A DNA stretch of 64,000 nt from Phytopythium helicoides. Its lineage: Eukaryota > Oomycota > Peronosporomycetes > Pythiales > Pythiaceae. Both the position numbers and the translations under genes were made by a program. Below are positions 1 to 64,000 of this stretch, in pieces. The DNA is taken from assembly GCA_024867545.1 (NCBI GenBank), contig JANFNE010000015.1:62001-126000 (forward strand), in the 5' to 3' direction. How positions within the stretch are numbered: the stretch's first letter is position 1; the number at the start of each line of letters is the position of its first letter. The notes under the pieces are model-generated. The model was not told where the DNA came from. It was given only the letters and a program-made list of their open reading frames with translations, and ran no database searches.

Positions 1-73
1 AATACAACATATCAGACATCACATGTATTTGTCATGCAAAGGACTGCTAGCATCACGACTTACACACGCAAAC

Positions 74-121
74 TGCTCATCTCAGAGCTGGCTGGAGTGC
101 TCATCTCAGAGCTGGCTGGAG
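74..121. repeat. 24-bp perfect tandem repeat, two copies
   Basis: Two adjacent identical 24-bp units beginning tgctcatctcagag lie one base downstream of the stop codon of the first hexose transporter gene, so they fall in its 3' UTR. No function is evident. Confidence 0.85.
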
Positions 122-122
122 T

Positions 123-1661
123 TTACGCCTCCTCCACAGGTGACTTGACCTCGATGAACTGAGGCGACTTGGAGCGCGCGCTCTTGTTGAAGATGGCCTC
201 AATGTCCTCCAGGAGTACACCCTTGGTCTCCGGGCAGACGAAGTACACGAACACGAGGCAGATGCAGCAGAGACCGGCGAAAAGGAAGAACACGCCGTTG
301 ATGTTGAGTGACGGGAAGAGCTTGACAACCTCCGTCATCACAGCACCCATAGCCCAGTTAGCAGCCGTCGAGAGCGTAACGCCATAGGCACGAACGCTAA
401 GCGGGAAGATCTCGGCCGGGTAAATCCAGCAGATCGGACCCCACGAGATGGCGAAGTTGAACACAAAGAAGGCTGAACCGATGCAGATGAACCAGCCTCC
501 AACCTTCGGGCAACCCGCATCGTCGACGTTGCCGTGGCACGTAGCAGTGAAGAGGATAGCCGCGAATAAGTGACCAACGATCATACCCACAGCACCGATA
601 AGAAGCATCGTGCGACGACCATAGGTATCAACCCAACGAAGAGCCGGGACGGTACTGAGCATGTTCACCGACGAGATAAAGAAGGCCGAGTAGATTCCCG
701 AATTGGTGACATCCTTGAAGATGAGAGCACCGTAGCTCATGATAGGGTTGATTCCCGTTGCCTGCTGCAATACCTGGAGAAGCATCGCAATCACCACACG
801 CTTGAAAACAGAGGGCTCCAGAAGCTCAGCAAGACCCTTGTTGGCAGCCAACTCCTCAGCCACCTGCTCACCAATGTGGTTCAGCTCGTACTCCACATCA
901 TCCGTCTGACGAAGACGCTTCAAAACAGCCTCAGCAGCCTCCTTGCCCTTCTTCTGGTACGTCCAACGAGGAGACTCCGGCATAAACCAAATACCGAGCA
1001 TCACAACAAGTGGAGCAGCCATGGCCACACCGTTCGTCGTACGCCAGCCACGGTCGCGGTTCTCGACGATGATATTGACAAGGTTCGCCAGCCACAGACC
1101 GATCACAACCGTCATCTGCATGAAGCCAGCCAAGAACCCGCGGAGCTCCTTGGGAGCAGCCTCCGCACCGAAGATGGGAGCTGAGAATGACGAGTTGCCG
1201 ACACCGAAACCCTGAACGATACGCGCTCCATACATGAGCGCATGCTCTTGGGATTTGTTAAAGCACACCCACGAGGTGCCGACACAAAACAAAATGCCAG
1301 CGCAGAAGATGGTAGCACGGCGACCGAACTTGTCAGCGACGATGCCACCAACAAACGCTCCACCGAGGCAGCCGAGGTTGTATGCCATGTTGTACCACAC
1401 CGTGAACGTCGTCCACTCATCTGGCAGATCCGAAGTCGAAGCCGTGCATTGTTCGTAGGTGAAGTTGTGCCATCCGACGCAGTAGTCGTAGAGGAAAGAG
1501 TCCATGATGAGAACACCCGAGGTGACACCCTGGTCGTAACCGAAGAAGAGACCGCCGAGAGCCGTGAAGATGCAGACGGCGATGGCGTATCCGCGCTTGC
1601 CGGTGGTGGGCGGTCCCTGGTCGGCGCCGTCGTCGAGGTTGACGATCACTCCAGCGGCCAT
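123..1661 (-). CDS. MFS sugar (hexose) transporter, tandem copy 1
   Basis: A 512-residue integral plasma-membrane transporter of the MFS sugar porter family (family knowledge: proton-coupled uptake of hexoses). Visible signatures are GYDQGVTSG in TM1 (41-49), DKFGRR in the TM2-3 loop (110-115), PESPRW after TM6 (228-233), QQATGIN in TM7 (299-305), DTYGRR in the TM8-9 loop (345-350) and PETKG after TM12 (477-481). Length and twelve hydrophobic segments are normal for the family. The start is the ATG shared by all three tandem copies (MAAGVIVNL). An oomycete-type initiator lies 53-71 nt upstream. It differs from copies 2 and 3 in blocks, for example FLAGFMQ where they have FLSGFMQ. The C-terminal tail also differs (SARSKSPQ). 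Substrate is inferred from family only. Confidence 0.93.
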   Translation of the reverse strand: MAAGVIVNLDDGADQGPPTTGKRGYAIAVCIFTALGGLFFGYDQGVTSGVLIMDSFLYDYCVGWHNFTYEQCTASTSDLPDEWTTFTVWYNMAYNLGCLGGAFVGGIVADKFGRRATIFCAGILFCVGTSWVCFNKSQEHALMYGARIVQGFGVGNSSFSAPIFGAEAAPKELRGFLAGFMQMTVVIGLWLANLVNIIVENRDRGWRTTNGVAMAAPLVVMLGIWFMPESPRWTYQKKGKEAAEAVLKRLRQTDDVEYELNHIGEQVAEELAANKGLAELLEPSVFKRVVIAMLLQVLQQATGINPIMSYGALIFKDVTNSGIYSAFFISSVNMLSTVPALRWVDTYGRRTMLLIGAVGMIVGHLFAAILFTATCHGNVDDAGCPKVGGWFICIGSAFFVFNFAISWGPICWIYPAEIFPLSVRAYGVTLSTAANWAMGAVMTEVVKLFPSLNINGVFFLFAGLCCICLVFVYFVCPETKGVLLEDIEAIFNKSARSKSPQFIEVKSPVEEA

Positions 1662-1713
1662 AGTTTATCCTGGATGCGGATATGCTTGGTTTTGTGTTGC
1701 TTGACTTGAAGAA

Positions 1714-1732
1714 GGCAAATTGAGGAATGAGC
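1714..1732 (-). promoter_or_regulatory. Oomycete initiator (Inr/FPR) core promoter of MFS copy 1
   Basis: The minus strand reads GCTCATTCCTCAATTTGCC, which fits the published oomycete core promoter consensus GCTCATTYYNCAWTTT. It lies 53-71 nt upstream of the ATG, the usual distance. Transcription probably starts here. Confidence 0.75.
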
Positions 1733-2466
1733 TGTATTCGGGGTCACGATGCACTGTTGTCGTCCGGAGCTGCTGTAGATCCCAAGCTTCCCTCTAAGCT
1801 AGGGAAAGCACGATGCGGTCGTACTATAGACTGTTCTTCGACGAACGCAACGCCTTGAAGCAGGCAATACGGTGTATATCGTATCGATTGAGATGACTGA
1901 TTGGTGAGTATATGAACTTCAAGCGCAACGGCGAGAGTGTCACCAATACATGTGCCGGACATGCGCTTCTTGATTCATTGGGGGACGTGCCTGCAAGTGA
2001 GACGGTGGCTTGTCACGGTTCGCCAGGAGCTCTACAGTTTTGCGGGTGCATGGAGCGCACCACCACTTTCCAGCGGTGTCTACACGTATGCGGTGCCATT
2101 GCTGCAATGGCGTGCATTGTGGATGCAATGGACGCCGATCACCAGCAACGACGCAAGGTGAAGCGACTGGGATCTTCGCAGGAATCAAGTGGGGAGCTCC
2201 AACGTTTACGCCCCGCTCCAGACCAGTTCATCGTGCCCAATAGAGATGACCTTGGTTTCACTAGTTTTGACAGGTAGATTACAATTTGACAGTCAAATAA
2301 TATGAAAAATACGAAAGAGTTTAATCTATTAATAGAGGTGATGTGTATAATAGAGGACTTTGCCGTGTTTCCCTGCTCATCTCTCGCAGTTGCTGAGCGG
2401 GGCACACGTCCGAGTCACTCTTGAGCCCGTTATACATGACGATTGTTTGTTGAAGGACTGAAGGCG
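1733..2466. other. Intergenic, no gene recognised
   Basis: Sequence between the promoter of MFS copy 1 and the MITE. Short open frames occur on both strands, but none has a recognisable domain, codon pattern or splice structure. Confidence 0.6.
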
Positions 2467-2475
2467 CTAAAGAAA

Positions 2476-2553
2476 GGGAAAATGACAAAACAGGGTGTGA
2501 TCTTGAAAGTAATGACAATTTGCACTTATGGCGACAAAAAGGGGTGTTCTAAT
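2476..2553 (+). repeat. Left terminal inverted repeat of the MITE
   Basis: 78 bp, the reverse complement of the right TIR apart from one c/a difference at about position 27. Confidence 0.85.
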
Positions 2554-3059
2554 TTATCACCCTGACATTCAAGGAAATACTTCAGAATGACACCCCTTTT
2601 TGTCGTGATAAGTTGAGATTGTTGCATATATAAGTACACCGCGCGAATGCGTTGGCACTGTCATGCGCAGTAATGCGATTGACCAAAGTGGTTGCTGGGT
2701 CTAATTGATGCCATTCTTAACTACATTTCGCGGCAAGTGTCTACAAGGTAATCTCACCCTTAGTTCAGTAGTTGTGCTCAATTGGAGAGATGTATAAGCT
2801 ACATGCTGAGCTCCATGCGCCTTCTTGCTGGCAACTTATAGACCAACAACAAATTGCTCAGCAGAGACAGCATGTCGGTAAATTCAACTCAGTATAGCCT
2901 TGGCCATGAGCCAACAGCGATCACCAAATCTCACTGTTGAGAAACGATAACTAGCTCAGGACGGGTGTCCGGTATTTCAAGCTCTTCGAGCACCACAGGC
3001 TCTATGACACAGAGTGGGTGGGTACCCCCAGATTTGACGCTCAAAACTTTGCAACACCC

Positions 3060-3101
3060 CTATCTGACATTATGAAAAACCTATCTGACATTATGAAAAA
3101 C
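3060..3101 (+). repeat. 21-bp tandem duplication inside the MITE
   Basis: Two exact adjacent copies of a 21-bp unit starting ctatctgacattatg lie just inside the right TIR. Subterminal tandem repeats are common in MULE-derived elements and can be transposase binding sites; that role is inference. Confidence 0.8.
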
Positions 3102-3126
3102 GATCCCTAAATGGGAATTAAGTTCG

Positions 3127-3204
3127 ATTAGAACACCCCTTTTTGTCGCCATAAGTGCAAATTGTCATTACTTTCAATATCACACCCTGTTTTGTCATTT
3201 TCCC
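3127..3204 (-). repeat. Right terminal inverted repeat of the MITE
   Basis: Mirror of the left TIR; the adjoining 9 bp match the left target-site duplication. Confidence 0.85.
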
Positions 3205-3213
3205 CTAAAGAAA

Positions 3214-3658
3214 TGGAGCGTGGCCACTCCAACTCCATAATACTTGACGGAAAGAGGTCGCATCAAGCTCGAAAGCCTCGGACGCCCTCGTTCCGTGCCT
3301 TGAAGCCGCATGCACCGCACTCAGTGGCGAATCACAACGATGATCCGGATGCAGGAATATTAATCGTGAAAGGAGCGGTAAAGCACTTGCAGAAATACGC
3401 GCTATCTTTTCGTATCCTGTGGTGGTGGTGCATACGATTGCAGTACCCCGTCCATTTGCCGCGATATCGGCGGGTTGTCGTCGTGACCGCAACGATGCGG
3501 CTTGTATGAGTAGTAGTAGTGAAATATGAGTCAATGTGTCATAGTAACACCACTTCGCATCATGTTGATAAACCACACAAGCTAAAGTGCTGCTGCAACA
3601 GCCAAATCGCGAGAGCATTTTACAACTCAAGCGGAATCACATGGGCAAAGCAAGGAGT
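3214..3658. other. Intergenic, downstream of MFS copy 2
   Basis: No gene recognised. It should include the 3' UTR and terminator of MFS copy 2 and sequence on the far side of the MITE insertion. Confidence 0.55.
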
Positions 3659-5197
3659 CTAAGCGACGGCCTCGGGCGACTTGACCTCGATGAACTGAGG
3701 CGACTTGGACGTCGGCTTCTTGTGGAAGAGCTCCTCGATATCCTCGAGCATGACGCCCTTGGTTTCCGGGCAAAGGAAGTACACGAATACGAGGCAGATG
3801 CAGCACGTGCCGGCGAACAGGAAGAACACGCCGTTGATGTTGAGCGAAGGGAAGAGCTTGACAACCTCCGTCATCACAGCACCCATTGCCCAGTTCGCCG
3901 CAGTGGACAGTGACACACCGTAGGCGCGCACACTGAGCGGGAAAATCTCAGCTGGGTAGATCCAGCAAACCGGACCCCACGAGATGGCAAAGTTGAACAC
4001 GAAGAAGGCCGAACCAATCGCGATGAACCAGCCGCCAACCTTCGGGCAACCAGCGTTGTCAACATTGCCATGGCAGGTGGCGGTGAACAGGATAGCCGCG
4101 AACAGGTGACCAACGATCATACCAACACCACCGATGAGCAACATCGTGCGACGACCGTACGAGTCGACCCAGCGCATAGCAGGCACCGTACTGATCAAGT
4201 TGATCGAAGAGAGGAAAAATGCGGCGTAAATACCGGCGTTGGTGATGTCCTTGAAGATGAGAGCGCCGTACGAAAAGATTGGATTGATTCCCGTTGCCTG
4301 CTGCAATACCTGGAGAAGCATCGCAATCACCACACGCTTGAAAACAGAGGGCTCCAGAAGCTCAGCAAGACCCTTGTTGGCAGCCAACTCCTCAGCTACC
4401 TGCTCACCAATGTGGTTCAGCTCGTACTCCACATCATCCGTCTGACGAAGACGCTTCAAAATAGCCTCAGCAGCCTCCTTGCCCTTCTTCTGGTACGTCC
4501 AACGAGGAGACTCCGGCATAAACCAAATACCGAGCATCACAACAAGTGGAGCAGCCATGGCCACACCGTTCGTCGTACGCCAGCCACGGTCACGGTTCTC
4601 GACGATGATATTGACAAGGTTCGCCAGCCACAGACCGATCACAACCGTCATCTGCATGAAACCCGACAGGAAACCACGGAGCTCCTTGGGAGCAGCCTCC
4701 GCACCGAAGATGGGAGCCGAGAATGATGAGTTGCCGACACCGAAACCCTGAACGATACGGGCGACGTACATCATGTTGTGTGCCTGAGCCTTGTTGAAGC
4801 ACACCCACGAGGTACCAGCGCAGAAGAGAATGCCAGCGCAGAAGATGGTAGCACGGCGACCGAACTTGTCAGCGACGATGCCACCAACAAACGCTCCACC
4901 GAGGCAGCCGAGGTTGTATGCCATGTTGTACCACACCGTGAACGTCGTCCACTCATCTGGCAGATCCGAAGTCGAAGCCGTGCATTGTTCGTAGGTGAAG
5001 TTGTGCCATCCGACGCAGTAGTCGTAGAGGAAAGAGTCCATGATGAGAACACCCGAGGTGACACCCTGGTCATAACCGAAGAAGAGACCACCGAGAGCCG
5101 TGAAGATGCAGACGGCGATGGCGTATCCGCGCTTGCCGGTGGTGGGCGGTCCCTGGTCGGCGCCGTCGTCGAGGTTGACGATCACTCCAGCGGCCAT
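3659..5197 (-). CDS. MFS sugar (hexose) transporter, tandem copy 2
   Basis: 512 residues with the full set of sugar porter signatures: DKFGRR, PESPRW, QQATGIN, a DSYGRR loop (DTYGRR in the other copies) and CPETKGVMLEDIEELF at the C terminus. The reading frame extends 42 codons upstream, but the ATG of MAAGVIVNL is chosen because all three paralogs start there and an initiator motif lies between it and the upstream ATG. The gene is a mosaic. The stretch encoding the central loop and TM7 is nearly identical in DNA to copy 1, whereas the TM4-TM5 region (FNKAQAHNMMY...FLSGFMQ) and the C-terminal tail match copy 3. Gene conversion or unequal crossing-over in the tandem array is the likely cause. 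Confidence 0.93.
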   Translation of the reverse strand: MAAGVIVNLDDGADQGPPTTGKRGYAIAVCIFTALGGLFFGYDQGVTSGVLIMDSFLYDYCVGWHNFTYEQCTASTSDLPDEWTTFTVWYNMAYNLGCLGGAFVGGIVADKFGRRATIFCAGILFCAGTSWVCFNKAQAHNMMYVARIVQGFGVGNSSFSAPIFGAEAAPKELRGFLSGFMQMTVVIGLWLANLVNIIVENRDRGWRTTNGVAMAAPLVVMLGIWFMPESPRWTYQKKGKEAAEAILKRLRQTDDVEYELNHIGEQVAEELAANKGLAELLEPSVFKRVVIAMLLQVLQQATGINPIFSYGALIFKDITNAGIYAAFFLSSINLISTVPAMRWVDSYGRRTMLLIGGVGMIVGHLFAAILFTATCHGNVDNAGCPKVGGWFIAIGSAFFVFNFAISWGPVCWIYPAEIFPLSVRAYGVSLSTAANWAMGAVMTEVVKLFPSLNINGVFFLFAGTCCICLVFVYFLCPETKGVMLEDIEELFHKKPTSKSPQFIEVKSPEAVA

Positions 5198-5227
5198 CTT
5201 TGTTGAGAAAGCAGGTGCGAGGTCGTT

Positions 5228-5247
5228 GGAGAATTGGAGAATGGGAA
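5228..5247 (-). promoter_or_regulatory. Initiator-like core promoter of MFS copy 2
   Basis: The minus strand reads CCCATTCTCCAATTCTCC, a near match to the oomycete initiator, about 31-50 nt upstream of the chosen ATG. Confidence 0.55.
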
Positions 5248-6633
5248 TGGAGTGGTGGGGCGTCGAGCTGTTGACGTCGGTCCGGGACTTGGAATTAGCA
5301 CAGCTGGCTTCGATACAGTTCACTGCACGGTACAGTACAATGAGCTGTTGAGTCGACCTCAGCCGTGTACACCATCAACTGACGTCGCTGCACGTGATGG
5401 ACTGCGTCGCTGCTGTCCGCAAGGTTGAACTTGGAATGCAAGAAATGCACAGGAAACTAAAAAGCAAGGCTATCACAATTCGTGACGTGGTGCTGCAGAA
5501 ACCAACCACTATCAGAATCCACGAGCATCTGCTTTTTGCCGACAGCGAGGTCGTCGTGGAGTTGGTGTGGTTTTCGTTAGGTTATTGTAGTGTTCAGTTG
5601 TAAGAAGAGCTCAACGTGGAGTGGAGAGCTTGGATTGCGAGCTAGCCACTCCTCCATGCCCCGACTCAGCACAAGCTGAAGGTCGGGTGATGTCCCGGCA
5701 CCACTCACGACCTACAGTTCCTCAGTGCACGATTTGCCCCGTCTTGTGCACTGTCGAGACCCTCAACCCCGCTCGCTGATTGGCTGAGTGGCTGTGAATC
5801 GGCTCACAGGTGTATCACGCGCGAGCTCAGCGAGGGACAGAGGATTCGACAGAAACACTTCCGAGTGTGTGTACATCGCAACACAGCGAATCATACAAGC
5901 CAGTTGATTGCAAGCAACCTCAAACAGCTCATGTTTGCTCATGGCAGCAAATGTTCCACACGGACCAAGCTGCAATGGAGACAGTAACGCCGTGTCACCA
6001 CACCTAGCAATCCACCTCGCGAACAGTGCACACAGATCGCAGACAATAGGATCACGAAGTGATGAGGTGCTCTTCGAGCTGAAGTACACCGCTGAAAGTA
6101 ATAGCATCTCAGTGTCTTTTTGCAAAGCACTCAGGACTCCAGCCTTATGGGATTTCCCGATGTGCTTCGCTAGAGCCAAGCTTCAGGCAATTTTCCTCAT
6201 CAGGAGCATTTACAGACGCCTCTGTCATGGCGTGGAAGTTTCGACTCCCCAGAAGCAACAGGGTGCTCGCACTTTAGTCTGATCTTTGTTGAGCCACCCT
6301 GCCTCAGCCAGAAGTCATTAATACTAGTATACAATTAGTATGATATATCTAATACTTCTAGTGGCGACTGGAAAAAATGGATCACCAGCGGCAAAATGCA
6401 TGCCGGCTCAAACTCTGGCTGACTGTGGAGCTTGTTCCCTGATGTCGGCGATGGATACTGCATCGTTGACACGCTACCAGCAGTAGTGGACGGGCAAAAA
6501 CTATCGAACGTTTCATTGCTGATTACCGAACGGTAGATCTCAAGGAAAACCGACTTCGGATCATGCCTAGCTACTCACACTCAACCGATGTAGCTGCTTA
6601 TACACCCGTAAAACAAGAGACGCATCGATGCGT
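5248..6633. other. Intergenic between MFS copies 2 and 3
   Basis: About 1.4 kb with only short frames and no recognisable product. It contains the upstream region of copy 2 and the 3' region of copy 3. Confidence 0.55.
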
Positions 6634-8172
6634 TTACGCGATCGCCTCGGGCGACTTGACCTCGACGAACTGCGGCGACTTGGACGTCGGCTTCTTGTGG
6701 AAGAGCTCCTCAATGTCCTCGAGCATGACGCCCTTGGTCTCCGGGCAGACGAAGTACACGAAGATGAGGCAGATGCAGCACGTGCCAGCGAACAGGAAGA
6801 ACACGCCGTTGATGTTGAGCGACGGGAAGAGCTTCTCGACCTCCGTCATCACAGCACCCATAGCCCAGTTGGCAGCCGTCGAGAGAGCCACACCATAGGC
6901 ACGCACACTGAGCGGGAAGATCTCAGCCGGGTAAATCCAGCAGATTGGACCCCACGAGATGGCGAAGTTGAACACGAAGAAGGCCGAACCGATGCAGATG
7001 AACCAACCACCGACCTTCGGGCAGCCAGCGTTGTCCGTGTTACCGTCACACGTGGCAGTGAAGAGGATGGCAGCGAACAGGTGACCGATGATCATGCCGA
7101 CACCACCGATGAGAAGCATAATGCGGCGGCCGTAGGTGTCGACCCAGCGCATGGCAGGAATCGTGCTGAGCATGTTGACCGACGAGATGAAGAAGGCTGA
7201 GTACACACCCGCGCCAGTGATGTCCTTGAAGATCTGGGCACCGTAGCTCATGATAGGGTTGATACCCGTCGCCTGCTGAAGCACCTGCAAGAACATGGCA
7301 ATAGCCACACGCTTGAGCACCGACGGCTCAAGTAGCTCAGCAAGACCCTTGTTGGCAGCCTGTTCAGCAGCCACCTGCTCACCAATGTGGTTCAGCTCGT
7401 ACTCCACATCGTCCGTCTGACGAAGACGCTTGAGAACCTCCGCGGCGGCCTCCTTGCCCTTCTTCTGGTACGTCCAACGAGGAGACTCCGGCACAAACCA
7501 AATACCGAGCATCACAACAATCGGAGCAGCCATGGCCACACCGTTCGTCGTACGCCAGCCACGGTCGCGGTGCTCAACGATGATATTGACAACGTTGGCA
7601 AGCCACAGACCAATGACGACAGTCATTTGCATGAAACCCGACAGGAAACCACGGAGCTCCTTGGGAGCAGCCTCCGCACCGAAGATGGGAGCCGAGAATG
7701 ATGAGTTGCCGACACCGAAACCCTGAACGATACGGGCGAGGTACATCATGTTGTGTGCCTGAGCCTTGTTGAAGCACACCCAGCATGTACCGGCACAGAA
7801 GAGAATGCCAGCGCAGAAGATGGTGGCACGACGACCGAACTTGTCAGCGACTAGGCCACCGATGAAGGCACCAACGAGACAACCGAGGTTGTATGCCATG
7901 TTGTACCACACCGTGAACGTCGTCCATTCTGAGGGAAGGTTCGAGGTCGAAGCCGTGCATTGTTCGTAGGTGAAGTTGTGCCATCCGACGCAGTAGTCGT
8001 AGAGGAAAGAGTCCATGATGAGAACACCCGAGGTGACACCCTGGTCATAACCGAAGAAGAGACCGCCGAGAGCCGTGAAGATGCAGACGGCGATGGCGTA
8101 TCCGCGCTTGCCGGTGGTGGGCGGTCCTTGGTCGGCGCCGTCGTCGAGGTTGACGATCACTCCAGCGGCCAT
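6634..8172 (-). CDS. MFS sugar (hexose) transporter, tandem copy 3
   Basis: 512 residues, same length and start as its two tandem neighbours. It carries DKFGRR, PESPRW, QQATGIN, DTYGRR and PETKG. Private differences include ASTSNLPSEW in the first extracellular loop, LVGAFIGGLVADKF in TM2 and MTEVEKLF instead of MTEVVKLF before TM11-12. The loop difference is in the region that usually varies among paralogs with different affinity, but no substrate can be assigned. The first 77 or so residues are identical to copies 1 and 2. The C-terminal tail (HKKPTSKSPQFVEVKSPEAIA) is nearly that of copy 2. Confidence 0.93.
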   Translation of the reverse strand: MAAGVIVNLDDGADQGPPTTGKRGYAIAVCIFTALGGLFFGYDQGVTSGVLIMDSFLYDYCVGWHNFTYEQCTASTSNLPSEWTTFTVWYNMAYNLGCLVGAFIGGLVADKFGRRATIFCAGILFCAGTCWVCFNKAQAHNMMYLARIVQGFGVGNSSFSAPIFGAEAAPKELRGFLSGFMQMTVVIGLWLANVVNIIVEHRDRGWRTTNGVAMAAPIVVMLGIWFVPESPRWTYQKKGKEAAAEVLKRLRQTDDVEYELNHIGEQVAAEQAANKGLAELLEPSVLKRVAIAMFLQVLQQATGINPIMSYGAQIFKDITGAGVYSAFFISSVNMLSTIPAMRWVDTYGRRIMLLIGGVGMIIGHLFAAILFTATCDGNTDNAGCPKVGGWFICIGSAFFVFNFAISWGPICWIYPAEIFPLSVRAYGVALSTAANWAMGAVMTEVEKLFPSLNINGVFFLFAGTCCICLIFVYFVCPETKGVMLEDIEELFHKKPTSKSPQFVEVKSPEAIA

Positions 8173-8228
8173 TTTTTCCAAGATCGCTTCGACTGGTGTC
8201 GGTGGGGTAAAGGACTTGGAAGGAAGAG

Positions 8229-8249
8229 AGGAAATTGGAGAATGAGAGC
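8229..8249 (-). promoter_or_regulatory. Initiator-like core promoter of MFS copy 3
   Basis: The minus strand reads CTCATTCTCCAATTTCCTC, a close match to the oomycete initiator plus flanking region, about 57-77 nt upstream of the ATG. Confidence 0.7.
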
Positions 8250-10438
8250 TGAGTGGGGCGTTGCTCGCATCGGAGTCGATTTTGTACGGCACAGCACCTA
8301 GCGAGCGAGTGAGCTGGTGCAGTAGTCGGACTGGCTGGCAATCGCCAAGCGTTTGTTTAATACGGAGCCCGAAAGATGCCGACTTGATTCCTGTCGGGTT
8401 GTCATCCTGCCGACTGGATCATGCCTCGTTGCTGCGCCAGCGCGATCGATATCGATCACTGAGCCACCACCCCATTTTGACAGGCCCCTCCAGCGACTTT
8501 CACCAACATCATCGTGGAAACGATGATGATGACCCCACTGGTGCCGTTCAAATCGACCTGCCAGTTTTCATACTTTTTTTCATACTTGGAGTCCTGTCAC
8601 ACTGAGCCGGGGTCTCTATTGAATCCAGTATACCATACGGAATCCAAGTAGTTGTTTTCGTTGAAGCGATGCCCCATACTAAAATCAAGATGTCGTGACA
8701 GATGCATATGGTATAGGAAAAGCAAGTGATTCGTCGTTTGAATCAAGTTCAGGATTTGCGCGGCAGCAGGCTGCTCCTCCTCCTTCATAATCGCCGGCGA
8801 CTTGCAATCGCCCATGTTTGTGCTCCTGGAGTCGTATGTGCACTTTTCGTGCGTGGTGATGAAAGTTCAAGCGTGCATTCTGCTCGTTGCAGCGACTAGA
8901 GACGAGCCCCGCGCTTGATTCCTCGCGTAGCTTCAAGCAGGTCATGCAACAGACTGCACCTAGAAAAAAAAAAACATTGCGCACGACCGGACACACATCA
9001 CGGCGATCTGAAGCACCATCCCGCCTCGACGTGCGCAACCATCCCGGGCTCGACGTGAGACCGGCCGACTGCCATGGAGCTGCTCAGTTCGCCCAAGTGG
9101 GGGCGAAGCTGCATGAGCGGATACCTTGGAGCCTAATGAAGGACTCCTTCGTGGCGAGAGGATCCCTGATGGGGACGTTTTTGCTGGCGGAGACCACCGG
9201 TATGTCTTCCCTGACGAATGCAGGAGCAAACAGGCGCAGCGCGGTGCTGGAGGTGAGGGAGTCGTGCACATGCTGGTGGTGTCGCCGCCCGCGTCTCGTC
9301 TTGAGCATTCCGCCGGGCGGCTATCTACATAGGAAGTGCGAGCGGTGCGGTGCGGTGCGGTGCTTATGACGGCGGGACGGCCATGTCGCGGCGGTGCACG
9401 GCGCGCGTCTACGTGGCGGTCATTCCCATCGGCTCATGCTGATTGCTCTGGTGGTGCCAGCGATCGGCACCGCGTTCAGCACCGCGTTCGCGTGCTGAAA
9501 GAAAATGGCGGCCGATTGCGCCAAGGACTGTCTGAGCAGAGCTGTAGCCTCTTGGTCGAGGTGCCGCGCCGCGCCGCACCTGGAAGTTGACGGCGTCCGT
9601 GGTCAATCGGGCCCACATGGCGAAAGTAATCGGCATCCCCACTTCCTTTTACTATGGAGCTACATGGCGGATCGGTCTCGTCCGAGGGAATGTTGCTCTC
9701 AAAATGGAGCGTCGTGTGTCGCGCGCTCTCTTCTTGGCTCTCGAGTGAGTAGTTGTTAGGCATTTTCTTCGCCGTCATGTAGACGACCAAGCAAAGGTGC
9801 TGTCCATGCAGAGATTGAGTGCGGGTATTTCTTTTTCGATCGATAGCCGTCCATGCGTGAAATCGATTGAATGCGAGAACCTTCTCGATGCGGCTTCACC
9901 ATGGGCCGTGTTTATTCAACAGATGAAGCACCTCGGCGAGATGGTTTTCTCTTCATGGCAACGTGGTCATTTTGCTATGGAAGCATGATCCTGTGGAAAC
10001 GAGGGCAAAGGCTTCAGCGAGCATGATAGCGCTTAATGGTCATAGCTCAGCATCACAGGGCTAAATGCATTTGGTGCCATGATCCATCATCGTCGAGCAC
10101 GAAGATAAGTAGCACACCATGTCGTGACGCAAGCCAAGTCGAACAAGCGTCTGCACGCAATGAGGGTGCATTGGTGGAGGATGTCCGAACAGCGACATTG
10201 AAGCGTATTAGAGAGCTCACGAGCCAATCTCCGCAGCCATCAGGCGCAAGTAGACTCACATGCATGCTCTCCTAGAGCTTCCCTTCATCCATCCCTCCAT
10301 CCCTGCAACCAATATCCAACACCATCGAGCGAGCTTCTCGGGTATTGGTTTCGATCATTCCACTAGAAATCCTAGCCACTCACTTTCGCAAGGTGGACTT
10401 GCAACGGTCTCAAACAGTCACCAACAAGCCTCGAAGCC
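8250..10438. other. Long intergenic region, no gene recognised
   Basis: About 2.2 kb between the MFS array and the BRO-like gene. Frames of 60-160 codons exist on both strands but overlap one another and show no domain. A (gcggt)n microrepeat sits near 9342-9363. No transposon ends were seen. Confidence 0.5.
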
Positions 10439-11360
10439 ATGCACAGCGGCACCAAGCGCCCTAGATCCACAGGTCATTTGCAGGAAGCCGATCGCGAGCA
10501 CGACGCCAACCAACCTGTCGGCATGGTGCCCGGTGGCCAGGACGTGGAGCGCGAGGCTACAACAGCCAAAAAGTCGCTTCCTCCCGCTCCCCCTCTGCTC
10601 AAAGATGCAGATCTCGCCATGATCTTCACCGACAAAGGCGATGATCGACACGTCGTCGAGATCCGGGGAGCTCGCACCATTGACAGGGATCTACTTCAGG
10701 GCGAGCGATATTGCCCGCGCGTTGGAGCGAAAGGATTTGCTGCAGCTGATTCTGCATTCGGATTCCCTTGAAGAGAACACCGACTACGTCGTCTTCGCGG
10801 TCGGCGAGGATGGAAAGCCGACAACCGCGGAGCTGTTTTTGACGGCTCGTGGCTTGCTGACCATGTGCTTCTCGAAGATGCTCTGCTCCAGTTGTTTGAG
10901 CGGCGAGCTCTTCCTCGCTCACCTCGGGAACCGCGTGCACAAATTCGGAGCGCTAACCCAGCTCCAGGAGCGGCTTGCAGCCCACGAGTCGAAATTGAGC
11001 CTCTTTGGCAGCGAACACGCCACCCTCATCTACTCGGTCAAGATTGACGCCGACAAGCTTTCGATTGTACTTGACAATCTCAGCTTCTATCTGCAAGCGT
11101 TTGGGTGGTGCAGCTTGCACGACGACTCTTGTTGCGTGCTCACTGACAACGACCTCGAGCTGGCGAAAAGGTTCTTCGGCAGACAGCAGGAGCTCCATTA
11201 CTCTGGCGATACATCCAACAACCCGAAGATTGACGAAATGAAGCTGGCTTCGATACTGTTCGCTCTGTTGAGTCCCGAAGGTGATGTGTTTGCAAAAGAG
11301 CTATCTCAGAGGGATCGTCGTATTGCGCAGCTCCAAGCACTCGTCGACTTCTGTCCGTAG
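10439..11360 (+). CDS. BRO-N/MSV199-like protein of possible viral or phage origin, frame-broken
   Basis: The C-terminal 230 or so residues, read from about 10,680 on, show a pattern (IYFRASDIARALERKD, later AELFLTARGLLTMCFS) that resembles the BRO-N/KilA-type and MSV199 domains of large DNA virus and phage proteins, which commonly bind DNA or act as antirepressors. Then follows a possible coiled-coil linker (LTQLQERLAAHESKL) and an unrecognised C-terminal region. The first 80 or so residues (start ATG at 10,439, good context, lysine/proline-rich) are in another frame. The two frames meet near 10,680 at a ggg run, so one base has been gained there, in the genome or in the consensus. An alternative is a shorter protein starting at 10,641. 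The family assignment is by motif pattern only and is tentative. Confidence 0.45.
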
Positions 11361-11726
11361 GCTGACATGAGGGATCTTTCTCTACGGAAGCTGGTGGTAT
11401 CTGCTGAGGTTGATCGTTTGTGTTGCTGCCTTGTTCATGTTGAATGTAGTGGGGACGACAGTGCATCAACAAAAGCTGCTGGTGGGCTTCCGCTGTTTGG
11501 CTTGTGCATGCGCTTGTGGTGTCAGCACTGTGCACGTTGCAGTTGCAGATTCGGAAAATCTTGCACCTAGCTCATTGACAACACACGCGAGCTGGCCCAG
11601 CGAATTCATATTGGTTGCATTCATCAAGGTCCAGAAGTTACAGCCGTGAAAACCACACGACAACAAGCATTGTTTCATCAAGTTAGTCCAGCGATGCATG
11701 TGCGCTGCGTACACCGTCCCCAGCGC
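11361..11726. other. Convergent intergenic region
   Basis: 366 nt between the stop codons of the BRO-like gene and the Yippee-like gene. Presumed 3' UTRs of both; nothing else seen. Confidence 0.55.
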
Positions 11727-12412
11727 CTAGCGTCTTCCCCACACTTCCTCCTCCCAGTCGTCCTCCACGAGCGCGTTCTCCATGATGAACCTTCCCTCCT
11801 TGTACTTTTGCGACAGCTCCATGGCCTTGAGCTGCTCCAGCATCAAGGCAGTCGGTCATCCCAGCGCAATTCCACACCTCCCAAGGCTGCAAAGTCCTTA
11901 CGTATTTCCAGCCGAGCACGGCTCCGCAGCGTTGGCAGGACACGTCGGCGATGGTGTGCATCCCCGTCATGAGGTACCTGTTGCGCGCGGGTCCCAATGC
12001 TCACGTTCAGCCTGCGCCAAGGCCACGACCGCCGTCAGCGTCCCCATGCATCATCTCCACGTCAAAAAGCTCGCCCGCCCACGCACATGCTGTGCATGAG
12101 GCATGCCTTGCCCGTGCGGCCGTAGAACGTCTTGGAGATGACGTCGTGGCGGTCGGCCACGACCACGCCGCAGTCGGCGCAGCGCAGCGCCCTGCTGCCC
12201 TCCACCTCGCGCAGCCGCGTGGACGCCTCGACGCCGGCTGCTCGCTCTCGCCTGGCCTCTGCTGCGCGCAGGTGTCCCTCGACCTCTGCGTCGTCGGCGC
12301 TGTCTGCGTCGCTGTCGCTGTCGCTGCTGCTGGCCGCGCGGCGCCAGCTGCTGCAGTTCTCCTGGTACTCGACGCGCTTCCCGCCTGCGCGGACGACCAC
12401 AAGCGGCGGCAT
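11727..12412 (-). CDS. Yippee-like zinc-binding protein (Yippee/Mis18 fold)
   Basis: The Yippee fold is built from two CxxC half-sites that bind one zinc. The first half, LRCADCGVVVADRHDVISK, is in exon 1 (12,087-12,412) after an acidic serine stretch. The second half, SCQRCGAVLGWKY, is in exon 2 (low end 11,902). The family tail SQKYKEGRFIMENALV is in exon 3 (11,727-11,834). The start is the ATG of MPPLVVV; upstream frame lacks an ATG. Exon 2 has two possible acceptors. The one at 12,012-12,014 restores the conserved NVSIG segment but then needs one base removed from a ggg run near 12,000. The one at 11,978-11,980 is in frame but deletes about eleven conserved residues. Yippee-like proteins are nuclear or E3-associated in other eukaryotes; the role here is unknown. 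Confidence 0.8.
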
Positions 12413-12484
12413 CTCAATCTGGAAGAGGGTAGGCGTGGACGTTGGATCCTCAAGAGCTGTCGTGTGACTAGGGCTCACTATGGT

Positions 12485-13232
12485 CTATTGAAGCGCTAGC
12501 TCCTCCTCCTCCATCACCAGCCGCAGCTCGAAGACGGCGCTCATGTCGTCTTCATCCAGCCGCAGTGGGCGGCCGAGCGCCCCCACGGTCTGCACGACCG
12601 GCGCGCAGCTCATCAGCCTCACGGACGCGTGTTTCTCGACGCGGAAGCCTCTGCGCCGCGCCTCGGCCGCCAGGTGCGAGGCCGTGCACTTGTCCTCTGG
12701 GCACGCGGCGGCGCAGCTCGCGCCGCACGGGTCCATGGACAGCAGCGCGACGGACGCCGCGGCGGGGCGCAGCGTGCGGCGGATCGTCTCGAGCAGCGGC
12801 GCGTGCAGCGCGCGGCCGAGCTGCGTCACCTCGCTGCCCAGCACCGTGTCGAAGCGCGCCTGGAAGGGCCGGATGGCGGCGTCGTCGCCCCACTCGAGCG
12901 CCGCGCTGCTCAACTCGACGCGCTGCTCGCGCCACAGGCGGCCGGTTCATGCCGATGTTGCCCTCCAGCAGGTCCGGGAACTCGTCGGTCAGCACCACGC
13001 GGGACGCGCCCAGCGCCGCCGCCGCCAGCCCGCAGAGCCCGCAGCCCGCGCCGAGCTCCAGCACGTCGCGCGCGCGCACCAGCGCCGCCGCGTGCCGCTC
13101 CAGGAACTGCGACAGCACGAACGCGCCCGCCCACACCTCGCCGCCGAGCCCGTCCACCTGCGTCGTGTCCTGCGCCACGCGCAGCAGGCGCCCGTCGCGC
13201 AGCTCGAGCGTCGTCGGGTGCTTGGTGGTCAT
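12485..13232 (-). CDS. METTL21/FAM86-type protein lysine methyltransferase, with a one-base frame break
   Basis: A seven-beta-strand SAM-dependent methyltransferase. The N-terminal half has EVWAGAFVLSQFL, motif I VLELGAGCGLCGLAAAALG, and the acidic residue of the next strand in VVLTDEFPDLLEGNI. The C-terminal half, in another frame, has LEWGDD and the FDTVLGSEV motif IV equivalent. The frames join near 12,945, where one extra base in a GC run (ccggccgcctg) breaks the gene. The total length of 748 nt is one more than a multiple of three, which agrees with a single insertion, and would give about 248 residues. It is only 73 nt upstream of the Yippee-like gene on the same strand and divergent from SDA1. 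The target protein cannot be inferred. Confidence 0.75.
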
Positions 13233-13553
13233 GCTAGTAGGCTTCCATGTGGGGGGTTACGCTGCAGCACCATGGAGGGGTACGCGGGGAGTGGCAGTAA
13301 AGCGAGGGACTGGGCATTGAAACGCGGGAAAGAGACACTGAAGCGAGGGGGTACATGGGAAACCATCACTCTGATACGCGCTCTATTCGAAGCGGGCGTC
13401 GTGGAATGGGTGGTCAAAGGACGTAGAGCTACGTTGGAGCTTGCAGCTTGCCGGACTTGCCGACTTGCTGCTGCTGTGTGTGCTGCTGCTGGGGTTGGAG
13501 CTGGAGCGGAGAGGACTTGACGCTTGCAGGGCCCTCTGCTGGTTGTGGCAGCC
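13233..13553. promoter_or_regulatory. Shared divergent promoter region, methyltransferase / SDA1
   Basis: 321 nt between the two divergent start codons; both promoters must lie here. No CCAAT or clear initiator was seen. The sequence is GC-rich with short purine tracts. Confidence 0.5.
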
Positions 13554-15662
13554 ATGACGGATGTGAACGCGTCGCGGCCGGACGTGATCGGCAAGCTCCC
13601 GCAGCTGCAGAACATGGTCAAGCGCGACCCGGACGCGTACAAGAGCGAGTTCCTCATGCAGCTGCGGCACTACGAAAGCGAGTACCAGCTCTTCCTGCTG
13701 CAGCCGAGCAAGGAGTCGGCGCACTTTGGCGCGCTCGTGTCCTTCCTGGGCCACGTGGCCAAGTGCTACCCGGTCGAGATGGCCTCCTTCCCGGCGCAGA
13801 TCATGAAGCTCCTGCAGGATAACTACCTCGTGCTGGACGCCGGCTTGCGCCGCACGCTCGTGCAGAGCCTCATGCTCATGCGCAACCGCAACCTCATCGA
13901 CGCCGTCACGCTGCTCAAGCTTTTCTTCGAGCTCTTCCGGTGCCCAGACAAGCGCCTGCGCGAGCTGCTCTACCAGCATATCGTCTCAGACCTGCGCGGA
14001 CTTAACGCCACCACCAAGAACGTCAAGGTCAACAAGGCGCTGCAGAACTACCTCTTCGACATGCTGCAGGACGAGAACGAGCAGGCCGCGCACAAGTCGC
14101 TGCAGGTGCTCGTCGACCTCTTCAAGCGCAAGGTCTGGCACGACCAGCGCACGGTCAACGTCATCGCCACGGCCTGCACGAGCAAGAACACCAAGCTGCT
14201 CGTCACCTCGATCAACTTCTTCCTTGGCATTGACGACGATATCCTCGAGGAGGAGGAAAAAGAGAAGAAGGAGAAGAAGGTCATCCTCGACGTCGACTAC
14301 CACTCGCACTCCAAGAAAACCAAGAAGCGCCAGCGCGACACGCGCGCGACGCTCATCAAGAACCGCCGCTCTCGCAAGCGTGACGTGACCTTCCAAGCCA
14401 CTTTCCCTGCGATTGAGATGCTTAACGACCCACAGGGCGTCGCCGAGAAGCAATTCAAGCTGCTCAAGAGCTGCACGGAGCGCTTCGAGGTCAAGCTGCT
14501 CATGATGAACTTCATCAGTCGTCTGCTGGGCTTCCACAAGCTCGTGCTGCTCCCCTTCTTTCCGCTGCTGCAGCGCTACTTGCAGTCGCACCAGCAGAAC
14601 GTGACCAACATCCTTGCGTACCTTGTGCAGTCGTGCCACGACGAGATCCCACCCGAGGAACTGCTGCCGATTGTCAAGTCCATCACGCACAACTTTGTGA
14701 CGGAGCGGTGTTCGTCCGAGGTGATCGCTGTTGGTATCAATACCCTGCGCGAACTCTTCCGTCGCGTACCGCTGCTACTCGAGTGCGAGGACATGGATGT
14801 GCTGGTGCAGGACCTGATCATGTACAATCGTTCGCGAGACAAGACCATTATCATGGCGGCCCGTGGCGTGCTCAACCTCATTCGTGAGATCCACCCGACG
14901 CTGCTCAAGCGCAAGGAGCGCGGCAAATTCCACAACGAGGCGGCCAAGCCGAAGCAGTTTGGTGAATTGGTGGCTGCCGAGGGCGTTGACGGCGCCGAGC
15001 TGCTGGCAGAAGCAGAAGCCGCTGGTCGCTTCGATGGAGAAGACAACCAGGATGGCTGGGAGGTTGCCTCTTCCGAGTCAGAAGACGGCTCCGAGGACGA
15101 GTGGATCGATCTTCCCTCGGATGGCGAGTCCGAGGGCGGAAATGATAATGGTAATGGTGACGAGGAAGAGGAGGAAGAGGAGGAGGAAGCTGAGGGCGAG
15201 GAGCAGACCAAGGTGGATCAGAAGGATCGTCTTGATGCGCGCCGTATTTTGACGCCACTGGACTTTGAGCGCATTGAGATGCTCAAGAAGGAGCGCGAGG
15301 CTGCCCTGAAGGATCCCAAGTCGCGCAGCAAGCGCAAGGCGGAGGAGATGGCAGCGAGCGTCTCGAACGAGATCAACAAGGTGAACCCGGCGGATCTCGA
15401 GGGATACTCAAAGAAGAAGCGCATGACCCAGGAGGAACGTCTGCGCTCCGTGCTTGAAGGTCGCGAGGACTTCCAGGCCAAGCGGAAGGGCGGCGGTACC
15501 ACTAATACGGAAAAGAAGCGTCTCAAGCACTTTATGATGATCAAAAAGAGTCGCAATGTGCAGTCCAAGGTGCTGAAGTCGGCACGCCAGATCCAGCGCC
15601 AGAAGACGCAGGTCGTCAAGAAGATCCTCAAGCACGACGCCAAGAAGCGCCGCAAGATCTAA
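13554..15662 (+). CDS. SDA1: SDA1 homolog, 60S ribosomal subunit biogenesis factor
   Basis: Intronless, 702 residues. In yeast SDA1 is a nuclear protein needed for late maturation and export of pre-60S particles. The first 260 residues form the helical NUC130/3NT-type domain (PQLQNMVKRDPDAYKSEF near residue 14, then YPVEMASFPAQIMKLLQDNY). A lysine-rich linker and the SDA1 helical region follow. Next come a long acidic tract (about residues 500-555, with a run of nine glutamates) and a basic C-terminal tail ending KHDAKKRRKI. This is the family's usual domain order and length. The start chosen is the ATG of MTDVNASRPD, where the conserved sequence begins. Confidence 0.93.
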   Translation: MTDVNASRPDVIGKLPQLQNMVKRDPDAYKSEFLMQLRHYESEYQLFLLQPSKESAHFGALVSFLGHVAKCYPVEMASFPAQIMKLLQDNYLVLDAGLRRTLVQSLMLMRNRNLIDAVTLLKLFFELFRCPDKRLRELLYQHIVSDLRGLNATTKNVKVNKALQNYLFDMLQDENEQAAHKSLQVLVDLFKRKVWHDQRTVNVIATACTSKNTKLLVTSINFFLGIDDDILEEEEKEKKEKKVILDVDYHSHSKKTKKRQRDTRATLIKNRRSRKRDVTFQATFPAIEMLNDPQGVAEKQFKLLKSCTERFEVKLLMMNFISRLLGFHKLVLLPFFPLLQRYLQSHQQNVTNILAYLVQSCHDEIPPEELLPIVKSITHNFVTERCSSEVIAVGINTLRELFRRVPLLLECEDMDVLVQDLIMYNRSRDKTIIMAARGVLNLIREIHPTLLKRKERGKFHNEAAKPKQFGELVAAEGVDGAELLAEAEAAGRFDGEDNQDGWEVASSESEDGSEDEWIDLPSDGESEGGNDNGNGDEEEEEEEEEAEGEEQTKVDQKDRLDARRILTPLDFERIEMLKKEREAALKDPKSRSKRKAEEMAASVSNEINKVNPADLEGYSKKKRMTQEERLRSVLEGREDFQAKRKGGGTTNTEKKRLKHFMMIKKSRNVQSKVLKSARQIQRQKTQVVKKILKHDAKKRRKI

Positions 15663-16140
15663 ACCGTTCCCATCACATGCATACGTACATAGGAATAGAG
15701 CGTCATTCAACAAGTAACTTTGTTCATGCATTTTCATCACACAACTGGTATCAACTCGTCTCAACTGTATTGGATCATTCTGCACGATGACACAAGGTGT
15801 AGCGGTTCCAGTTCTGGGCTACATCGTTGAATGAGTACGAGCTAATTGGTTACGCAAGACAACGATGCGAAAAAAAAAAGTTGCTTCTTCAAGGTAGAGC
15901 TTTGAGATTGGTCGCCGAGAGCAAAGCTGCAACGGGGCGTATCGTATCGCGCTGGGGAAGAATTCTTTGCTTGTTGCTAGCTACATCATCGGAACGAAAT
16001 GCAGTTAGACCATATACTTGCCAAGCCTCGCAGCTCCAACTTACATTACCTCATTTGCACGGCTTCGCTTGCATTGGAGGTGTACATTTCTAACTCGAAT
16101 GCATACCAAGACTGTAGCTTGCAGAATGAAACCAAGCACT
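15663..16140. other. Convergent intergenic region
   Basis: 478 nt between two converging genes. Presumed 3' UTRs; no gene or repeat recognised. Confidence 0.55.
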
Positions 16141-18693
16141 CTAACCCAAATTAGTCGTGATCCTGCGTTGCACGGGGTCAGCGGCGAATCCGAAAATGAT
16201 CAACAAGACATCTGGGCTCAAAAGCAACGATGGCGATACATGCCCATCTGTTTCCGAATCGTACTCGCCACGCTTCACGCCCGGTTGTTCTCGCTTTCGG
16301 CGAACAACACTAAGAAACGCTAGTCGACATTCGATCGGAAAAGGTTCTTTAGCAGCTGGCAGGTATTCGCCGTGGTGCGTTTTCAAAAGTCGAGGGTGGA
16401 CTTTGAACATCTGGATCACCGTTGGCACGTCCAAGCGGTGGAGAGTGTTGTTCTTATTGAGCATCTCTGCCATAGCCTTGAAGTCTTCCCCTGAGTTCCC
16501 CCTTTCGATAGAGTTTACACTCAAACTCTTGAGATTCCGAGAAAATGGCGACATTTCCTGTTGAAGCTCGTTCACCAAGGAACGCAAGTTCCTAAATTTG
16601 CAGCTGACTTCTGAAAACCAGTGCTGGTGGGTATTGCAGTGCTCAATCAACAATTGAGCGTCGACGGATATTCCCCTGACGATGAGAGACGTCAAATTTG
16701 GGCAGCTGGCCAAAAGCCGAGCGAAGTCAAGAGATACATCTTCATTCGGGAAGAACAGCTCCAGCCGAGTCAAAGATGAACCGATGATTTCAAGTAAGCG
16801 GTTGAGTCCTTCTCCATACCTGGTAGGGTAGTTCACACAAATCTTGAGGCTTTTGACGCCACACGGACTTTCATCTGAGATTGTGTCGTCAGAGCCGATA
16901 ATCTCTTCAACAGCCTGTGCAGCTACCCAGCAAATACCATAACCAGGTACGAGGACCTTGACAAAAGACGCACAATTTAGGTCACCACTAATAACGCGAA
17001 CTCCCACCACGTCAGTTTGCAGAGTCCAAATGCTTGCCCCTTCCTGAATCCCATTTTCCGTCTCTTCGGATCCATCCCGTGCGGGAAACATATCGTATCG
17101 AGACGCCATAAATGCGTCCAATTCATGGAAGCGTAGCTTGGTGCCTTCGTGGAGCATGTAGCGACCATCATGAAGCCCTTGTTGGAGGTTCTTGACACAC
17201 CCATCGTTGGAATCAGAGTCGCTGGATCCAAACACATTCACCAACGGATTCTCAGCAGCGAGTACCTCCGCAACCCTTTCTGCACTGAGAACACAGATAA
17301 GATCTCCCTCAACCACCAAGTGCTCGATCGACGAATGAGCATGCTTTGAGAAGAACGCGTACGCTATACCCTCCCATAGTTTGGACTGTTGTATTCCCGT
17401 CACAGAATCATCCTTGTCGTTGAGAAGAAGAGTGAAGGATCGCGTGGTGCGTGCTTCTGCCAACGCAGAAAAGAATCGTTGCAGTGCGAAATCCGAAGAA
17501 GCTAGATCCGCGACGGTCAATCTATCGACTTTGGCAATGCTATCTTTACCTTCAGATGATGTGTTGACGCACAGGATTCGCTCGAAAAAGTAAGCTCGAT
17601 CCGTGGTCACCTTCAATGTATCTTTGAAGCATGCAGGAGCAGCTTTATAGCTCAATTCGAGTATAGAGATCGATAGTCCGGAGCCACTTGTTACCAACGC
17701 TTGGAGCGGCGTTGTGATGAGAGGCGTGAGTTCTTCAATCGGAATGTTGATATGGAAGCTGTTGATTTCCATCGACCAGTCTAGACAGCCGTCCTCAGAT
17801 TCCCATTTCAAGGGGAACCTCCAACCTTTACCCAATGTAAGCAACTCCAGCATGGTCCACGCCATGAGCCCCGCAAAATTCACGTCGAAGTAAGCTGTGG
17901 CTTGGCCATGGGTAGAGCTGTGATGTATCCTGTCATGGCCGTCGCCTGGAGCTACAGTGACTCGGACTGGAACGTTCACTTTGAATTGGGATTCATCCGC
18001 CAAGCCAGCGATTTTGCGCGCCGTGTCAGCAAACTCCCTGCTCGCTGGCTGATCCTCACAGCAAAAGAAGTTCTTGAGTATTAGTGCAAGTCGAGCGTGG
18101 TCGCTGCCACACGAGTCCAAGTCACCAGCTCTGAGCGCAGAGAGACAAGAGCTGGAGTCGATAGAGGCCAACGAGTCATCGTCTGTGTTTGATATCGGAG
18201 TCAAGACGACGACGTCGATAAACACGGAGGCAACAGCCTCATCGATAGCATCCGCTTCAAGTTCGCTGAGGTTCTGGATGCAGTAGGCTCTCAAAACTTG
18301 CTTGAACCCTTCTCGATCAACACCCGCGAGGAGACTGAGCAGCAGCAGCGCCTGGCGGACTGAGGCGAGGGCGTGAGGGTCCATGTGACAGCGGAGGCTC
18401 AGCTTCACTTCCAGGCCAATGCCAAACGGCGACGCAAGCCTGTCCGTCAGCAGCTCGAGACACCCGAGAACGGGTTTGCACCACGACTGCATGAACTCCC
18501 AGCGCTTCTTCTTTGGATGCTTGGTCATTGTCGCTGTCGCCTTCTTCTTCTTCTTCACTGTCTTTCTCGCCTTCTTCTTCTTCACTGTCTTTCTCGCCGC
18601 CTTCGCGACGGCGAATATGGAATCTGGCGGCCGACTGCACTTCCCGATGCTTTGGTGAAGTGACTCGATCAAGATGGCTACATCTGCTACCAT
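16141..18693 (-). CDS. Uncharacterised LRR-like protein, oomycete-type
   Basis: An intact 850-residue frame without introns. I do not recognise a named orthologue. The first 65 residues are lysine-rich with a duplicated unit ARKTVKKKK, a likely nuclear localisation signal. The middle is a mixed alpha/beta region with acidic patches. The last third has irregular leucine-rich repeats (for example SLKICVNYPTRY, SSLTRLELFFPNEDVS, CPNLTSLIVRGIS, NLKSLSVNSIE). The C terminus has an F-box-like hydrophobic stretch, LSPDVLLIIFGFAADPVQ. F-box/LRR proteins normally carry the F-box at the N terminus, so that reading is uncertain. The ATG at 18,693 is the first in frame. An initiator-like TTCATTCCTCA lies a few tens of nt upstream. 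Confidence 0.7.
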   Translation of the reverse strand: MVADVAILIESLHQSIGKCSRPPDSIFAVAKAARKTVKKKKARKTVKKKKKATATMTKHPKKKRWEFMQSWCKPVLGCLELLTDRLASPFGIGLEVKLSLRCHMDPHALASVRQALLLLSLLAGVDREGFKQVLRAYCIQNLSELEADAIDEAVASVFIDVVVLTPISNTDDDSLASIDSSSCLSALRAGDLDSCGSDHARLALILKNFFCCEDQPASREFADTARKIAGLADESQFKVNVPVRVTVAPGDGHDRIHHSSTHGQATAYFDVNFAGLMAWTMLELLTLGKGWRFPLKWESEDGCLDWSMEINSFHINIPIEELTPLITTPLQALVTSGSGLSISILELSYKAAPACFKDTLKVTTDRAYFFERILCVNTSSEGKDSIAKVDRLTVADLASSDFALQRFFSALAEARTTRSFTLLLNDKDDSVTGIQQSKLWEGIAYAFFSKHAHSSIEHLVVEGDLICVLSAERVAEVLAAENPLVNVFGSSDSDSNDGCVKNLQQGLHDGRYMLHEGTKLRFHELDAFMASRYDMFPARDGSEETENGIQEGASIWTLQTDVVGVRVISGDLNCASFVKVLVPGYGICWVAAQAVEEIIGSDDTISDESPCGVKSLKICVNYPTRYGEGLNRLLEIIGSSLTRLELFFPNEDVSLDFARLLASCPNLTSLIVRGISVDAQLLIEHCNTHQHWFSEVSCKFRNLRSLVNELQQEMSPFSRNLKSLSVNSIERGNSGEDFKAMAEMLNKNNTLHRLDVPTVIQMFKVHPRLLKTHHGEYLPAAKEPFPIECRLAFLSVVRRKREQPGVKRGEYDSETDGHVSPSLLLSPDVLLIIFGFAADPVQRRITTNLG

Positions 18694-19047
18694 GCTTCAA
18701 CATGAGGTGTATTGATCCGTGAGGAATGAACGAGACGAGATGTGAGCATTGAACTGCTCCATACTGCGCCGTGCTTGTGTCGAAACATGGCATATGAGTG
18801 AGGGATGAACTGCTGAGCAGCAAGGGAATGAGATATTGTAGCGGCTTGATCGAGCTGAGCTGACGGATCCCTCTCGGGGCCGCTACATTGGCGATGATCT
18901 TTTCTATTCACAGAATGATCCCATAGCTCAACAAGAGTGCAATGTAGAGCAGAACAAATCCTACGCTTGTAAATCCTCTCGTTGTATTTCACACTCGAGG
19001 CGCCTCGACTTGACGTCGAGCACCTACAACACCAGGACACGGAGCGC
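18694..19047. other. Intergenic between SmB gene and LRR-like gene
   Basis: Holds the 3' UTR of the SmB gene and the upstream region of the LRR-like gene, including TTCATTCCTCA near 18,725, an oomycete initiator-like sequence. Confidence 0.45.
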
Positions 19048-20004
19048 TTACTGTCCAGGCGGACGCATTCCAGGCGGAGGGCCGGGCGGGCCGCGCATGC
19101 CAGGCGGAGGCATCATGCCCGGAGGCGGCATGCCCATGCCGGGAGGCGGACCCATTCCGGGAGGCGGCACCATACCCGGCATGCCGGGCATCGGGCGAGG
19201 CGGCATCATGCCCGGCGGTCCAGGAATGCCGCGCCCACGGCCATACGACTGGGGCTGAGCAGCAGCGGCGACTGTAGCAAGCAGCAACCAACGTTAGTTT
19301 AGTTATTGCACGAAGCAAGCTCTTGTCTGGTGGGGAGGTGGCGGTGGAGGCTGCAGACCGCGTGTCCATCATACTAAGATCCTAGGCAGTAGTTTTCCTG
19401 TGTGTGCTCAGCTCGGGTTCGGGGGAGCCTCGCGTAGAAGGCGAGGCCCGCTGGAACCGTGCGCCCGAGAATCACATATCCGTTCGAGTGATCATCTGGA
19501 TCCGCGAACGTCTTGCTAGCCTTCCACCACCACACCTCTTTTCCCCCCTCCTCCACCAGCCCAGCAATCTCGAAACTCACCTTGTCCTGGCTGCATGAGG
19601 CCCGGAGCCGCGCCTCCAATGCCGCGCATGGGGGCCATGAGCCCCATAGGAGGCCCACCTGGTGCCGCGGGGATGCCTCGGCCGGCCGCACGCGCGACGC
19701 CGGGGCCGCTGGGACCGACAGTCTCGTTCTCCTGCGCGAGCGGGGGGCCCTCAACCGTGAGCGACACGACGCTCTCTCCGCGCAGCAGCACGAGGCCGAG
19801 GTGCCTCTTCTCGACGCGCTCCTCAGCGACGGCGGTCTTGACCTTGCTCTTGAGCGTGCGGAACTCCTCGCAGTCGCCGAGCACGAGGTTCATGTGCTTG
19901 TCGAAGGCCATGAAGTAGCCCACGAGCACGCGCGAGTCCTGCAGCGTCACCTTCATGCGGTAGTTGAGGTAGTTGAGCATCTTGCTGCTCTTGCTGGCCA
20001 CCAT
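19048..20004 (-). CDS. SNRPB: Small nuclear ribonucleoprotein SmB/B' (two exons)
   Basis: Core Sm protein of U1, U2, U4 and U5 snRNPs. Exon 1 (19,581-20,004) encodes the Sm fold: Sm1 with [18 protein letters not shown] and [20 protein letters not shown], and Sm2 with [21 protein letters not shown] glycine/proline/methionine-rich linker follows. Exon 2 (19,048-19,271) is the SmB-specific tail with repeated PPGM/PGM units, known in the family to bind WW and GYF domains. The intron (19,272-19,580, 309 nt) is unusually long for this window and has gtgagt and an acceptor after ttgctacag. The total is 215 residues, close to the usual SmB length. Confidence 0.93.
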
Positions 20005-20456
20005 GGTCGCTCGAGATCTTGTGTCTTCACGGGTCCGTTCCTCACCAACCGCGCGGCCTCCAAGCGCGGGAAAAGGCTCAAAAATTAGCTCGCGAGCCGC
20101 ACAAGCGCGTCGAGCACAGCAGAGAGCGCGTCGCACGCCGCGTCGACCGCCACGGAGCTCAGCGAGGGAAAGCTCCGACCAGTGCGCAAGCGTCCGCCCG
20201 CGCGCCTTGATATTTGAGCGGCCACTGGTTCCGCCTGGAAGGGCAACCCACCTGCTTTTGATAAAGACGCTTTTGTACTATATTGATAGTTGCACGTCTA
20301 CCATACTAAGATGTAGCAGTCAGAGGAAGCCCGTTTCCCACTTCTTTTGAGATATCCAAGCGTTTTCCTCCACTTCTACAACCAGTGACTCTCTCGACCC
20401 GCAATAGTGACAATAGAGTTTAGAATTCAAGTTGACGTCGACGACACTAAGCCAAG
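20005..20456. promoter_or_regulatory. Shared divergent promoter region, SNRPB / PEX10
   Basis: 452 nt between divergent start codons. No strong initiator match. Several short purine and pyrimidine tracts flank each ATG. Confidence 0.45.
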
Positions 20457-21667
20457 ATGGAGGCCGCGCCGTCGCCGTCGCCGCCGCCGCCGCCGCGGGC
20501 GTTCCCCATGGCGGGCGCCTGCGCGGAGCTGCTGCTGGCCGAGAGAAAGGACGAGGTGTACGCGTCGGAGCTGCGCGCGCTGCTGCGCGAGGTGCTGGAG
20601 CGCTGCGTCGGCGCGCACGCGCTGTCGCAGCTGCTGCCCGAGCTGTCGGCGGCCTCGGCGGCTCTGTACCTGGCGCTGGCGCTGGGGCGGCGCCAGCCGC
20701 AGCAGACGCTGGGCGAAGAGTTCTGCGACGTGGTGCGCGTCACGGCCGACGGCGCTGTGCGGCACGTCGAGCCGCGGAGGCAGCTGCTGTGGCTGCTGCT
20801 TGCGGTGCTGCCCAAGTACGTGGCGGAGCGCTCGGCCGGCGGCTGGCAGCACCTCGCGCAGCTCACGTGGACCCCGCGCGAGCGCATGGAGCAGCAGATG
20901 CGCATGCGCAGAGCTAACGCGGCTGGAGGCGAGCAGCAGAGCGCGACGGCCACGCTGCGCGCGCTGCGAGCGCTGGATGCAGCCGCGACAAAGGTCGGCG
21001 CGCTCGCGACGAGCATTGAGACGCAGGTCTTCCCGGCGTCCTACGAGTTCAGCATCGCGTGCGTGCGCCAGTGGCTGCAGCAGGCGCATCTCGCGGCGTT
21101 CTACGTCTTCGCCAAGTACCTCCACCTGTCCAATCGAGTCGCTGGCGTGCAGTACTCGTTTGTGCGCAGCGAGCTCACGCCAGGCATCAACCTGTCACTG
21201 CTGGTGCGGCTGCCTTGGGCTCCTTGCAGAAGGTAGTGGTATTGATGCGATTCTGACGGTGATTGGTGTGCAACCAGGGCTACACGATGGGGCTGCGCCT
21301 ACTCTCGACCGCCATTGTCGAGACCAAACGTGCACATCAGCACTACCGCGCAGAGCTCAAACAGAAGCGGGCAGCAGCAGCAGCAGCCAGTGGCGAGACG
21401 ACCAGTGCTCCACATCTCGCTATGCACTCGGACCGCGTTCCTACTTCGTTCTCCGTGAGCGGAGAGGACGCCAGTCAAACGCGGAGCAGCAGCCGCAAGT
21501 GCGCGCTGTGCCTGGGCGAGCGTGTGTCGCCCGCGGCGACGCCCTGTGGCCACGTGTTCTGCTGGGAGTGCATCGTGGGCTGGTGCCAGAAGAACAAGGC
21601 CGAGTGCCCGCTATGTCGGCAGGAGACGCACCCGCAGCAGATCAAGTGCGTGTACAACTACGCATGA
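20457..21667 (+). CDS. PEX10: Peroxin-10, RING E3 ligase of the peroxisome import machinery
   Basis: PEX10 forms the PEX2-PEX10-PEX12 ubiquitin ligase that recycles the PEX5 receptor at the peroxisome membrane. Exon 1 (20,457-21,232) gives the N-terminal membrane domain. Exon 2 (21,278-21,667) ends with a C3HC4 RING: CALC, then [12 protein letters not shown], then ECPLC. An intron begins gtagtg and ends caaccag. The exon 1 frame has one base too few near 21,213. In the frame actually read, the exon would end [11 protein letters not shown]. One base more gives the family-like ALGSLQK that continues into GYTMGLRLL of exon 2. So there is a one-base deletion, in the genome or in the consensus. 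Expected product is about 388 residues. Confidence 0.87.
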
Positions 21668-21726
21668 AGGTCAAGTCACAAATAGCAGTTCTTGAGATAC
21701 AGGTTCTAGCAGCACTGGGGGGATGT

Positions 21727-22369
21727 CTACTTGCGCTGGCGCTTGTTCTTCTTGCCGCCCTTGGCTCCACTGGGGGACGCTTGGCGCTTGCCCTTGGGCT
21801 GCTCCTTGCCCGTCTTCTCTGCTGCTGTTGCCTCGCCCTCCTTGGCCTTGAGCGCGTCCACGTACACCTGGTCGGAGCTCAGCGCGTTGTGCACGAACCG
21901 CTTGCTCGCATCCTTGTCCAGCACGAGTCGCGGGCCCTTGGCCAGCTCCTCGACGTCCTTGATCTTCTTGACGAAGCCCTTGACACGCTCCTGCACGTCC
22001 ATCGCCAGTCAGTCTCCTCCTCCCACCGCCCAGCACTCAAAAGAAGCAGCCGCACCAGCTCCTGCTTGACGTGCGTCTGGCGAATGTCCTTGGCCGACAC
22101 GCCCTGCGTCTTGAGGAACACGTACAGCAGCGCGTTCACCGCGTAGGCTGCAGCCACCATCCGCTCCATCAGCTCGCTCGCCACCAGCCATTGACTCTCA
22201 AAAAATATGTTGACGCACCGACGGACACGTTGACTTTGGCGCGCTCGAGCGGCGTCAGCGGCGCCAGGAACGCGTCGAGCGACTGCGTCTGGAAGACCGA
22301 GAGCTGCTGCTCCACGGCCGCCAGCGTCTGCTCCACGCCCTCGAACGCCTCGGCCGCCTGCTCGCTCAT
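21727..22369 (-). CDS. C1D/Rrp47-like nuclear exosome cofactor (three exons)
   Basis: C1D (yeast Rrp47/Lrp1) binds Rrp6 and structured RNA in the nuclear exosome. The exons are 22,219-22,369, 22,056-22,147 and 21,727-21,990, joined in frame to 168 residues. The Sas10/C1D core is visible: PLERAKVNVSVAYAVNALLY across the first junction, then YVFLKTQGVSAKD and VKQEL running into ERVKGFVKKIKDVEE. DKDASKRFVHNAL is the conserved end of the domain. A lysine-rich tail (GGKKNKRQRK) follows, as in homologs. It converges with PEX10, 59 nt apart. Confidence 0.88.
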
Positions 22370-23335
22370 GACGCTCGACGGTTGATGGGGAATGGGCCGG
22401 CGCGACCTGTCGAATGGTGAGGCAGTGTGGACCACATTTTTTTCATGTGACCTGTGCGAGATTGGCTTCAACCTTGGAAGCGAGTTGTCACGGCGAGCAC
22501 GTTGAAGACTCCACTACGAAGGAAAGGTGGTTCATGAGTGGATCAGCTCGTTATATTCCTGCGCGTGGATGTGTCTCGTGATCTAAACGATGAACCTCTA
22601 CATTTTGCTGTAGCTCCGTGACCTTGAGCTGCTCGACTGCTGGACCCAGCTCAAATGCTCACTTCAACCAGCATCATCAGAGTTCATCCACCATGCATCA
22701 TCTTCACTTAGGGCCTTTAGCTGGGAAGCTAATAAAACTTCCGGAGATGATGCTTTCTGTGGTCTTCGTTGCTTTCAAGCAGTGACTTCTGCGTTCTACT
22801 ATCATCGAATTGGTACAGCAACGGAACAGTTCGCAAATTTGTGCAGTCCACTGATGTGCTCGCAGAGATTGCTGCTTTCGACCATCCTGGAGGAGAGATG
22901 TTTTCGCTGTTTGAACCCGCGTTGCTGACTTGGAGCAACGGAACCGGTTCACAATTATCCTTAATCAGCTAGAAGTCCGTCGAAAATGAAGACGAGAACT
23001 TTTCGGCCCATGGAAATTGCGTTCATCGAACGGATGATTTTGCTTCACTTGTTGGCGATAATAACAATGCGAGCTGCTGCCAACATTACAAGATTGGTGA
23101 TCGATTGGTGATCAAGCGGCTGAAATTACAACCTTGCGTGTCTGTGCATTCGATCGCGGAGTCGCAATATTTTTGGTGCTAACCGTTCTGTCCTATTCGC
23201 GGATCATCTCATAGTATCCCCTGCTTTTGCTGGAGCATCGACCTCAAGTTGTTGGAGCTCTCTGTATTTACACTCAGTTTTCATTCTTTGCGATATCTGC
23301 TGAATCGAGTCAACGTTCAGTACCAGTTCACTGTC
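22370..23335. other. Intergenic, divergent promoters
   Basis: About 970 nt between the C1D gene and the left membrane-protein gene. AT-richer than its surroundings; no gene recognised. Confidence 0.5.
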
Positions 23336-25597
23336 ATGACAAGAGCACGGGTCGCTGCAACCGGTGCTGCGAATGGCCCCTCGACAACACCCGTACTGCG
23401 AATTAAATCGCTCCGCCACCAGCACCGTGATAAACCAACAACCAATCTGTCACTGTGGACAAAATTGACGGCTCTGTATCACTGGGTGACGTGGCTCTTC
23501 ATTGGCGTTATGATGTTTTCCCAGTTCCTCTGCATCATTTGGAACACCATGACCACCAACGTCGACTACTTCTTCGGACACTACCCGGACTACGGTATCG
23601 CCCCCATCCTCGGACAGAACGACTACTCGTACTCGGACCGCATGGTCGTCTGCATGCAAGACGGAGCCAAGTACCGAGCCATGCTAGCTTCACAAGCTCT
23701 CGCCTCCGACAAAGCCGTGCTCATCGACGACACGGGAACATACAAGGTCGGCTACCGATTGCAAAAGCGAGGAATCCACAAAACACTCGACCCGAAAGCT
23801 GAGCAAACCCTCACCGACTCGTGTAACCTCATTGCCAGCACATACGACAACATCGTGAGCGCCTGCCACCGACTCGGCTACACCGACCTTGTCACGGACA
23901 TCATCCGGCTATCGGACGACGTCGACAGTCCGCGCACGTACGCCATCAACGACTCGCTGCCGATGTTGCTCATGCCGCACTGGGACAACGCGCCGTACGG
24001 CCGTCACGTCATTCCGACGTCTGACGGCAACGCGTGCATGTTCCGCCTGCACGGTTCGTACGAAGACAAGACCCTCCCGAACGCGTTCATGCGTGGCTTG
24101 GATCGGAGCATTCGACTCGCACACACCGTCGAGTGGCTCAAGCGACCGGGTGGTGAGTGGCGTCACGGCTGGTACGAAGACTTGCAGGGCGACAAGTGGG
24201 TGTCGGAGATCCAGACGAACTCCCCGACGTCCATTCTCGACATGCCAGTTCGCCAATTCGACACGCGCACAGGCGTCGAGGCTGACTGCCAGCACTCGGA
24301 CGTGTGTCGACAGATGAACTACTATGCACACTGGGGGACGCAGTTCGCCACGAACGACCGGTACTACGACGCGGACCAGATCTACATTGGCAACAAGGAC
24401 GGCGAGGGTCTGTTCCTGTTCAAGAGCCACTTCAAGCGTATCGTGTCCATCAAGTACGACTGGGGGACGCTGCTCAACAACGCGTCCGTGGCACTGCTGC
24501 TCGTGCGATGGTTCGTTGCCATGGTCGCCATGCACCGAGGATACTTCAGTGGCGACGCCGAGTGGCGAAGTGGTGGCATCGGCTGCATCGCGAGTGCTCG
24601 CAGCTTCACGTTCCTGCCGTTCGCCATGCTTCCCAAACTCAAGATGATCCTGTGCGCGTTCTGGACCGTCGGCTGCAACTTCGAGGGTGAGCAGTCGGGA
24701 TTGTCGGAGGCGTGGTTCACCATGTACCCGTCCATCGTCAGCTTCGTGCTCATCTACTACAGCGTGCTGAACGCGGGTGCCAAGGCGTTGCGTCGCCGAG
24801 TGTCGGACATGTTGTTCGCGCCGACCATCATCACGCTGTGCTTGCTGCACTACTTTCGCTTGGAGTTGGCTGCGAACGGGTATTTCAAGGGAGTCGATAG
24901 CCGCGTGTCGACGCTCGTGTTCTCGGACGAGGTGAACCATTTGAAGCTGGTCGACTTCTTTCGGTCGGAGATCGCGGTGCGTTTGAATGGTCGAGTGATG
25001 GAGCTGGTTCGAGGGAAGATCGCGATTCTGGTGCTGAATGCGCTGCCACTGGTGTTGTCTCGTCCACTGCCAGTTCGGAAGCAGCACTTTAATGATGCGG
25101 ACAGAGTGAGCGGTATTGAGAAGGCGTTGGCGGTGCGATCCGACAATGTCGGAGGTTTGTCTGGCGCTGTGGTGGCGAACGTGTGTCGGAAGGCGAGAAA
25201 GAAATCCGTCGTGAATGCTACACGCTCACTCATCCACGAGATCAAAAACGACAGTGGAGCCGTCACCACGATTCAGCTCGCCGTGCGCCGCCCCGTTTTG
25301 GACAGCTACGATCTCGTTCGACTGGGCTACGTCGTGTTTGGAGGCAAGTACATCATGCGCTTCGACGACTGGGATATCATTGCCTCGATGGCAGCCATGC
25401 GCGCGTTCTTCCAGTTGTGGAACTACCGCGTCGCAGTCTGGGTCCTCGACGAAAAACTCAACTCGTTTGGCGGGAGCGGTGGCATCGTCAATGTTCGGCG
25501 GGTCCTGCGCAGCCATGAGCCAATGATGTGCCGCCTAGACGACCCGAAGCTGCTGAAGATCAAGTTCTGGGACGTCTCTGCGGTCGACACCGAGTGA
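23336..25597 (+). CDS. Multi-pass membrane protein, oomycete family, left copy
   Basis: Intronless, 753 residues, function not recognised. One membrane segment lies near residues 47-72 (WVTWLFIGVMMFSQFLCIIW). A soluble, probably extracellular or lumenal domain of about 330 residues follows, with many Trp, His and Cys residues (DYFFGHYPDYGIAP, LPMLLMPHWDNAPYGRH). Four to five further hydrophobic segments lie between about residues 380 and 590 (SVALLLVRWFVAMVAMH, SIVSFVLIYYSVLNAG, APTIITLCLLHYFRL, KIAILVLNALPLVL). A cytoplasmic-like C-terminal domain of about 150 residues ends FWDVSAVDTE. The start is the ATG of MTRARVAATG. From about residue 52 on it is nearly identical to the inverted copy at 40,878-43,145, while the N-terminal 50 residues differ. 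Confidence 0.85.
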   Translation: MTRARVAATGAANGPSTTPVLRIKSLRHQHRDKPTTNLSLWTKLTALYHWVTWLFIGVMMFSQFLCIIWNTMTTNVDYFFGHYPDYGIAPILGQNDYSYSDRMVVCMQDGAKYRAMLASQALASDKAVLIDDTGTYKVGYRLQKRGIHKTLDPKAEQTLTDSCNLIASTYDNIVSACHRLGYTDLVTDIIRLSDDVDSPRTYAINDSLPMLLMPHWDNAPYGRHVIPTSDGNACMFRLHGSYEDKTLPNAFMRGLDRSIRLAHTVEWLKRPGGEWRHGWYEDLQGDKWVSEIQTNSPTSILDMPVRQFDTRTGVEADCQHSDVCRQMNYYAHWGTQFATNDRYYDADQIYIGNKDGEGLFLFKSHFKRIVSIKYDWGTLLNNASVALLLVRWFVAMVAMHRGYFSGDAEWRSGGIGCIASARSFTFLPFAMLPKLKMILCAFWTVGCNFEGEQSGLSEAWFTMYPSIVSFVLIYYSVLNAGAKALRRRVSDMLFAPTIITLCLLHYFRLELAANGYFKGVDSRVSTLVFSDEVNHLKLVDFFRSEIAVRLNGRVMELVRGKIAILVLNALPLVLSRPLPVRKQHFNDADRVSGIEKALAVRSDNVGGLSGAVVANVCRKARKKSVVNATRSLIHEIKNDSGAVTTIQLAVRRPVLDSYDLVRLGYVVFGGKYIMRFDDWDIIASMAAMRAFFQLWNYRVAVWVLDEKLNSFGGSGGIVNVRRVLRSHEPMMCRLDDPKLLKIKFWDVSAVDTE

Positions 25598-25795
25598 GTT
25601 GAGTGAGCTCAGTGGTTCATGCAACATGGACGAAACACATGACAGTCGATCAAAGTACATGTATCATTTTCGCTCGCTCGACTCGACTTCCAGCGCCACC
25701 ACGCTGCCGAGCGAGCTCCATTTGCCGTCGAGACGGTTTCTAGTCCTTGCTCTCGGATGCTTTCGACCCAAACTGCCGGCGCAGCGAGCCCGAGT
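23490..25795 (+). repeat. Left arm of about 2.3-kb inverted repeat
   Basis: Nearly identical, in reverse orientation, to about 40,690-42,990. It covers most of the membrane-protein gene, the intergenic segment and the last codons of the GT60 gene. Identity starts abruptly at cttcattggcgt in the first membrane segment and fades inside the 3' end of the GT60 gene. Confidence 0.88.
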
Positions 25796-27362
25796 CGCTC
25801 GACATGGTAAAGAAGAGAACGCCCACAGCACAGAAAACGAGGAACCAGAAGACCGCTCCAGCCCCAACACCGGCTGTCTGCTGACCACCTGTACGTGTGC
25901 CACCTAGTTCCTCACGGAAAAGCTTGGCACCATTGGCGTTGTCACCGTGGGCTGCGTCCGCTGCCTCTTCATTGTCTGCGCCGTGCTCATTGGCTCCAGC
26001 CTCAGCATGAGCCTCCGCTGCGTGGAGTTTCTTGGGGTCCTCCTCTTCATCCTCATTGCCATCCGGAGCCTTGCGCTTTTCCTCCGGCAGCGGAGCCGGA
26101 ACAGTGGCAACCTTGGTCGGTTCGGGGTAGAGCTTCCACCCACCGCCGACGATGCGCTCGACTTCAGTCGCGTTCGTGTACGGAACCCAGTGGAGCTGCT
26201 CGCATGACTCGGTATCGTTCTTACCCTCCTCAAACGTGACACCAGAGAACTCGAGGTACTGCTGGAATGTCCGCACTTTGCCGAACGCATACTTGTCGAG
26301 CTCGAGTGCGTCAACCTGGCCCTTGAAGGGCTTGCCAACAATGAGGAAGAAGCGGTTGACACCCATCTCGGTCTCAATGCGCTTCTTCTCTTGGTCCACC
26401 GAGACGTGCTCGAAGCGCGCGGGCACCTTGGAGTAGTTGTGGTACACGACCGAGCCGAGCTCGCTGGGGGAATACATGTCGTATCCGTGGGTCCAGAGGT
26501 GCGACGCGCGCAGGAACTCCTCTCCGTCGAACATCCAGAGCGTGTGCGGGTCAACGAGCGCGCGACGCTCGGCGTGGCACTTGCTGAAGGACAGTCCCGC
26601 TCCCCAGAGCGCCGATAGCTGCGGGAACTTGGAGTTGGAGATCATGCTAGCGCCAACGTTGCGCACGCACCCATTGTAGCCGCGCATGGTGGTGCAGAGG
26701 TGCGGCAGCGAGTTGGGCACGTTGTTGTCTCCGTTCTCCTTGACAAAGTCGTGAATGTGGTGGAGGTAGGTGGTGAGCACGGCCATCTCGTTGCCGATGC
26801 GCGTCCACTCTGCGAGCAGGTTGTCGTCCCAGTTGTTGGTGAAGATGCTGTGTCCGTCGAGCTGCAGGCAGAACTCCTCGTTCTTGATGAGCTTTTGCTG
26901 GTAGTGGCGCGCGAGCGTGGGTCCTCTCGAGTCGTCGGCGCGGTGCTCGTCGACGCGGATGTGGTCTCTGTAGGGGCACGGGCCCCTGTCCGGCCACTCT
27001 TGCTCGGCCATCTTGCAGTACTCGTCGACGCACTTTTCATCGCCCTCGTTCACCTGGTCCACGACGCCGAAGAAGAGCCGCTCGGGGTCCTTGGCGCGCT
27101 TGAAGCCCGTGAAGATGGTCTTGCCGCAGCGGAAGCCGTCGCGGAAGACCGAGAGCCCCACGAAGAGGTCGAAGCTCGGCGGGATGCGCGGCGGAGGCGG
27201 CCGCAGATGCGCCAGCCCCTCGCCCAGCGGCACGTGCTGCACGCTAGGGTCCAAGTGCACCGAGCGGTGCGTGTTGACGATGCCCATGACGGACTCGAGC
27301 CCGCTCTCGGCGCGCGCGGCGGCCAGCAGCGCCGACGCCACCAGCGCCACGAGGATCCGCAT
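25740..27362 (-). CDS. GT60-family GlcNAc-transferase-like protein
   Basis: A 540-residue intronless protein with a PF11397-type domain, the family of Skp1-hydroxyproline and mucin-type polypeptide GlcNAc-transferases. Visible landmarks: SFDLFVGLSVFRDGFRCGKT (about 62-81), RAKDPERLFFGVVDQV, DDSRGPTLARHYQQKL, and FCLQLDGHSIFTNNWDD, the metal/donor-site region. MAVLTTYL follows. It starts with a signal peptide (MRILVALVASALLAAARAES) and ends with an acidic/alanine-rich stem and one membrane span (AVFWFLVFCAVGVLFF) before a short tail. So the enzyme would face the ER/Golgi lumen, held by a C-terminal anchor, unlike cytosolic Skp1 enzymes. The substrate is unknown. The start is the ATG before the signal peptide. 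Confidence 0.83.
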   Translation of the reverse strand: MRILVALVASALLAAARAESGLESVMGIVNTHRSVHLDPSVQHVPLGEGLAHLRPPPPRIPPSFDLFVGLSVFRDGFRCGKTIFTGFKRAKDPERLFFGVVDQVNEGDEKCVDEYCKMAEQEWPDRGPCPYRDHIRVDEHRADDSRGPTLARHYQQKLIKNEEFCLQLDGHSIFTNNWDDNLLAEWTRIGNEMAVLTTYLHHIHDFVKENGDNNVPNSLPHLCTTMRGYNGCVRNVGASMISNSKFPQLSALWGAGLSFSKCHAERRALVDPHTLWMFDGEEFLRASHLWTHGYDMYSPSELGSVVYHNYSKVPARFEHVSVDQEKKRIETEMGVNRFFLIVGKPFKGQVDALELDKYAFGKVRTFQQYLEFSGVTFEEGKNDTESCEQLHWVPYTNATEVERIVGGGWKLYPEPTKVATVPAPLPEEKRKAPDGNEDEEEDPKKLHAAEAHAEAGANEHGADNEEAADAAHGDNANGAKLFREELGGTRTGGQQTAGVGAGAVFWFLVFCAVGVLFFTMSSDSGSLRRQFGSKASESKD

Positions 27363-27623
27363 GGTCGGCGGCGATTTCGATAGTGGAGGCCAGTCAAAAA
27401 AGAGAAAGTGCGGGCGGGGGGAGACTCTCTTGGATTCAGTATGGAAATGCCAGCGCCTGGCCACGTAGGCGTTCAGAACGCGTTCTGGGTGGACCACATG
27501 AACGGGACTCGCTCACGTCATTGGGGGCGTCAAGTGAGCTTCAACATGGCATGGACTGCGTGTGGAGGTGGAAAAGTAGGAGGCAACTCTATCTCGTCAA
27601 CTTCGGACACTCTAACACGAACG

Positions 27624-30600
27624 CTAGCTGAAGTAGCTGGGGGCCAGCGACACGTCCTCCACGGCAGCGCGCTGAGCTGGAGTTAGACGCGCCTTGGTCT
27701 CGGCCCACGTGTCCTGGTGCGTGCGCTTGAACTCCAGCAGCGTCTCGCGCGCCTCCTTGCCCAGGAACGACACGGCGCTCGACGCGTTCCGCACGTATAG
27801 GAATTTACCCAGCGCCTCCACCATGGGAGGAACAAACTGCGGCAGGTCGTGTGGGAACGCCAGCACCGCCGCACTCATGCCGAGCACGCTGCGCGCCATC
27901 TCGTCCTCGTTCTTCTTCATCCGCTTACGTGCAGTCTCTAGCTCACCCTCTTCGGCCTTCGACGACTCGAGCTGCTCATACCGACGCTTGAGCTTGTTGA
28001 ATGAAGTGCGAGCCTTCTCAGCGTCCTTTGCGAGCTGGTCGCTGAGCACCGCCACAGCCGCTGGGTGTTCGTGGTGAATCAGGCTGCGCATCGCAAACTT
28101 GGCCATGGCTTGAACTTCGCGCTGCTCATCGGCGAGGAACCGCCGCACGAGCGCATGCACTCGTTGCTTGAGCGTGCTTGACCAAAACATCCAGTGGAAA
28201 AAGCGACTGTCGTTAGGAAGCGCAACGCAGCCGCTCGCGTCTTCCATGCACTCGATCCCGCGTGAGTTTCAAGCACTTCCAGAAGCGCATCGACATCGCT
28301 CACATTCACAGCCACGGGAGCATCTGCACAACTCGGCACGGCATACAGGCGCAGCCAAGACGCAGTCGTGTCCATCACACCACGAGCTTGCTCAGCAACT
28401 TCAGGCTTGGCATGCTTTTCCGATAGGAGTGCGACTGGGAATAAGCGAGTCGCCATGTACATGAAATCACGCTGCTCCCCGCACGCCACAGTCCAATCCA
28501 GCCAGTGGATCGCTGTCTCCTTGGCGTGTATTGCTTCCTTCTTCTCTTTAGTTTTGACGTATGTCTCCACTCCGTCAGGCGTGAACAGTGCTGCGGTAGT
28601 GAGCAGCTCCTTTAGCACCTCATCGGTAGCACCTGCTGACAATGGAGCCCGATCCTTTCGAAATGGCAGACGACGATGGCCGAGAGTACATGTCCAGAAC
28701 GAAGAGCATCTTGCCTGCACGATGTCGAATCGCCTCGTACTGGTGCGCCAGTGCATGGGTTCGGATTACAATAAGAGTCCGTGCGGCGATCTCTTCGGCT
28801 AGCTGGCGGACATTTTTGCACCCACTAGCATCAATAACACCTGCAGGCAGGAAATGTATAGCCAGTGTCTCAATCAAGTGCAGCCACTTCGCTTGCCGGG
28901 CGTAGTCTTCTTGTGTAGCACGAGCAAACGAATTCTCCAGCTCGTCAAGCAGAGAATGAACAAGCCCACCAAGACGTGCAATGTCGGCATGCCCAGAGTC
29001 TCCGGGCCGACTGATGAAATACATGACCTCAACCCACTGGCGAACGTCTGACACACTCAACTGGAGTAGAATCTTCTTGAGGACCTCCACGACACTTTGA
29101 ATATATCCATCGACGATTTCGCGATCCATTGGCTCTGCCTTGATTAGAGCTCGCAAAATACCAGATATCCACTCGGCGAGCGTTGTGAGAGCTGCATGCC
29201 GCTCTTCCTCGCTTGTTGAAGACACTAGCTTGTTGGTTGCAAGTGCATCTAGTACTTCAACCACGTCGGCGGTAAAGAATGCAGTCGGGTTACTTTGAAC
29301 AAGTTTCTGCACCAACTTGACGCGTGCAAAATTTAGGGTTGTCATGACACTTCGTGGCTGGTTTAAAACGTTCACAGTCGACAGCGGTGCCGATTGTGGA
29401 TACGCATTTCGGTCCCCCGCTAAGAAAAATGCGAGCTCGCGAACACCCGCAAGCCACTCACTAGCTGCTGAGCGATGATTCGAACCTGCAGAGCTTCGTC
29501 TGTCTTTCAACATGATGTCCAGTAGAACCTCGATGGTATCTCGGGTATAGACGATTGCCTCGCACTCACGCGTCCAATCTTTATGCAGACTAGGATCATT
29601 AGCTGCCGCTTTATACACTTTAACAAGTCGAGTAAACATGATCAGTGCGATCTGACGCACAGGCATCACGTTGCTTGACAAATGCCGCATTGTGATCTGC
29701 CACACTGCGATAGGAATCGGTAGCTCTCCGGGTTGCACGAACGGGTACAGTGCGGACAGAAACATGGCGTGGAATCGCCAGTGCGCTTTCACAGGCGGTT
29801 CCGCTGCTAGCAATTCAGTGATCGCGCTGTCTCCCATAATAGGGGCGTAAGTCCACTGTGCTACGAGGAGCAAGAAGAAATTCTGGATCTTCTTGCCAAT
29901 CTTAGCCTTGCTTGACGTCCCGTTCACGCGCTTCACAATCATCTCATTGCTCTGGAAGAAGATCGTGAAGAGTCGGTACAGCAGCGCACGCTCTCTTCGC
30001 CACAATTGCTGAAGAACATTGCGATCGCTGATTGCGTTCAACAGCCCTAGAACAGTCTCTTCCTTCACGGTATCCTCTCCCTCAAGACTTGACAGCGCCG
30101 TCAAAATCGCGGGCACTCTCGAAAGAGTCCATCTGCTATAAAGATCCGAGCTTTCACTTCGAACTTCCAATGCCAGCGAGCGTACATCGGAGTACGCGTT
30201 CTTGAGCAACTGTTCGACGTCCAGTAGCAAAGTCTCATACAGCTTCCGAGTTGATGCCGTTAAGCTACCTCCCTCGTCAAAGAAGTCTGCGAGCTCGAAT
30301 TGCGCAACATAATTACGTTTCGCATAAAAGAACACAGACCGCTCGATCAGCTCGTTTCGTGACGCAAGGAGGATCTGGTCCATCCGGGGAGTCTTCAGAT
30401 CAATGCTACGAGCTTTCTGAAATGCGCGAGATGCGACATCAGTCGTCGTATCTTTGAAAAGATCGTTCTCCTTCTCTTTCAAACGATACTTTGATTGATG
30501 GCCACCCCGCCATATCAAAAGCTGGCTAATCGCACCAAGGAGCGAAGTCCACAATGGAATCTCTTGAGTTGTTCCAGCACCATTCTCTCGCCAGAACACC

Positions 30601-33472
30601 ACCAACTCGTGCACCCGAGCCATCACCATAGGCTTCAGCTCCACATACGCATCAAAAGTACTCTCCTCACCAACCAACGCGTTCTTCAACAGAGGCATCG
30701 CACCACTCAACAACGCATTCTCAATCGGAGACGATCCACCATCCACTAGGATACTGCCCGCACCACGGATACTGTGCAGCACGCGATTCAGACGGTTCGA
30801 CCACGACTTGACAGTAATATCCTTTGCGTCTTCCAACTCTTTCAGCTCATTCAGGGGTGTCACGAGATGATCCTGCAGCAACTCCAGACCAAATGCGAAC
30901 TCCTCCGCGTTCGGCTCGTGCCACGAAATGTCCAGGCGCTTCCACGACACACTCACACCCAGATACTGGAACGCACCGCTATCGTTCGACACCGCATCCT
31001 GCCACTGTTCGCGAGGTAGCGATCGGAAGTCGTGCGTGTACACGCCGAGCAAAGCATTCAGCAGATGTTGGAGCACTCGAGACGCCACCTCGTACACGTC
31101 CTTGTCGTCTTCCTTGGTCAGAAAGTGTCGGAGAATCACCGTGAGCTCGTTACGGTAGCGCAGCAAGAAGCGGTCGTCAGGGTCATTGAATCGTACGAGA
31201 CCGTTGAGGAGGTAGAGGTTCCAAATCTTCTCGCTGGTGGTGAGTGTGGATACGTCGATGGATGTCTTGGTGACGCGGAGCTTGTCGAACACAATTGGAA
31301 TGATCTGCTTGAAAGCAAGTGGCGGATTACCCTGCAAACACTTGTATATCAGCCGAGCGACAAGTTTGCAGCTGGAAGCCTGAGGTTAGGAAAATATCAG
31401 TGAGGAAGTCGAGAGTCTTGCGAAGTGCGCGCTCATAAATGGATGGAGACATCTGCGGGTAGAGCAGTGCAAGCAGACTGACAATCTCCCGGGCTGCGTT
31501 GTCCTCCACCACGTTTTCACTGTCTGAGCTGTGCGATCCGCCCTCGATGTCTCGTGTGCGAGACTTCAGGAATTGCAGGCAGCGATCTAGGACCTCCAAA
31601 CTCCAATCTTCAAGAAACGAACCCAGCTCCCAGAGCTTCTGGTCCGTCTCTGCATCCAATTCGATCACGGATGCGAAGACTACGCCCTCCATCTCGGAGA
31701 AGAGTTGCTTTGACAGAGCTCCGCGAGACTGCGTCGCTTTGAAGTTGCCTTTGGCTGAATCATTGATCAACGGCAACCACGACAGCAGCTGGAAATAGAG
31801 CGAAATCGTCGACATTGTCTTGGAGTCATCATTGGGGTCGATGCCTGGAAGTGTTAGCGTCAATATTGACGACAAGTACCTCGAGAAGAACACCCCCGTG
31901 GTGTCTGGGCGCTTGCCGTACATCAGATGGTATAGAAAGACAGACATGGATGAAATGGCGCTGGCTGCTAGATGCGAGTGACTCATCGCGATCGGATCCA
32001 GCGCATTCATCATGTTCTCCAGCACAGGAGTCGCACAGTGCGCTGGGTCGATGCAGATCACTACCTCAATCATGCTCATGCACTTTGTTGTGACAGAGCG
32101 ACTCTTGGAGTAGATGCCCAGCAGTGCGATCTCCGTAATAGCAGTCAGCAGCGGGCGACACGTTTCTAGTGACAACGTTCGCTTACTGGGATCAGCAAGG
32201 GCCTTTTCACGGCCCAATCGCTTTGCGAGCGTTGTCGTGTAAGCTCCCAGCGCAACGCCGAGCGAGTCCGCAACATTTGCTACATTGGACGGGTGGAAGA
32301 ACGCCTTCATGACAGCAAATAGCTCCAGTGTGAGCTCCGATGGTGTTCTTCCGTCTCCAGCACTATCTACGTTGGCGTCATCACTCAGGAGAAACACCAT
32401 GAGTCGCATGGCGTACCCTACGGGGTCCTTGGACCCGTTGATAGCGCTGTACTCGAGTGGCCACGCCGACGTCTTGAAAGCGTCAACAAGATCGGATGGG
32501 AAATCCAGGTAGTCGTGGACTTTGGCGAAGATGAACGGAAGATACGGCTTCCAGAGACTCGGGTTCTGGTACCTCTTGGCGACGCGCGACATGACCTTGA
32601 GCCAATGACCATCCCACTCGGGGTTCTGAGAGTTGAGTGCCCATGTAGCAAACCACTCGGGCAGAAGCCGCTCGATCTCGGGTTCGGCTGCCTCTCGGTC
32701 CGCAGCTGGCAGCACGAAGAAGAGCGAAAAGAAGGCCATGTCGCGAAAGCAGTGGACGTGCGTCACATTCTTGATGCTGGCACCAAACTCGGCCCACAGC
32801 TCGGTCACCAAGGGGACGCTCGGATCTGAGGCGCGAAGCAGCGTACGCGCCTCCTCAGCACTCCCCATCGTGCTCTGCACGAGCTCCATGGTTGGCATCT
32901 CGCCCGCGCGGCGAAACGCCCCTTTGCCGCTGAAGCACGCTCTCTCCGCCGCTCGCTTGATGTCGCGCCAGTCAACCTTGATCTCTTCGTCATCGCCTGC
33001 AGCCTCGTCGTCGTCTCCTCGGGCCGCGCGCTTCTTCCACTGGCGCATAGCGATCTCGAGCACCTTGAGCGCCTGCACCTCCATGTCCACCGAGCGTAGC
33101 ACGTTCCCATCACGCGTCCACAGCAGCGCGATCGAGCTCGCGCAGCAGCCGCGCGTGCAGCGCCCTCGGCAGCTCATGCTTGAGGCTGAAGCATATGCCC
33201 ACGTCCTGCAGGTGGCGCAGCTCCAGCGCGCGCTCGTCGCCACTCCCCGCCGCGGATACCCGCGAGCCGCTCGCACAGCGCCTGTCTCCAGGGGAAACCG
33301 CGCCAATCGGGAGAAACGTGAGCCCTCCGGCCGGGAAAACCCGCATATCGCGCAAGCCGCGCACCTCGACGCGTCCAAAGAGCGCCAGCCGCTCGCGCTC
33401 GACGCCCGCGGCCTCCACGTGCGGCGGCAGCAGCGCGTAGTACGGGTGCATGTCCCGTCCGGCCGCTCGCAT
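27624..33472 (-). pseudogene. PA200/Blm10 proteasome activator paralog, left copy (PSME4-A), broken frames
   Basis: A homolog of the right-arm PA200 gene along its whole length. The order of landmarks is YALLPPHV at the N terminus, LLPEWFATWALNSQNPEWDGHW, TLPGIDPNDD, AFKQIIPIVFDKL, and a C-terminal KRTHQDTWAETKARLTPAQ ending PSYFS. The frame is broken at five places or more. Two are in exon 2 near 33,210 and 33,130, after an intron beginning gtgcgc. The others are near 31,345 (one extra base), 28,640, and 28,199 (a run of five T where six would fit). Apart from a central block that is almost identical to the right copy, the two proteins are clearly diverged. Either this is a recent pseudogene or the consensus has several indel errors; five breaks in one gene favour decay. 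Confidence 0.72.
30582..31316 (-). repeat. Gene-conversion tract in PSME4-A
   Basis: About 735 nt of coding DNA almost identical to 35,823-36,558 in the paralog, flanked on both sides by strongly diverged sequence. The protein block runs from AFKQIIPIVFDKL to VVFWREN. Confidence 0.85.
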
Positions 33473-33717
33473 GCCGGTGCACTTTGGAAGAAATGGTGGA
33501 AGGCGGCGTGTACCACACCTCTTCGCCCGTTACGTCTATTTGTGGCCAATGGAAACGGTTCGAAACCTGCCAAGTGGCCAATCAGCATCGTCCAACGGAT
33601 CGTGACTCAGAAAGCGCTGTCCCAGATAGAATGGTTGCGGATTGCATCATCCAACGCCTTTGGGGGGAAAAGATCCTCGAGCGTCACTTTGCAAGTTGCC
33701 GGGCGGAGCGCACGACG
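33473..33717. promoter_or_regulatory. Divergent promoter of the two PSME4 paralogs, with two CCAAT boxes
   Basis: 245 nt between head-to-head starts. CCAAT pentamers occur at 33,546-33,550 and 33,578-33,582, the second within ggccaatcag, a strong CCAAT box. The axis of the large inverted duplication falls in or close to this segment. Confidence 0.55.
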
Positions 33718-36700
33718 ATGGCGAGCGCGACGGCTGCGCATCGATTCTATGCGCTGCTGCCGCCGCACGTGGCGCCCGAGAGCGTCGAGACCGAGCGCCT
33801 GGCGCTGCTGGAGCGCGTGCAGGTGCGTTTCCCGCGCTGGCACCCGCTTGTGAACGGCCTTTCTCACGTTGAAATTCTTCCTGCGCGCAGCAAACGCTCG
33901 AGGTGTTGAGGACCAGCGGTGGGGAGCTGCAGGCGCACCATTTCCGAGCGATTACGACGTATGTGGAGCTCAAGCACGAGCTGCCGGCGCGGCTGCACGC
34001 CGAGCTGGTCGACGTGCTGGTGGAGTCGCTGTGGAAGGAGAAGAGCGCGGCGCCGCTGGGAGACGTCAACCTGCAGAACCGCGCGCTCAAGGTGCTGGCG
34101 ACGCTGGCGAGGGAGTGGAAGCACCGAGCGGAAAGTGGCAAGAACGGGATCGCGCTCTCGATCGATTGGCAAGTCGTGAGGGAAGCAGTTGAGCGCGCGT
34201 GCTTTAGTACACCTGGCAGCTTCCGCCGCGCGTCGCAGCCCTGGCTCGCGCAGATTGCAGATTGCACCGTCAAGGTCGCGGAGCAGGTGCGATCACTGCT
34301 GCGGCCGTCGAGTGGGCTGCTGGTAGAGCAGCTGTGGGGGGAATTCGGACCGACGATCCAGGACACGAGCCGCATGGAGTGCTTCCAGGCGCTGGCAACG
34401 TTCTCGCTTCTGCTATCGTTCACAGAAGGCACTGCAGACGTTCAGTCGTCGGTCGAGAAGCTGCTTCCAGAGTGGCTTGCGGCGTGGGCGCGGATCTCAC
34501 GCTGCGCTGAGTGGGACGGGCATTGGATCAAGATCCTGTCGCGCGTCGCCAAACGACTACCAAGCTCGAGCCTATGGGACGCGCACATTGCATTTATCTT
34601 TGCCAAGATCCACGACAGCCTGGCACTTCCATCAGACTTTGGTCCGCCACCGAAGAACAATGTGTGGCCTTCAGCCGCGTCGACGCTGAATGGCTCGAAG
34701 AACTTCGAGAACTATACTGCCAAGTTTTGCGTGTACCTGATGCAAAACCCTGTCGCGGAAGATCAGCCAGCGCGAGCGAACCAGCTCGCGTGCGAGCTTC
34801 TCCACACAGTCAAAGGATTCTTTCATCCGTCAAACGTGTCTAAAGCTGCAGGTCCAGTCGTCTCAATGTTGCACTCTCTCAGCGAAGAGCTTGCGTATCG
34901 CCTTGGTCGAGAAAAAGCTGGGGAAAATGATGGGAACCAGTTGGCTTTGAGCTCGTGCCGTGGCGTTCTTGACGAATTGCTACAGATCATGCTGCTGGGG
35001 ATCTACTCCAAGAACAGGGCCGTATCGATGAAGTGCGCGCTCGTCATCAAGAACATCCTGTGTATCGATCCAGTGCAATACACAACAACGGTACTGGATG
35101 AGATGGTGCGCGCACTCGACCCGATGGCGATGAGTCAGTCCCATTTGGCGTCCACATCGATCACGTCGATGGCGACATTTCTGTTCCACTTGATGTGTGG
35201 CCGCAACGAGAAGAGTACTGGCGCATTCTTTACGACTTATCTCTTACCGATTTTGAAGCTGACTCTCCCTGGTATTGACGCAAATGACGAGCGCAAGACT
35301 ATTTCGACAGTCATGTTGTACTTCCAAATCCTGGGGTGGCTTCCGCTCGTGAATGACTCGAGCAAATCATCTGGTCAAAGCACCAAGTCTCGCGGACAGC
35401 TTTCAACCACGCTCTTCGATGACATGACCACGACTGCGTTTGTTAGTGTTGATGCTCCGAATGCTGAAAATGACCAACGTCTATGGGAGCTCGGCTCATC
35501 ACTTGAGGAATGGGCACTCACACTGCTGTCTCGCTGCTTCCAGTTCTTCTCATCTCGCGCTAGCGCTGCTGAGCAGTCATCGTCAAATCGTGGTGGACGC
35601 GGACAAACCGGACGAAAGGGCGACGATGCCGATGAAGACCAGGTTGCGATGCAGGTTGCCAATATGCTATCGCTTCTGTACTCCCAACTATCACCGCCAC
35701 TCTTTACTCAAGCGCTTCGCCAGACAACGTCATTTCTTTCCAACATGTTTTCCTCAGCATCATCTAACGGCAAACTCGTCGAACAGCTGTTGTATTCTTG
35801 CCTACAAGGTAACCCGTCGGTCGCTTTCAAACAGATCATTCCAATTGTGTTCGACAAGCTCCGCGTCACCAAGACATCCATCGACGTATCCACACTCACC
35901 ACCAGCGAGAAGATTTGGAACCTCTACCTCCTCAACGGTCTCGTGCGATTCAATGACCCTGATGACCGCTTCTTGCTGCGCTACCGTAACGAGCTCACGG
36001 TGATTCTCCGACACTTTCTGACCAAGGAAGATGACAAGGACGTGTACGAGGTGGCGTCTCGAGTGCTTCAGCATCTACTGAATGCTTTGCTCGGTGTGTA
36101 CACGCACGACTTCCGATCGCTACCTCGCGAACAATGGCAGGATGCGGTGTCGAACGATAGCGGTGCGTTCCAGTACCTGGGTGTGAGTGTGTCGTGGAAG
36201 CGCCTGGACATTTCGTGGCACGAGCCAAACGCGGAGGAGTTTGCGTTTGGTCTGGAGTTGCTGCAAGATCATCTCGTGACACCCCTGAATGAGCTGAAGG
36301 AGTTAGAGGACGCGAAGGATATCACTGTCAAGTCGTGGTCGAACCGTCTGAACCGTGTGCTGCACAGTATCCGTGGTGCGGGGAGCATCCTAGTGGATGG
36401 TGAGTCGTCTCCGATTGAGAATGCGTTGTTGAGTGGTGCGATGCCTTTGTTGAAGAACGCGTTGGTTGGTGACGAGAATACTTTTAATGCGTATGTGGAG
36501 CTGAAGCCTATGGTGATGGCTCGGGTGCACGAATTGGTGGTATTCTGGCGAGAGAATGGCACTGGAGGCACCGTTGAGATTCCTCTCCTTCGATTGCTGC
36601 TGTCAAATATTGCGCAACTGCTGATATGGCGTGGGAAATCGAACGAGGAGTTCCGAATGAAGGAGAAACAAAGCAGATTCTCGGTGCGAGCAACCCTTGA

Positions 36701-39503
36701 CGCTGCGTCGTACGCGTACCAGAAGTCTCTGCGAAAGCGACAAAAGAACGCTGTGATTGATCCTTTGGTTGTGGCGTCTCGCAATGACAAGGTTGAGATG
36801 GTGAATTTCTTCCAAGAAAAGCGTAGTGTGCAGCAGCACTATGCGATTGCAAATGCAATTTTCCAGGATAAGTTGGGAGGCGAGATCAAGCACTTGTACG
36901 AGCAGCTGCTCGACGATGTGAGAGCACTTCTGAAAAACACGTACGAGCCGATTCGCGCAGAGGCTGCGCATGTCATGCAAGACACTCACGAGTTGTATGC
37001 AAAATGGCTGTACTCTCGCGTATCGACACTTGTAGATGAGCTGTCGGCTTCCTCGGAGAAATTACAAGAAGAAACTGTGTCTGGCATTGTGTACATGCTG
37101 ACTCTAACGCTAGCACGTCGCAACTTGTGGGGCCGTCGTGACGACTTGCTCGCGCGTGTTCTCGCTCTGCTACTGAAGAGCGATGATTTGATTCTGAACC
37201 GAATCGATGATGAAGCCAAGAAGACCAAGGCTAACGCAAAGCTTCAGGGCTACCTCTTGATGTTGATCGCGAGCTGGCGATACGTTAGTGCCCACCGTCA
37301 GGCTGATATCCTCCGTAAGATTTTACAGGCGGAACCGAAGGCTTCTGAGCACTGGAAGTTCCAGCTGCTACACCTTGTTATGCTATACCCGTTCCTTCAA
37401 TCCGATGAGACGCCGATTCCAACTGAGCTGGTGCAGTTGGTGATCCGCCAAACGCGGCACGAGGTTCTTCCTGTGCGTCAAGTTGCACAGCTGCTGTTTA
37501 CCTCACTTGTGGAGCTCCACAAGTACGGAACTCGCCAAGAGAGCGTGGGCGAGCTGCTTTACTCTACCGAAACTCTAGACACAGTCGTGACGTCCATGTT
37601 CGACAACTACAAGAACTCGAACCGATTTGCGGCGTCCGCAGATGGACAGCACGCTGAGTCGGCACCGAGCAACTGGTCGTTTGGCGTGAACGATATCATT
37701 CGCCACTTGTCAGCAGGTCCAAACGCGTTCCCCAAGTCTCCCTTCTTATCGTCAGTGCGAGTCTTAAACCAGTCAAGCGGTCAAATGTCGAATGTGAGCC
37801 TCGCCTCCACCAAGCTGGTCGAGAACCTCGTGCTGATCGACCTGTCTCGATTCTTTGCCAGCGGTGTGCTTGATTCTCTTCGAAAGCTTGCTGCCGAGCG
37901 AGTGGACGCCGCAGTCCCGCAGGAAGAACGTCAAGCAGCATTGTCGACGCTGGCAGACTGGATCGCTGGCATGCTGCATGCACTGCTGATAGTCGAGACG
38001 ATCTCCGAGGCTGAGGTGAACAATCACATCCAGGCAATCTTGGAGCTTGTTGCTACAATTCTATCGTCGCTCAGCGTCGTGCTGATCGACCAGTGGCGGC
38101 AGGTACTGTACCTTGCCTCTCGGCCATCGAAGCACCGTCGAGTCATGCTGCAACGCCTCGAACCTATCACATCGCACCTGCTGACTCAGTTAGAGAACTC
38201 ATTTGCTCAAGCAACCACGGAAGACTACGCCCGGCAAGCCAAGTGGCTGGGGCTGACAGAGGTGATTGTTGTCCATTTCCTCGGCGCATCCATGTCGCGC
38301 ACATCTCCTGACGATATCAGCCTGCTCCGTTCGATCACTACGACGATGTGCGATAGGGTGCTCAAGGTGCTCACAGCACACGCTTTGACGCACCAGTACA
38401 AGATCATCCGTCAAGGTGCTGGTCGGCTCCTGTTTGTGCTTGGAGCTTACGCTTTTTCTTCTACGTCACCTCCGTCCCCAGTTGAGGCTGCGGCAATCCC
38501 AATTGGTCCACTCGTCGCTGCCACGGGACTTGACTGGTCTTCCTCAAGTCCAGCTCCTTCGGGCGAAGACGTTGACGGGGACGAGCTGAATGAAGCTGCA
38601 GCGGTCGCTCTTCATGCGAAGGAGACAGCGATGCACTGGCTGGACGATTGCCGGCAGTTTGGCGAGGCCCGAGATGTTGCAGCCGTGCTGGCGCAGCTCC
38701 TGCCAGTGGCACTGCTGTCGCAGAACCACCCGAAGGCGGAAGTTGCGGTGCAGGCGAAGAACACGTCAGATGCGGTCTCCATGTCGCTGCGGCTGTTTGA
38801 GGGTGCGACGAACCACGAGGCCGGGACCGTGGACGGTTTGCTCGACCTGTTGGCGCTCATGGCGCGGTCGCCGGTGTGGAAGACGCGCGGTGCCGTGATT
38901 CGGTTCCTCATGACGTTTGCGTTCTATCACTGGACGGGGCTCTCTGCTGCGCAGAAGCAGCGCGTGCACGAGCTAGTCGAGTCGTTCCTGACGGACGAGC
39001 AGCGCGAGGTGCAGGCGATGGCCAAGATCGCGCTGCGCAGCCTGATCCACAACGAGAGTGAGTCAGCGGTTCGGGATCTGAGCGTGCGGCTCACGGACGA
39101 GGCGGCGCAGGCGCGCGTCAAGTTCCCCAAGCAGAGGCGACGACTTGAGCGGCTGGAGAAGGAGGAGGGTACGGCCGATGAGGACCTGAAGCAGGCTCGG
39201 GATCGCTTGGCGACTACCGAGGCACGCATGACTCGCAGTGTTCTGGGCATGAGTGCTATTGTACTCGCGTTCCCGCACGAGACGCCGGCATTTGTGCCGC
39301 CCATGTTCGAGGAGCTGGGGCGGTTCCTGTACCTGAAGGCGCGGTCTCCGGCTGCCTCCTTCCTGGAGAAGGCCGTGAAGGAGACGCTGCTGGAGTTCCG
39401 GCGCACGCACCAGGACAACTGGGCCGAGACCAAGCGCCAGTTCTCTCGCGCGCAGCTCGACGTGCTCGAGGACGTGGCCATCGCCCCCAGCTACTTTAGC
39501 TAG
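33718..39503 (+). CDS. PSME4: Proteasome activator PA200/Blm10 homolog (PSME4-B)
   Basis: About 1,905 residues: exon 1 33,718-33,822 and exon 2 33,891-39,503, split by a 68-nt intron (gtgcgt...gcgcag) in phase 0. PA200/Blm10 is a HEAT-repeat solenoid that caps the 20S proteasome and promotes degradation of acetylated histones and unfolded proteins. Signatures are EWLAAWARISRCAEWDGHW, KLTLPGIDANDERK and the C-terminal domain with LLEFRRTHQDNWAETKRQF. The last residues are SYFS. The family's HbYX-type C terminus (YYA in PA200 and Blm10) inserts into the 20S alpha pocket; here Phe replaces the penultimate Tyr. Length matches human PA200 (about 1,840). It is divergent from its broken paralog. Ecm29 was considered because of size, but the C terminus is decisive for PA200. 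Confidence 0.92.
35823..36558 (+). repeat. Gene-conversion tract in PSME4-B
   Basis: Counterpart of 30,582-31,316; only scattered, mostly synonymous differences, while the flanks are strongly diverged. Confidence 0.85.
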
Positions 39504-39889
39504 TCGGCTTCAAGTTGAAGTGGCTTTGGTAAACATTTTCTTCAAAAATATATGTCGAAAAAAAAATGCCTCAATCCGTCGTAAACGTAACACATTGGCT
39601 CTTGTACAGGAATATGCCTCCCCTCCCGCTCTTGTACAGGAATCTTCGGGAGTATTACATACACCCATAGCGGATTCCGCTACCCTGTTCTGGCATTTCA
39701 CGAATCCGACCACCACTTTTGGAATCAGCCAATCAGAGGCCGCCAAAATTCCTAGCATTTCTAACAACATTTCTAGCATGGACTACCTGGAAGTCAATTG
39801 TCGCTCTTGTACAGGAAGATGCACTCGTTGCCTTCCCCTCCTGCCAAGCGAGGTTACGTCGGGTTCCAGCCAAGGCAAAGCGCCGCACG
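39504..39889. other. Upstream region of zinc-finger gene
   Basis: 386 nt after PSME4-B. It holds three exact 15-mers (separate entry), a CCAAT box in gccaatcag at 39,729-39,733, and A-rich tracts near 39,545-39,567. Confidence 0.5.
39598..39817 (+). repeat. Three exact copies of a 15-mer, gctcttgtacaggaa
   Basis: Copies at 39,598-39,612, 39,628-39,642 and 39,803-39,817, all in the same orientation in the 300 nt before the zinc-finger gene start. The first two are 30 nt apart. They could be binding sites for a regulator or traces of a mobile sequence; nothing else in the window explains them. Confidence 0.8.
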
Positions 39890-40603
39890 ATGGTGGGCAA
39901 CAAGCACAAGAACGGCATCATCTGCACGTTCCCGGGCTGCGAGAAGGCCATGCGGACGCAAAAGTTCAAATTGCACTTCACCAAGGCGCACCTCAAGCAG
40001 GGCGAGGCCTACTCGGTCGAGCACCGGCGGCGCTTCGAGGTCGCGCGCGAGGACAGCGCGTCTTCCGCGGCCGCAAATGGCGCACTTTCCGCGGCAAACG
40101 GCGCGAGTTCCGCGGCGAGCGAGGAGCTCAAGGGCGAGCCGCGCGGCGAGAACGAGCAGGCGCAGGAGCTCGCGCAGGAGATGCGCGCGGACGTGGCCTG
40201 GGCGCTCAAGCAGCAGGCGCACGCGCAGCAGCAGTTTGAGCAGCAGCTGCGCGTGGCGCACGAAGGTGCTGCGCCCGTGGCCGTGGCTGTGGGCGCCAAG
40301 CGGCCCGCTGCGGCGCTCGAGGAGCAGGTCGCGGACGTGCAGGCGTCGATGGCGGCGGCGGAGCCCGCGAACGCGCTGCTCGTCGACTTTGTCGCGCTCA
40401 TGGACCGGCGGTTCCACGAGCTCGCGAGCAAGATGGGCGAGATGATTGAGGTGCAGAAGGAGCTCATCGACGCGCTCAAGGGACCCGTGGGGCACCAGGC
40501 GCCGGCGCTCGCGCTCGCGACGGCAGCAGAGGCAGTCATGAAGCGCCGCAAGAAGGCCGGCTCCTTGGCGACCAGCGGCGCACCAGGCAGCGCAGTCGTA
40601 TAA
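39890..40603 (+). CDS. Small C2H2-type zinc-finger-like protein
   Basis: 237 residues from the ATG of MVGNKHKNG. A single C2H2-like pattern is seen at about residues 10-28: CTFPGCEKAMRTQKFKLHFTKAH (shown here split as CTFPGC, then KLHFTKAH), with the C-x4-C and H-x4-H spacing of a finger. An alanine/serine tract (SSAAANGALSAANGASSAAS) and a glutamine-rich helical region follow (about 90-160). The C terminus is a probable coiled coil around LMDRRFHELASKMGEMIE and basic MKRRKKAG. Possibly a nuclear, dimerising DNA-binding protein. Codon use is more GC-rich than PSME4-B. It sits where the duplicated GT60 gene should be, so it may have arrived after the duplication. Confidence 0.62.
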   Translation: MVGNKHKNGIICTFPGCEKAMRTQKFKLHFTKAHLKQGEAYSVEHRRRFEVAREDSASSAAANGALSAANGASSAASEELKGEPRGENEQAQELAQEMRADVAWALKQQAHAQQQFEQQLRVAHEGAAPVAVAVGAKRPAAALEEQVADVQASMAAAEPANALLVDFVALMDRRFHELASKMGEMIEVQKELIDALKGPVGHQAPALALATAAEAVMKRRKKAGSLATSGAPGSAVV

Positions 40604-40679
40604 GCAGCTTTTTATGACAATGCATGGGAGTCGATTATGAGTGGAGCTTTGTGCGTGCGCGTCCAGTGCTCTCTTCCAT

Positions 40680-40743
40680 GCCCAGCGGCCCCGGGCTCGT
40701 TGCGCCGGCAGTTTGGGTCGAAAGCATCCGAGAGCAAGGACTA
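40680..40743 (+). pseudogene. Remnant of the 3' end of a GT60 gene
   Basis: It keeps the last codons and stop of the left-arm GT60 gene (cggcagtttgggtcgaaagc, reading RQFGSKASESKD then stop), plus degraded sequence just upstream. The rest of the gene is absent on this arm. It is non-functional and shows that the duplicated segment once reached into GT60. Confidence 0.8.
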
Positions 40744-42990
40744 GAAACCGTATCGACGGCAAATGGAGCCCGCTCGGCAGCGTGGTGGCGCTGGAAGTCG
40801 AGTCGAGCGAGCGAAAATGATACATGTACTTTGATCGACTGTCATGTGTTTCGTCCATTTTGCATGAGCCTCTGAGCTCACTCCGTGTCGACCGCAGAGA
40901 CGTCCCAGAACTTGATCTTCAGCAGCTTCGGGTCGTCTAGGCGGCACATCATCGGCTCCTGGCTACGCAGGACCCGCCGAACATTGACGTTGCCGCCGCT
41001 CCCGCCGAACGAGTTGAGCTTTTCATCGAGGACCCAGACTGCGACGCGGTAGTTCCACAGCTGGAAGAATGCGCGCATGGCTGCCATCGAGGCAATGATA
41101 TCCCAGTCGTCGAAGCGCATGATGTACTTGCCTCCAAACACGACGTAGCCCAGTCGAACGAGATCGTAGCTGTCCAAAACGGGGCGGCGCACGGCGGGCT
41201 GAATCGTGGTGACGGCTCCACTGTCGTTTTTGATCTCGCGGATCAGTGAGCGTGTAGCATTCACGACGGATTTCTTGCTCGCCTTCTGGCACACGTTCGC
41301 CACCACAGCGCCAGACAAACCTCCGACATTATCGGCTCGCACCGCCAACGCCTTCTCGATCCCGCTCACCTTGTCCGCATCCTCAAAGTACTGCTTCCGA
41401 GCTGGTAGCGGTCGAGACAACACCAGCGGCAGCACATTCAGCACCAGAATCGCAATCTTCCCTCGAACCAGCTCCATCACTCGGCCATTCAAACGCACTG
41501 CAATCTCCGACCGAAAGAAGTCAACCAGTTGCAAGTGGTTCACCTCGTCCGAGAACACGAGCGTCGACACGCGACTATCGACTCCCTTGAAATACCCGTT
41601 CGCAGCCAACTCCAAGCGAAAGTAGTGCAGCAAGCACAACGCGATGATGGTCGGCGCGAACAACACGTCCGACACTCGGCGACGCAACGCCTTGGCACCC
41701 GCGTTCAGCACGCTGTAGTAGATGAGCACGAAGCTGACGATGGACGGGTACATGGTGAACCACGCCTCCGACAATCCCGACTGCTCGCCCTCGAAGTTGC
41801 AGCCGACGGTCCAGAACGCGCACAGGATCATCTTGAGTTTGGGAAGCATGGCAAATGGCAGGAACGTGAAGCTGCGAGCACTCGCGATGCAGCCGATGCC
41901 ACCACTTCGCCAGTCGGCGTCGCCACTGAAGTATCCCCGGTGCATGGCGACCATGGCGACGAACCATCGCACGAGCAGCAGTGCCACGGACGCGTTGTTG
42001 AGCAGCGTCCCCCAGTCGTACTTGATGGACACGATGCGCTTGAAATGGCTCTTGAACAGGAACAGACCCTCGCCGTCCTTGTTGCCGATGTAGATCTGGT
42101 CCGCATCGTAGTACCGGTCGTTCGTGGCGAACTGCGTCCCCCAGTGTGCGTAGTAGTTCATCTGTCGACACACGTCCGAGTGCTGGCAGTCGGCCTCGAC
42201 ACCTGTACGCGTGTCGAATTGGCGAACTGGCATGTCGAGAATGGACGTCGGGGAGTTCGTCTGGATCTCCGACACCCACTTGTCGCCCTGCAAGTCTTCG
42301 TACCAGCCATGACGCCACTCGCCACCCGGTCTCTTGAGCCACTCGACCGTGTGTGCGAGTCGAATGCTTCGATCCAAGCCACGCATGAACGCGTTCGGGA
42401 GGGTCTTGTCTTCGTACGAACCGTGGAGGCGGAACATGCACGCGTTGCCGTCAGATGTCGGAATGACGTGACGGCCGTAAGGTGCGTTGTCCCAGTGTGG
42501 CATGAGCAACATCGGCAACGAGTCGTTGATGGCGTACGTGCGCGGACTGTCGACGTCGTCCGATAGCCGGATGATGTCCGTGACAAGGTCGGTGTAGCCG
42601 AGTCGGTGGCAGGCGCTCACGATGTTGTCGTATGTGCTGGCGATGAGGTTGCACGAGTCAGTGAGGGTTTGCTCAGCTTTGGGGTCGAGAGCTTGGTGGA
42701 TTCCTCGCTTTTGCAGTCGGTAGCCGATCTTGTATGTTCCCGTGTCGTCGATGAGCACGGCTTTGTCGGAGGCGAGAGCTTGTGAAGCTAGCATGGCTCG
42801 GTACTTGGCTCCGTCTTGCATGCAGACGACCATGCGGTCCGAGTAGGAGTAGTCGTTCTGTCCGAGGATGGGAGCGATACCGTAGTCCGGGTAGTGTCCG
42901 AAGAAGTAGTCGACATTGGTGGTCATGGTGTTCCAAATGATGCAGAGGAACTGGGAAAACATCATGACGCCAATGAAGATCCACGTCAGC
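40690..42990 (-). repeat. Right arm of about 2.3-kb inverted repeat
   Basis: Inverted partner of about 23,490-25,795. It ends, as on the left, in the first membrane segment of the gene on one side and in the GT60 tail on the other. Confidence 0.88.
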
Positions 42991-43145
42991 CAGTGGTAAA
43001 AGGCAATCGACATTTGCCAATACGAAATCTTGACTTCTCGACGCTTGGGGCGAAGAAATCGCATGGAAAAGCTGCGTGACCTGGACCTTGTGGAAGTCCT
43101 TTCAGGCTTCTCCTCAGGTATCACTCCCTCTGCTTTGTCTCCCAT
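40878..43145 (-). CDS. Multi-pass membrane protein, oomycete family, right copy
   Basis: 755 residues, intronless, the inverted paralog of the gene at 23,336. From the first membrane segment (IFIGVMMFSQFLCIIW) to the C terminus only scattered residues differ (for example VGYRLQ/IGYRLQ, HKTLDPK/HQALDPK, VRKQHFNDADR/ARKQYFEDADK). The first 55 residues are unrelated: MGDKAEGVIPEEKPERTSTR and a serine/arginine stretch instead of the left copy's alanine/threonine-rich leader. The start codon is 78 nt downstream of the Fanzor stop on the same strand, so its promoter must overlap the Fanzor 3' end. Function is not recognised. Confidence 0.85.
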   Translation of the reverse strand: MGDKAEGVIPEEKPERTSTRSRSRSFSMRFLRPKRREVKISYWQMSIAFYHWLTWIFIGVMMFSQFLCIIWNTMTTNVDYFFGHYPDYGIAPILGQNDYSYSDRMVVCMQDGAKYRAMLASQALASDKAVLIDDTGTYKIGYRLQKRGIHQALDPKAEQTLTDSCNLIASTYDNIVSACHRLGYTDLVTDIIRLSDDVDSPRTYAINDSLPMLLMPHWDNAPYGRHVIPTSDGNACMFRLHGSYEDKTLPNAFMRGLDRSIRLAHTVEWLKRPGGEWRHGWYEDLQGDKWVSEIQTNSPTSILDMPVRQFDTRTGVEADCQHSDVCRQMNYYAHWGTQFATNDRYYDADQIYIGNKDGEGLFLFKSHFKRIVSIKYDWGTLLNNASVALLLVRWFVAMVAMHRGYFSGDADWRSGGIGCIASARSFTFLPFAMLPKLKMILCAFWTVGCNFEGEQSGLSEAWFTMYPSIVSFVLIYYSVLNAGAKALRRRVSDVLFAPTIIALCLLHYFRLELAANGYFKGVDSRVSTLVFSDEVNHLQLVDFFRSEIAVRLNGRVMELVRGKIAILVLNVLPLVLSRPLPARKQYFEDADKVSGIEKALAVRADNVGGLSGAVVANVCQKASKKSVVNATRSLIREIKNDSGAVTTIQPAVRRPVLDSYDLVRLGYVVFGGKYIMRFDDWDIIASMAAMRAFFQLWNYRVAVWVLDEKLNSFGGSGGNVNVRRVLRSQEPMMCRLDDPKLLKIKFWDVSAVDTE

Positions 43146-43223
43146 GCTTGCGACTCTTGATGTGAATGCTTGCTGGGTTGTTTTCGAATGAATGAGGTCA
43201 CCATATTTTTTCGTGATCGTCAG
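43146..43223 (-). other. Candidate guide-RNA (fRNA/omegaRNA) end region of the Fanzor element
   Basis: Inference only. In characterised TnpB and Fanzor loci the non-coding guide RNA overlaps or follows the 3' end of the nuclease gene and continues past the element end into the guide. Here that position is the short gap between the Fanzor stop and the membrane-protein start codon. No structure or boundary motif can be proved by eye. Confidence 0.2.
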
Positions 43224-44864
43224 CTAGCTGGGTGTTTCAGGTTTTGCCAAGGAGGAAACCAACGGACGTTGTTCAAATTTGGAGGAGACGTAGGGGTGTC
43301 TCAGCATGTTCTCGGAGGCATTCGCATCGCGATTCACAGTCATACTACGACAGCCATTGGTTCTACAATGAAGTACGCTGTGAATCTTGCAGGTGCGTTC
43401 TATACCGTCCTTGCACAAGCGCTTGCTGTACTGGAAACTCAACTCGCGACAGCACCTCGAATGTAGCTTGCTCGTCCGAAATTCATCGATCGAGACCACG
43501 GTGCAGTATCGCCTTAGCTCGCGCTCCAGCTTCTTGACTGGTGCCTTCTGTCGCCCCTTGATTCGTCCAGAGGTGTCGTTGTTGCTCCAGTTCCCGAAGC
43601 CTACCACAGTCCGCTGTCCAGCCAGCTCAGTCAGCACCAGACACAATGCGCGCAGCTTCTTCTTGGCGTAGATATAGCAGCGCAGTCTGAGCTTCCTAAA
43701 CGGCTTGATCCTGTAGAAGTTGAGCAGCCTGTCCACGCGAGGAATCATGAACCGAACATACCGCTCGAGTGTAGCTAGGGAAGAGGTCTTCTTGGTCGGC
43801 ATGTGGTGTACAGCTTCTGAAATAGCCACATCCTGGTCCTGCCATACCTCTCGCTTCTTCTGACTACTAGTGTATCGAGCGTCTTCGTAGAACTCGCGTG
43901 TTGAGCAGGAACGCTTCTCACCGAGCTGGTTCGTTGCCACAAAGAGATCTCTGTACCCCGGGTCCAGGCCCCACATAATATCAAAGTCTTCTTCGCGAGG
44001 TACTCGGGCGATGTTGTCTCGTGCGGGTTTCCGCAGCACAATCGAGACCGCCTTCCCATCAGTGACTATCTGACCGGCAAACCTGCGATTCGAGGTCTCG
44101 AACCGGTCGATACGGAAGAGCTCCCGCCAGTACTCGTCGGCTACCTCGTTCCAGTCGTTTCCCTCAGCGGGTACCTCTACTCCAGCTCGTCGTAAAAGCC
44201 CACGAAGGCCGTACTTACACAACTTGAAATGGCTGCAGGTGAAGCCGTTCTTGTAGGGCAGCAAGCTGAAAGTACGGAGCTCTTGGAACCCAGGTGTTCC
44301 GACAAACCGTCGGTTCCATTCCTCAATGTCCGCCAAGAAGGTGTACGTCAGTGGCAATAGAGCATGCGGCGTGTCATTGAGCTGTCCATTGGGAGATCGT
44401 GGTATCTGAGCCCGCCACGCTCGAATCTCGAGGTCAGGTCCATCGTACTCTGGAGCGAGAATCTTTCTCAACATGTCGTACGCCTCGTGCCCGCCAATAT
44501 GGTATGTCCGCTTGATCATTTTATGGAAGCGCCGGAAGAAGTTGAGCTTGAGCGAGTTCTTCGTGTTGGTCGTCATCTCGCGAGCCGCCCATCCGTGCCA
44601 CCCACGGCTCAGGTATTCGCTACTAGCAAGAGGAGTCTCGGTGTCACGCCACTGGAGATATAGGTCAAGCGATTGACGGAACTCTGGGTCAGCAATCGCT
44701 CGGCGTGCATATGCACCAACCGTCACCGCCGACAGGCACCTCTGAAAGAATGTCTGGTTGAGCTCTGGAAGAGGGCCGCCTTCTCCGCATAGTCGAGCGA
44801 TGTCATGAGGAACTTTTATTGAGTTGCAACACCCGTCCAAGATCGCATCTTCCAACTTAGGCAC
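43224..44864 (-). CDS. Fanzor: eukaryotic TnpB-like RNA-guided DNA endonuclease
   Basis: A 546-codon open frame with the split RuvC and zinc finger of the TnpB/Fanzor family. RuvC-I is WGLDPGYRDLF with D301. The usual RuvC-II position, VVGFGNWSNND (420-430), lacks the glutamate. A glutamate is instead found in VSIDEFRTSK (E461), matching the rearranged active site reported for Fanzors. Cysteines around 471-472 and LHCRTNGC (C500, C505) form the zinc finger, and RuvC-III is VNRDANASENM (D513). The catalytic set is complete. The N-terminal 280 residues form the family's helical/wedge region. No in-frame ATG precedes about residue 97: the open frame is preceded by a TGA and would begin at GTG. 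So the 5' end is either spliced from an unseen exon or degraded. No terminal inverted repeats were found. Confidence 0.88.
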   Translation of the reverse strand: MPKLEDAILDGCCNSIKVPHDIARLCGEGGPLPELNQTFFQRCLSAVTVGAYARRAIADPEFRQSLDLYLQWRDTETPLASSEYLSRGWHGWAAREMTTNTKNSLKLNFFRRFHKMIKRTYHIGGHEAYDMLRKILAPEYDGPDLEIRAWRAQIPRSPNGQLNDTPHALLPLTYTFLADIEEWNRRFVGTPGFQELRTFSLLPYKNGFTCSHFKLCKYGLRGLLRRAGVEVPAEGNDWNEVADEYWRELFRIDRFETSNRRFAGQIVTDGKAVSIVLRKPARDNIARVPREEDFDIMWGLDPGYRDLFVATNQLGEKRSCSTREFYEDARYTSSQKKREVWQDQDVAISEAVHHMPTKKTSSLATLERYVRFMIPRVDRLLNFYRIKPFRKLRLRCYIYAKKKLRALCLVLTELAGQRTVVGFGNWSNNDTSGRIKGRQKAPVKKLERELRRYCTVVSIDEFRTSKLHSRCCRELSFQYSKRLCKDGIERTCKIHSVLHCRTNGCRSMTVNRDANASENMLRHPYVSSKFEQRPLVSSLAKPETPS

Positions 44865-44986
44865 ATCTCACTCTTGAACGGGATGTGGTCAGATTGAGGA
44901 TGATCTCATCAATATGAAATCCCATGGAAACTGGTCGGGTCAATTCATCATGTATTGATTTGCGGCCGGCAACGCCTTGAACGGTG

Positions 44987-46338
44987 CTATGATAGCTGAT
45001 CAAGGAGTGACTTCAACGCCTGCTTGGCACTGGCGTTCAGGTCATCGCCCTCATCTCGCTCGATTCGCTTGAGCTGATCCACCACCGGCACTGCGATGTC
45101 GTCATCGCTACGACACCACGCTTGGTTCTCTTCGTGGGACACAATTGCGCTATTGAGGGCGAGCAGTGCATTGGTCTGCAGGGTCTCGGTAGCAGCCGAA
45201 AGGTGGTGCGCAAGAAGCGAAAGCCCACCGGCACTGGCCAGAAGGCTCTGGCTTGAGTGGTTCAGATGAACAGCGTGGTGGATCGCCCATGCCGCACTGC
45301 TGCTCGTCTCTTCGGAAAACGCAGGTGACAAAAGCATCACGAGCTGAGGCAACGCGCCAATCTGAATCGCATCAATCGAGATCAGTACAGACCAGAATTC
45401 AACGCGATCTCAGCTTGAAACGGTTGCCTACCTCCCGAATCAAGTCTTGCGCATCAATGTCGTGTCCAGCCAAGATGTTGCCGAGAGCGAAGGCCGTCGC
45501 GCTGAGCATGGAGTCGGCTGTTCCGACATGAAGCATGCTCCAGGTCATTCGCTACTCATGTCAACACTCACGTCTTCAGCCACGTACAAAACTCGTCGTT
45601 CTCGAGCAGCTCGGCCAGGAAGCCGATTGTCTCGGGGTTGCACAGTAGCTCACGTCCCCGCGAGCCTCCCGCGATGTTGGCCAGGCATGTCACCGCCGCG
45701 CGCTTGATGGCCTCGTGTGGACACGACGCCGCGTGCAGCACCGCAGAAGCGACAAAGTTAGTCGCGACGGCTTGTTCTGCCGACGGGTCGAGCGCCACGT
45801 TCCCAAGCGCGAGGCACGCCGCCGCCTGCAGCCTCGGGTCGTCCAGCCGCAAGAAGTGCGCGAACACGTCTGGAGCCTCGAGCCTCACGAGCTCCTGCAC
45901 CACCACGGGCTCTGTGGACAGCCGGATGAGCGCAAGGAACGCCGGCACCAACAGCGAGGACGCCGCGATCGAGTCGCTGTCCTTGAGCAGCTCCAGAGCG
46001 CCGAGCAGCGCACCGCTGTCCACGAGCTCGAGCGCGCGCCGGTCCCGCTCCAACTTGTCGACGTCAGTGGCCGACGGTAGCTGCAGCGCATTTAGCGCCT
46101 CGATGCGCGCCTCAGTGCTCGTCTCCTTGGCTGCGATCGAGGCCGCGAGGTCGAAAACGCTGGCGAACGTCGCGAAGCTTCGAGCGGCCAGAACTTTTCT
46201 TGCAGCCATCGGACGAGCGCCAAACTTCGCAGACACTTCAAAGAGATGTAGAGGGGACGCTCTAGCTACTTGGCGGGCGTGTGCAGCCGCCTGGCGACGC
46301 GCAGCGACGCTCGCAGTCGCCGCCACCTTGCGCATCAT
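44987..46338 (-). CDS. Armadillo-repeat protein with presequence-like N terminus (three exons)
   Basis: 403 residues from exons 45,588-46,338, 45,432-45,517 and 44,987-45,361. The first donor is taken as gtacgt because it alone keeps the frame (the alternative gtgagt 16 nt further on does not). Repeated ARM helices are seen: ARIEALNALQLP, LLVPAFLALIRLS, LQAAACLALGNVALD, AIKRAAVTCLANIAGGS, MLSATAFALGNILAG, and TLQTNALLALNSAIVSH. The N terminus is arginine/alanine/serine-rich without acids (MMRKVAATASVAARRQAAAH), which suggests mitochondrial import. No specific orthologue is recognised; ARM proteins generally bind other proteins. Start: the ATG pair after a non-ATG frame. Confidence 0.75.
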
Positions 46339-46564
46339 GTTGGTTGGTTTGTCGGATGCCAAGCCTGCTGATCAACTGTGCTCCCTCGCCTTACGATTGG
46401 CCGGTTGCAATCGCATCCGGCCAATCATCTTTGTAATTCAGCATTTTTTTGTCCAATCGTATCAATATAAAGCTTTTTATTGGCTGAAAATACTATTGAT
46501 AGCGCTGTGATTGGCTGAGACGATCCCCACACTGTTCAAACGGCATTTTTTTCCCACGAGCAAC
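46339..46564. promoter_or_regulatory. Divergent promoter with five CCAAT boxes, ARM protein / PPIL2
   Basis: 226 nt between start codons with five CCAAT pentamers: 46,396-46,400 (reverse), 46,421-46,425, 46,453-46,457, 46,479-46,483 (reverse) and 46,510-46,514 (reverse). Three are extended to attggctg or ccaatca. CCAAT boxes bind NF-Y in eukaryotes. They probably drive both genes. Confidence 0.65.
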
Positions 46565-48797
46565 ATGGGCAAGAACCGCCACAGCAAGGATCGGCTCTTC
46601 ATCACGCAGACGGAGCACAAGTTCCTGTATGGCGGCAAGAAGCAGGAGACGCGTCGTGCCTACAAGCGTGCGTGGTTACGGTGCCCAACTGCGCGTTCTC
46701 TCGGCGGCAGGAGGCTCACGCGTTTTTTCTAGGGCTGCCGTTCAACTGCTGCGCCATCACGTTGCGTCCGTTTGAGGTCCGCTGCTGCTGCTGCTTGGGG
46801 TGCTGCTGTGGTGGGAAATACTAATGGGAGCGTGGCAGAACCCCGTGTGCACGCGGGAGGGACACCTGTTCGACCTGGAGGCCGTCGTGCCGTTCGTCAA
46901 GGAGCACCAGATCGTGCGTCGCTGATTCCCAGCCAGTCGTTTTGCGTGGGAGATGCACAAGGCTCTAATGTGGTGCTGAAATGGTGACAGAACCCCGTGT
47001 CGGGGGCGCCGCTGGCTCTGAAGGACCTGATCCAGCTCAAATTCAGCAAGAACTCGCAGGGAGAGTACTTTTGCCCCGTGACGTACAAGGTGTTCACGGA
47101 CAGCACCAAGATCGCGGCGATTGCGACCACGGGTAACGTGTTTGCCTTCGACGCCATCGAGGAGCTCAACATCAAGGCCAAGAATTGGACGGTGCGCTTG
47201 GTCCAATGCTTTTTTCCCGTTTCAATAAACACTAGTCTGACGAGCTGAGCACATTAGGACCTCCTCTCAGGCGAAAAGTTCAAGCGCAAGGACATTATCA
47301 TCCTGCAGGATCCGCTCGACTACTCGAACCGCGAGATTGAGAATTTCGAGCACTTGCGTCGCGCCAAGGCAAACGACTCGGTGAGGACGCCATCTCGGAG
47401 TTGCTCATGCTTGTGAACAAGGAAACTAACGAAGGCTATGCATACGCAGAAATCAGCTACAGAATCTACTGCTGCCCGTAATATCCGTACAAACGCTGCT
47501 ACAGACCGGATCCTCCAGGAGGTATGTGATCTCGCATTTGGGATTGTTATCTCTCAAAGTAAGGAGTGTGAGCGTGCACCTTTCACAGTTGGAGGCAAAG
47601 CGCGCGGAGAAGAGACAGCTCGCTGAGAAGATCAAGCGAGGAGACGATGATGTCAGCGAGAAGGACAAGATTGTGGCGTCGCTAACTCATGGGGCAGTCA
47701 CCAGCGAAGGGAAAACAGGTCAGGAAGGTCAAACTAGTTCGACCAGTGGCAAACTCCAGTACTCTCGTTTCACTGATGGAGAGGCTTCGAGCTCTTTCAC
47801 GTCGAGTGCTCGTGCACCAGTCACACGAACAGCGGGTATTGCAATCACAGAGCAGGAATTGCTGGATGAACGCTGGCAGACGGTTCGAAAGATGAAGAAG
47901 AAGGGCCTCGTGCGTCTTTCGACAAACTACGGTGACATTAACCTTGAGATCCACTGCGACTTCGTACCGCAGACGGCAGACAACTTTATGAGTCTGTGTG
48001 AGGCCAAGTACTACGATGGTGTGGTGTTCCATCGAATCATCAAGGGCTTCATGATGCAAGGCGGCGATCCCACCGGCACGGGGCGTGGAGGTGACTCCAT
48101 CTGGAAGAAGCCCTTTCGCGACGAAATTGACAGTCGACTGGTACGTTGCTACGAGTTCGCGTTCTAACTTTACGATTTCTAGGCTGATTATTGACGTGCC
48201 GCCACACAGAGTCACGATGCGCGAGGAGTACTGAGCATGGCAAATTCGGGACCCAGCACAAACCGTTCCCAGTTTTTCATCACGTTTAAGCCGTGCCAGC
48301 ATCTGGACAAGAAGCACTCAGTCTTTGGCCATGTTGTTGGAGGCATGGATGTTGTGGATACCATTGAGCAAGTCGAGACTGGCGGTGAAGATCGTCCGAT
48401 TGACGACGTCCGCATCACAGGTGTTCAGGTGTTTGTCAATCCGTTTAAAGAGTATGAAGAAGCCAAGAACCAAGGTCTTGATGTGCTAGAGGTCACCAAG
48501 ACAAAGCGCGCAGAGGAAGCAAAGCCTCGGGCGAAGGGAACGGTTGTTAAGGTAGGAAATGACTGGGTCGCTTACGACGACATTGGTGACGCCGACATCG
48601 CCGCAATTCCAAGCACCGTGACAACCAAGGAAGAAAGCGTGGGGAAATATTTGAAGGCTGCGAAATCTAGTAGCAAGTCGGCAGGGAAACGGTCAGCCGA
48701 AGAAGACGGACCGACGATGCCTGCCGCAATTGAGAGCAAGAAGAAGTCCAAGGTGACTGCTAGCAAAGGCGGCTTTGGGAACTTCTCTGGGTGGTAG
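46565..48797 (+). CDS. PPIL2: PPIL2-type U-box cyclophilin, spliceosomal (eight exons)
   Basis: 590 residues. Exons: 46,565-46,667, 46,733-46,776, 46,839-46,913, 46,991-47,191, 47,258-47,380, 47,435-47,521, 47,589-48,140 and 48,210-48,797, all joining in frame. The start [19 protein letters not shown] is the conserved PPIL2 N terminus. Two U-box halves follow ([18 protein letters not shown] and the [11 protein letters not shown] region), then the linker ILQDP, and a full cyclophilin domain ([54 protein letters not shown]). PPIL2 is a nuclear isomerase/U-box protein bound to the spliceosome; the cyclophilin active-site tryptophan is missing in this subfamily and a Cys-Gln-His takes its place (CQHLDKKH). 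A lysine-rich C-terminal extension ending FGNFSGW is longer than in animals. Confidence 0.93.
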
Positions 48798-48933
48798 CTC
48801 GATTTTCTCAGGGAAGGTGCAAATGAAAATATGCTGAACATACTGCAGAGGTGTTTATTTTGAGTCTGCTTGAAAACGTTTGAGGGCGAATGCTCAGATT
48901 GATTTTTCGCTGCTGGTAAGATCAGCTAGTACG

Positions 48934-50681
48934 ATGGACAAGTATGTAGTTGAGAAGGTGATTGGTGAGGGAACCTATGGTGTCGTCTACAAGGCGGTTG
49001 AGAAGGTGCCTTTCGGCCAGATTGAGTGCCGTGAAGCTGCATTGCTAATTGGCTTGCTGCTGTATTGCAAGGCTACCGGAGATGTCGTCGCGATCAAAAA
49101 GTTCAAAAGCGCTGCGGGTATGAGCTTTCCAGCACCAAGTCGACTCGCGACAGACTCTTATTGAACTTATATGGCAGATGAGCAGCTCTCGAAGCGCGAA
49201 ATCCAAGCATGCTCGATGCTCAATCATCCATACATCGTGTCTTATCGCCAAAGCTTTCGACACGAAGGTTTGCTCCATCTCGTGTTTGATTTTGTTCGTG
49301 AGGGCATGACCAAGGTGCGATCAGTAGAGTGTATGAAATGAGCTCAGTCCACTGAGACTACGATGTAGATCCTGTCTCGTAACAGACGAGGAATCAAGCC
49401 TCATCAGGCGCAAAAGTTCATCTACCAGCTCTGTCTGGCCCTTCAGTACTGTCATTCCAACCAAGTGATCCACCGAGGCAAGCTTTTCTAATTGCTTTTC
49501 ACTCAAAGCTCCACACTAAATGATACAAACACATTGTTCCCAAAGACGTCAAGCCTGACAATATTCTCATTGACGAGCACGGAGACATTAAGCTGTGTGA
49601 CTTTGGTTAGTATCGGCCATGGATCAGCTCAGCAGTAGAGGGCTAATCTATCTACTTATCAACCACCAGGTGTTGCACGCGTGGTGCTTTACCATGGTGA
49701 CCCGCTCTCTGACTACGTCGCGACCCGGTGGTATCGTCCACCTGAGCAAGAGTTGAGGTACGCTGCCCATCTATATCAGTTGACGAGCTAGCCCTATCTA
49801 AGATTGCACCTGCCCACCAGAATGGACCGGTACACATTCAATGCTGACGTGTGGAGCATTGGCTGTGTGCTAGTTGAGCTCTTGACTGGACGGCCACTCT
49901 TTCCAGGCAACACGCAACTAGACCAGCTGTAAGGTGCTTGCTGATTAGTCATTTACATGATGCGTAACTGATATGCATGCTCATGTTACTGGCAAACAGC
50001 AACCTTATTCAAAGCGTATTGGGTCCTTTACCACCGGTGTTCTCGGCTCGACTACCCCGCGGAGTAACCATGGCTCAATCAATCACAAAGCCTCTCACAG
50101 ATATCCTTACGGGCATTGAACTTCCCGATGGAGCACTCGACTTCCTAACACGGACACTTCAGCTAGATCCAAAAATTCGAATCTCGGCTACGGAATGTCT
50201 TTCGCATCCGTTTCTTCGCCCATTGCGTGATGCAGATGCACGGCGAAAAGATCGTCAGCGTGAAGAGCACAAGCAGAAGGGATCTCATTTTTGTAACGAT
50301 GATGATGGTATAGAGGAGGACATTCCTGGTGAAAAGCCACTTTGTCCGTCACCAGTGCCGCCAAAAGTTTGGGATTCGAAGGCCTCATCACCGACATCAA
50401 AGGAAGTACCATCGATGAACATCGCTCGAGGCTCGTTAGAATTTGCCTCGCCTAAAAAGAAGCATCTTCATGGGAGCAACGGACACCACTTGAGTGACAA
50501 CAACACTGATTGTGATAGCGACGATATCCAGGAGCTCATCGAAGGCGAAGATACACCTCTATCGCCACGTAACCACGCTCACAGAGGAGTTGTGCGTCGA
50601 CGTTCTGCTTCCGGAGCAAAAGGTCGACGCGGAGACCCTGTTGATCGTGACAGTTGCTACGAAGATGATTTTGAAGATTGA
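48934..50681 (+). CDS. CDKL-like protein kinase (eight exons)
   Basis: 433 residues. Exons: 48,934-49,005, 49,072-49,117, 49,178-49,314, 49,369-49,477, 49,546-49,605, 49,670-49,757, 49,821-49,928 and 50,000-50,681. All kinase landmarks are present: [11 protein letters not shown] loop, VAIKKFK lysine, glutamate in [19 protein letters not shown] catalytic loop (split by an intron at the Asp codon), DFG (also split), activation segment [14 protein letters not shown], and [13 protein letters not shown]. The VATRWYR segment and MAPK/CDK-like dual site place it near CDKL/CMGC kinases, which set cilium length in other organisms; zoospores have flagella, so a similar role is possible but inferred. 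Intron 4 uses a GC donor (gcaagc). The C-terminal 130 residues are low-complexity and acidic. Confidence 0.88.
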
Positions 50682-50830
50682 ATAAGTCACTCTCAACATA
50701 TAGATTTCTTTTTTGAGTTGTGACCATATCCATTGAAACCTTTACTTCATGTCATTATAACTCACACATATGCGCTTTCTACTCGGCAGAGGCGTATGAA
50801 AGATGCCTGCCACAGCGATGTAAACAGTTC

Positions 50831-51487
50831 TCACGCCTTCCCCGCTTTCTTCTCCGCCTTCTTTACTGTAGATGGCTTCTGCTGCGGCTTCCTCTCTGAC
50901 TTGGGCTTTTTCGATGGTGCTGCAGACTCTGCTTCAATCTCAACCGTGTCACCTGGAGTCGAGGCCGCCTCTACCGGCGCTTCGGCGTTTTCGTAGCCGT
51001 AAAAGAACGGGTCGAAACCTCCATAAGCACCATAGCCGCTGTAGCCATAGCTTGGCCCGAAGCCGTAAACACCTACCAACCCATAGTTTCCTCCGTACCA
51101 GTCATCGTGGCCTCTGTCGTAACTGTCATCATAGCTGTCGCTGTCGTCGTAGGAGCTGTCGTCGTCAAACCCGTGGCAGTGGCTCCTGCGGTCGTAGTAG
51201 CCGCAGTCATAGTCGTTGTCATAGTAGCCATTTTCGAGCAAGCTGCTCTCTTTGAGTCTGCGGGGCGAGCCAGAAGGGGCATGCTTCGGCTTCTTGTGTA
51301 ACCGCGATCGCTCGCGGTATGACTTGTGGCGACGCAACGGACGATAATTGTGAAGAGTAGCCGAGTCTTTCGACAGACCACGTGGAGCAGGATGTACATG
51401 AGCTGGGACGTCATCAGCAGTCGCCTGGAGAACGGTGATGGCCATGGTGAGCCCCAGCATCAGCATCAGGACCAACTTGGCTTGCAT
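50831..51487 (-). CDS. Secreted Tyr/Gly-rich protein with RxLR-type motif, candidate effector
   Basis: 218 residues. A clear signal peptide (residues 1-24, MQAKLVLMLMLGLTMAITVL then QATA) is followed by RPLR at 49-52, inside the 30-60 window typical for RxLR effectors. Basic RHKSYRERSR follows, with RER in the place of the usual EER. The remainder is unusual: repeats rich in Tyr, Asp, Gly and Ser (YDDSDSYDDSYDRGHDDWYG, then GYSGYGAYGGFDPFF) and a lysine-rich end. No WY domain is visible. It could instead be a structural wall or mucilage protein that has RPLR by chance. The promoter has an almost perfect oomycete initiator. Confidence 0.6.
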   Translation of the reverse strand: MQAKLVLMLMLGLTMAITVLQATADDVPAHVHPAPRGLSKDSATLHNYRPLRRHKSYRERSRLHKKPKHAPSGSPRRLKESSLLENGYYDNDYDCGYYDRRSHCHGFDDDSSYDDSDSYDDSYDRGHDDWYGGNYGLVGVYGFGPSYGYSGYGAYGGFDPFFYGYENAEAPVEAASTPGDTVEIEAESAAPSKKPKSERKPQQKPSTVKKAEKKAGKA

Positions 51488-51526
51488 CTTGACCGAGTGG
51501 AGCGCAAACTGAGCTTGCTTTAGGTA

Positions 51527-51546
51527 GAGGAAATTGCAAAGTGAGC
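51527..51546 (-). promoter_or_regulatory. Oomycete initiator of the RxLR-like gene
   Basis: The minus strand reads GCTCACTTTGCAATTTCCTC, matching initiator plus flanking element, 40-59 nt upstream of the ATG. Confidence 0.75.
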
Positions 51547-52151
51547 ACCCAAGATGATCAAGTTTTGGATAGATTCGCTTGAGCGGAAACCAATGAGTGA
51601 TAGATGGATATGATGATTGAAATGCTTGTCCATCTCTTAGCCATCAAGGATTGAGGTGAAATCATCTTTGCTATTCTGCCCGAAAACTTCGTGGTCAAGA
51701 GATCTCGTTTATCTCTTCCTCAGCAATTCGCTTGATGCAATGATTTAACCATAATAACCTAACTGTTTGATTCATTTGGGCTCCCTGGCAAGAGATTTGA
51801 TGAAGTGCAGATCGGTGGTGACCGTCAATAGAACTCTAACTCACGAGCACCAGCATATACACCACACAAAGATGTCGTAGTGAGATCTTCTCCATGTATT
51901 CTTGAAGCTACGGCGAGCTGCTCCGGTGCTCTTGGATTATGAGCACCGTAATCTGCACGGTGGTACCACACACTCTGCGAGAAGTACTGTACAGTACCGC
52001 TGATTACGAACTCTCGGTGTTGACGGTGCGCGACTCATGAAAATCTATCCATGCAGTTGCCTACGAGTTGTCCCTGAGCTGTCCTTGAGGCTGGGCGCAC
52101 ATTCAAATTGGCCAGCCAGCCAACAATACCTCTTTCTTCTTGAACAGCAGA
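51547..52151. other. Divergent intergenic region
   Basis: 605 nt between the RxLR-like gene and the SWEET gene. AT-rich; no gene or repeat recognised. The SWEET start is preceded at about 70 nt by cacattcaaattgg, a weak initiator-like sequence. Confidence 0.5.
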
Positions 52152-52958
52152 ATGGGATCCTCGTCGGCTCTGACTGTGTTTCGGGTTTTGTCGACAATAT
52201 CGTCTGTGATCCTGCGAATCTCTCCGTTTCCCGACCACTTTGCGCTTTACAAACGCGGAGATGTTGGTGAGGTTGCACTTCTACCAGTCGTCTCGCTCTT
52301 CGTCAACTGTTCAACTGTTGTCATGTACTCCTGCATTATTGAAGACTACGTTCCGCTGCTCGCGACGAACGCGCTTGGAGTCGTCACTGCGATTGGCTTT
52401 ATCGCCATATATTATCAGTGTACGACCGATCGTGGTTACGTGTGGAAAATGTGCTCGCTCGGACTTCTCACCACTGCAGCTGTGTTTGTCTATACTCTGC
52501 TGGCTTCTACGAAAGTGACAGGCCAGTCAAGACATGGAGAAGGGATTGTACTCGGCTGGGTTGTAGTGGTTACCAGCATTGTCATGTTTGGATCACCACT
52601 AGCGACAATTGTGAAGGTTGTCAGAACGAAATCGAACGCGTCGCTACCGCTTATGTTCTGCGTCATGAATTTTGTGAACGGCGTTCTCTGGACGGGGTAT
52701 TCGACAGTACTGTGGAACCCCTTTGTCTTCGCTCCAAGTGTTGCTGCCACAGTATTCGGTGTCATTCAAGTAACGCTATGGTTGCTCTACAAATCCCCAG
52801 TGCAACTACACGGAAGCGCCAACAAATCTGAGGGAACGAGCGATGACTCGGAAGAACGCGTTTCTGTTAGAGTTGATAACGGGACCCAACACCAGAATCC
52901 TGCTGGGGCATTTGCTAAAGCATTGACACCGAAGTCCCACAAGTTCTCTAGCTTCTAA
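52152..52958 (+). CDS. SWEET-family sugar transporter
   Basis: 268 residues, intronless. SWEETs are seven-helix uniporters made of two MtN3/saliva triple-helix repeats joined by TM4. Here the first repeat includes LSTISSVILRISPFPDHFALYKRGDVG (quoted in part: ISPFPDHFALYKRG) and the second VMFGSPLATIVKVVRTKSN, LPLMFCVMNFVNGVLWTGYS and VFGVIQVTLWLLYK. Proline and asparagine positions of the sugar pathway (SPLAT, MNFVNG) are kept. It probably moves hexose or sucrose passively across the plasma membrane or an internal membrane. The start is the first ATG in frame (MGSSSALT). The hydrophilic tail after TM7 is about 55 residues. Confidence 0.9.
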   Translation: MGSSSALTVFRVLSTISSVILRISPFPDHFALYKRGDVGEVALLPVVSLFVNCSTVVMYSCIIEDYVPLLATNALGVVTAIGFIAIYYQCTTDRGYVWKMCSLGLLTTAAVFVYTLLASTKVTGQSRHGEGIVLGWVVVVTSIVMFGSPLATIVKVVRTKSNASLPLMFCVMNFVNGVLWTGYSTVLWNPFVFAPSVAATVFGVIQVTLWLLYKSPVQLHGSANKSEGTSDDSEERVSVRVDNGTQHQNPAGAFAKALTPKSHKFSSF

Positions 52959-53235
52959 TCGTCAACAACCTATTGGTAAGTACTTGTCGTATAGATTCGT
53001 TTCAACTCAGCTCTGTGGTAATTGATAGCTCCACGAATCAAAGAGACATATCGTTCATCCATATTGAATGCTCTGCGTCGTTTGTGGTCGCTGGAATACT
53101 CTTTCCATCACATTCGTTGGGGATTAGTTAGTTGCTGACAAACATCTCTTGATTCAGTCGAATTGTTCACAAGGATGCTTGAAGCTCAACATAGCACACA
53201 TGGCAGGGAATGACTCATCTTCCATAGTAACGAAC

Positions 53236-55263
53236 TCAATGAGCGTGAGCCCTGTCGAGAACTGAAGCCAAGCGCTCGGCAACTCTATTGCATATTGAAG
53301 GGTTAGAAGTCAATCGAGCAAAAATGGCGAAGGGATCTGGCACTTACCGATCGGCCTTTCCCGCAATTTCCTTGTTCAAATTTGACACTTGTTTTGCGAA
53401 GTTGGCAATGCTCCACATAAAGAGGCGGAAGTCGGCTGCTTCTATGACCGTCTCCAATTGAGGAGGTGTGAGATCGCTGAGCGGAAGAATGAGAAGCTTC
53501 GTTGCGCGCACAATGCGATCCAAATCATTTGTAGACGGTTGATTTTGAATTGCCCAGACGAATGCTTCTTCAAGTGCGTTTACCAGTTGGCAGGCCCAGG
53601 CACCCATCTTTGTCGGTGTCACATAATCGGCTTGCAGCGCAAGCGACCAGTACTTAGGGTAGTCTGGCCGCCATCGTCCATCGCTCATCAGATCCATCGC
53701 TGTATTCCCCACTTCTCCGACTCGCCTGTCACCAGATATAAGATCTGTTAGCCAGCCTACCATCAATAATTCGCAATCAAAATCTCCCAGATACTTTTCG
53801 AGGTATTGCCGCACATCTGGTCGCGCGGAGCACGCGTCCTTGATACTTCGAAGAAGACTATCTATAGCGAGCCGAGTAAATAGAGCTGGATCGGCTCGTC
53901 GAAGTCGACGATTAAGTTGGTCAATAGCCTTTGAAGCGATTCGTGCAACTAAGGCTAATGGTTCTTTGTCTTCTTTTGAGGCGCCAATATTACTCAGCAG
54001 TTGCCTTACAATCGCTACATCATCACGCCAACCACTTTGCTCAAGGCTGAACGAGTTCCCTGCTCGCTTCAAGCAGGTACGGGCTAATGGAAGAAGCTGA
54101 GACCGCGCTGGATGAGAGCGCGAAAGAGGTTGCCGTCCAGGCACTGGAGCGTATTCTGGCGGCTGATCGCCTGAGCCACCGAGACTTTCAGCAAGCTTCC
54201 GCATGTAGTCGGTTGTCAGGCTACCTCGATCCAGCTCTTCACCTGACTCACTAGAGTCGTCCGAGCTGTCTGAGTCGCTGCTAATCGTAGTAGAATGCCC
54301 TTTGGGCACAGCTGGCTGGTCATCATCTTCTTGTTGGGATATGGCCGGGAAATCTTCGTCCGACTCACTCGAGTTTGCAGACAACCAAAGAGGGCTATCG
54401 TCGTCTTCAAACCTCTGCGGCTCTGGAATGATCGCACTGAGGTCAAGTCTCTGCGACGAAGGCTCCTCCACTTTTACCCGCAGTATTTGCTCGGACGTGA
54501 CTTCATCGTGAGCCTTAGTCACTTCGTTATCTCTTTCATCTGAGCTTTCGTCGTCTGAGCTATCGTCGATCACGACCACTTCCGGTCGCTTGTGCACTTG
54601 AATATCCTCGTACTCGGACTCGCTCGACTCGGACTCGCCCTCTTCCTCCACTCGCCCCTCCGTCTCGGTCTCGCTACTGTCATCCTGGCCGTCGTCCTGC
54701 ATCATCTCCTCCACCTCTGTCTTTTTCACCTGCGTCTTTTGCTTGGTCTCGACCTGAAATTTCTTCACCACCTCCCTCTTCTTCTCACCGTCCACCTTTG
54801 GTCTCGAATGCTTTTCAACTCTCTTCTCCACCACCTCCTGCTTCTCCTCCTCCTCCTTCTTCTTGCTGCCTCGAGTCCTCAGCTTCTTCCTCTGGTCCTC
54901 CTTCTTCTCCCCAACCTCCTCGTACCCCCTGCCAACTTTCTTCTTTTCCTCTTTTTTCCGCGCGAATCCCGCTCGAAACCGCTCCAGCGCGTCTTTAAAC
55001 TCGCCCTCGACGCCCTTCACCTCCTCCAGCAGCTCCTGCACGCCTCCTCTTCCTCTGCAGCCGCTTTTCCCGCCGGAATCGCTCGTCAGCTTGTTCACCG
55101 CCTGCTGCACCTCCCGCAGCCTCCGCAGCGCCGCCGACGCCTCCGCCAGTCGCTCGCGCACGTCCTGCGCCTCCGCTGCGAGCGCTTCGGCGCTCCCCGC
55201 GACCAGCGAACGCCGCTCCATGCGCCGCAGCACGCGCTCCATCACCGGTAGCTTGCGCTCCAT
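53236..55263 (-). CDS. Uncharacterised coiled-coil/acidic protein, cluster member 1
   Basis: 654 residues from exons 53,348-55,263 and 53,236-53,284 (donor gtaagt, acceptor caatag). No known family is recognised. An N-terminal predicted coiled coil (LAEASAALRRLREVQQAVNKL) comes first, then a lysine/glutamate-rich stretch, and a long acidic serine-rich central part with three to four SSDDES-like patches, typical of nuclear proteins. The C-terminal 270 residues are all-helical, with the modules YLEKYLGDFDCELLMVGWL and CQLVNALEEAFVWAIQNQP. The latter module (Leu-Val-Asn-Ala-Leu-Glu) recurs in the proteins encoded at 57.3-58.8 and 60.9-62.9 kb. Confidence 0.72.
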
Positions 55264-55538
55264 GGTCGAGGTGCTCGTTACCAAAAAGTGTAAACCGACG
55301 CGTACCCCCGATGTGTGACGTGTGAGCAGGTTGATGCGGCAAGGGCGAGGTGATGGTGGTGGTGGGGATGAAGTGATGTAGACGAACGATGGGAATGGAA
55401 AAACGAGTCAACGCGAACGACGTGCGTGGTGGTGTTTATTTGAGTGTGTTTGGCTTTGGAACGATTAGGTCATGAGTTTGGATGGATGGACCTTGAAAGT
55501 TGAGGTGGCAGGCTTGTGCTCATTGCACTCGATCTGCT

Positions 55539-56174
55539 TTACTGCTCTTCGCCTCCGCAGTTGAGGTGGGGAGCAGCAGTCACGGTTGGCGTGGAGGGCT
55601 CATCGGTCGTGGGCTCATCGGTCGTGGGCTCATCGGTCGTGGGCTCATCGGTCGCGGGTTCGTCCGTCGTGGACTCATCGGTCGCGGGTTCGTCCGTCGT
55701 GGACTCATCGGTTGTGGGCTCATCCGTCGTCGACTCTGCCGTGGAAGATGGCGCTGGTGTTGGCGTCGGCGCCGTCGTGGGATTCAAGAGTGCTGTGCAG
55801 CGGTCGTCGTAACTGTCCGCGAACTCAAACACATTCATATCCAGACCGCTGGTCGGGACTGTCAAAATGCAGTCAGGTGGGCTAGCTGCGATGACATATG
55901 CAATCAGCGACTGACAGTCCGCCGAGCTGCAAATGAGCGCCCACTCCTCGTCACTCGGAACCGAAGTCGAGTACAATAGATCATACCCCGAATCGGAGGC
56001 GCAGCCTTGGAAGTAATATTCCGCCAAAAGGCCCGCCAAACTGATGTAGGCAGAACTCTGCTGGTCCCCTGAACATGCCAAAGTTGAGTACCCTGTCGGG
56101 GTGAAAGCTCTTCCGATGGAGAAATTTTCAGCAAGGCACACAGCAGCCATCATGATTGGGTAGGAGAACTTCAT
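55539..56174 (-). CDS. Elicitin-like secreted protein with TDEP repeat tail
   Basis: 211 residues. After a signal peptide (about 1-23) is an elicitin domain whose six cysteines have spacing C-x23-C-x23-C-x4-C-x14-C-x23-C, exactly that of classical elicitins, so three disulfides and a sterol-binding cavity are expected. Elicitins are secreted sterol carriers of Phytophthora and Pythium that trigger defence in some plants. The domain is followed by a threonine/serine/proline/glutamate-rich tail with about nine TTDEP/TTDES-type pentads and then ACPHL-like residues (TAAPHLNCGGEEQ). Such tails are O-glycosylated and often precede a GPI anchor, but no hydrophobic anchor is seen here. Start: first ATG, with an initiator-like motif 56-76 nt upstream. 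Confidence 0.9.
   Translation of the reverse strand: MKFSYPIMMAAVCLAENFSIGRAFTPTGYSTLACSGDQQSSAYISLAGLLAEYYFQGCASDSGYDLLYSTSVPSDEEWALICSSADCQSLIAYVIAASPPDCILTVPTSGLDMNVFEFADSYDDRCTALLNPTTAPTPTPAPSSTAESTTDEPTTDESTTDEPATDESTTDEPATDEPTTDEPTTDEPTTDEPSTPTVTAAPHLNCGGEEQ
55600..55740 (-). repeat. 15-bp coding minisatellite in the elicitin-like gene
   Basis: About nine degenerate 15-bp units (catcggtcgtgggct type on the plus strand) encode the TTDEP pentads. Several adjacent units are identical, so length polymorphism between strains is likely. Confidence 0.85.
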
Positions 56175-56229
56175 TGTCGCTCGGCAGCGGTTAGAGAGAG
56201 AGTCTCAGAGACCTGGCTGAGAGGCGAGA

Positions 56230-56250
56230 GGGAAATCGCAAAGTGAGCTC
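56230..56250 (-). promoter_or_regulatory. Initiator-like core promoter of the elicitin-like gene
   Basis: The minus strand reads GCTCACTTTGCGATTTCCC, two positions away from the oomycete initiator consensus. Confidence 0.6.
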
Positions 56251-57317
56251 GCACCTAGCCTTGATACTCGCCCAGAACAGTGATCGCTGCGTTAACATTG
56301 TAGAGTATTGGTCTGTGTTGTTGGAAAGGCAGCTTCGAGATAGTAGGCCTCACGTGGACGTCACCACCACAAGAGGACAACCTGAATTAATCGCAAAATA
56401 GGATATGATTTTTTCCACCGCATATACTGCAGCTCTTGCGCAGCGTGTGCTTGATTATTTCCCGAGAGAGTACATTAGCTACGATAAGCGTGTCCCCGGC
56501 GCTAGTTGACACCTAGTCTTTGTCGTTGGCACTCGGCATAGCCACATCGACTTCGAGGGGAACAAGTAAAGGGACATATGCGATATATGCTCCGTTCGTA
56601 AATGAGCACAAGAACTAATCGTACTCGAGAGGGCACTGATCGTTCACAATGGACTGCCACTCGACTCTGTCGCTGTGCTTATGGCTCCGACATTGAAATA
56701 GAGAGGGGATACTTCTACTCTCTGCGAGAACCTTCGCAAAAGACACGAACAGAATGTTGTCGTTTTGAGGGCCCTCATCAAGAGGCTCTATCTAGTGCCT
56801 GCATTAGGTGCCTTATTTTTGGCGTACAGAGTTTAGCGCGCAGTGTGCTGTGCAGCACACAGTACTTGTTCTGTTGCTACTTTGTAGTTGTCCTCCTTCG
56901 ATCTGTTTGGCACTACGATATGACAAAGAGTTGCACTTTGGTACGATATAAACTGGTGCGGAAGTAGTCATCATGCTGAACGCCACGTCTCCACAACACT
57001 TCCTTTCGTTATGCCAAACGCTGTTAGGTCACAACTGGGTGAGTTTGATTATCAAACCTTGGAGGATGACAATCCAATTTGCTCGAAAACAGCTCAGTAA
57101 AAAAAGTCTACTAAGCCATTGTGGTTGCTATCCCCGTTGACTTTTGTGATCGCAGCAACGACGATGGCGGGCACACATATCAACGGCCAATTGTGAAATC
57201 TCGTGGACAAACACAATCACGTGACGAAGTAACAAGGATGGTCGATTCGATTTGCAGTCGTACCACTTGTTACCCGAAAAGCCCATGCAAATGCTACGCC
57301 TGGTGCTGTGGGAGCAC
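56251..57317. other. Intergenic, no gene recognised
   Basis: About 1.07 kb upstream of the elicitin-like gene and downstream of cluster member 2. It has a frame of about 120 codons near 56,600 on the plus strand with no ATG-proximal domain or homology that I recognise; left uncalled. Confidence 0.5.
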
Positions 57318-58826
57318 CTACTTTTTCTTGGAGGACTTCTTCGTTTTCTTATGTTGTTTCAATCTCTTTGAATCTGCCACACCGTTTCCAATCTGCATTC
57401 TTGCCGCCAAAGGTCCCACTCGCCTACAGACACGCGAAATCATCAGCGACGGTTAGAACGCACGATCATATCAGGAGGGCATTGATGCTTTGTGGGAAAA
57501 CTTACCGAACAAATCCAAGCTTGGAACTTGCGTCGGGTATACGCTCGGAGAAGCGATGTACACTCTCGATGAACTGTCTGTACCGCTTGAATCGTTTGCC
57601 ATCAATCGGCTGCTGTTGGGTCCACTTGACGATCAGCGACATGATAGGCATGAGCCGACTGCAGCAGGCACGAATATGCTTCTTTGGAATCTGACTAAAC
57701 GACCTCTCGACAGCTTTGATGAGCTCGAATAGCTGAGCTTCTTGGTCTCCAGGAGTAGAAGATGCCAGCGCCTCAGCTATCTCGACCGCCGGCTCCACTG
57801 CTGCAAATTTCGACTTTGAAGAGGACTTATTGCATGGGATTGGAGTAGTTTCCGATGGGTTTACTTGAGCATGATTGGTTTGATCGGGCTTTGACGCATT
57901 GGGGCCCCAATGATTGGGGGTAGTCGCGCTTTCTTGCTTGACTTGGCTCTGATGTTTGTCTGTTCCTAGCTGGTCTCCAATACTCACTTCAGTTGTGCAT
58001 TTGCCTGACAGTTTTGACGTCAATCGTCGCATCAACATTTCTGTTCTGGTGATTCAAATGAAAGATTAGTTACTCATTCGCCGGACAGGTGAGAATGCTG
58101 CCGAACTTACTCTTGAAGCGTCTCTCGCAATCTGGAGGTCTTGCATGCTTCTGAAATGGCATCAACCAATTGGACTAACTCCAAGTTGACCAATTTGCGC
58201 TTGGCGAACCGCTTCGTAATATGCAGGAGCGCTGGTTCAAGCACTGAGAGTGCGGCATCTGCATCCCTATCACCATCACTGCATTGCCCTAGCTTCTCGA
58301 CAAGCTCCTTGGCATCCTTGGTGGCGCTATCGAGGTCCGCCTTGGACACAGTCTTGCAAGACACGACATTCATACATTGTTGCGCGGCCTCAAGCAGTGT
58401 TGGTGATGAACCACTGCCATCTTTGCTGCCTCTGCGTCGTCGCTTGACTTCCGTCTCCTCATCCTCCGGCTCACGTTTCCCGAGCAACAATTTCACCTCT
58501 CCACATCCGGAACTTTCACGCGCAACACCGCCACGCCCCAAGGCCTCAACGCCAGCTTGTAGCCTGATCCCTACAGAGCTGGTGTCTGCAGTAAGCTTCT
58601 TGAGGCTCGTCGCTCGTCGACTGCCCGCCTTGTCCTGCTGGAGTTGCGCCACAGCCTTTTCTACCTCCTTGAGCTTGTTGAACGCGCTCTTGGCATCACC
58701 CAGCAGCAACTGGAGCTCTTCGAACTCGACCTTTAGCACTTTATTGCAGCTTTTGGCCAAGTCCCGAGGCGCCAGTGAGCGCAGCACGCGCATGTGCACA
58801 TCCTGCGCATTGACGATGGTCGTCAT
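57318..58826 (-). CDS. Uncharacterised helical protein, cluster member 2 (three exons)
   Basis: 453 residues from exons 58,111-58,826, 57,506-58,045 and 57,318-57,423, phases consistent. The N-terminal part has a coiled coil (LLLGDAKSAFNKLKEVEKAV) like cluster member 1, then an acidic/basic linker with KRRRRGSK. Two helical modules follow: LEPALLHITKRFAKRKLVNL and ELIKAVERSFSQIPKKHIRA with LMSL-type amphipathic repeats. The C terminus is strongly basic (KQHKKTKKSSKKK), like that of member 3 (SSKQRYAKKMKTAH). The start chosen is the ATG of MTTIVNAQDV; an upstream in-frame ATG at 58,880 is possible. No known function; probably nuclear. Confidence 0.7.
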
Positions 58827-59813
58827 GACAGTACCAGTTGTGCGCTTGTCAATCAACGCTCTGCCAGTCAGTTGTTTCATGTGCGTCACGCCATCACACG
58901 TCACACATTTTGCTGACTCTCCAGTCCTCCTTCGGTCGAGACTCCTCTTGGCTCGCTGGGATCATCACCACCAAGATCGTTCCTGCGATCCTTTCGCTTG
59001 CCCATGAGTCATCGCATGTGCATTGCAGTCTTCCCTCGTGCGAAGTCAGCTCGTTGTTCCCTTCCACGCTGGCTGGCCAGCAGCATCGCTGCAAAGCCCA
59101 CACCGGTTCATCCGAGTCTGAAGTCACGTCTCATAGAGACCACTCGAACGCCACCCACAACGCAGCAGCAGGTATCATGCCGAGCCCGATCTACGCACCA
59201 GGTGTACCTACCACGAGATCACCGCGCCGAGGGTGAATGATATGCGCGATTTGTCAATGAATTCTTCTCGAGCTTTCTGCTCGTGCCAGAAGGATCGACT
59301 CGCCCTTCAGTTCTCATTCGAGGGGAAGACTCCATCCCAATTCTGCCGTCATCAACTCGCCATGCTGTCATTCCAGGTCGCCATCACGCCATTCCAACTC
59401 GATGGTTTGGCGCTTTTGGTCACACTGGAAATGGGTAAAGGCCTTCCGGATGGTCTCATGACAAGCCGACAACGATCTCATGAACCCAAAGGCATAACAC
59501 TCAGCCGGGTGACCAGAACGCACGTACCTTGAAGCAGCAGCTTCGACGAATCTGACAGGCGCCAGAGAAGCGCGAAAAGTGTATGTCGGCTGGTGGTGAG
59601 ATGGAAAAAAGTGTGGTGATGCACCCATGGTCCTCGTGATTCAAATTCCGGCTTGTACCCATCACTACATCACCAGACTTTCCAACGGACCCAAAATGCC
59701 TACCGACTGCTCCTCGGCGCCGCCAGTCCACAACTTTCCAGGCGCAGCACAAGTCTCCATCGAGTACTATCGCAATCTTCTTCCACGACTTTTTTGTCGA
59801 TATTTTCCCAAGC
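58827..59813. other. Divergent intergenic region
   Basis: Nearly 1 kb between cluster member 2 and the scramblase gene. Short frames on both strands, none convincing. Confidence 0.5.
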
Positions 59814-60671
59814 ATGAAGGCCCACCAGCATGCTGTTCCCCAGACGCTCAGCGAGGTGAATGGCGTCGTCGTCCGGCAGAAGATGCAAGTGGGCGAAGTT
59901 GTGGCCCAAGCCGTGTTCGGCATCCCGTTCGAGGCCAAGAACCGCTACAAGGTCCACCTCTTGCCGGTCAACAAGGTCGTCAAGAACGCCCCCAACGATC
60001 CTGATGGGTGGGAGCCAAAGAACGAAGAGCTCGAGGCGCTCGACACCTTTCTGTTCGCCAAGGAAGAGAGCGGGTGCTTCTCGCGCACTTGCTTGACGTT
60101 CCTTGGCTGCTCCTCGCTGCGTCCGCTCAAGATGCGCTTCACGGTGCAGGAGGGCACGGGAGACGTGTACATCATCGACCGTCCGTTCAAGCTGGGTGGT
60201 TGCTGCTGCGCACCGCTCGAGATGAACTTGAGCTTCACGGCTGGCGAGTCGCCCGTGCGCATCGGTCGAGTGCGTGAGGACTTTTCTCCCTACTTTGGCC
60301 GCTGCATGTCGGCATGCTGCCTTGCCACGACCTACACGGACATTGATCGAGCGTTGCCCGATGGCACGTACGAGACTCGCTACTCGCTCCGCACCAACAC
60401 GAGCTGCTGTGGCCGTGTGAACAACTGTTGTGGAGCCACGTGCTTCAAGCACGACGCAGTGTACGATGTGCTGGACACCAAGGGAGAGATCGTTGCGCAC
60501 CTCCAGCGGACCTATGGAGGCGGATCTGGAGCGTTCTGCCGCATGTGCTGGGCTGTGAGCCAGTATGTGCTCGAATTTCCACGCGACTCGACACCCGAGG
60601 ACCGCATGCTGCTCATCACGGCGCTCTTCCAGGTCGAGTACCAGCTCTTTGAGTCGCAGAAGGATGAGTGA
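59814..60671 (+). CDS. Phospholipid scramblase family protein
   Basis: 285 residues, intronless. The scramblase fold (beta-barrel around a hydrophobic helix) has motifs seen here: FGIPFEAKNRYKV near the N terminus, MRFTVQEGTGDVYIIDRPF, CCAPLEMNLSFTAGESPVRI, and GEIVAHLQRTYGG. Cysteine clusters (GGCCCAP, CMSACC, CCGRVNNCCGATC) are candidates for palmitoylation or metal binding, as in animal scramblases. The C-terminal helix that normally spans the membrane would be FCRMCWAVSQYVLEF followed by RMLLITALFQVEYQLFE, which is short and partly polar. Family members move phospholipids or bind DNA; scramblase activity of PLSCR proteins is debated. Start: ATG of MKAHQHAVPQTL. Confidence 0.85.
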   Translation: MKAHQHAVPQTLSEVNGVVVRQKMQVGEVVAQAVFGIPFEAKNRYKVHLLPVNKVVKNAPNDPDGWEPKNEELEALDTFLFAKEESGCFSRTCLTFLGCSSLRPLKMRFTVQEGTGDVYIIDRPFKLGGCCCAPLEMNLSFTAGESPVRIGRVREDFSPYFGRCMSACCLATTYTDIDRALPDGTYETRYSLRTNTSCCGRVNNCCGATCFKHDAVYDVLDTKGEIVAHLQRTYGGGSGAFCRMCWAVSQYVLEFPRDSTPEDRMLLITALFQVEYQLFESQKDE

Positions 60672-60952
60672 GCGGCATGGCAGCAAGTGGATGCGATGAA
60701 GTGCTGCTCAGCATCTCGCGAGCAGCTACGAACTTGTGTTTTATAATACATTGATGTGATTTGTATTGCATTAAGTGACATGTTAGTGCTTAAAAGGCTA
60801 TTGAATACCTACATATTTAAATATGCATCGATATTCGTATGAAATAGTTATGGTCCGGAAATAGTAGTGTGTTTCAGTCATCACTCAAGCATATTGCTTC
60901 CATTATTACGGACTATAGAAAAAACTGGCTGCTGCATTTCTCGATTTGCGTC

Positions 60953-62855
60953 ATGCGTGACAAGACACCGCGGATCAAGTTGCCAGCAGCGGCGCTGGCC
61001 AGGCGAGCGGTGGCTGCTCCAGCGTCCGAATGTCGACAGGTGCTCGACGATCTCGTGAACGCGTTGGAGACGAACTTTCGAGATGTTGCGTCGGCAAAAC
61101 ACGACAGTGTCAAGCAATTGACCAATCCGCTCCGAATAGCAGTGAAGCTCGTGCTGCAAAGCCCGTTTTCAGAAGCGGACGCAGCGCGGTACGGTCAGTT
61201 TTATCATCATGCGCATGAGTTTGTCGCGCTAGTTAGTATCCAGGGTGTTCGTGCAGGACTCGCAAGGTAAAGTTCCAAGTCGTGAGCTCCTGCCATTGCA
61301 TCGAGCTAATTTGATGCCTCTACGCTGCCACAGAGGACTAGCACCTCTCTCGACCACCCTAGAAAGACTCAGGAAGAAGGACTCATCGCAAGAAGTCTCT
61401 CAGTCTATGCCGGCTGAGAGCACTGCAGATGGGGAGAAGGATTTCGTCGTCTACGCTTTGACTGCAATGGCGTCATGTGCAAAGGGGGAACTTGCACCAG
61501 TCGAAATGCAACGGGTGACCATAACGCTCGATTGGATTCTTGACACGTGCCGGATGGAAAGTCCTTGGAATGCGAGAGCTGACAATCAAGTGATCGAGCT
61601 CATGTCTAAGCTTCGTGAGGCTCCCTGGGAACTTCAAAAAGACGTCAAAGTGAGACGGCTTGCTGCTCGAGTGAAAGTTCTATTACAGAATTTCGACAGT
61701 CACGACGATGTGGAACCCTCCGAACAAAGTAGGCTCGGAAAAAGAGCAATAGACTCACCTCAACGCGGGAAGAAGCGGGTAGACGACTTCAAGGAAACGG
61801 CTGAGATGGAGGAAGATGACGATGGCAGTCAACGCCAAGTGGTCAAGACGGAAGAAACTGTTGAGGAGAGTAAAAATGCTAGTGGTGAGCCGCTAGGTGG
61901 AGCACCACGACAGAATAATTTGGCATCAATGGACTCCGCAACAGAGACAGAAGACGATGCGCCTATAAGTTTCATGGACTCAAGCACAGAAACTGAGCCC
62001 GAGTTCCACGAAACTGAAAATGCCAGTACCAAACCAGCCAACTCTCAGCGATTTAAGGCCCCCGCAATCGAGCTTGCTTCACAAATCAACAAGATACCGA
62101 AGTCTACGCGTCACATAGCCTTGGCTGAGCTAGTAAATTCGCTTGAGACGAGTTTCGAAGGACTCGTCTCACCGAGACTATCAAGCACGCCCCGCAGCTT
62201 ATCGATCCAGTTCGAACGGCTGTAAAGTTGATTCTTCAGGGAAAACTCAACAATTATGAGGTTTCGAGGTATGACCGGTTCTGTCTCCGAGCTCGCGAGT
62301 TTTTAAGACGTGTCCCGAAAGAAGCCCCTCGGGTTGCTCTCACCAGGTACGAAGTTGTGATGAGATCGTGTCTCCATGATTTAGCGACAAACTCATGTGT
62401 TTTGTGGTGCATCCAGAAGACTTGCACCACTCTCTACTGCGTTGACAAGACTGAACCAAAAACCCGTCGAGCATTCATCTATATCCGATGAGTCAATCGA
62501 TTATGTTAGATACTCCCTAGCTACGATTGCATCGTGGCCCAACGGAAAAGTGGTGCCAATGCAAATCCAGAAGATCACTCTCACCCTCACCTGGATCTTA
62601 GAAACTTGCACTGCAGACAGTGTATGGGATGCTCGTGCAGATGCGCAAGTTGCCGAGTTGGTAGCAAAACTTCAGAAGTGTATCCCCGCTATATACAAGA
62701 CTGACAAAAAAGGGAAGATTAGTCGTCTTGTCAAAGAGCTGCAGAAGCATTTTGACAACAGCAGTAGCGCCAAGAGTACAAGTTTCAAGATGTCTCGTCG
62801 AGATGGAATATCAAGCAAACAGCGCTACGCCAAGAAGATGAAGACTGCACACTAG
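60953..62855 (+). CDS. Uncharacterised protein with duplicated module, cluster member 3 (one frame break)
   Basis: Three exons: 60,953-61,266, 61,334-62,346 and 62,417-62,855. A module of about 190 residues occurs twice. It begins LVNALETNF / LVNSLETSF and has IAVKLVLQ / TAVKLILQ. It goes on with an intron at the same place and phase (RG-LAPLSTTLERL / RR-LAPLSTALTRL) and then ITLDWILDTC / LTLTWILETC and WNARADNQVIEL / WDARADAQVAEL. Between the two is an acidic linker with repeated MDSATETE / MDSSTETE. Near 62,165 the frame must shift by one base: exon 2 is 1,013 nt and does not fit the flanking phases. The C terminus is lysine-rich. Shares the module with members 1 and 2. Function unknown. 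Confidence 0.7.
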
Positions 62856-62895
62856 GTGTATTTTCCCCTCGTAACTCCCCCTTTTACTCACCTCC

Positions 62896-63245
62896 TCAGA
62901 GCGTGGCATTGAAACCAGTATTGTGCCATGAGATGTGTGAGCCTTCCTCGACGTGTTCAGTTTTGGTGCGGTACAAGCGGTTGAACTCAGGCGTGGACGC
63001 GAACGTGGTGCTGCTAAATCTGTCGGTGTAGCGCTCTATTAGGTGGGAGATGACAATGGGGACCAGCTGAATTACCTTAACTCGGGAGAATTTGGAATAC
63101 ATTGTCAGGTTGTCGAATTGATGCCTGTCCAGAAGTGTTGGTTGGTGCGCATGAGGTAGTTAAAGTCCACGAACATGGTGATACTGCCCAGCAGCACGGT
63201 GTTCTTGTACAGCCTGTGGTAGGTGTCGACAGATCACTTGAGGAT
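62896..63245 (-). pseudogene. Unidentified coding fragment
   Basis: Two frames on the minus strand look coding by composition: YHRLYKNTVLLGSITMFVDF and NYLMRTNQHFW, then, one frame over, YSKFSRVKVIQLVPIVISHL through ISWHNTGFNATL and a stop. They join near 63,125 only with a frame shift. I do not recognise the protein; it may be a relic of a membrane or metabolic gene. Confidence 0.35.
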
Positions 63246-63455
63246 TACCTTGGCCACGACCGCCTGTAGCGGCACCTTGAAGACGATTAAGCTTTGGGTA
63301 TGTGTAGTAGCACCGCGCCTAATCAGTAAACAAGGTAAATCGTGAATTCGCATTGACTTCGAATGTCTAGCCCCTCCCCTCACTATGCATGTCCTTTCGC
63401 TGGCACTACATGAAATATGCAACGATTGCTTTGGCCTTGCGCTTGAGTTCCTCAA

Positions 63456-64000
63456 TCACTCATCTGCCTTAGGCTCCCCTTGAAGCTCCTTGAAGTCTTC
63501 GTGGAGCTGTTCATCGAGCTTCGCAACCAGCGCTGGGAAACGATCATTGGCCTCTTGTTCTGTTGACAGATTACTCACCAGCGCGTCCATAATTCCCAGC
63601 ACCTCCGTTGCAACTCGTTGAGCATTGTGAATAATCTTGCATAGCGCTAGCCATGAGTACCAGGATTGAATGATCAAGCTAGCAAAATTTTCTTCATCGC
63701 CTTCTATCTTGGGAGGACGATGCTTGGAGATTTCTGCTAGTGCTAAGCAGAGCCGATGGATTTCTGACCAAGTTTTACGGACGCGCTCAATAGTGGTGAT
63801 TCGAAGGCCAACGGACACAAGGGCAAGAGCATATGCCTGATCTTTTGCTGTGTCAATTTGACCAGCTGCTCTCTCTTCCTCCTTTGCAGCTTCCTTGTTT
63901 TGGCTACTCAATTCGCTTGTGGGTGTTTCTGAGGTAACCCGGTTCACTTGAAGTCGATGAATCAACTCCTGAATCTCTGCTTTCTTCTTTGCCGAGAAGC
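63456..64000 (-). CDS. Uncharacterised helical protein, 3' part, possible cluster member 4 (runs off window)
   Basis: At least 180 residues, open to the window edge, where the frame continues (SAKKKAEIQELIHRLQV). All-helical with charged heptads; SSQNKEAAKEEERAAGQ and KIIHNAQRVATEVLGIMDALV are visible. It ends LQGEPKADE. The lysine/glutamate content and position suggest it belongs with the neighbouring uncharacterised cluster, but the LVNALE module is not seen in this part. No function assigned. Confidence 0.5.
   Translation of the reverse strand, partial: FSAKKKAEIQELIHRLQVNRVTSETPTSELSSQNKEAAKEEERAAGQIDTAKDQAYALALVSVGLRITTIERVRKTWSEIHRLCLALAEISKHRPPKIEGDEENFASLIIQSWYSWLALCKIIHNAQRVATEVLGIMDALVSNLSTEQEANDRFPALVAKLDEQLHEDFKELQGEPKADE

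Follow-up and report, generated by a model that had tools for sequence, protein, structure and literature searches.

The window analyzed here, a stretch of 64,000 nucleotides from the oomycete Phytopythium helicoides, carries on its minus strand an open frame of 546 codons (43224..44864, with the stop codon at 43224-43226) whose product is related to Fanzor1, a eukaryotic RNA-guided DNA-cutting protein. There is no in-frame ATG before codon 97 (44574..44576, minus strand), and the GTG listed as the start lies two codons past an in-frame TGA. Upstream lie two further minus-strand open frames with armadillo repeats (44987..46362), which are probably exons of one gene, and downstream is a 755-aa open frame on the same strand (40878..43145) that has no Pfam match at E≤1.

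Catalytic residues and Fanzor1 identity

The sequence-only reading of this DNA had proposed a rearranged RuvC active site, and its three residues, once their coordinates are rechecked, lie exactly where they had been placed: D301 (43962..43964), E461 (43482..43484) and D513 (43326..43328, in the RuvC-III motif NRD), all on the minus strand. The D301 column holds an aspartate in 43 of 44 alignment rows and is followed by the invariant P302 and G303, giving the DPG at RuvC-I that is a Fanzor fingerprint. D513 is conserved in 42 of the 44 rows, and the canonical RuvC-II stretch, said to lack a glutamate, does lack one and reads VVGFGNWS; in the same alignment G424 is invariant and the next residue is D in 34 rows and N in 10. 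The displaced RuvC-II glutamate, a second Fanzor fingerprint, is E461 (E in 43 of 44 rows), which sits just upstream of the zinc finger, seven residues before H468. The zinc finger itself (43350..43463, minus strand), whose cysteines had been noticed, takes the form H468-x2-C471 ... C500-x4-C505, and position 468 is H in 30 and C in 14 of the 44 rows.

The WED domain has its TDG motif at residues 268-270 (44055..44063, minus strand), and the fetched copies retain D269. According to the available portion of Yoon et al. (PMC10711439), Fanzors are marked by TDG together with DPG and the displaced glutamate. Sequence alignment pairs D301, E461 and D513 with D383, E541 and D606 of SpuFz1 (a tag offset of 394 being applied to the SpuFz1 numbering), which reportedly coordinate the two magnesium ions (PMC10432273), and from the sequence the RuvC cutting site of the window copy looks intact, with D/E/D in the displaced arrangement.

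A chance resemblance to Fanzor can be set aside, as 81 of 7,992 scored candidates are relatives at E≤1e-3 (best 3.6e-190). The best named ones, 50-58% identical, are proteins of Globisporangium ultimum, Phytophthora and Nothophytophthora, in agreement with the oomycete setting suggested earlier. Among solved structures, a search with the single window sequence recovers SpuFz1 (1.9e-6) and PpFz1 (5.2e-5), and a 46-row profile recovers SpuFz1 at 7.7e-35, PpFz1 at 3.2e-30 and GtFz1 at 1.8e-16. The predicted fold is a Fanzor1 fold, nearly whole, and aligns structurally with SpuFz1, so that the proposed Fanzor identity holds and can be narrowed to type 1. A reading of the protein as another transposase, or as TnpB or Fanzor2, could point to its PF07282 score of 19.7 bits, under the curated cut-off of 26.3, but it is opposed by both the profile matches to solved structures and the predicted-fold comparison, and we give it almost no credence. 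PF07282 is matched at E≤0.01 by 42 of the 46 aligned members, and an NCBIfam search of the window protein returns a sub-threshold TnpB match only.

One viral contig gives a weak match, with 21% identity. A 48%-identical Fanzor1 (P0018), carried by a 3.3-kb contig, is assigned to a Thermoplasmata metagenome bin; it is likely contamination, because no prokaryotic relative was confirmed among prokaryotic genome contigs.

Losses and constraint in the window copy

The nearest genomic copies to that in the window are L009 (contig C90), which is intact and encodes 626 aa from an ATG, and L010 (contig C24). Homology to L009 runs from 44803 to 43301 on the minus strand, exactly 1,503 bp at 89.6% DNA identity with zero gaps, and the 501 codons involved contain no stop or indel. 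On the 5′ side some 60 bp of weak resemblance to the sister, judged by eye, fade out, and the sister's first ~105 residues are missing, including VVKSTLNSFC; in this strand (VVKxTLNSFC) sister residue K68 is conserved in at least 90% of 46 rows. On the 3′ side homology to the sisters ends at ...NASENML, and the last ~20 codons (43227..43300, minus strand), along with what follows, are unrelated sequence in place of the normal tail and 3′ non-coding end. The complete WED/REC N-terminus that marks Fanzor1 is missing from the window copy, and so is the right end of the element, which full-length copies possess and which is the expected source of the guide RNA. SpuFz1 residues H21, T22 and K25 of the WED domain contact the start of the guide-target duplex, according to the available portion of PMC10432273, and all three precede residue 36, where structural alignment with the window protein begins.

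Because the first ~105 sister residues are absent, we regard the window copy as Fanzor1 by descent and an incomplete copy. The whole explanation that we favor, and consider likely, is that the frame is the remnant of a Fanzor1 transposable element cut short at both ends, belonging to a family that has been moved in trans in a Helitron2-like manner. The copy appears to retain nearly the whole fold and the RuvC site, and because the first WED strand, the start codon and the right-end RNA are lost, it should make no working guide complex alone. The suggestion that the protein may still be an active RNA-guided nuclease is weakly supported: the triad, the zinc site and the fold speak for it, and the missing N-terminal block, ATG, C-terminal tail and right end against. 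A working nuclease would have to be started from codon 97, a codon other than ATG or an unseen upstream exon, and to borrow a guide RNA, which intact copies elsewhere could provide in trans. That the three catalytic residues, the zinc site, almost the whole fold and 501 uninterrupted codons are retained is compatible with this, but with start codon, first WED strand and right end all gone we think it very improbable, and grant it this much because the predicted fold is more complete than the sequence suggested.

Between the window copy and L009, dN is 0.059 and dS 0.324 over 500 codons, a ratio of 0.18. Private changes (synonymous/nonsynonymous/stop) number 31/26/0 in the window copy, 56/38/0 in L009 and 44/39/3 in L010, against a neutral expectation of 23-26% synonymous and about 4% stop, and they fall at codon positions 1/2/3 in the numbers 18/11/28, 19/18/57 and 21/20/45, respectively. 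The three copies do not differ significantly in these changes (p 0.29-0.73; window versus L009, p 0.61). L010 is broken, with three stop-making private changes and three indels.

The window lineage was under constraint through much of its private history, for which a recent truncation accounts, as domestication would. The 1,503 bp free of stops and indels, with private changes not significantly more relaxed than those of L009, are what a functional frame would show and count against a relic. If a host gene now made use of the truncated protein, for instance to bind DNA or RNA or as a nuclease without its own guide, one would expect the low dN/dS, the excess of synonymous private changes over neutral expectation and the absence of lesions like those of L010. 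Equal constraint is, however, expected of a transposon that was functional until recently truncated, and the frame has no ATG start; we consider domestication unlikely, and prefer a relic of recent truncation.

A recently spread family, its ends and its target site

Taken alone the window frame is an ordinary relic; its family is what makes it interesting. At least 79 Fanzor copies, scored as matches from 271 first-look candidates, are present in the genome (49 Mb, 100 contigs). Stop-free matches number 48 of the 79, and 27 of these have open frames of 650 codons or more, which would make them better candidates for activity than the window copy. Twenty loci were fetched whole: L009 and L010, the sisters of the window copy, and 18 members of a larger main family with 55-58% protein identity to it. 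The catalytic D, E and D are retained in 19 of the 20, frameshifts hitting those sites in L010. The main-family element is ~2.63 kb long, with a single ORF and no terminal inverted repeats (TIRs), and its copies are mostly 93-99% identical. In 14 elements scanned the Fanzor is the only long ORF, with 659-700 aa in 12, the exceptions being L019, where it is broken, and L027 (548 aa); other frames reach at most 97-149 aa, or 304 in L022, which carries an insertion. Ten intact ORFs, whose choice for intactness biases the estimate toward constrained ones, give a pooled dN/dS of 0.23 (range 0.16-0.68, median dS 0.047). The main family has spread recently, and its Fanzor ORF is under purifying selection.

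Some copies show peculiarities of anatomy. The leaders of L011, L019, L023 and L024 contain an extra palindromic stretch of ~66 bp (CTTGAAGACAC...GTGTCTTCAAG), and L012, otherwise of the main family, has the right end GAGTGGTAAC of the sister subfamily rather than GAGTGCTAGC, as though by an exchange of the terminal bases. In L069 (C1:645000-651900) and L022 (157-3112 in ORF orientation) the Fanzor is interrupted by DNA starting CTAATGCCGTGC, with a short hairpin; the L022 insert is 2,956 bp long, with a hairpin at its end and Helitron2-like ends. L073, L074 and L075 are shortened with both ends kept, L073 containing ~730 bp of unrelated sequence, and the notion of a single amplified ghost family of shortened elements was abandoned, since the internal deletions of these three differ.

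We find 81 left ends and 122 right ends in the genome, and none with reversed-pattern controls. Among the 100 right ends listed of the 122, at least 60 pairings with a left end occur within 30 kb, 46 of which span 2,378-2,704 bp, and 42 right ends have no left end. A right-end-like match in the window near 48746-48766 was judged to be chance, since the elements give no BLAST hit at that place. The joined flanks of 20 copies led to three empty sites, 84-94% identical, of which the clearest reads GCATGAATGTAGAC when empty and GCATGAATG-GCC ... TAGC-AATGTAGAC when filled; the other two are more diverged. Empty sites and flanks together place insertion at T[G/T]^AAT with duplication of AAT or AAAT: 36 of 40 left flanks fit T[G/T]A(A)AT and 34 of 38 right flanks begin AAT or AAAT, against a background frequency of the target motif of about 0.1-0.25% of positions. 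An extra A on the left is matched by one on the right in 3 of 3 pairs, versus 1 of 23 others (p 0.0015; the exception is L022, whose left end is set apart by an insertion), and because the two go together the A-run is part of the target and is duplicated. An early idea that the ends lack a duplication was overturned by the empty sites and the truncated copies. No terminal inverted repeats were seen by eye at the defined element ends. The left 13 nt, ATGGCCGGGGTAC, are complementary at 11 of 13 positions to TTACCACGGCCAT, which lies 29 nt in from the right end (shuffle p 0.001), and the sister subfamily is alike.

Twenty-nine of the 42 unpaired right ends were fetched, and in each one Fanzor-element sequence continues to the right end. 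The element is 5′-truncated with a visible left boundary in 22, and in seven the boundary is beyond the fetched stretch; L014 brings the truncated copies to 23. A duplication of at least 5 bp starts exactly at the cut in 10 of the 23 (5-11 bp, six of them at least 8 bp); with the flanks re-paired, the mean number is 1.05 (maximum 5.5) for at least 5 bp and 0 for at least 8 bp, cut-off and scoring having been fixed after 11 truncated copies had been inspected. The cut is T[G/T]^AA in nine of these ten, and 13 of the 23 have no duplication of 4 bp or more. Truncation points fall at the 3′ inverted repeat (2584-2586) in 4 of the 23 (p 0.03 among the 13 shortest), which is only suggestive of a preference. 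The right part can be lost as well, though in the copies counted this is rarer: among eight unpaired left ends fetched, L089, L095 and L094 are reduced to roughly 84, 160 and 655 bp at the left, L093 has an internal deletion and four reach the edge of the stretch.

Mobilization, guide RNA and relation to known elements

We propose that a Helitron-type enzyme acting in trans would move these elements by a one-ended, Helitron2-like process, and that an intact Fanzor, with a guide RNA reaching from the right end across AAT to the flank, would cut empty TKAAT sites, which would favor copying or retention as proposed for TnpB. The genome has 33 matches to the Helitron Rep domain (PF14214), several in tandem; Rep ORFs of up to 2,277 codons on C1, C17, C23, C26 and C35 are spaced ~9.4-11.9 kb apart, as if in tandem arrays. 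The asymmetric terminal inverted repeats of Helitron2, one in a hairpin at the 5′ end and the other 20-30 bp from the 3′ end (PMC3627910, available portion), have their like in the full-length family. In Helraiser, truncation and read-through occur at the terminator end (PMC4778049, available portion), and by that pattern the right end of the Fanzor family would be the starting end.

Several observations fit less well. A search for left ends within 20 kb of the 33 Rep matches found none except on C1, and no autonomous element with matching ends; the C1 neighbor (C1:651576), considered as a partner with the same ends, is itself a Fanzor copy split by other DNA. Classical Helitrons insert without duplication, as do full-length Helitron2 copies, whereas the main family has AAT or AAAT on both sides. 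A one-ended process also leaves the 13 truncated copies without duplication, and the three that lost the right part instead, to be accounted for.

A serious rival is target-primed reverse transcription by LINE machinery in trans, which would give intact right (3′) ends with variable 5′ truncation, variable-length duplications from one precise cut in an AT-rich motif, and elements without introns. Against it, the right end has no poly-A or repeated tail, the ends are complementary and asymmetric, three left-end-only copies exist, and PF14529, the one LINE endonuclease family covered by the search, has only 2 matches versus 33 for PF14214. We think it rather doubtful on balance, and retain Helitron2-like movement.

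The guide RNA is expected, by analogy, at the right end of full-length copies. Yoon et al. (PMC10711439, available portion) report for Fanzor1 a scaffold that includes the duplication and an RNA extending about 15 nt further, and the same arrangement here would predict a guide starting after AAT and a TAM of T[G/T]AAT. The 3′ region folds with moderate stability (z -2.24), and L009 and L013 have no Rfam match. Its variability is 1.73% versus 3.05% at fourfold sites, but this is not significantly less (11/144 versus 38/325, p 0.25); low 3′-end diversity was therefore dropped as proof of a guide RNA, and the result counts against this step. Thirteen of the 23 truncated copies are reduced to the terminal ~35-140 bp, a length close to that of a guide-RNA scaffold, and several have their own duplication at TK^AA. 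It is an unlikely possibility that such insertions are dispersed solo guide-RNA loci; if transcribed, each landing would supply intact Fanzors in trans with a new guide, the flank after AAT, and the one-ended element would build its own growing guide repertoire.

The family should be useful in offering many recent, apparently intact Fanzor copies, three empty sites, a sharp insertion motif from which the TAM is predicted and a defined right end from which the guide start is. It also allows a test of the role of Fanzor in an element with neither TIRs nor a transposase of its own, a question open since 2013 for such Fanzor1 families.

Fanzor1 was described in oomycetes in that year, in six Pythium ultimum (PUl) families as well as the PSo, PCa and PRa families of Phytophthora (PMC3627910, available portion). 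By the main-text description PUl-1 and PUl-4 have Mariner TIRs and TA duplications, unlike the Phytopythium family, which is set apart by that text from these two only and may equal one of the six. The literature, covered in part and by titles and abstract openings, yielded nothing on the Phytopythium family beyond this 2013 listing, and the family may be on record.

SpuFz1 of Spizellomyces punctatus (PMC10432273, PMC11423790, available portions) resembles the window protein in the places of D/E/D, DPG, the displaced glutamate, TDG, the zinc site and the fold. The window copy, however, has lost its right end, start and N-terminal strand, and its family is TIR-less and inserts at TKAAT, whereas the elements of SpuFz1 are bounded by inverted repeats and use the TAM CATA. 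The remaining comparisons draw on the available portion of PMC3627910. The Mucor Fanzor1 family MCi-2 likewise lacks TIRs, has a constant 3′ and a variable 5′ part, and makes duplications opening with a fixed motif, ATAATTNNNN, but it is far longer, has a partial Crypton gene in one subfamily and shows 11-12-bp duplications in complete copies. In the Chlamydomonas families CRe-1, CRe-2 and CRe-3 the target is TTTT and the gene has 5-10 exons, compared with TKAAT and a single exon here; their full-length copies are duplication-free, where ours have AAT or AAAT, and no verified same-ended Helitron was found for the Phytopythium family. Both, however, encode a Fanzor1 without a transposase gene, have 5′-truncated copies with intact 3′ ends and variable duplications from one target motif, and combine asymmetric terminal inverted repeats with hairpins, and it is these Helitron2-type Fanzor1 elements of Chlamydomonas that the main family resembles.
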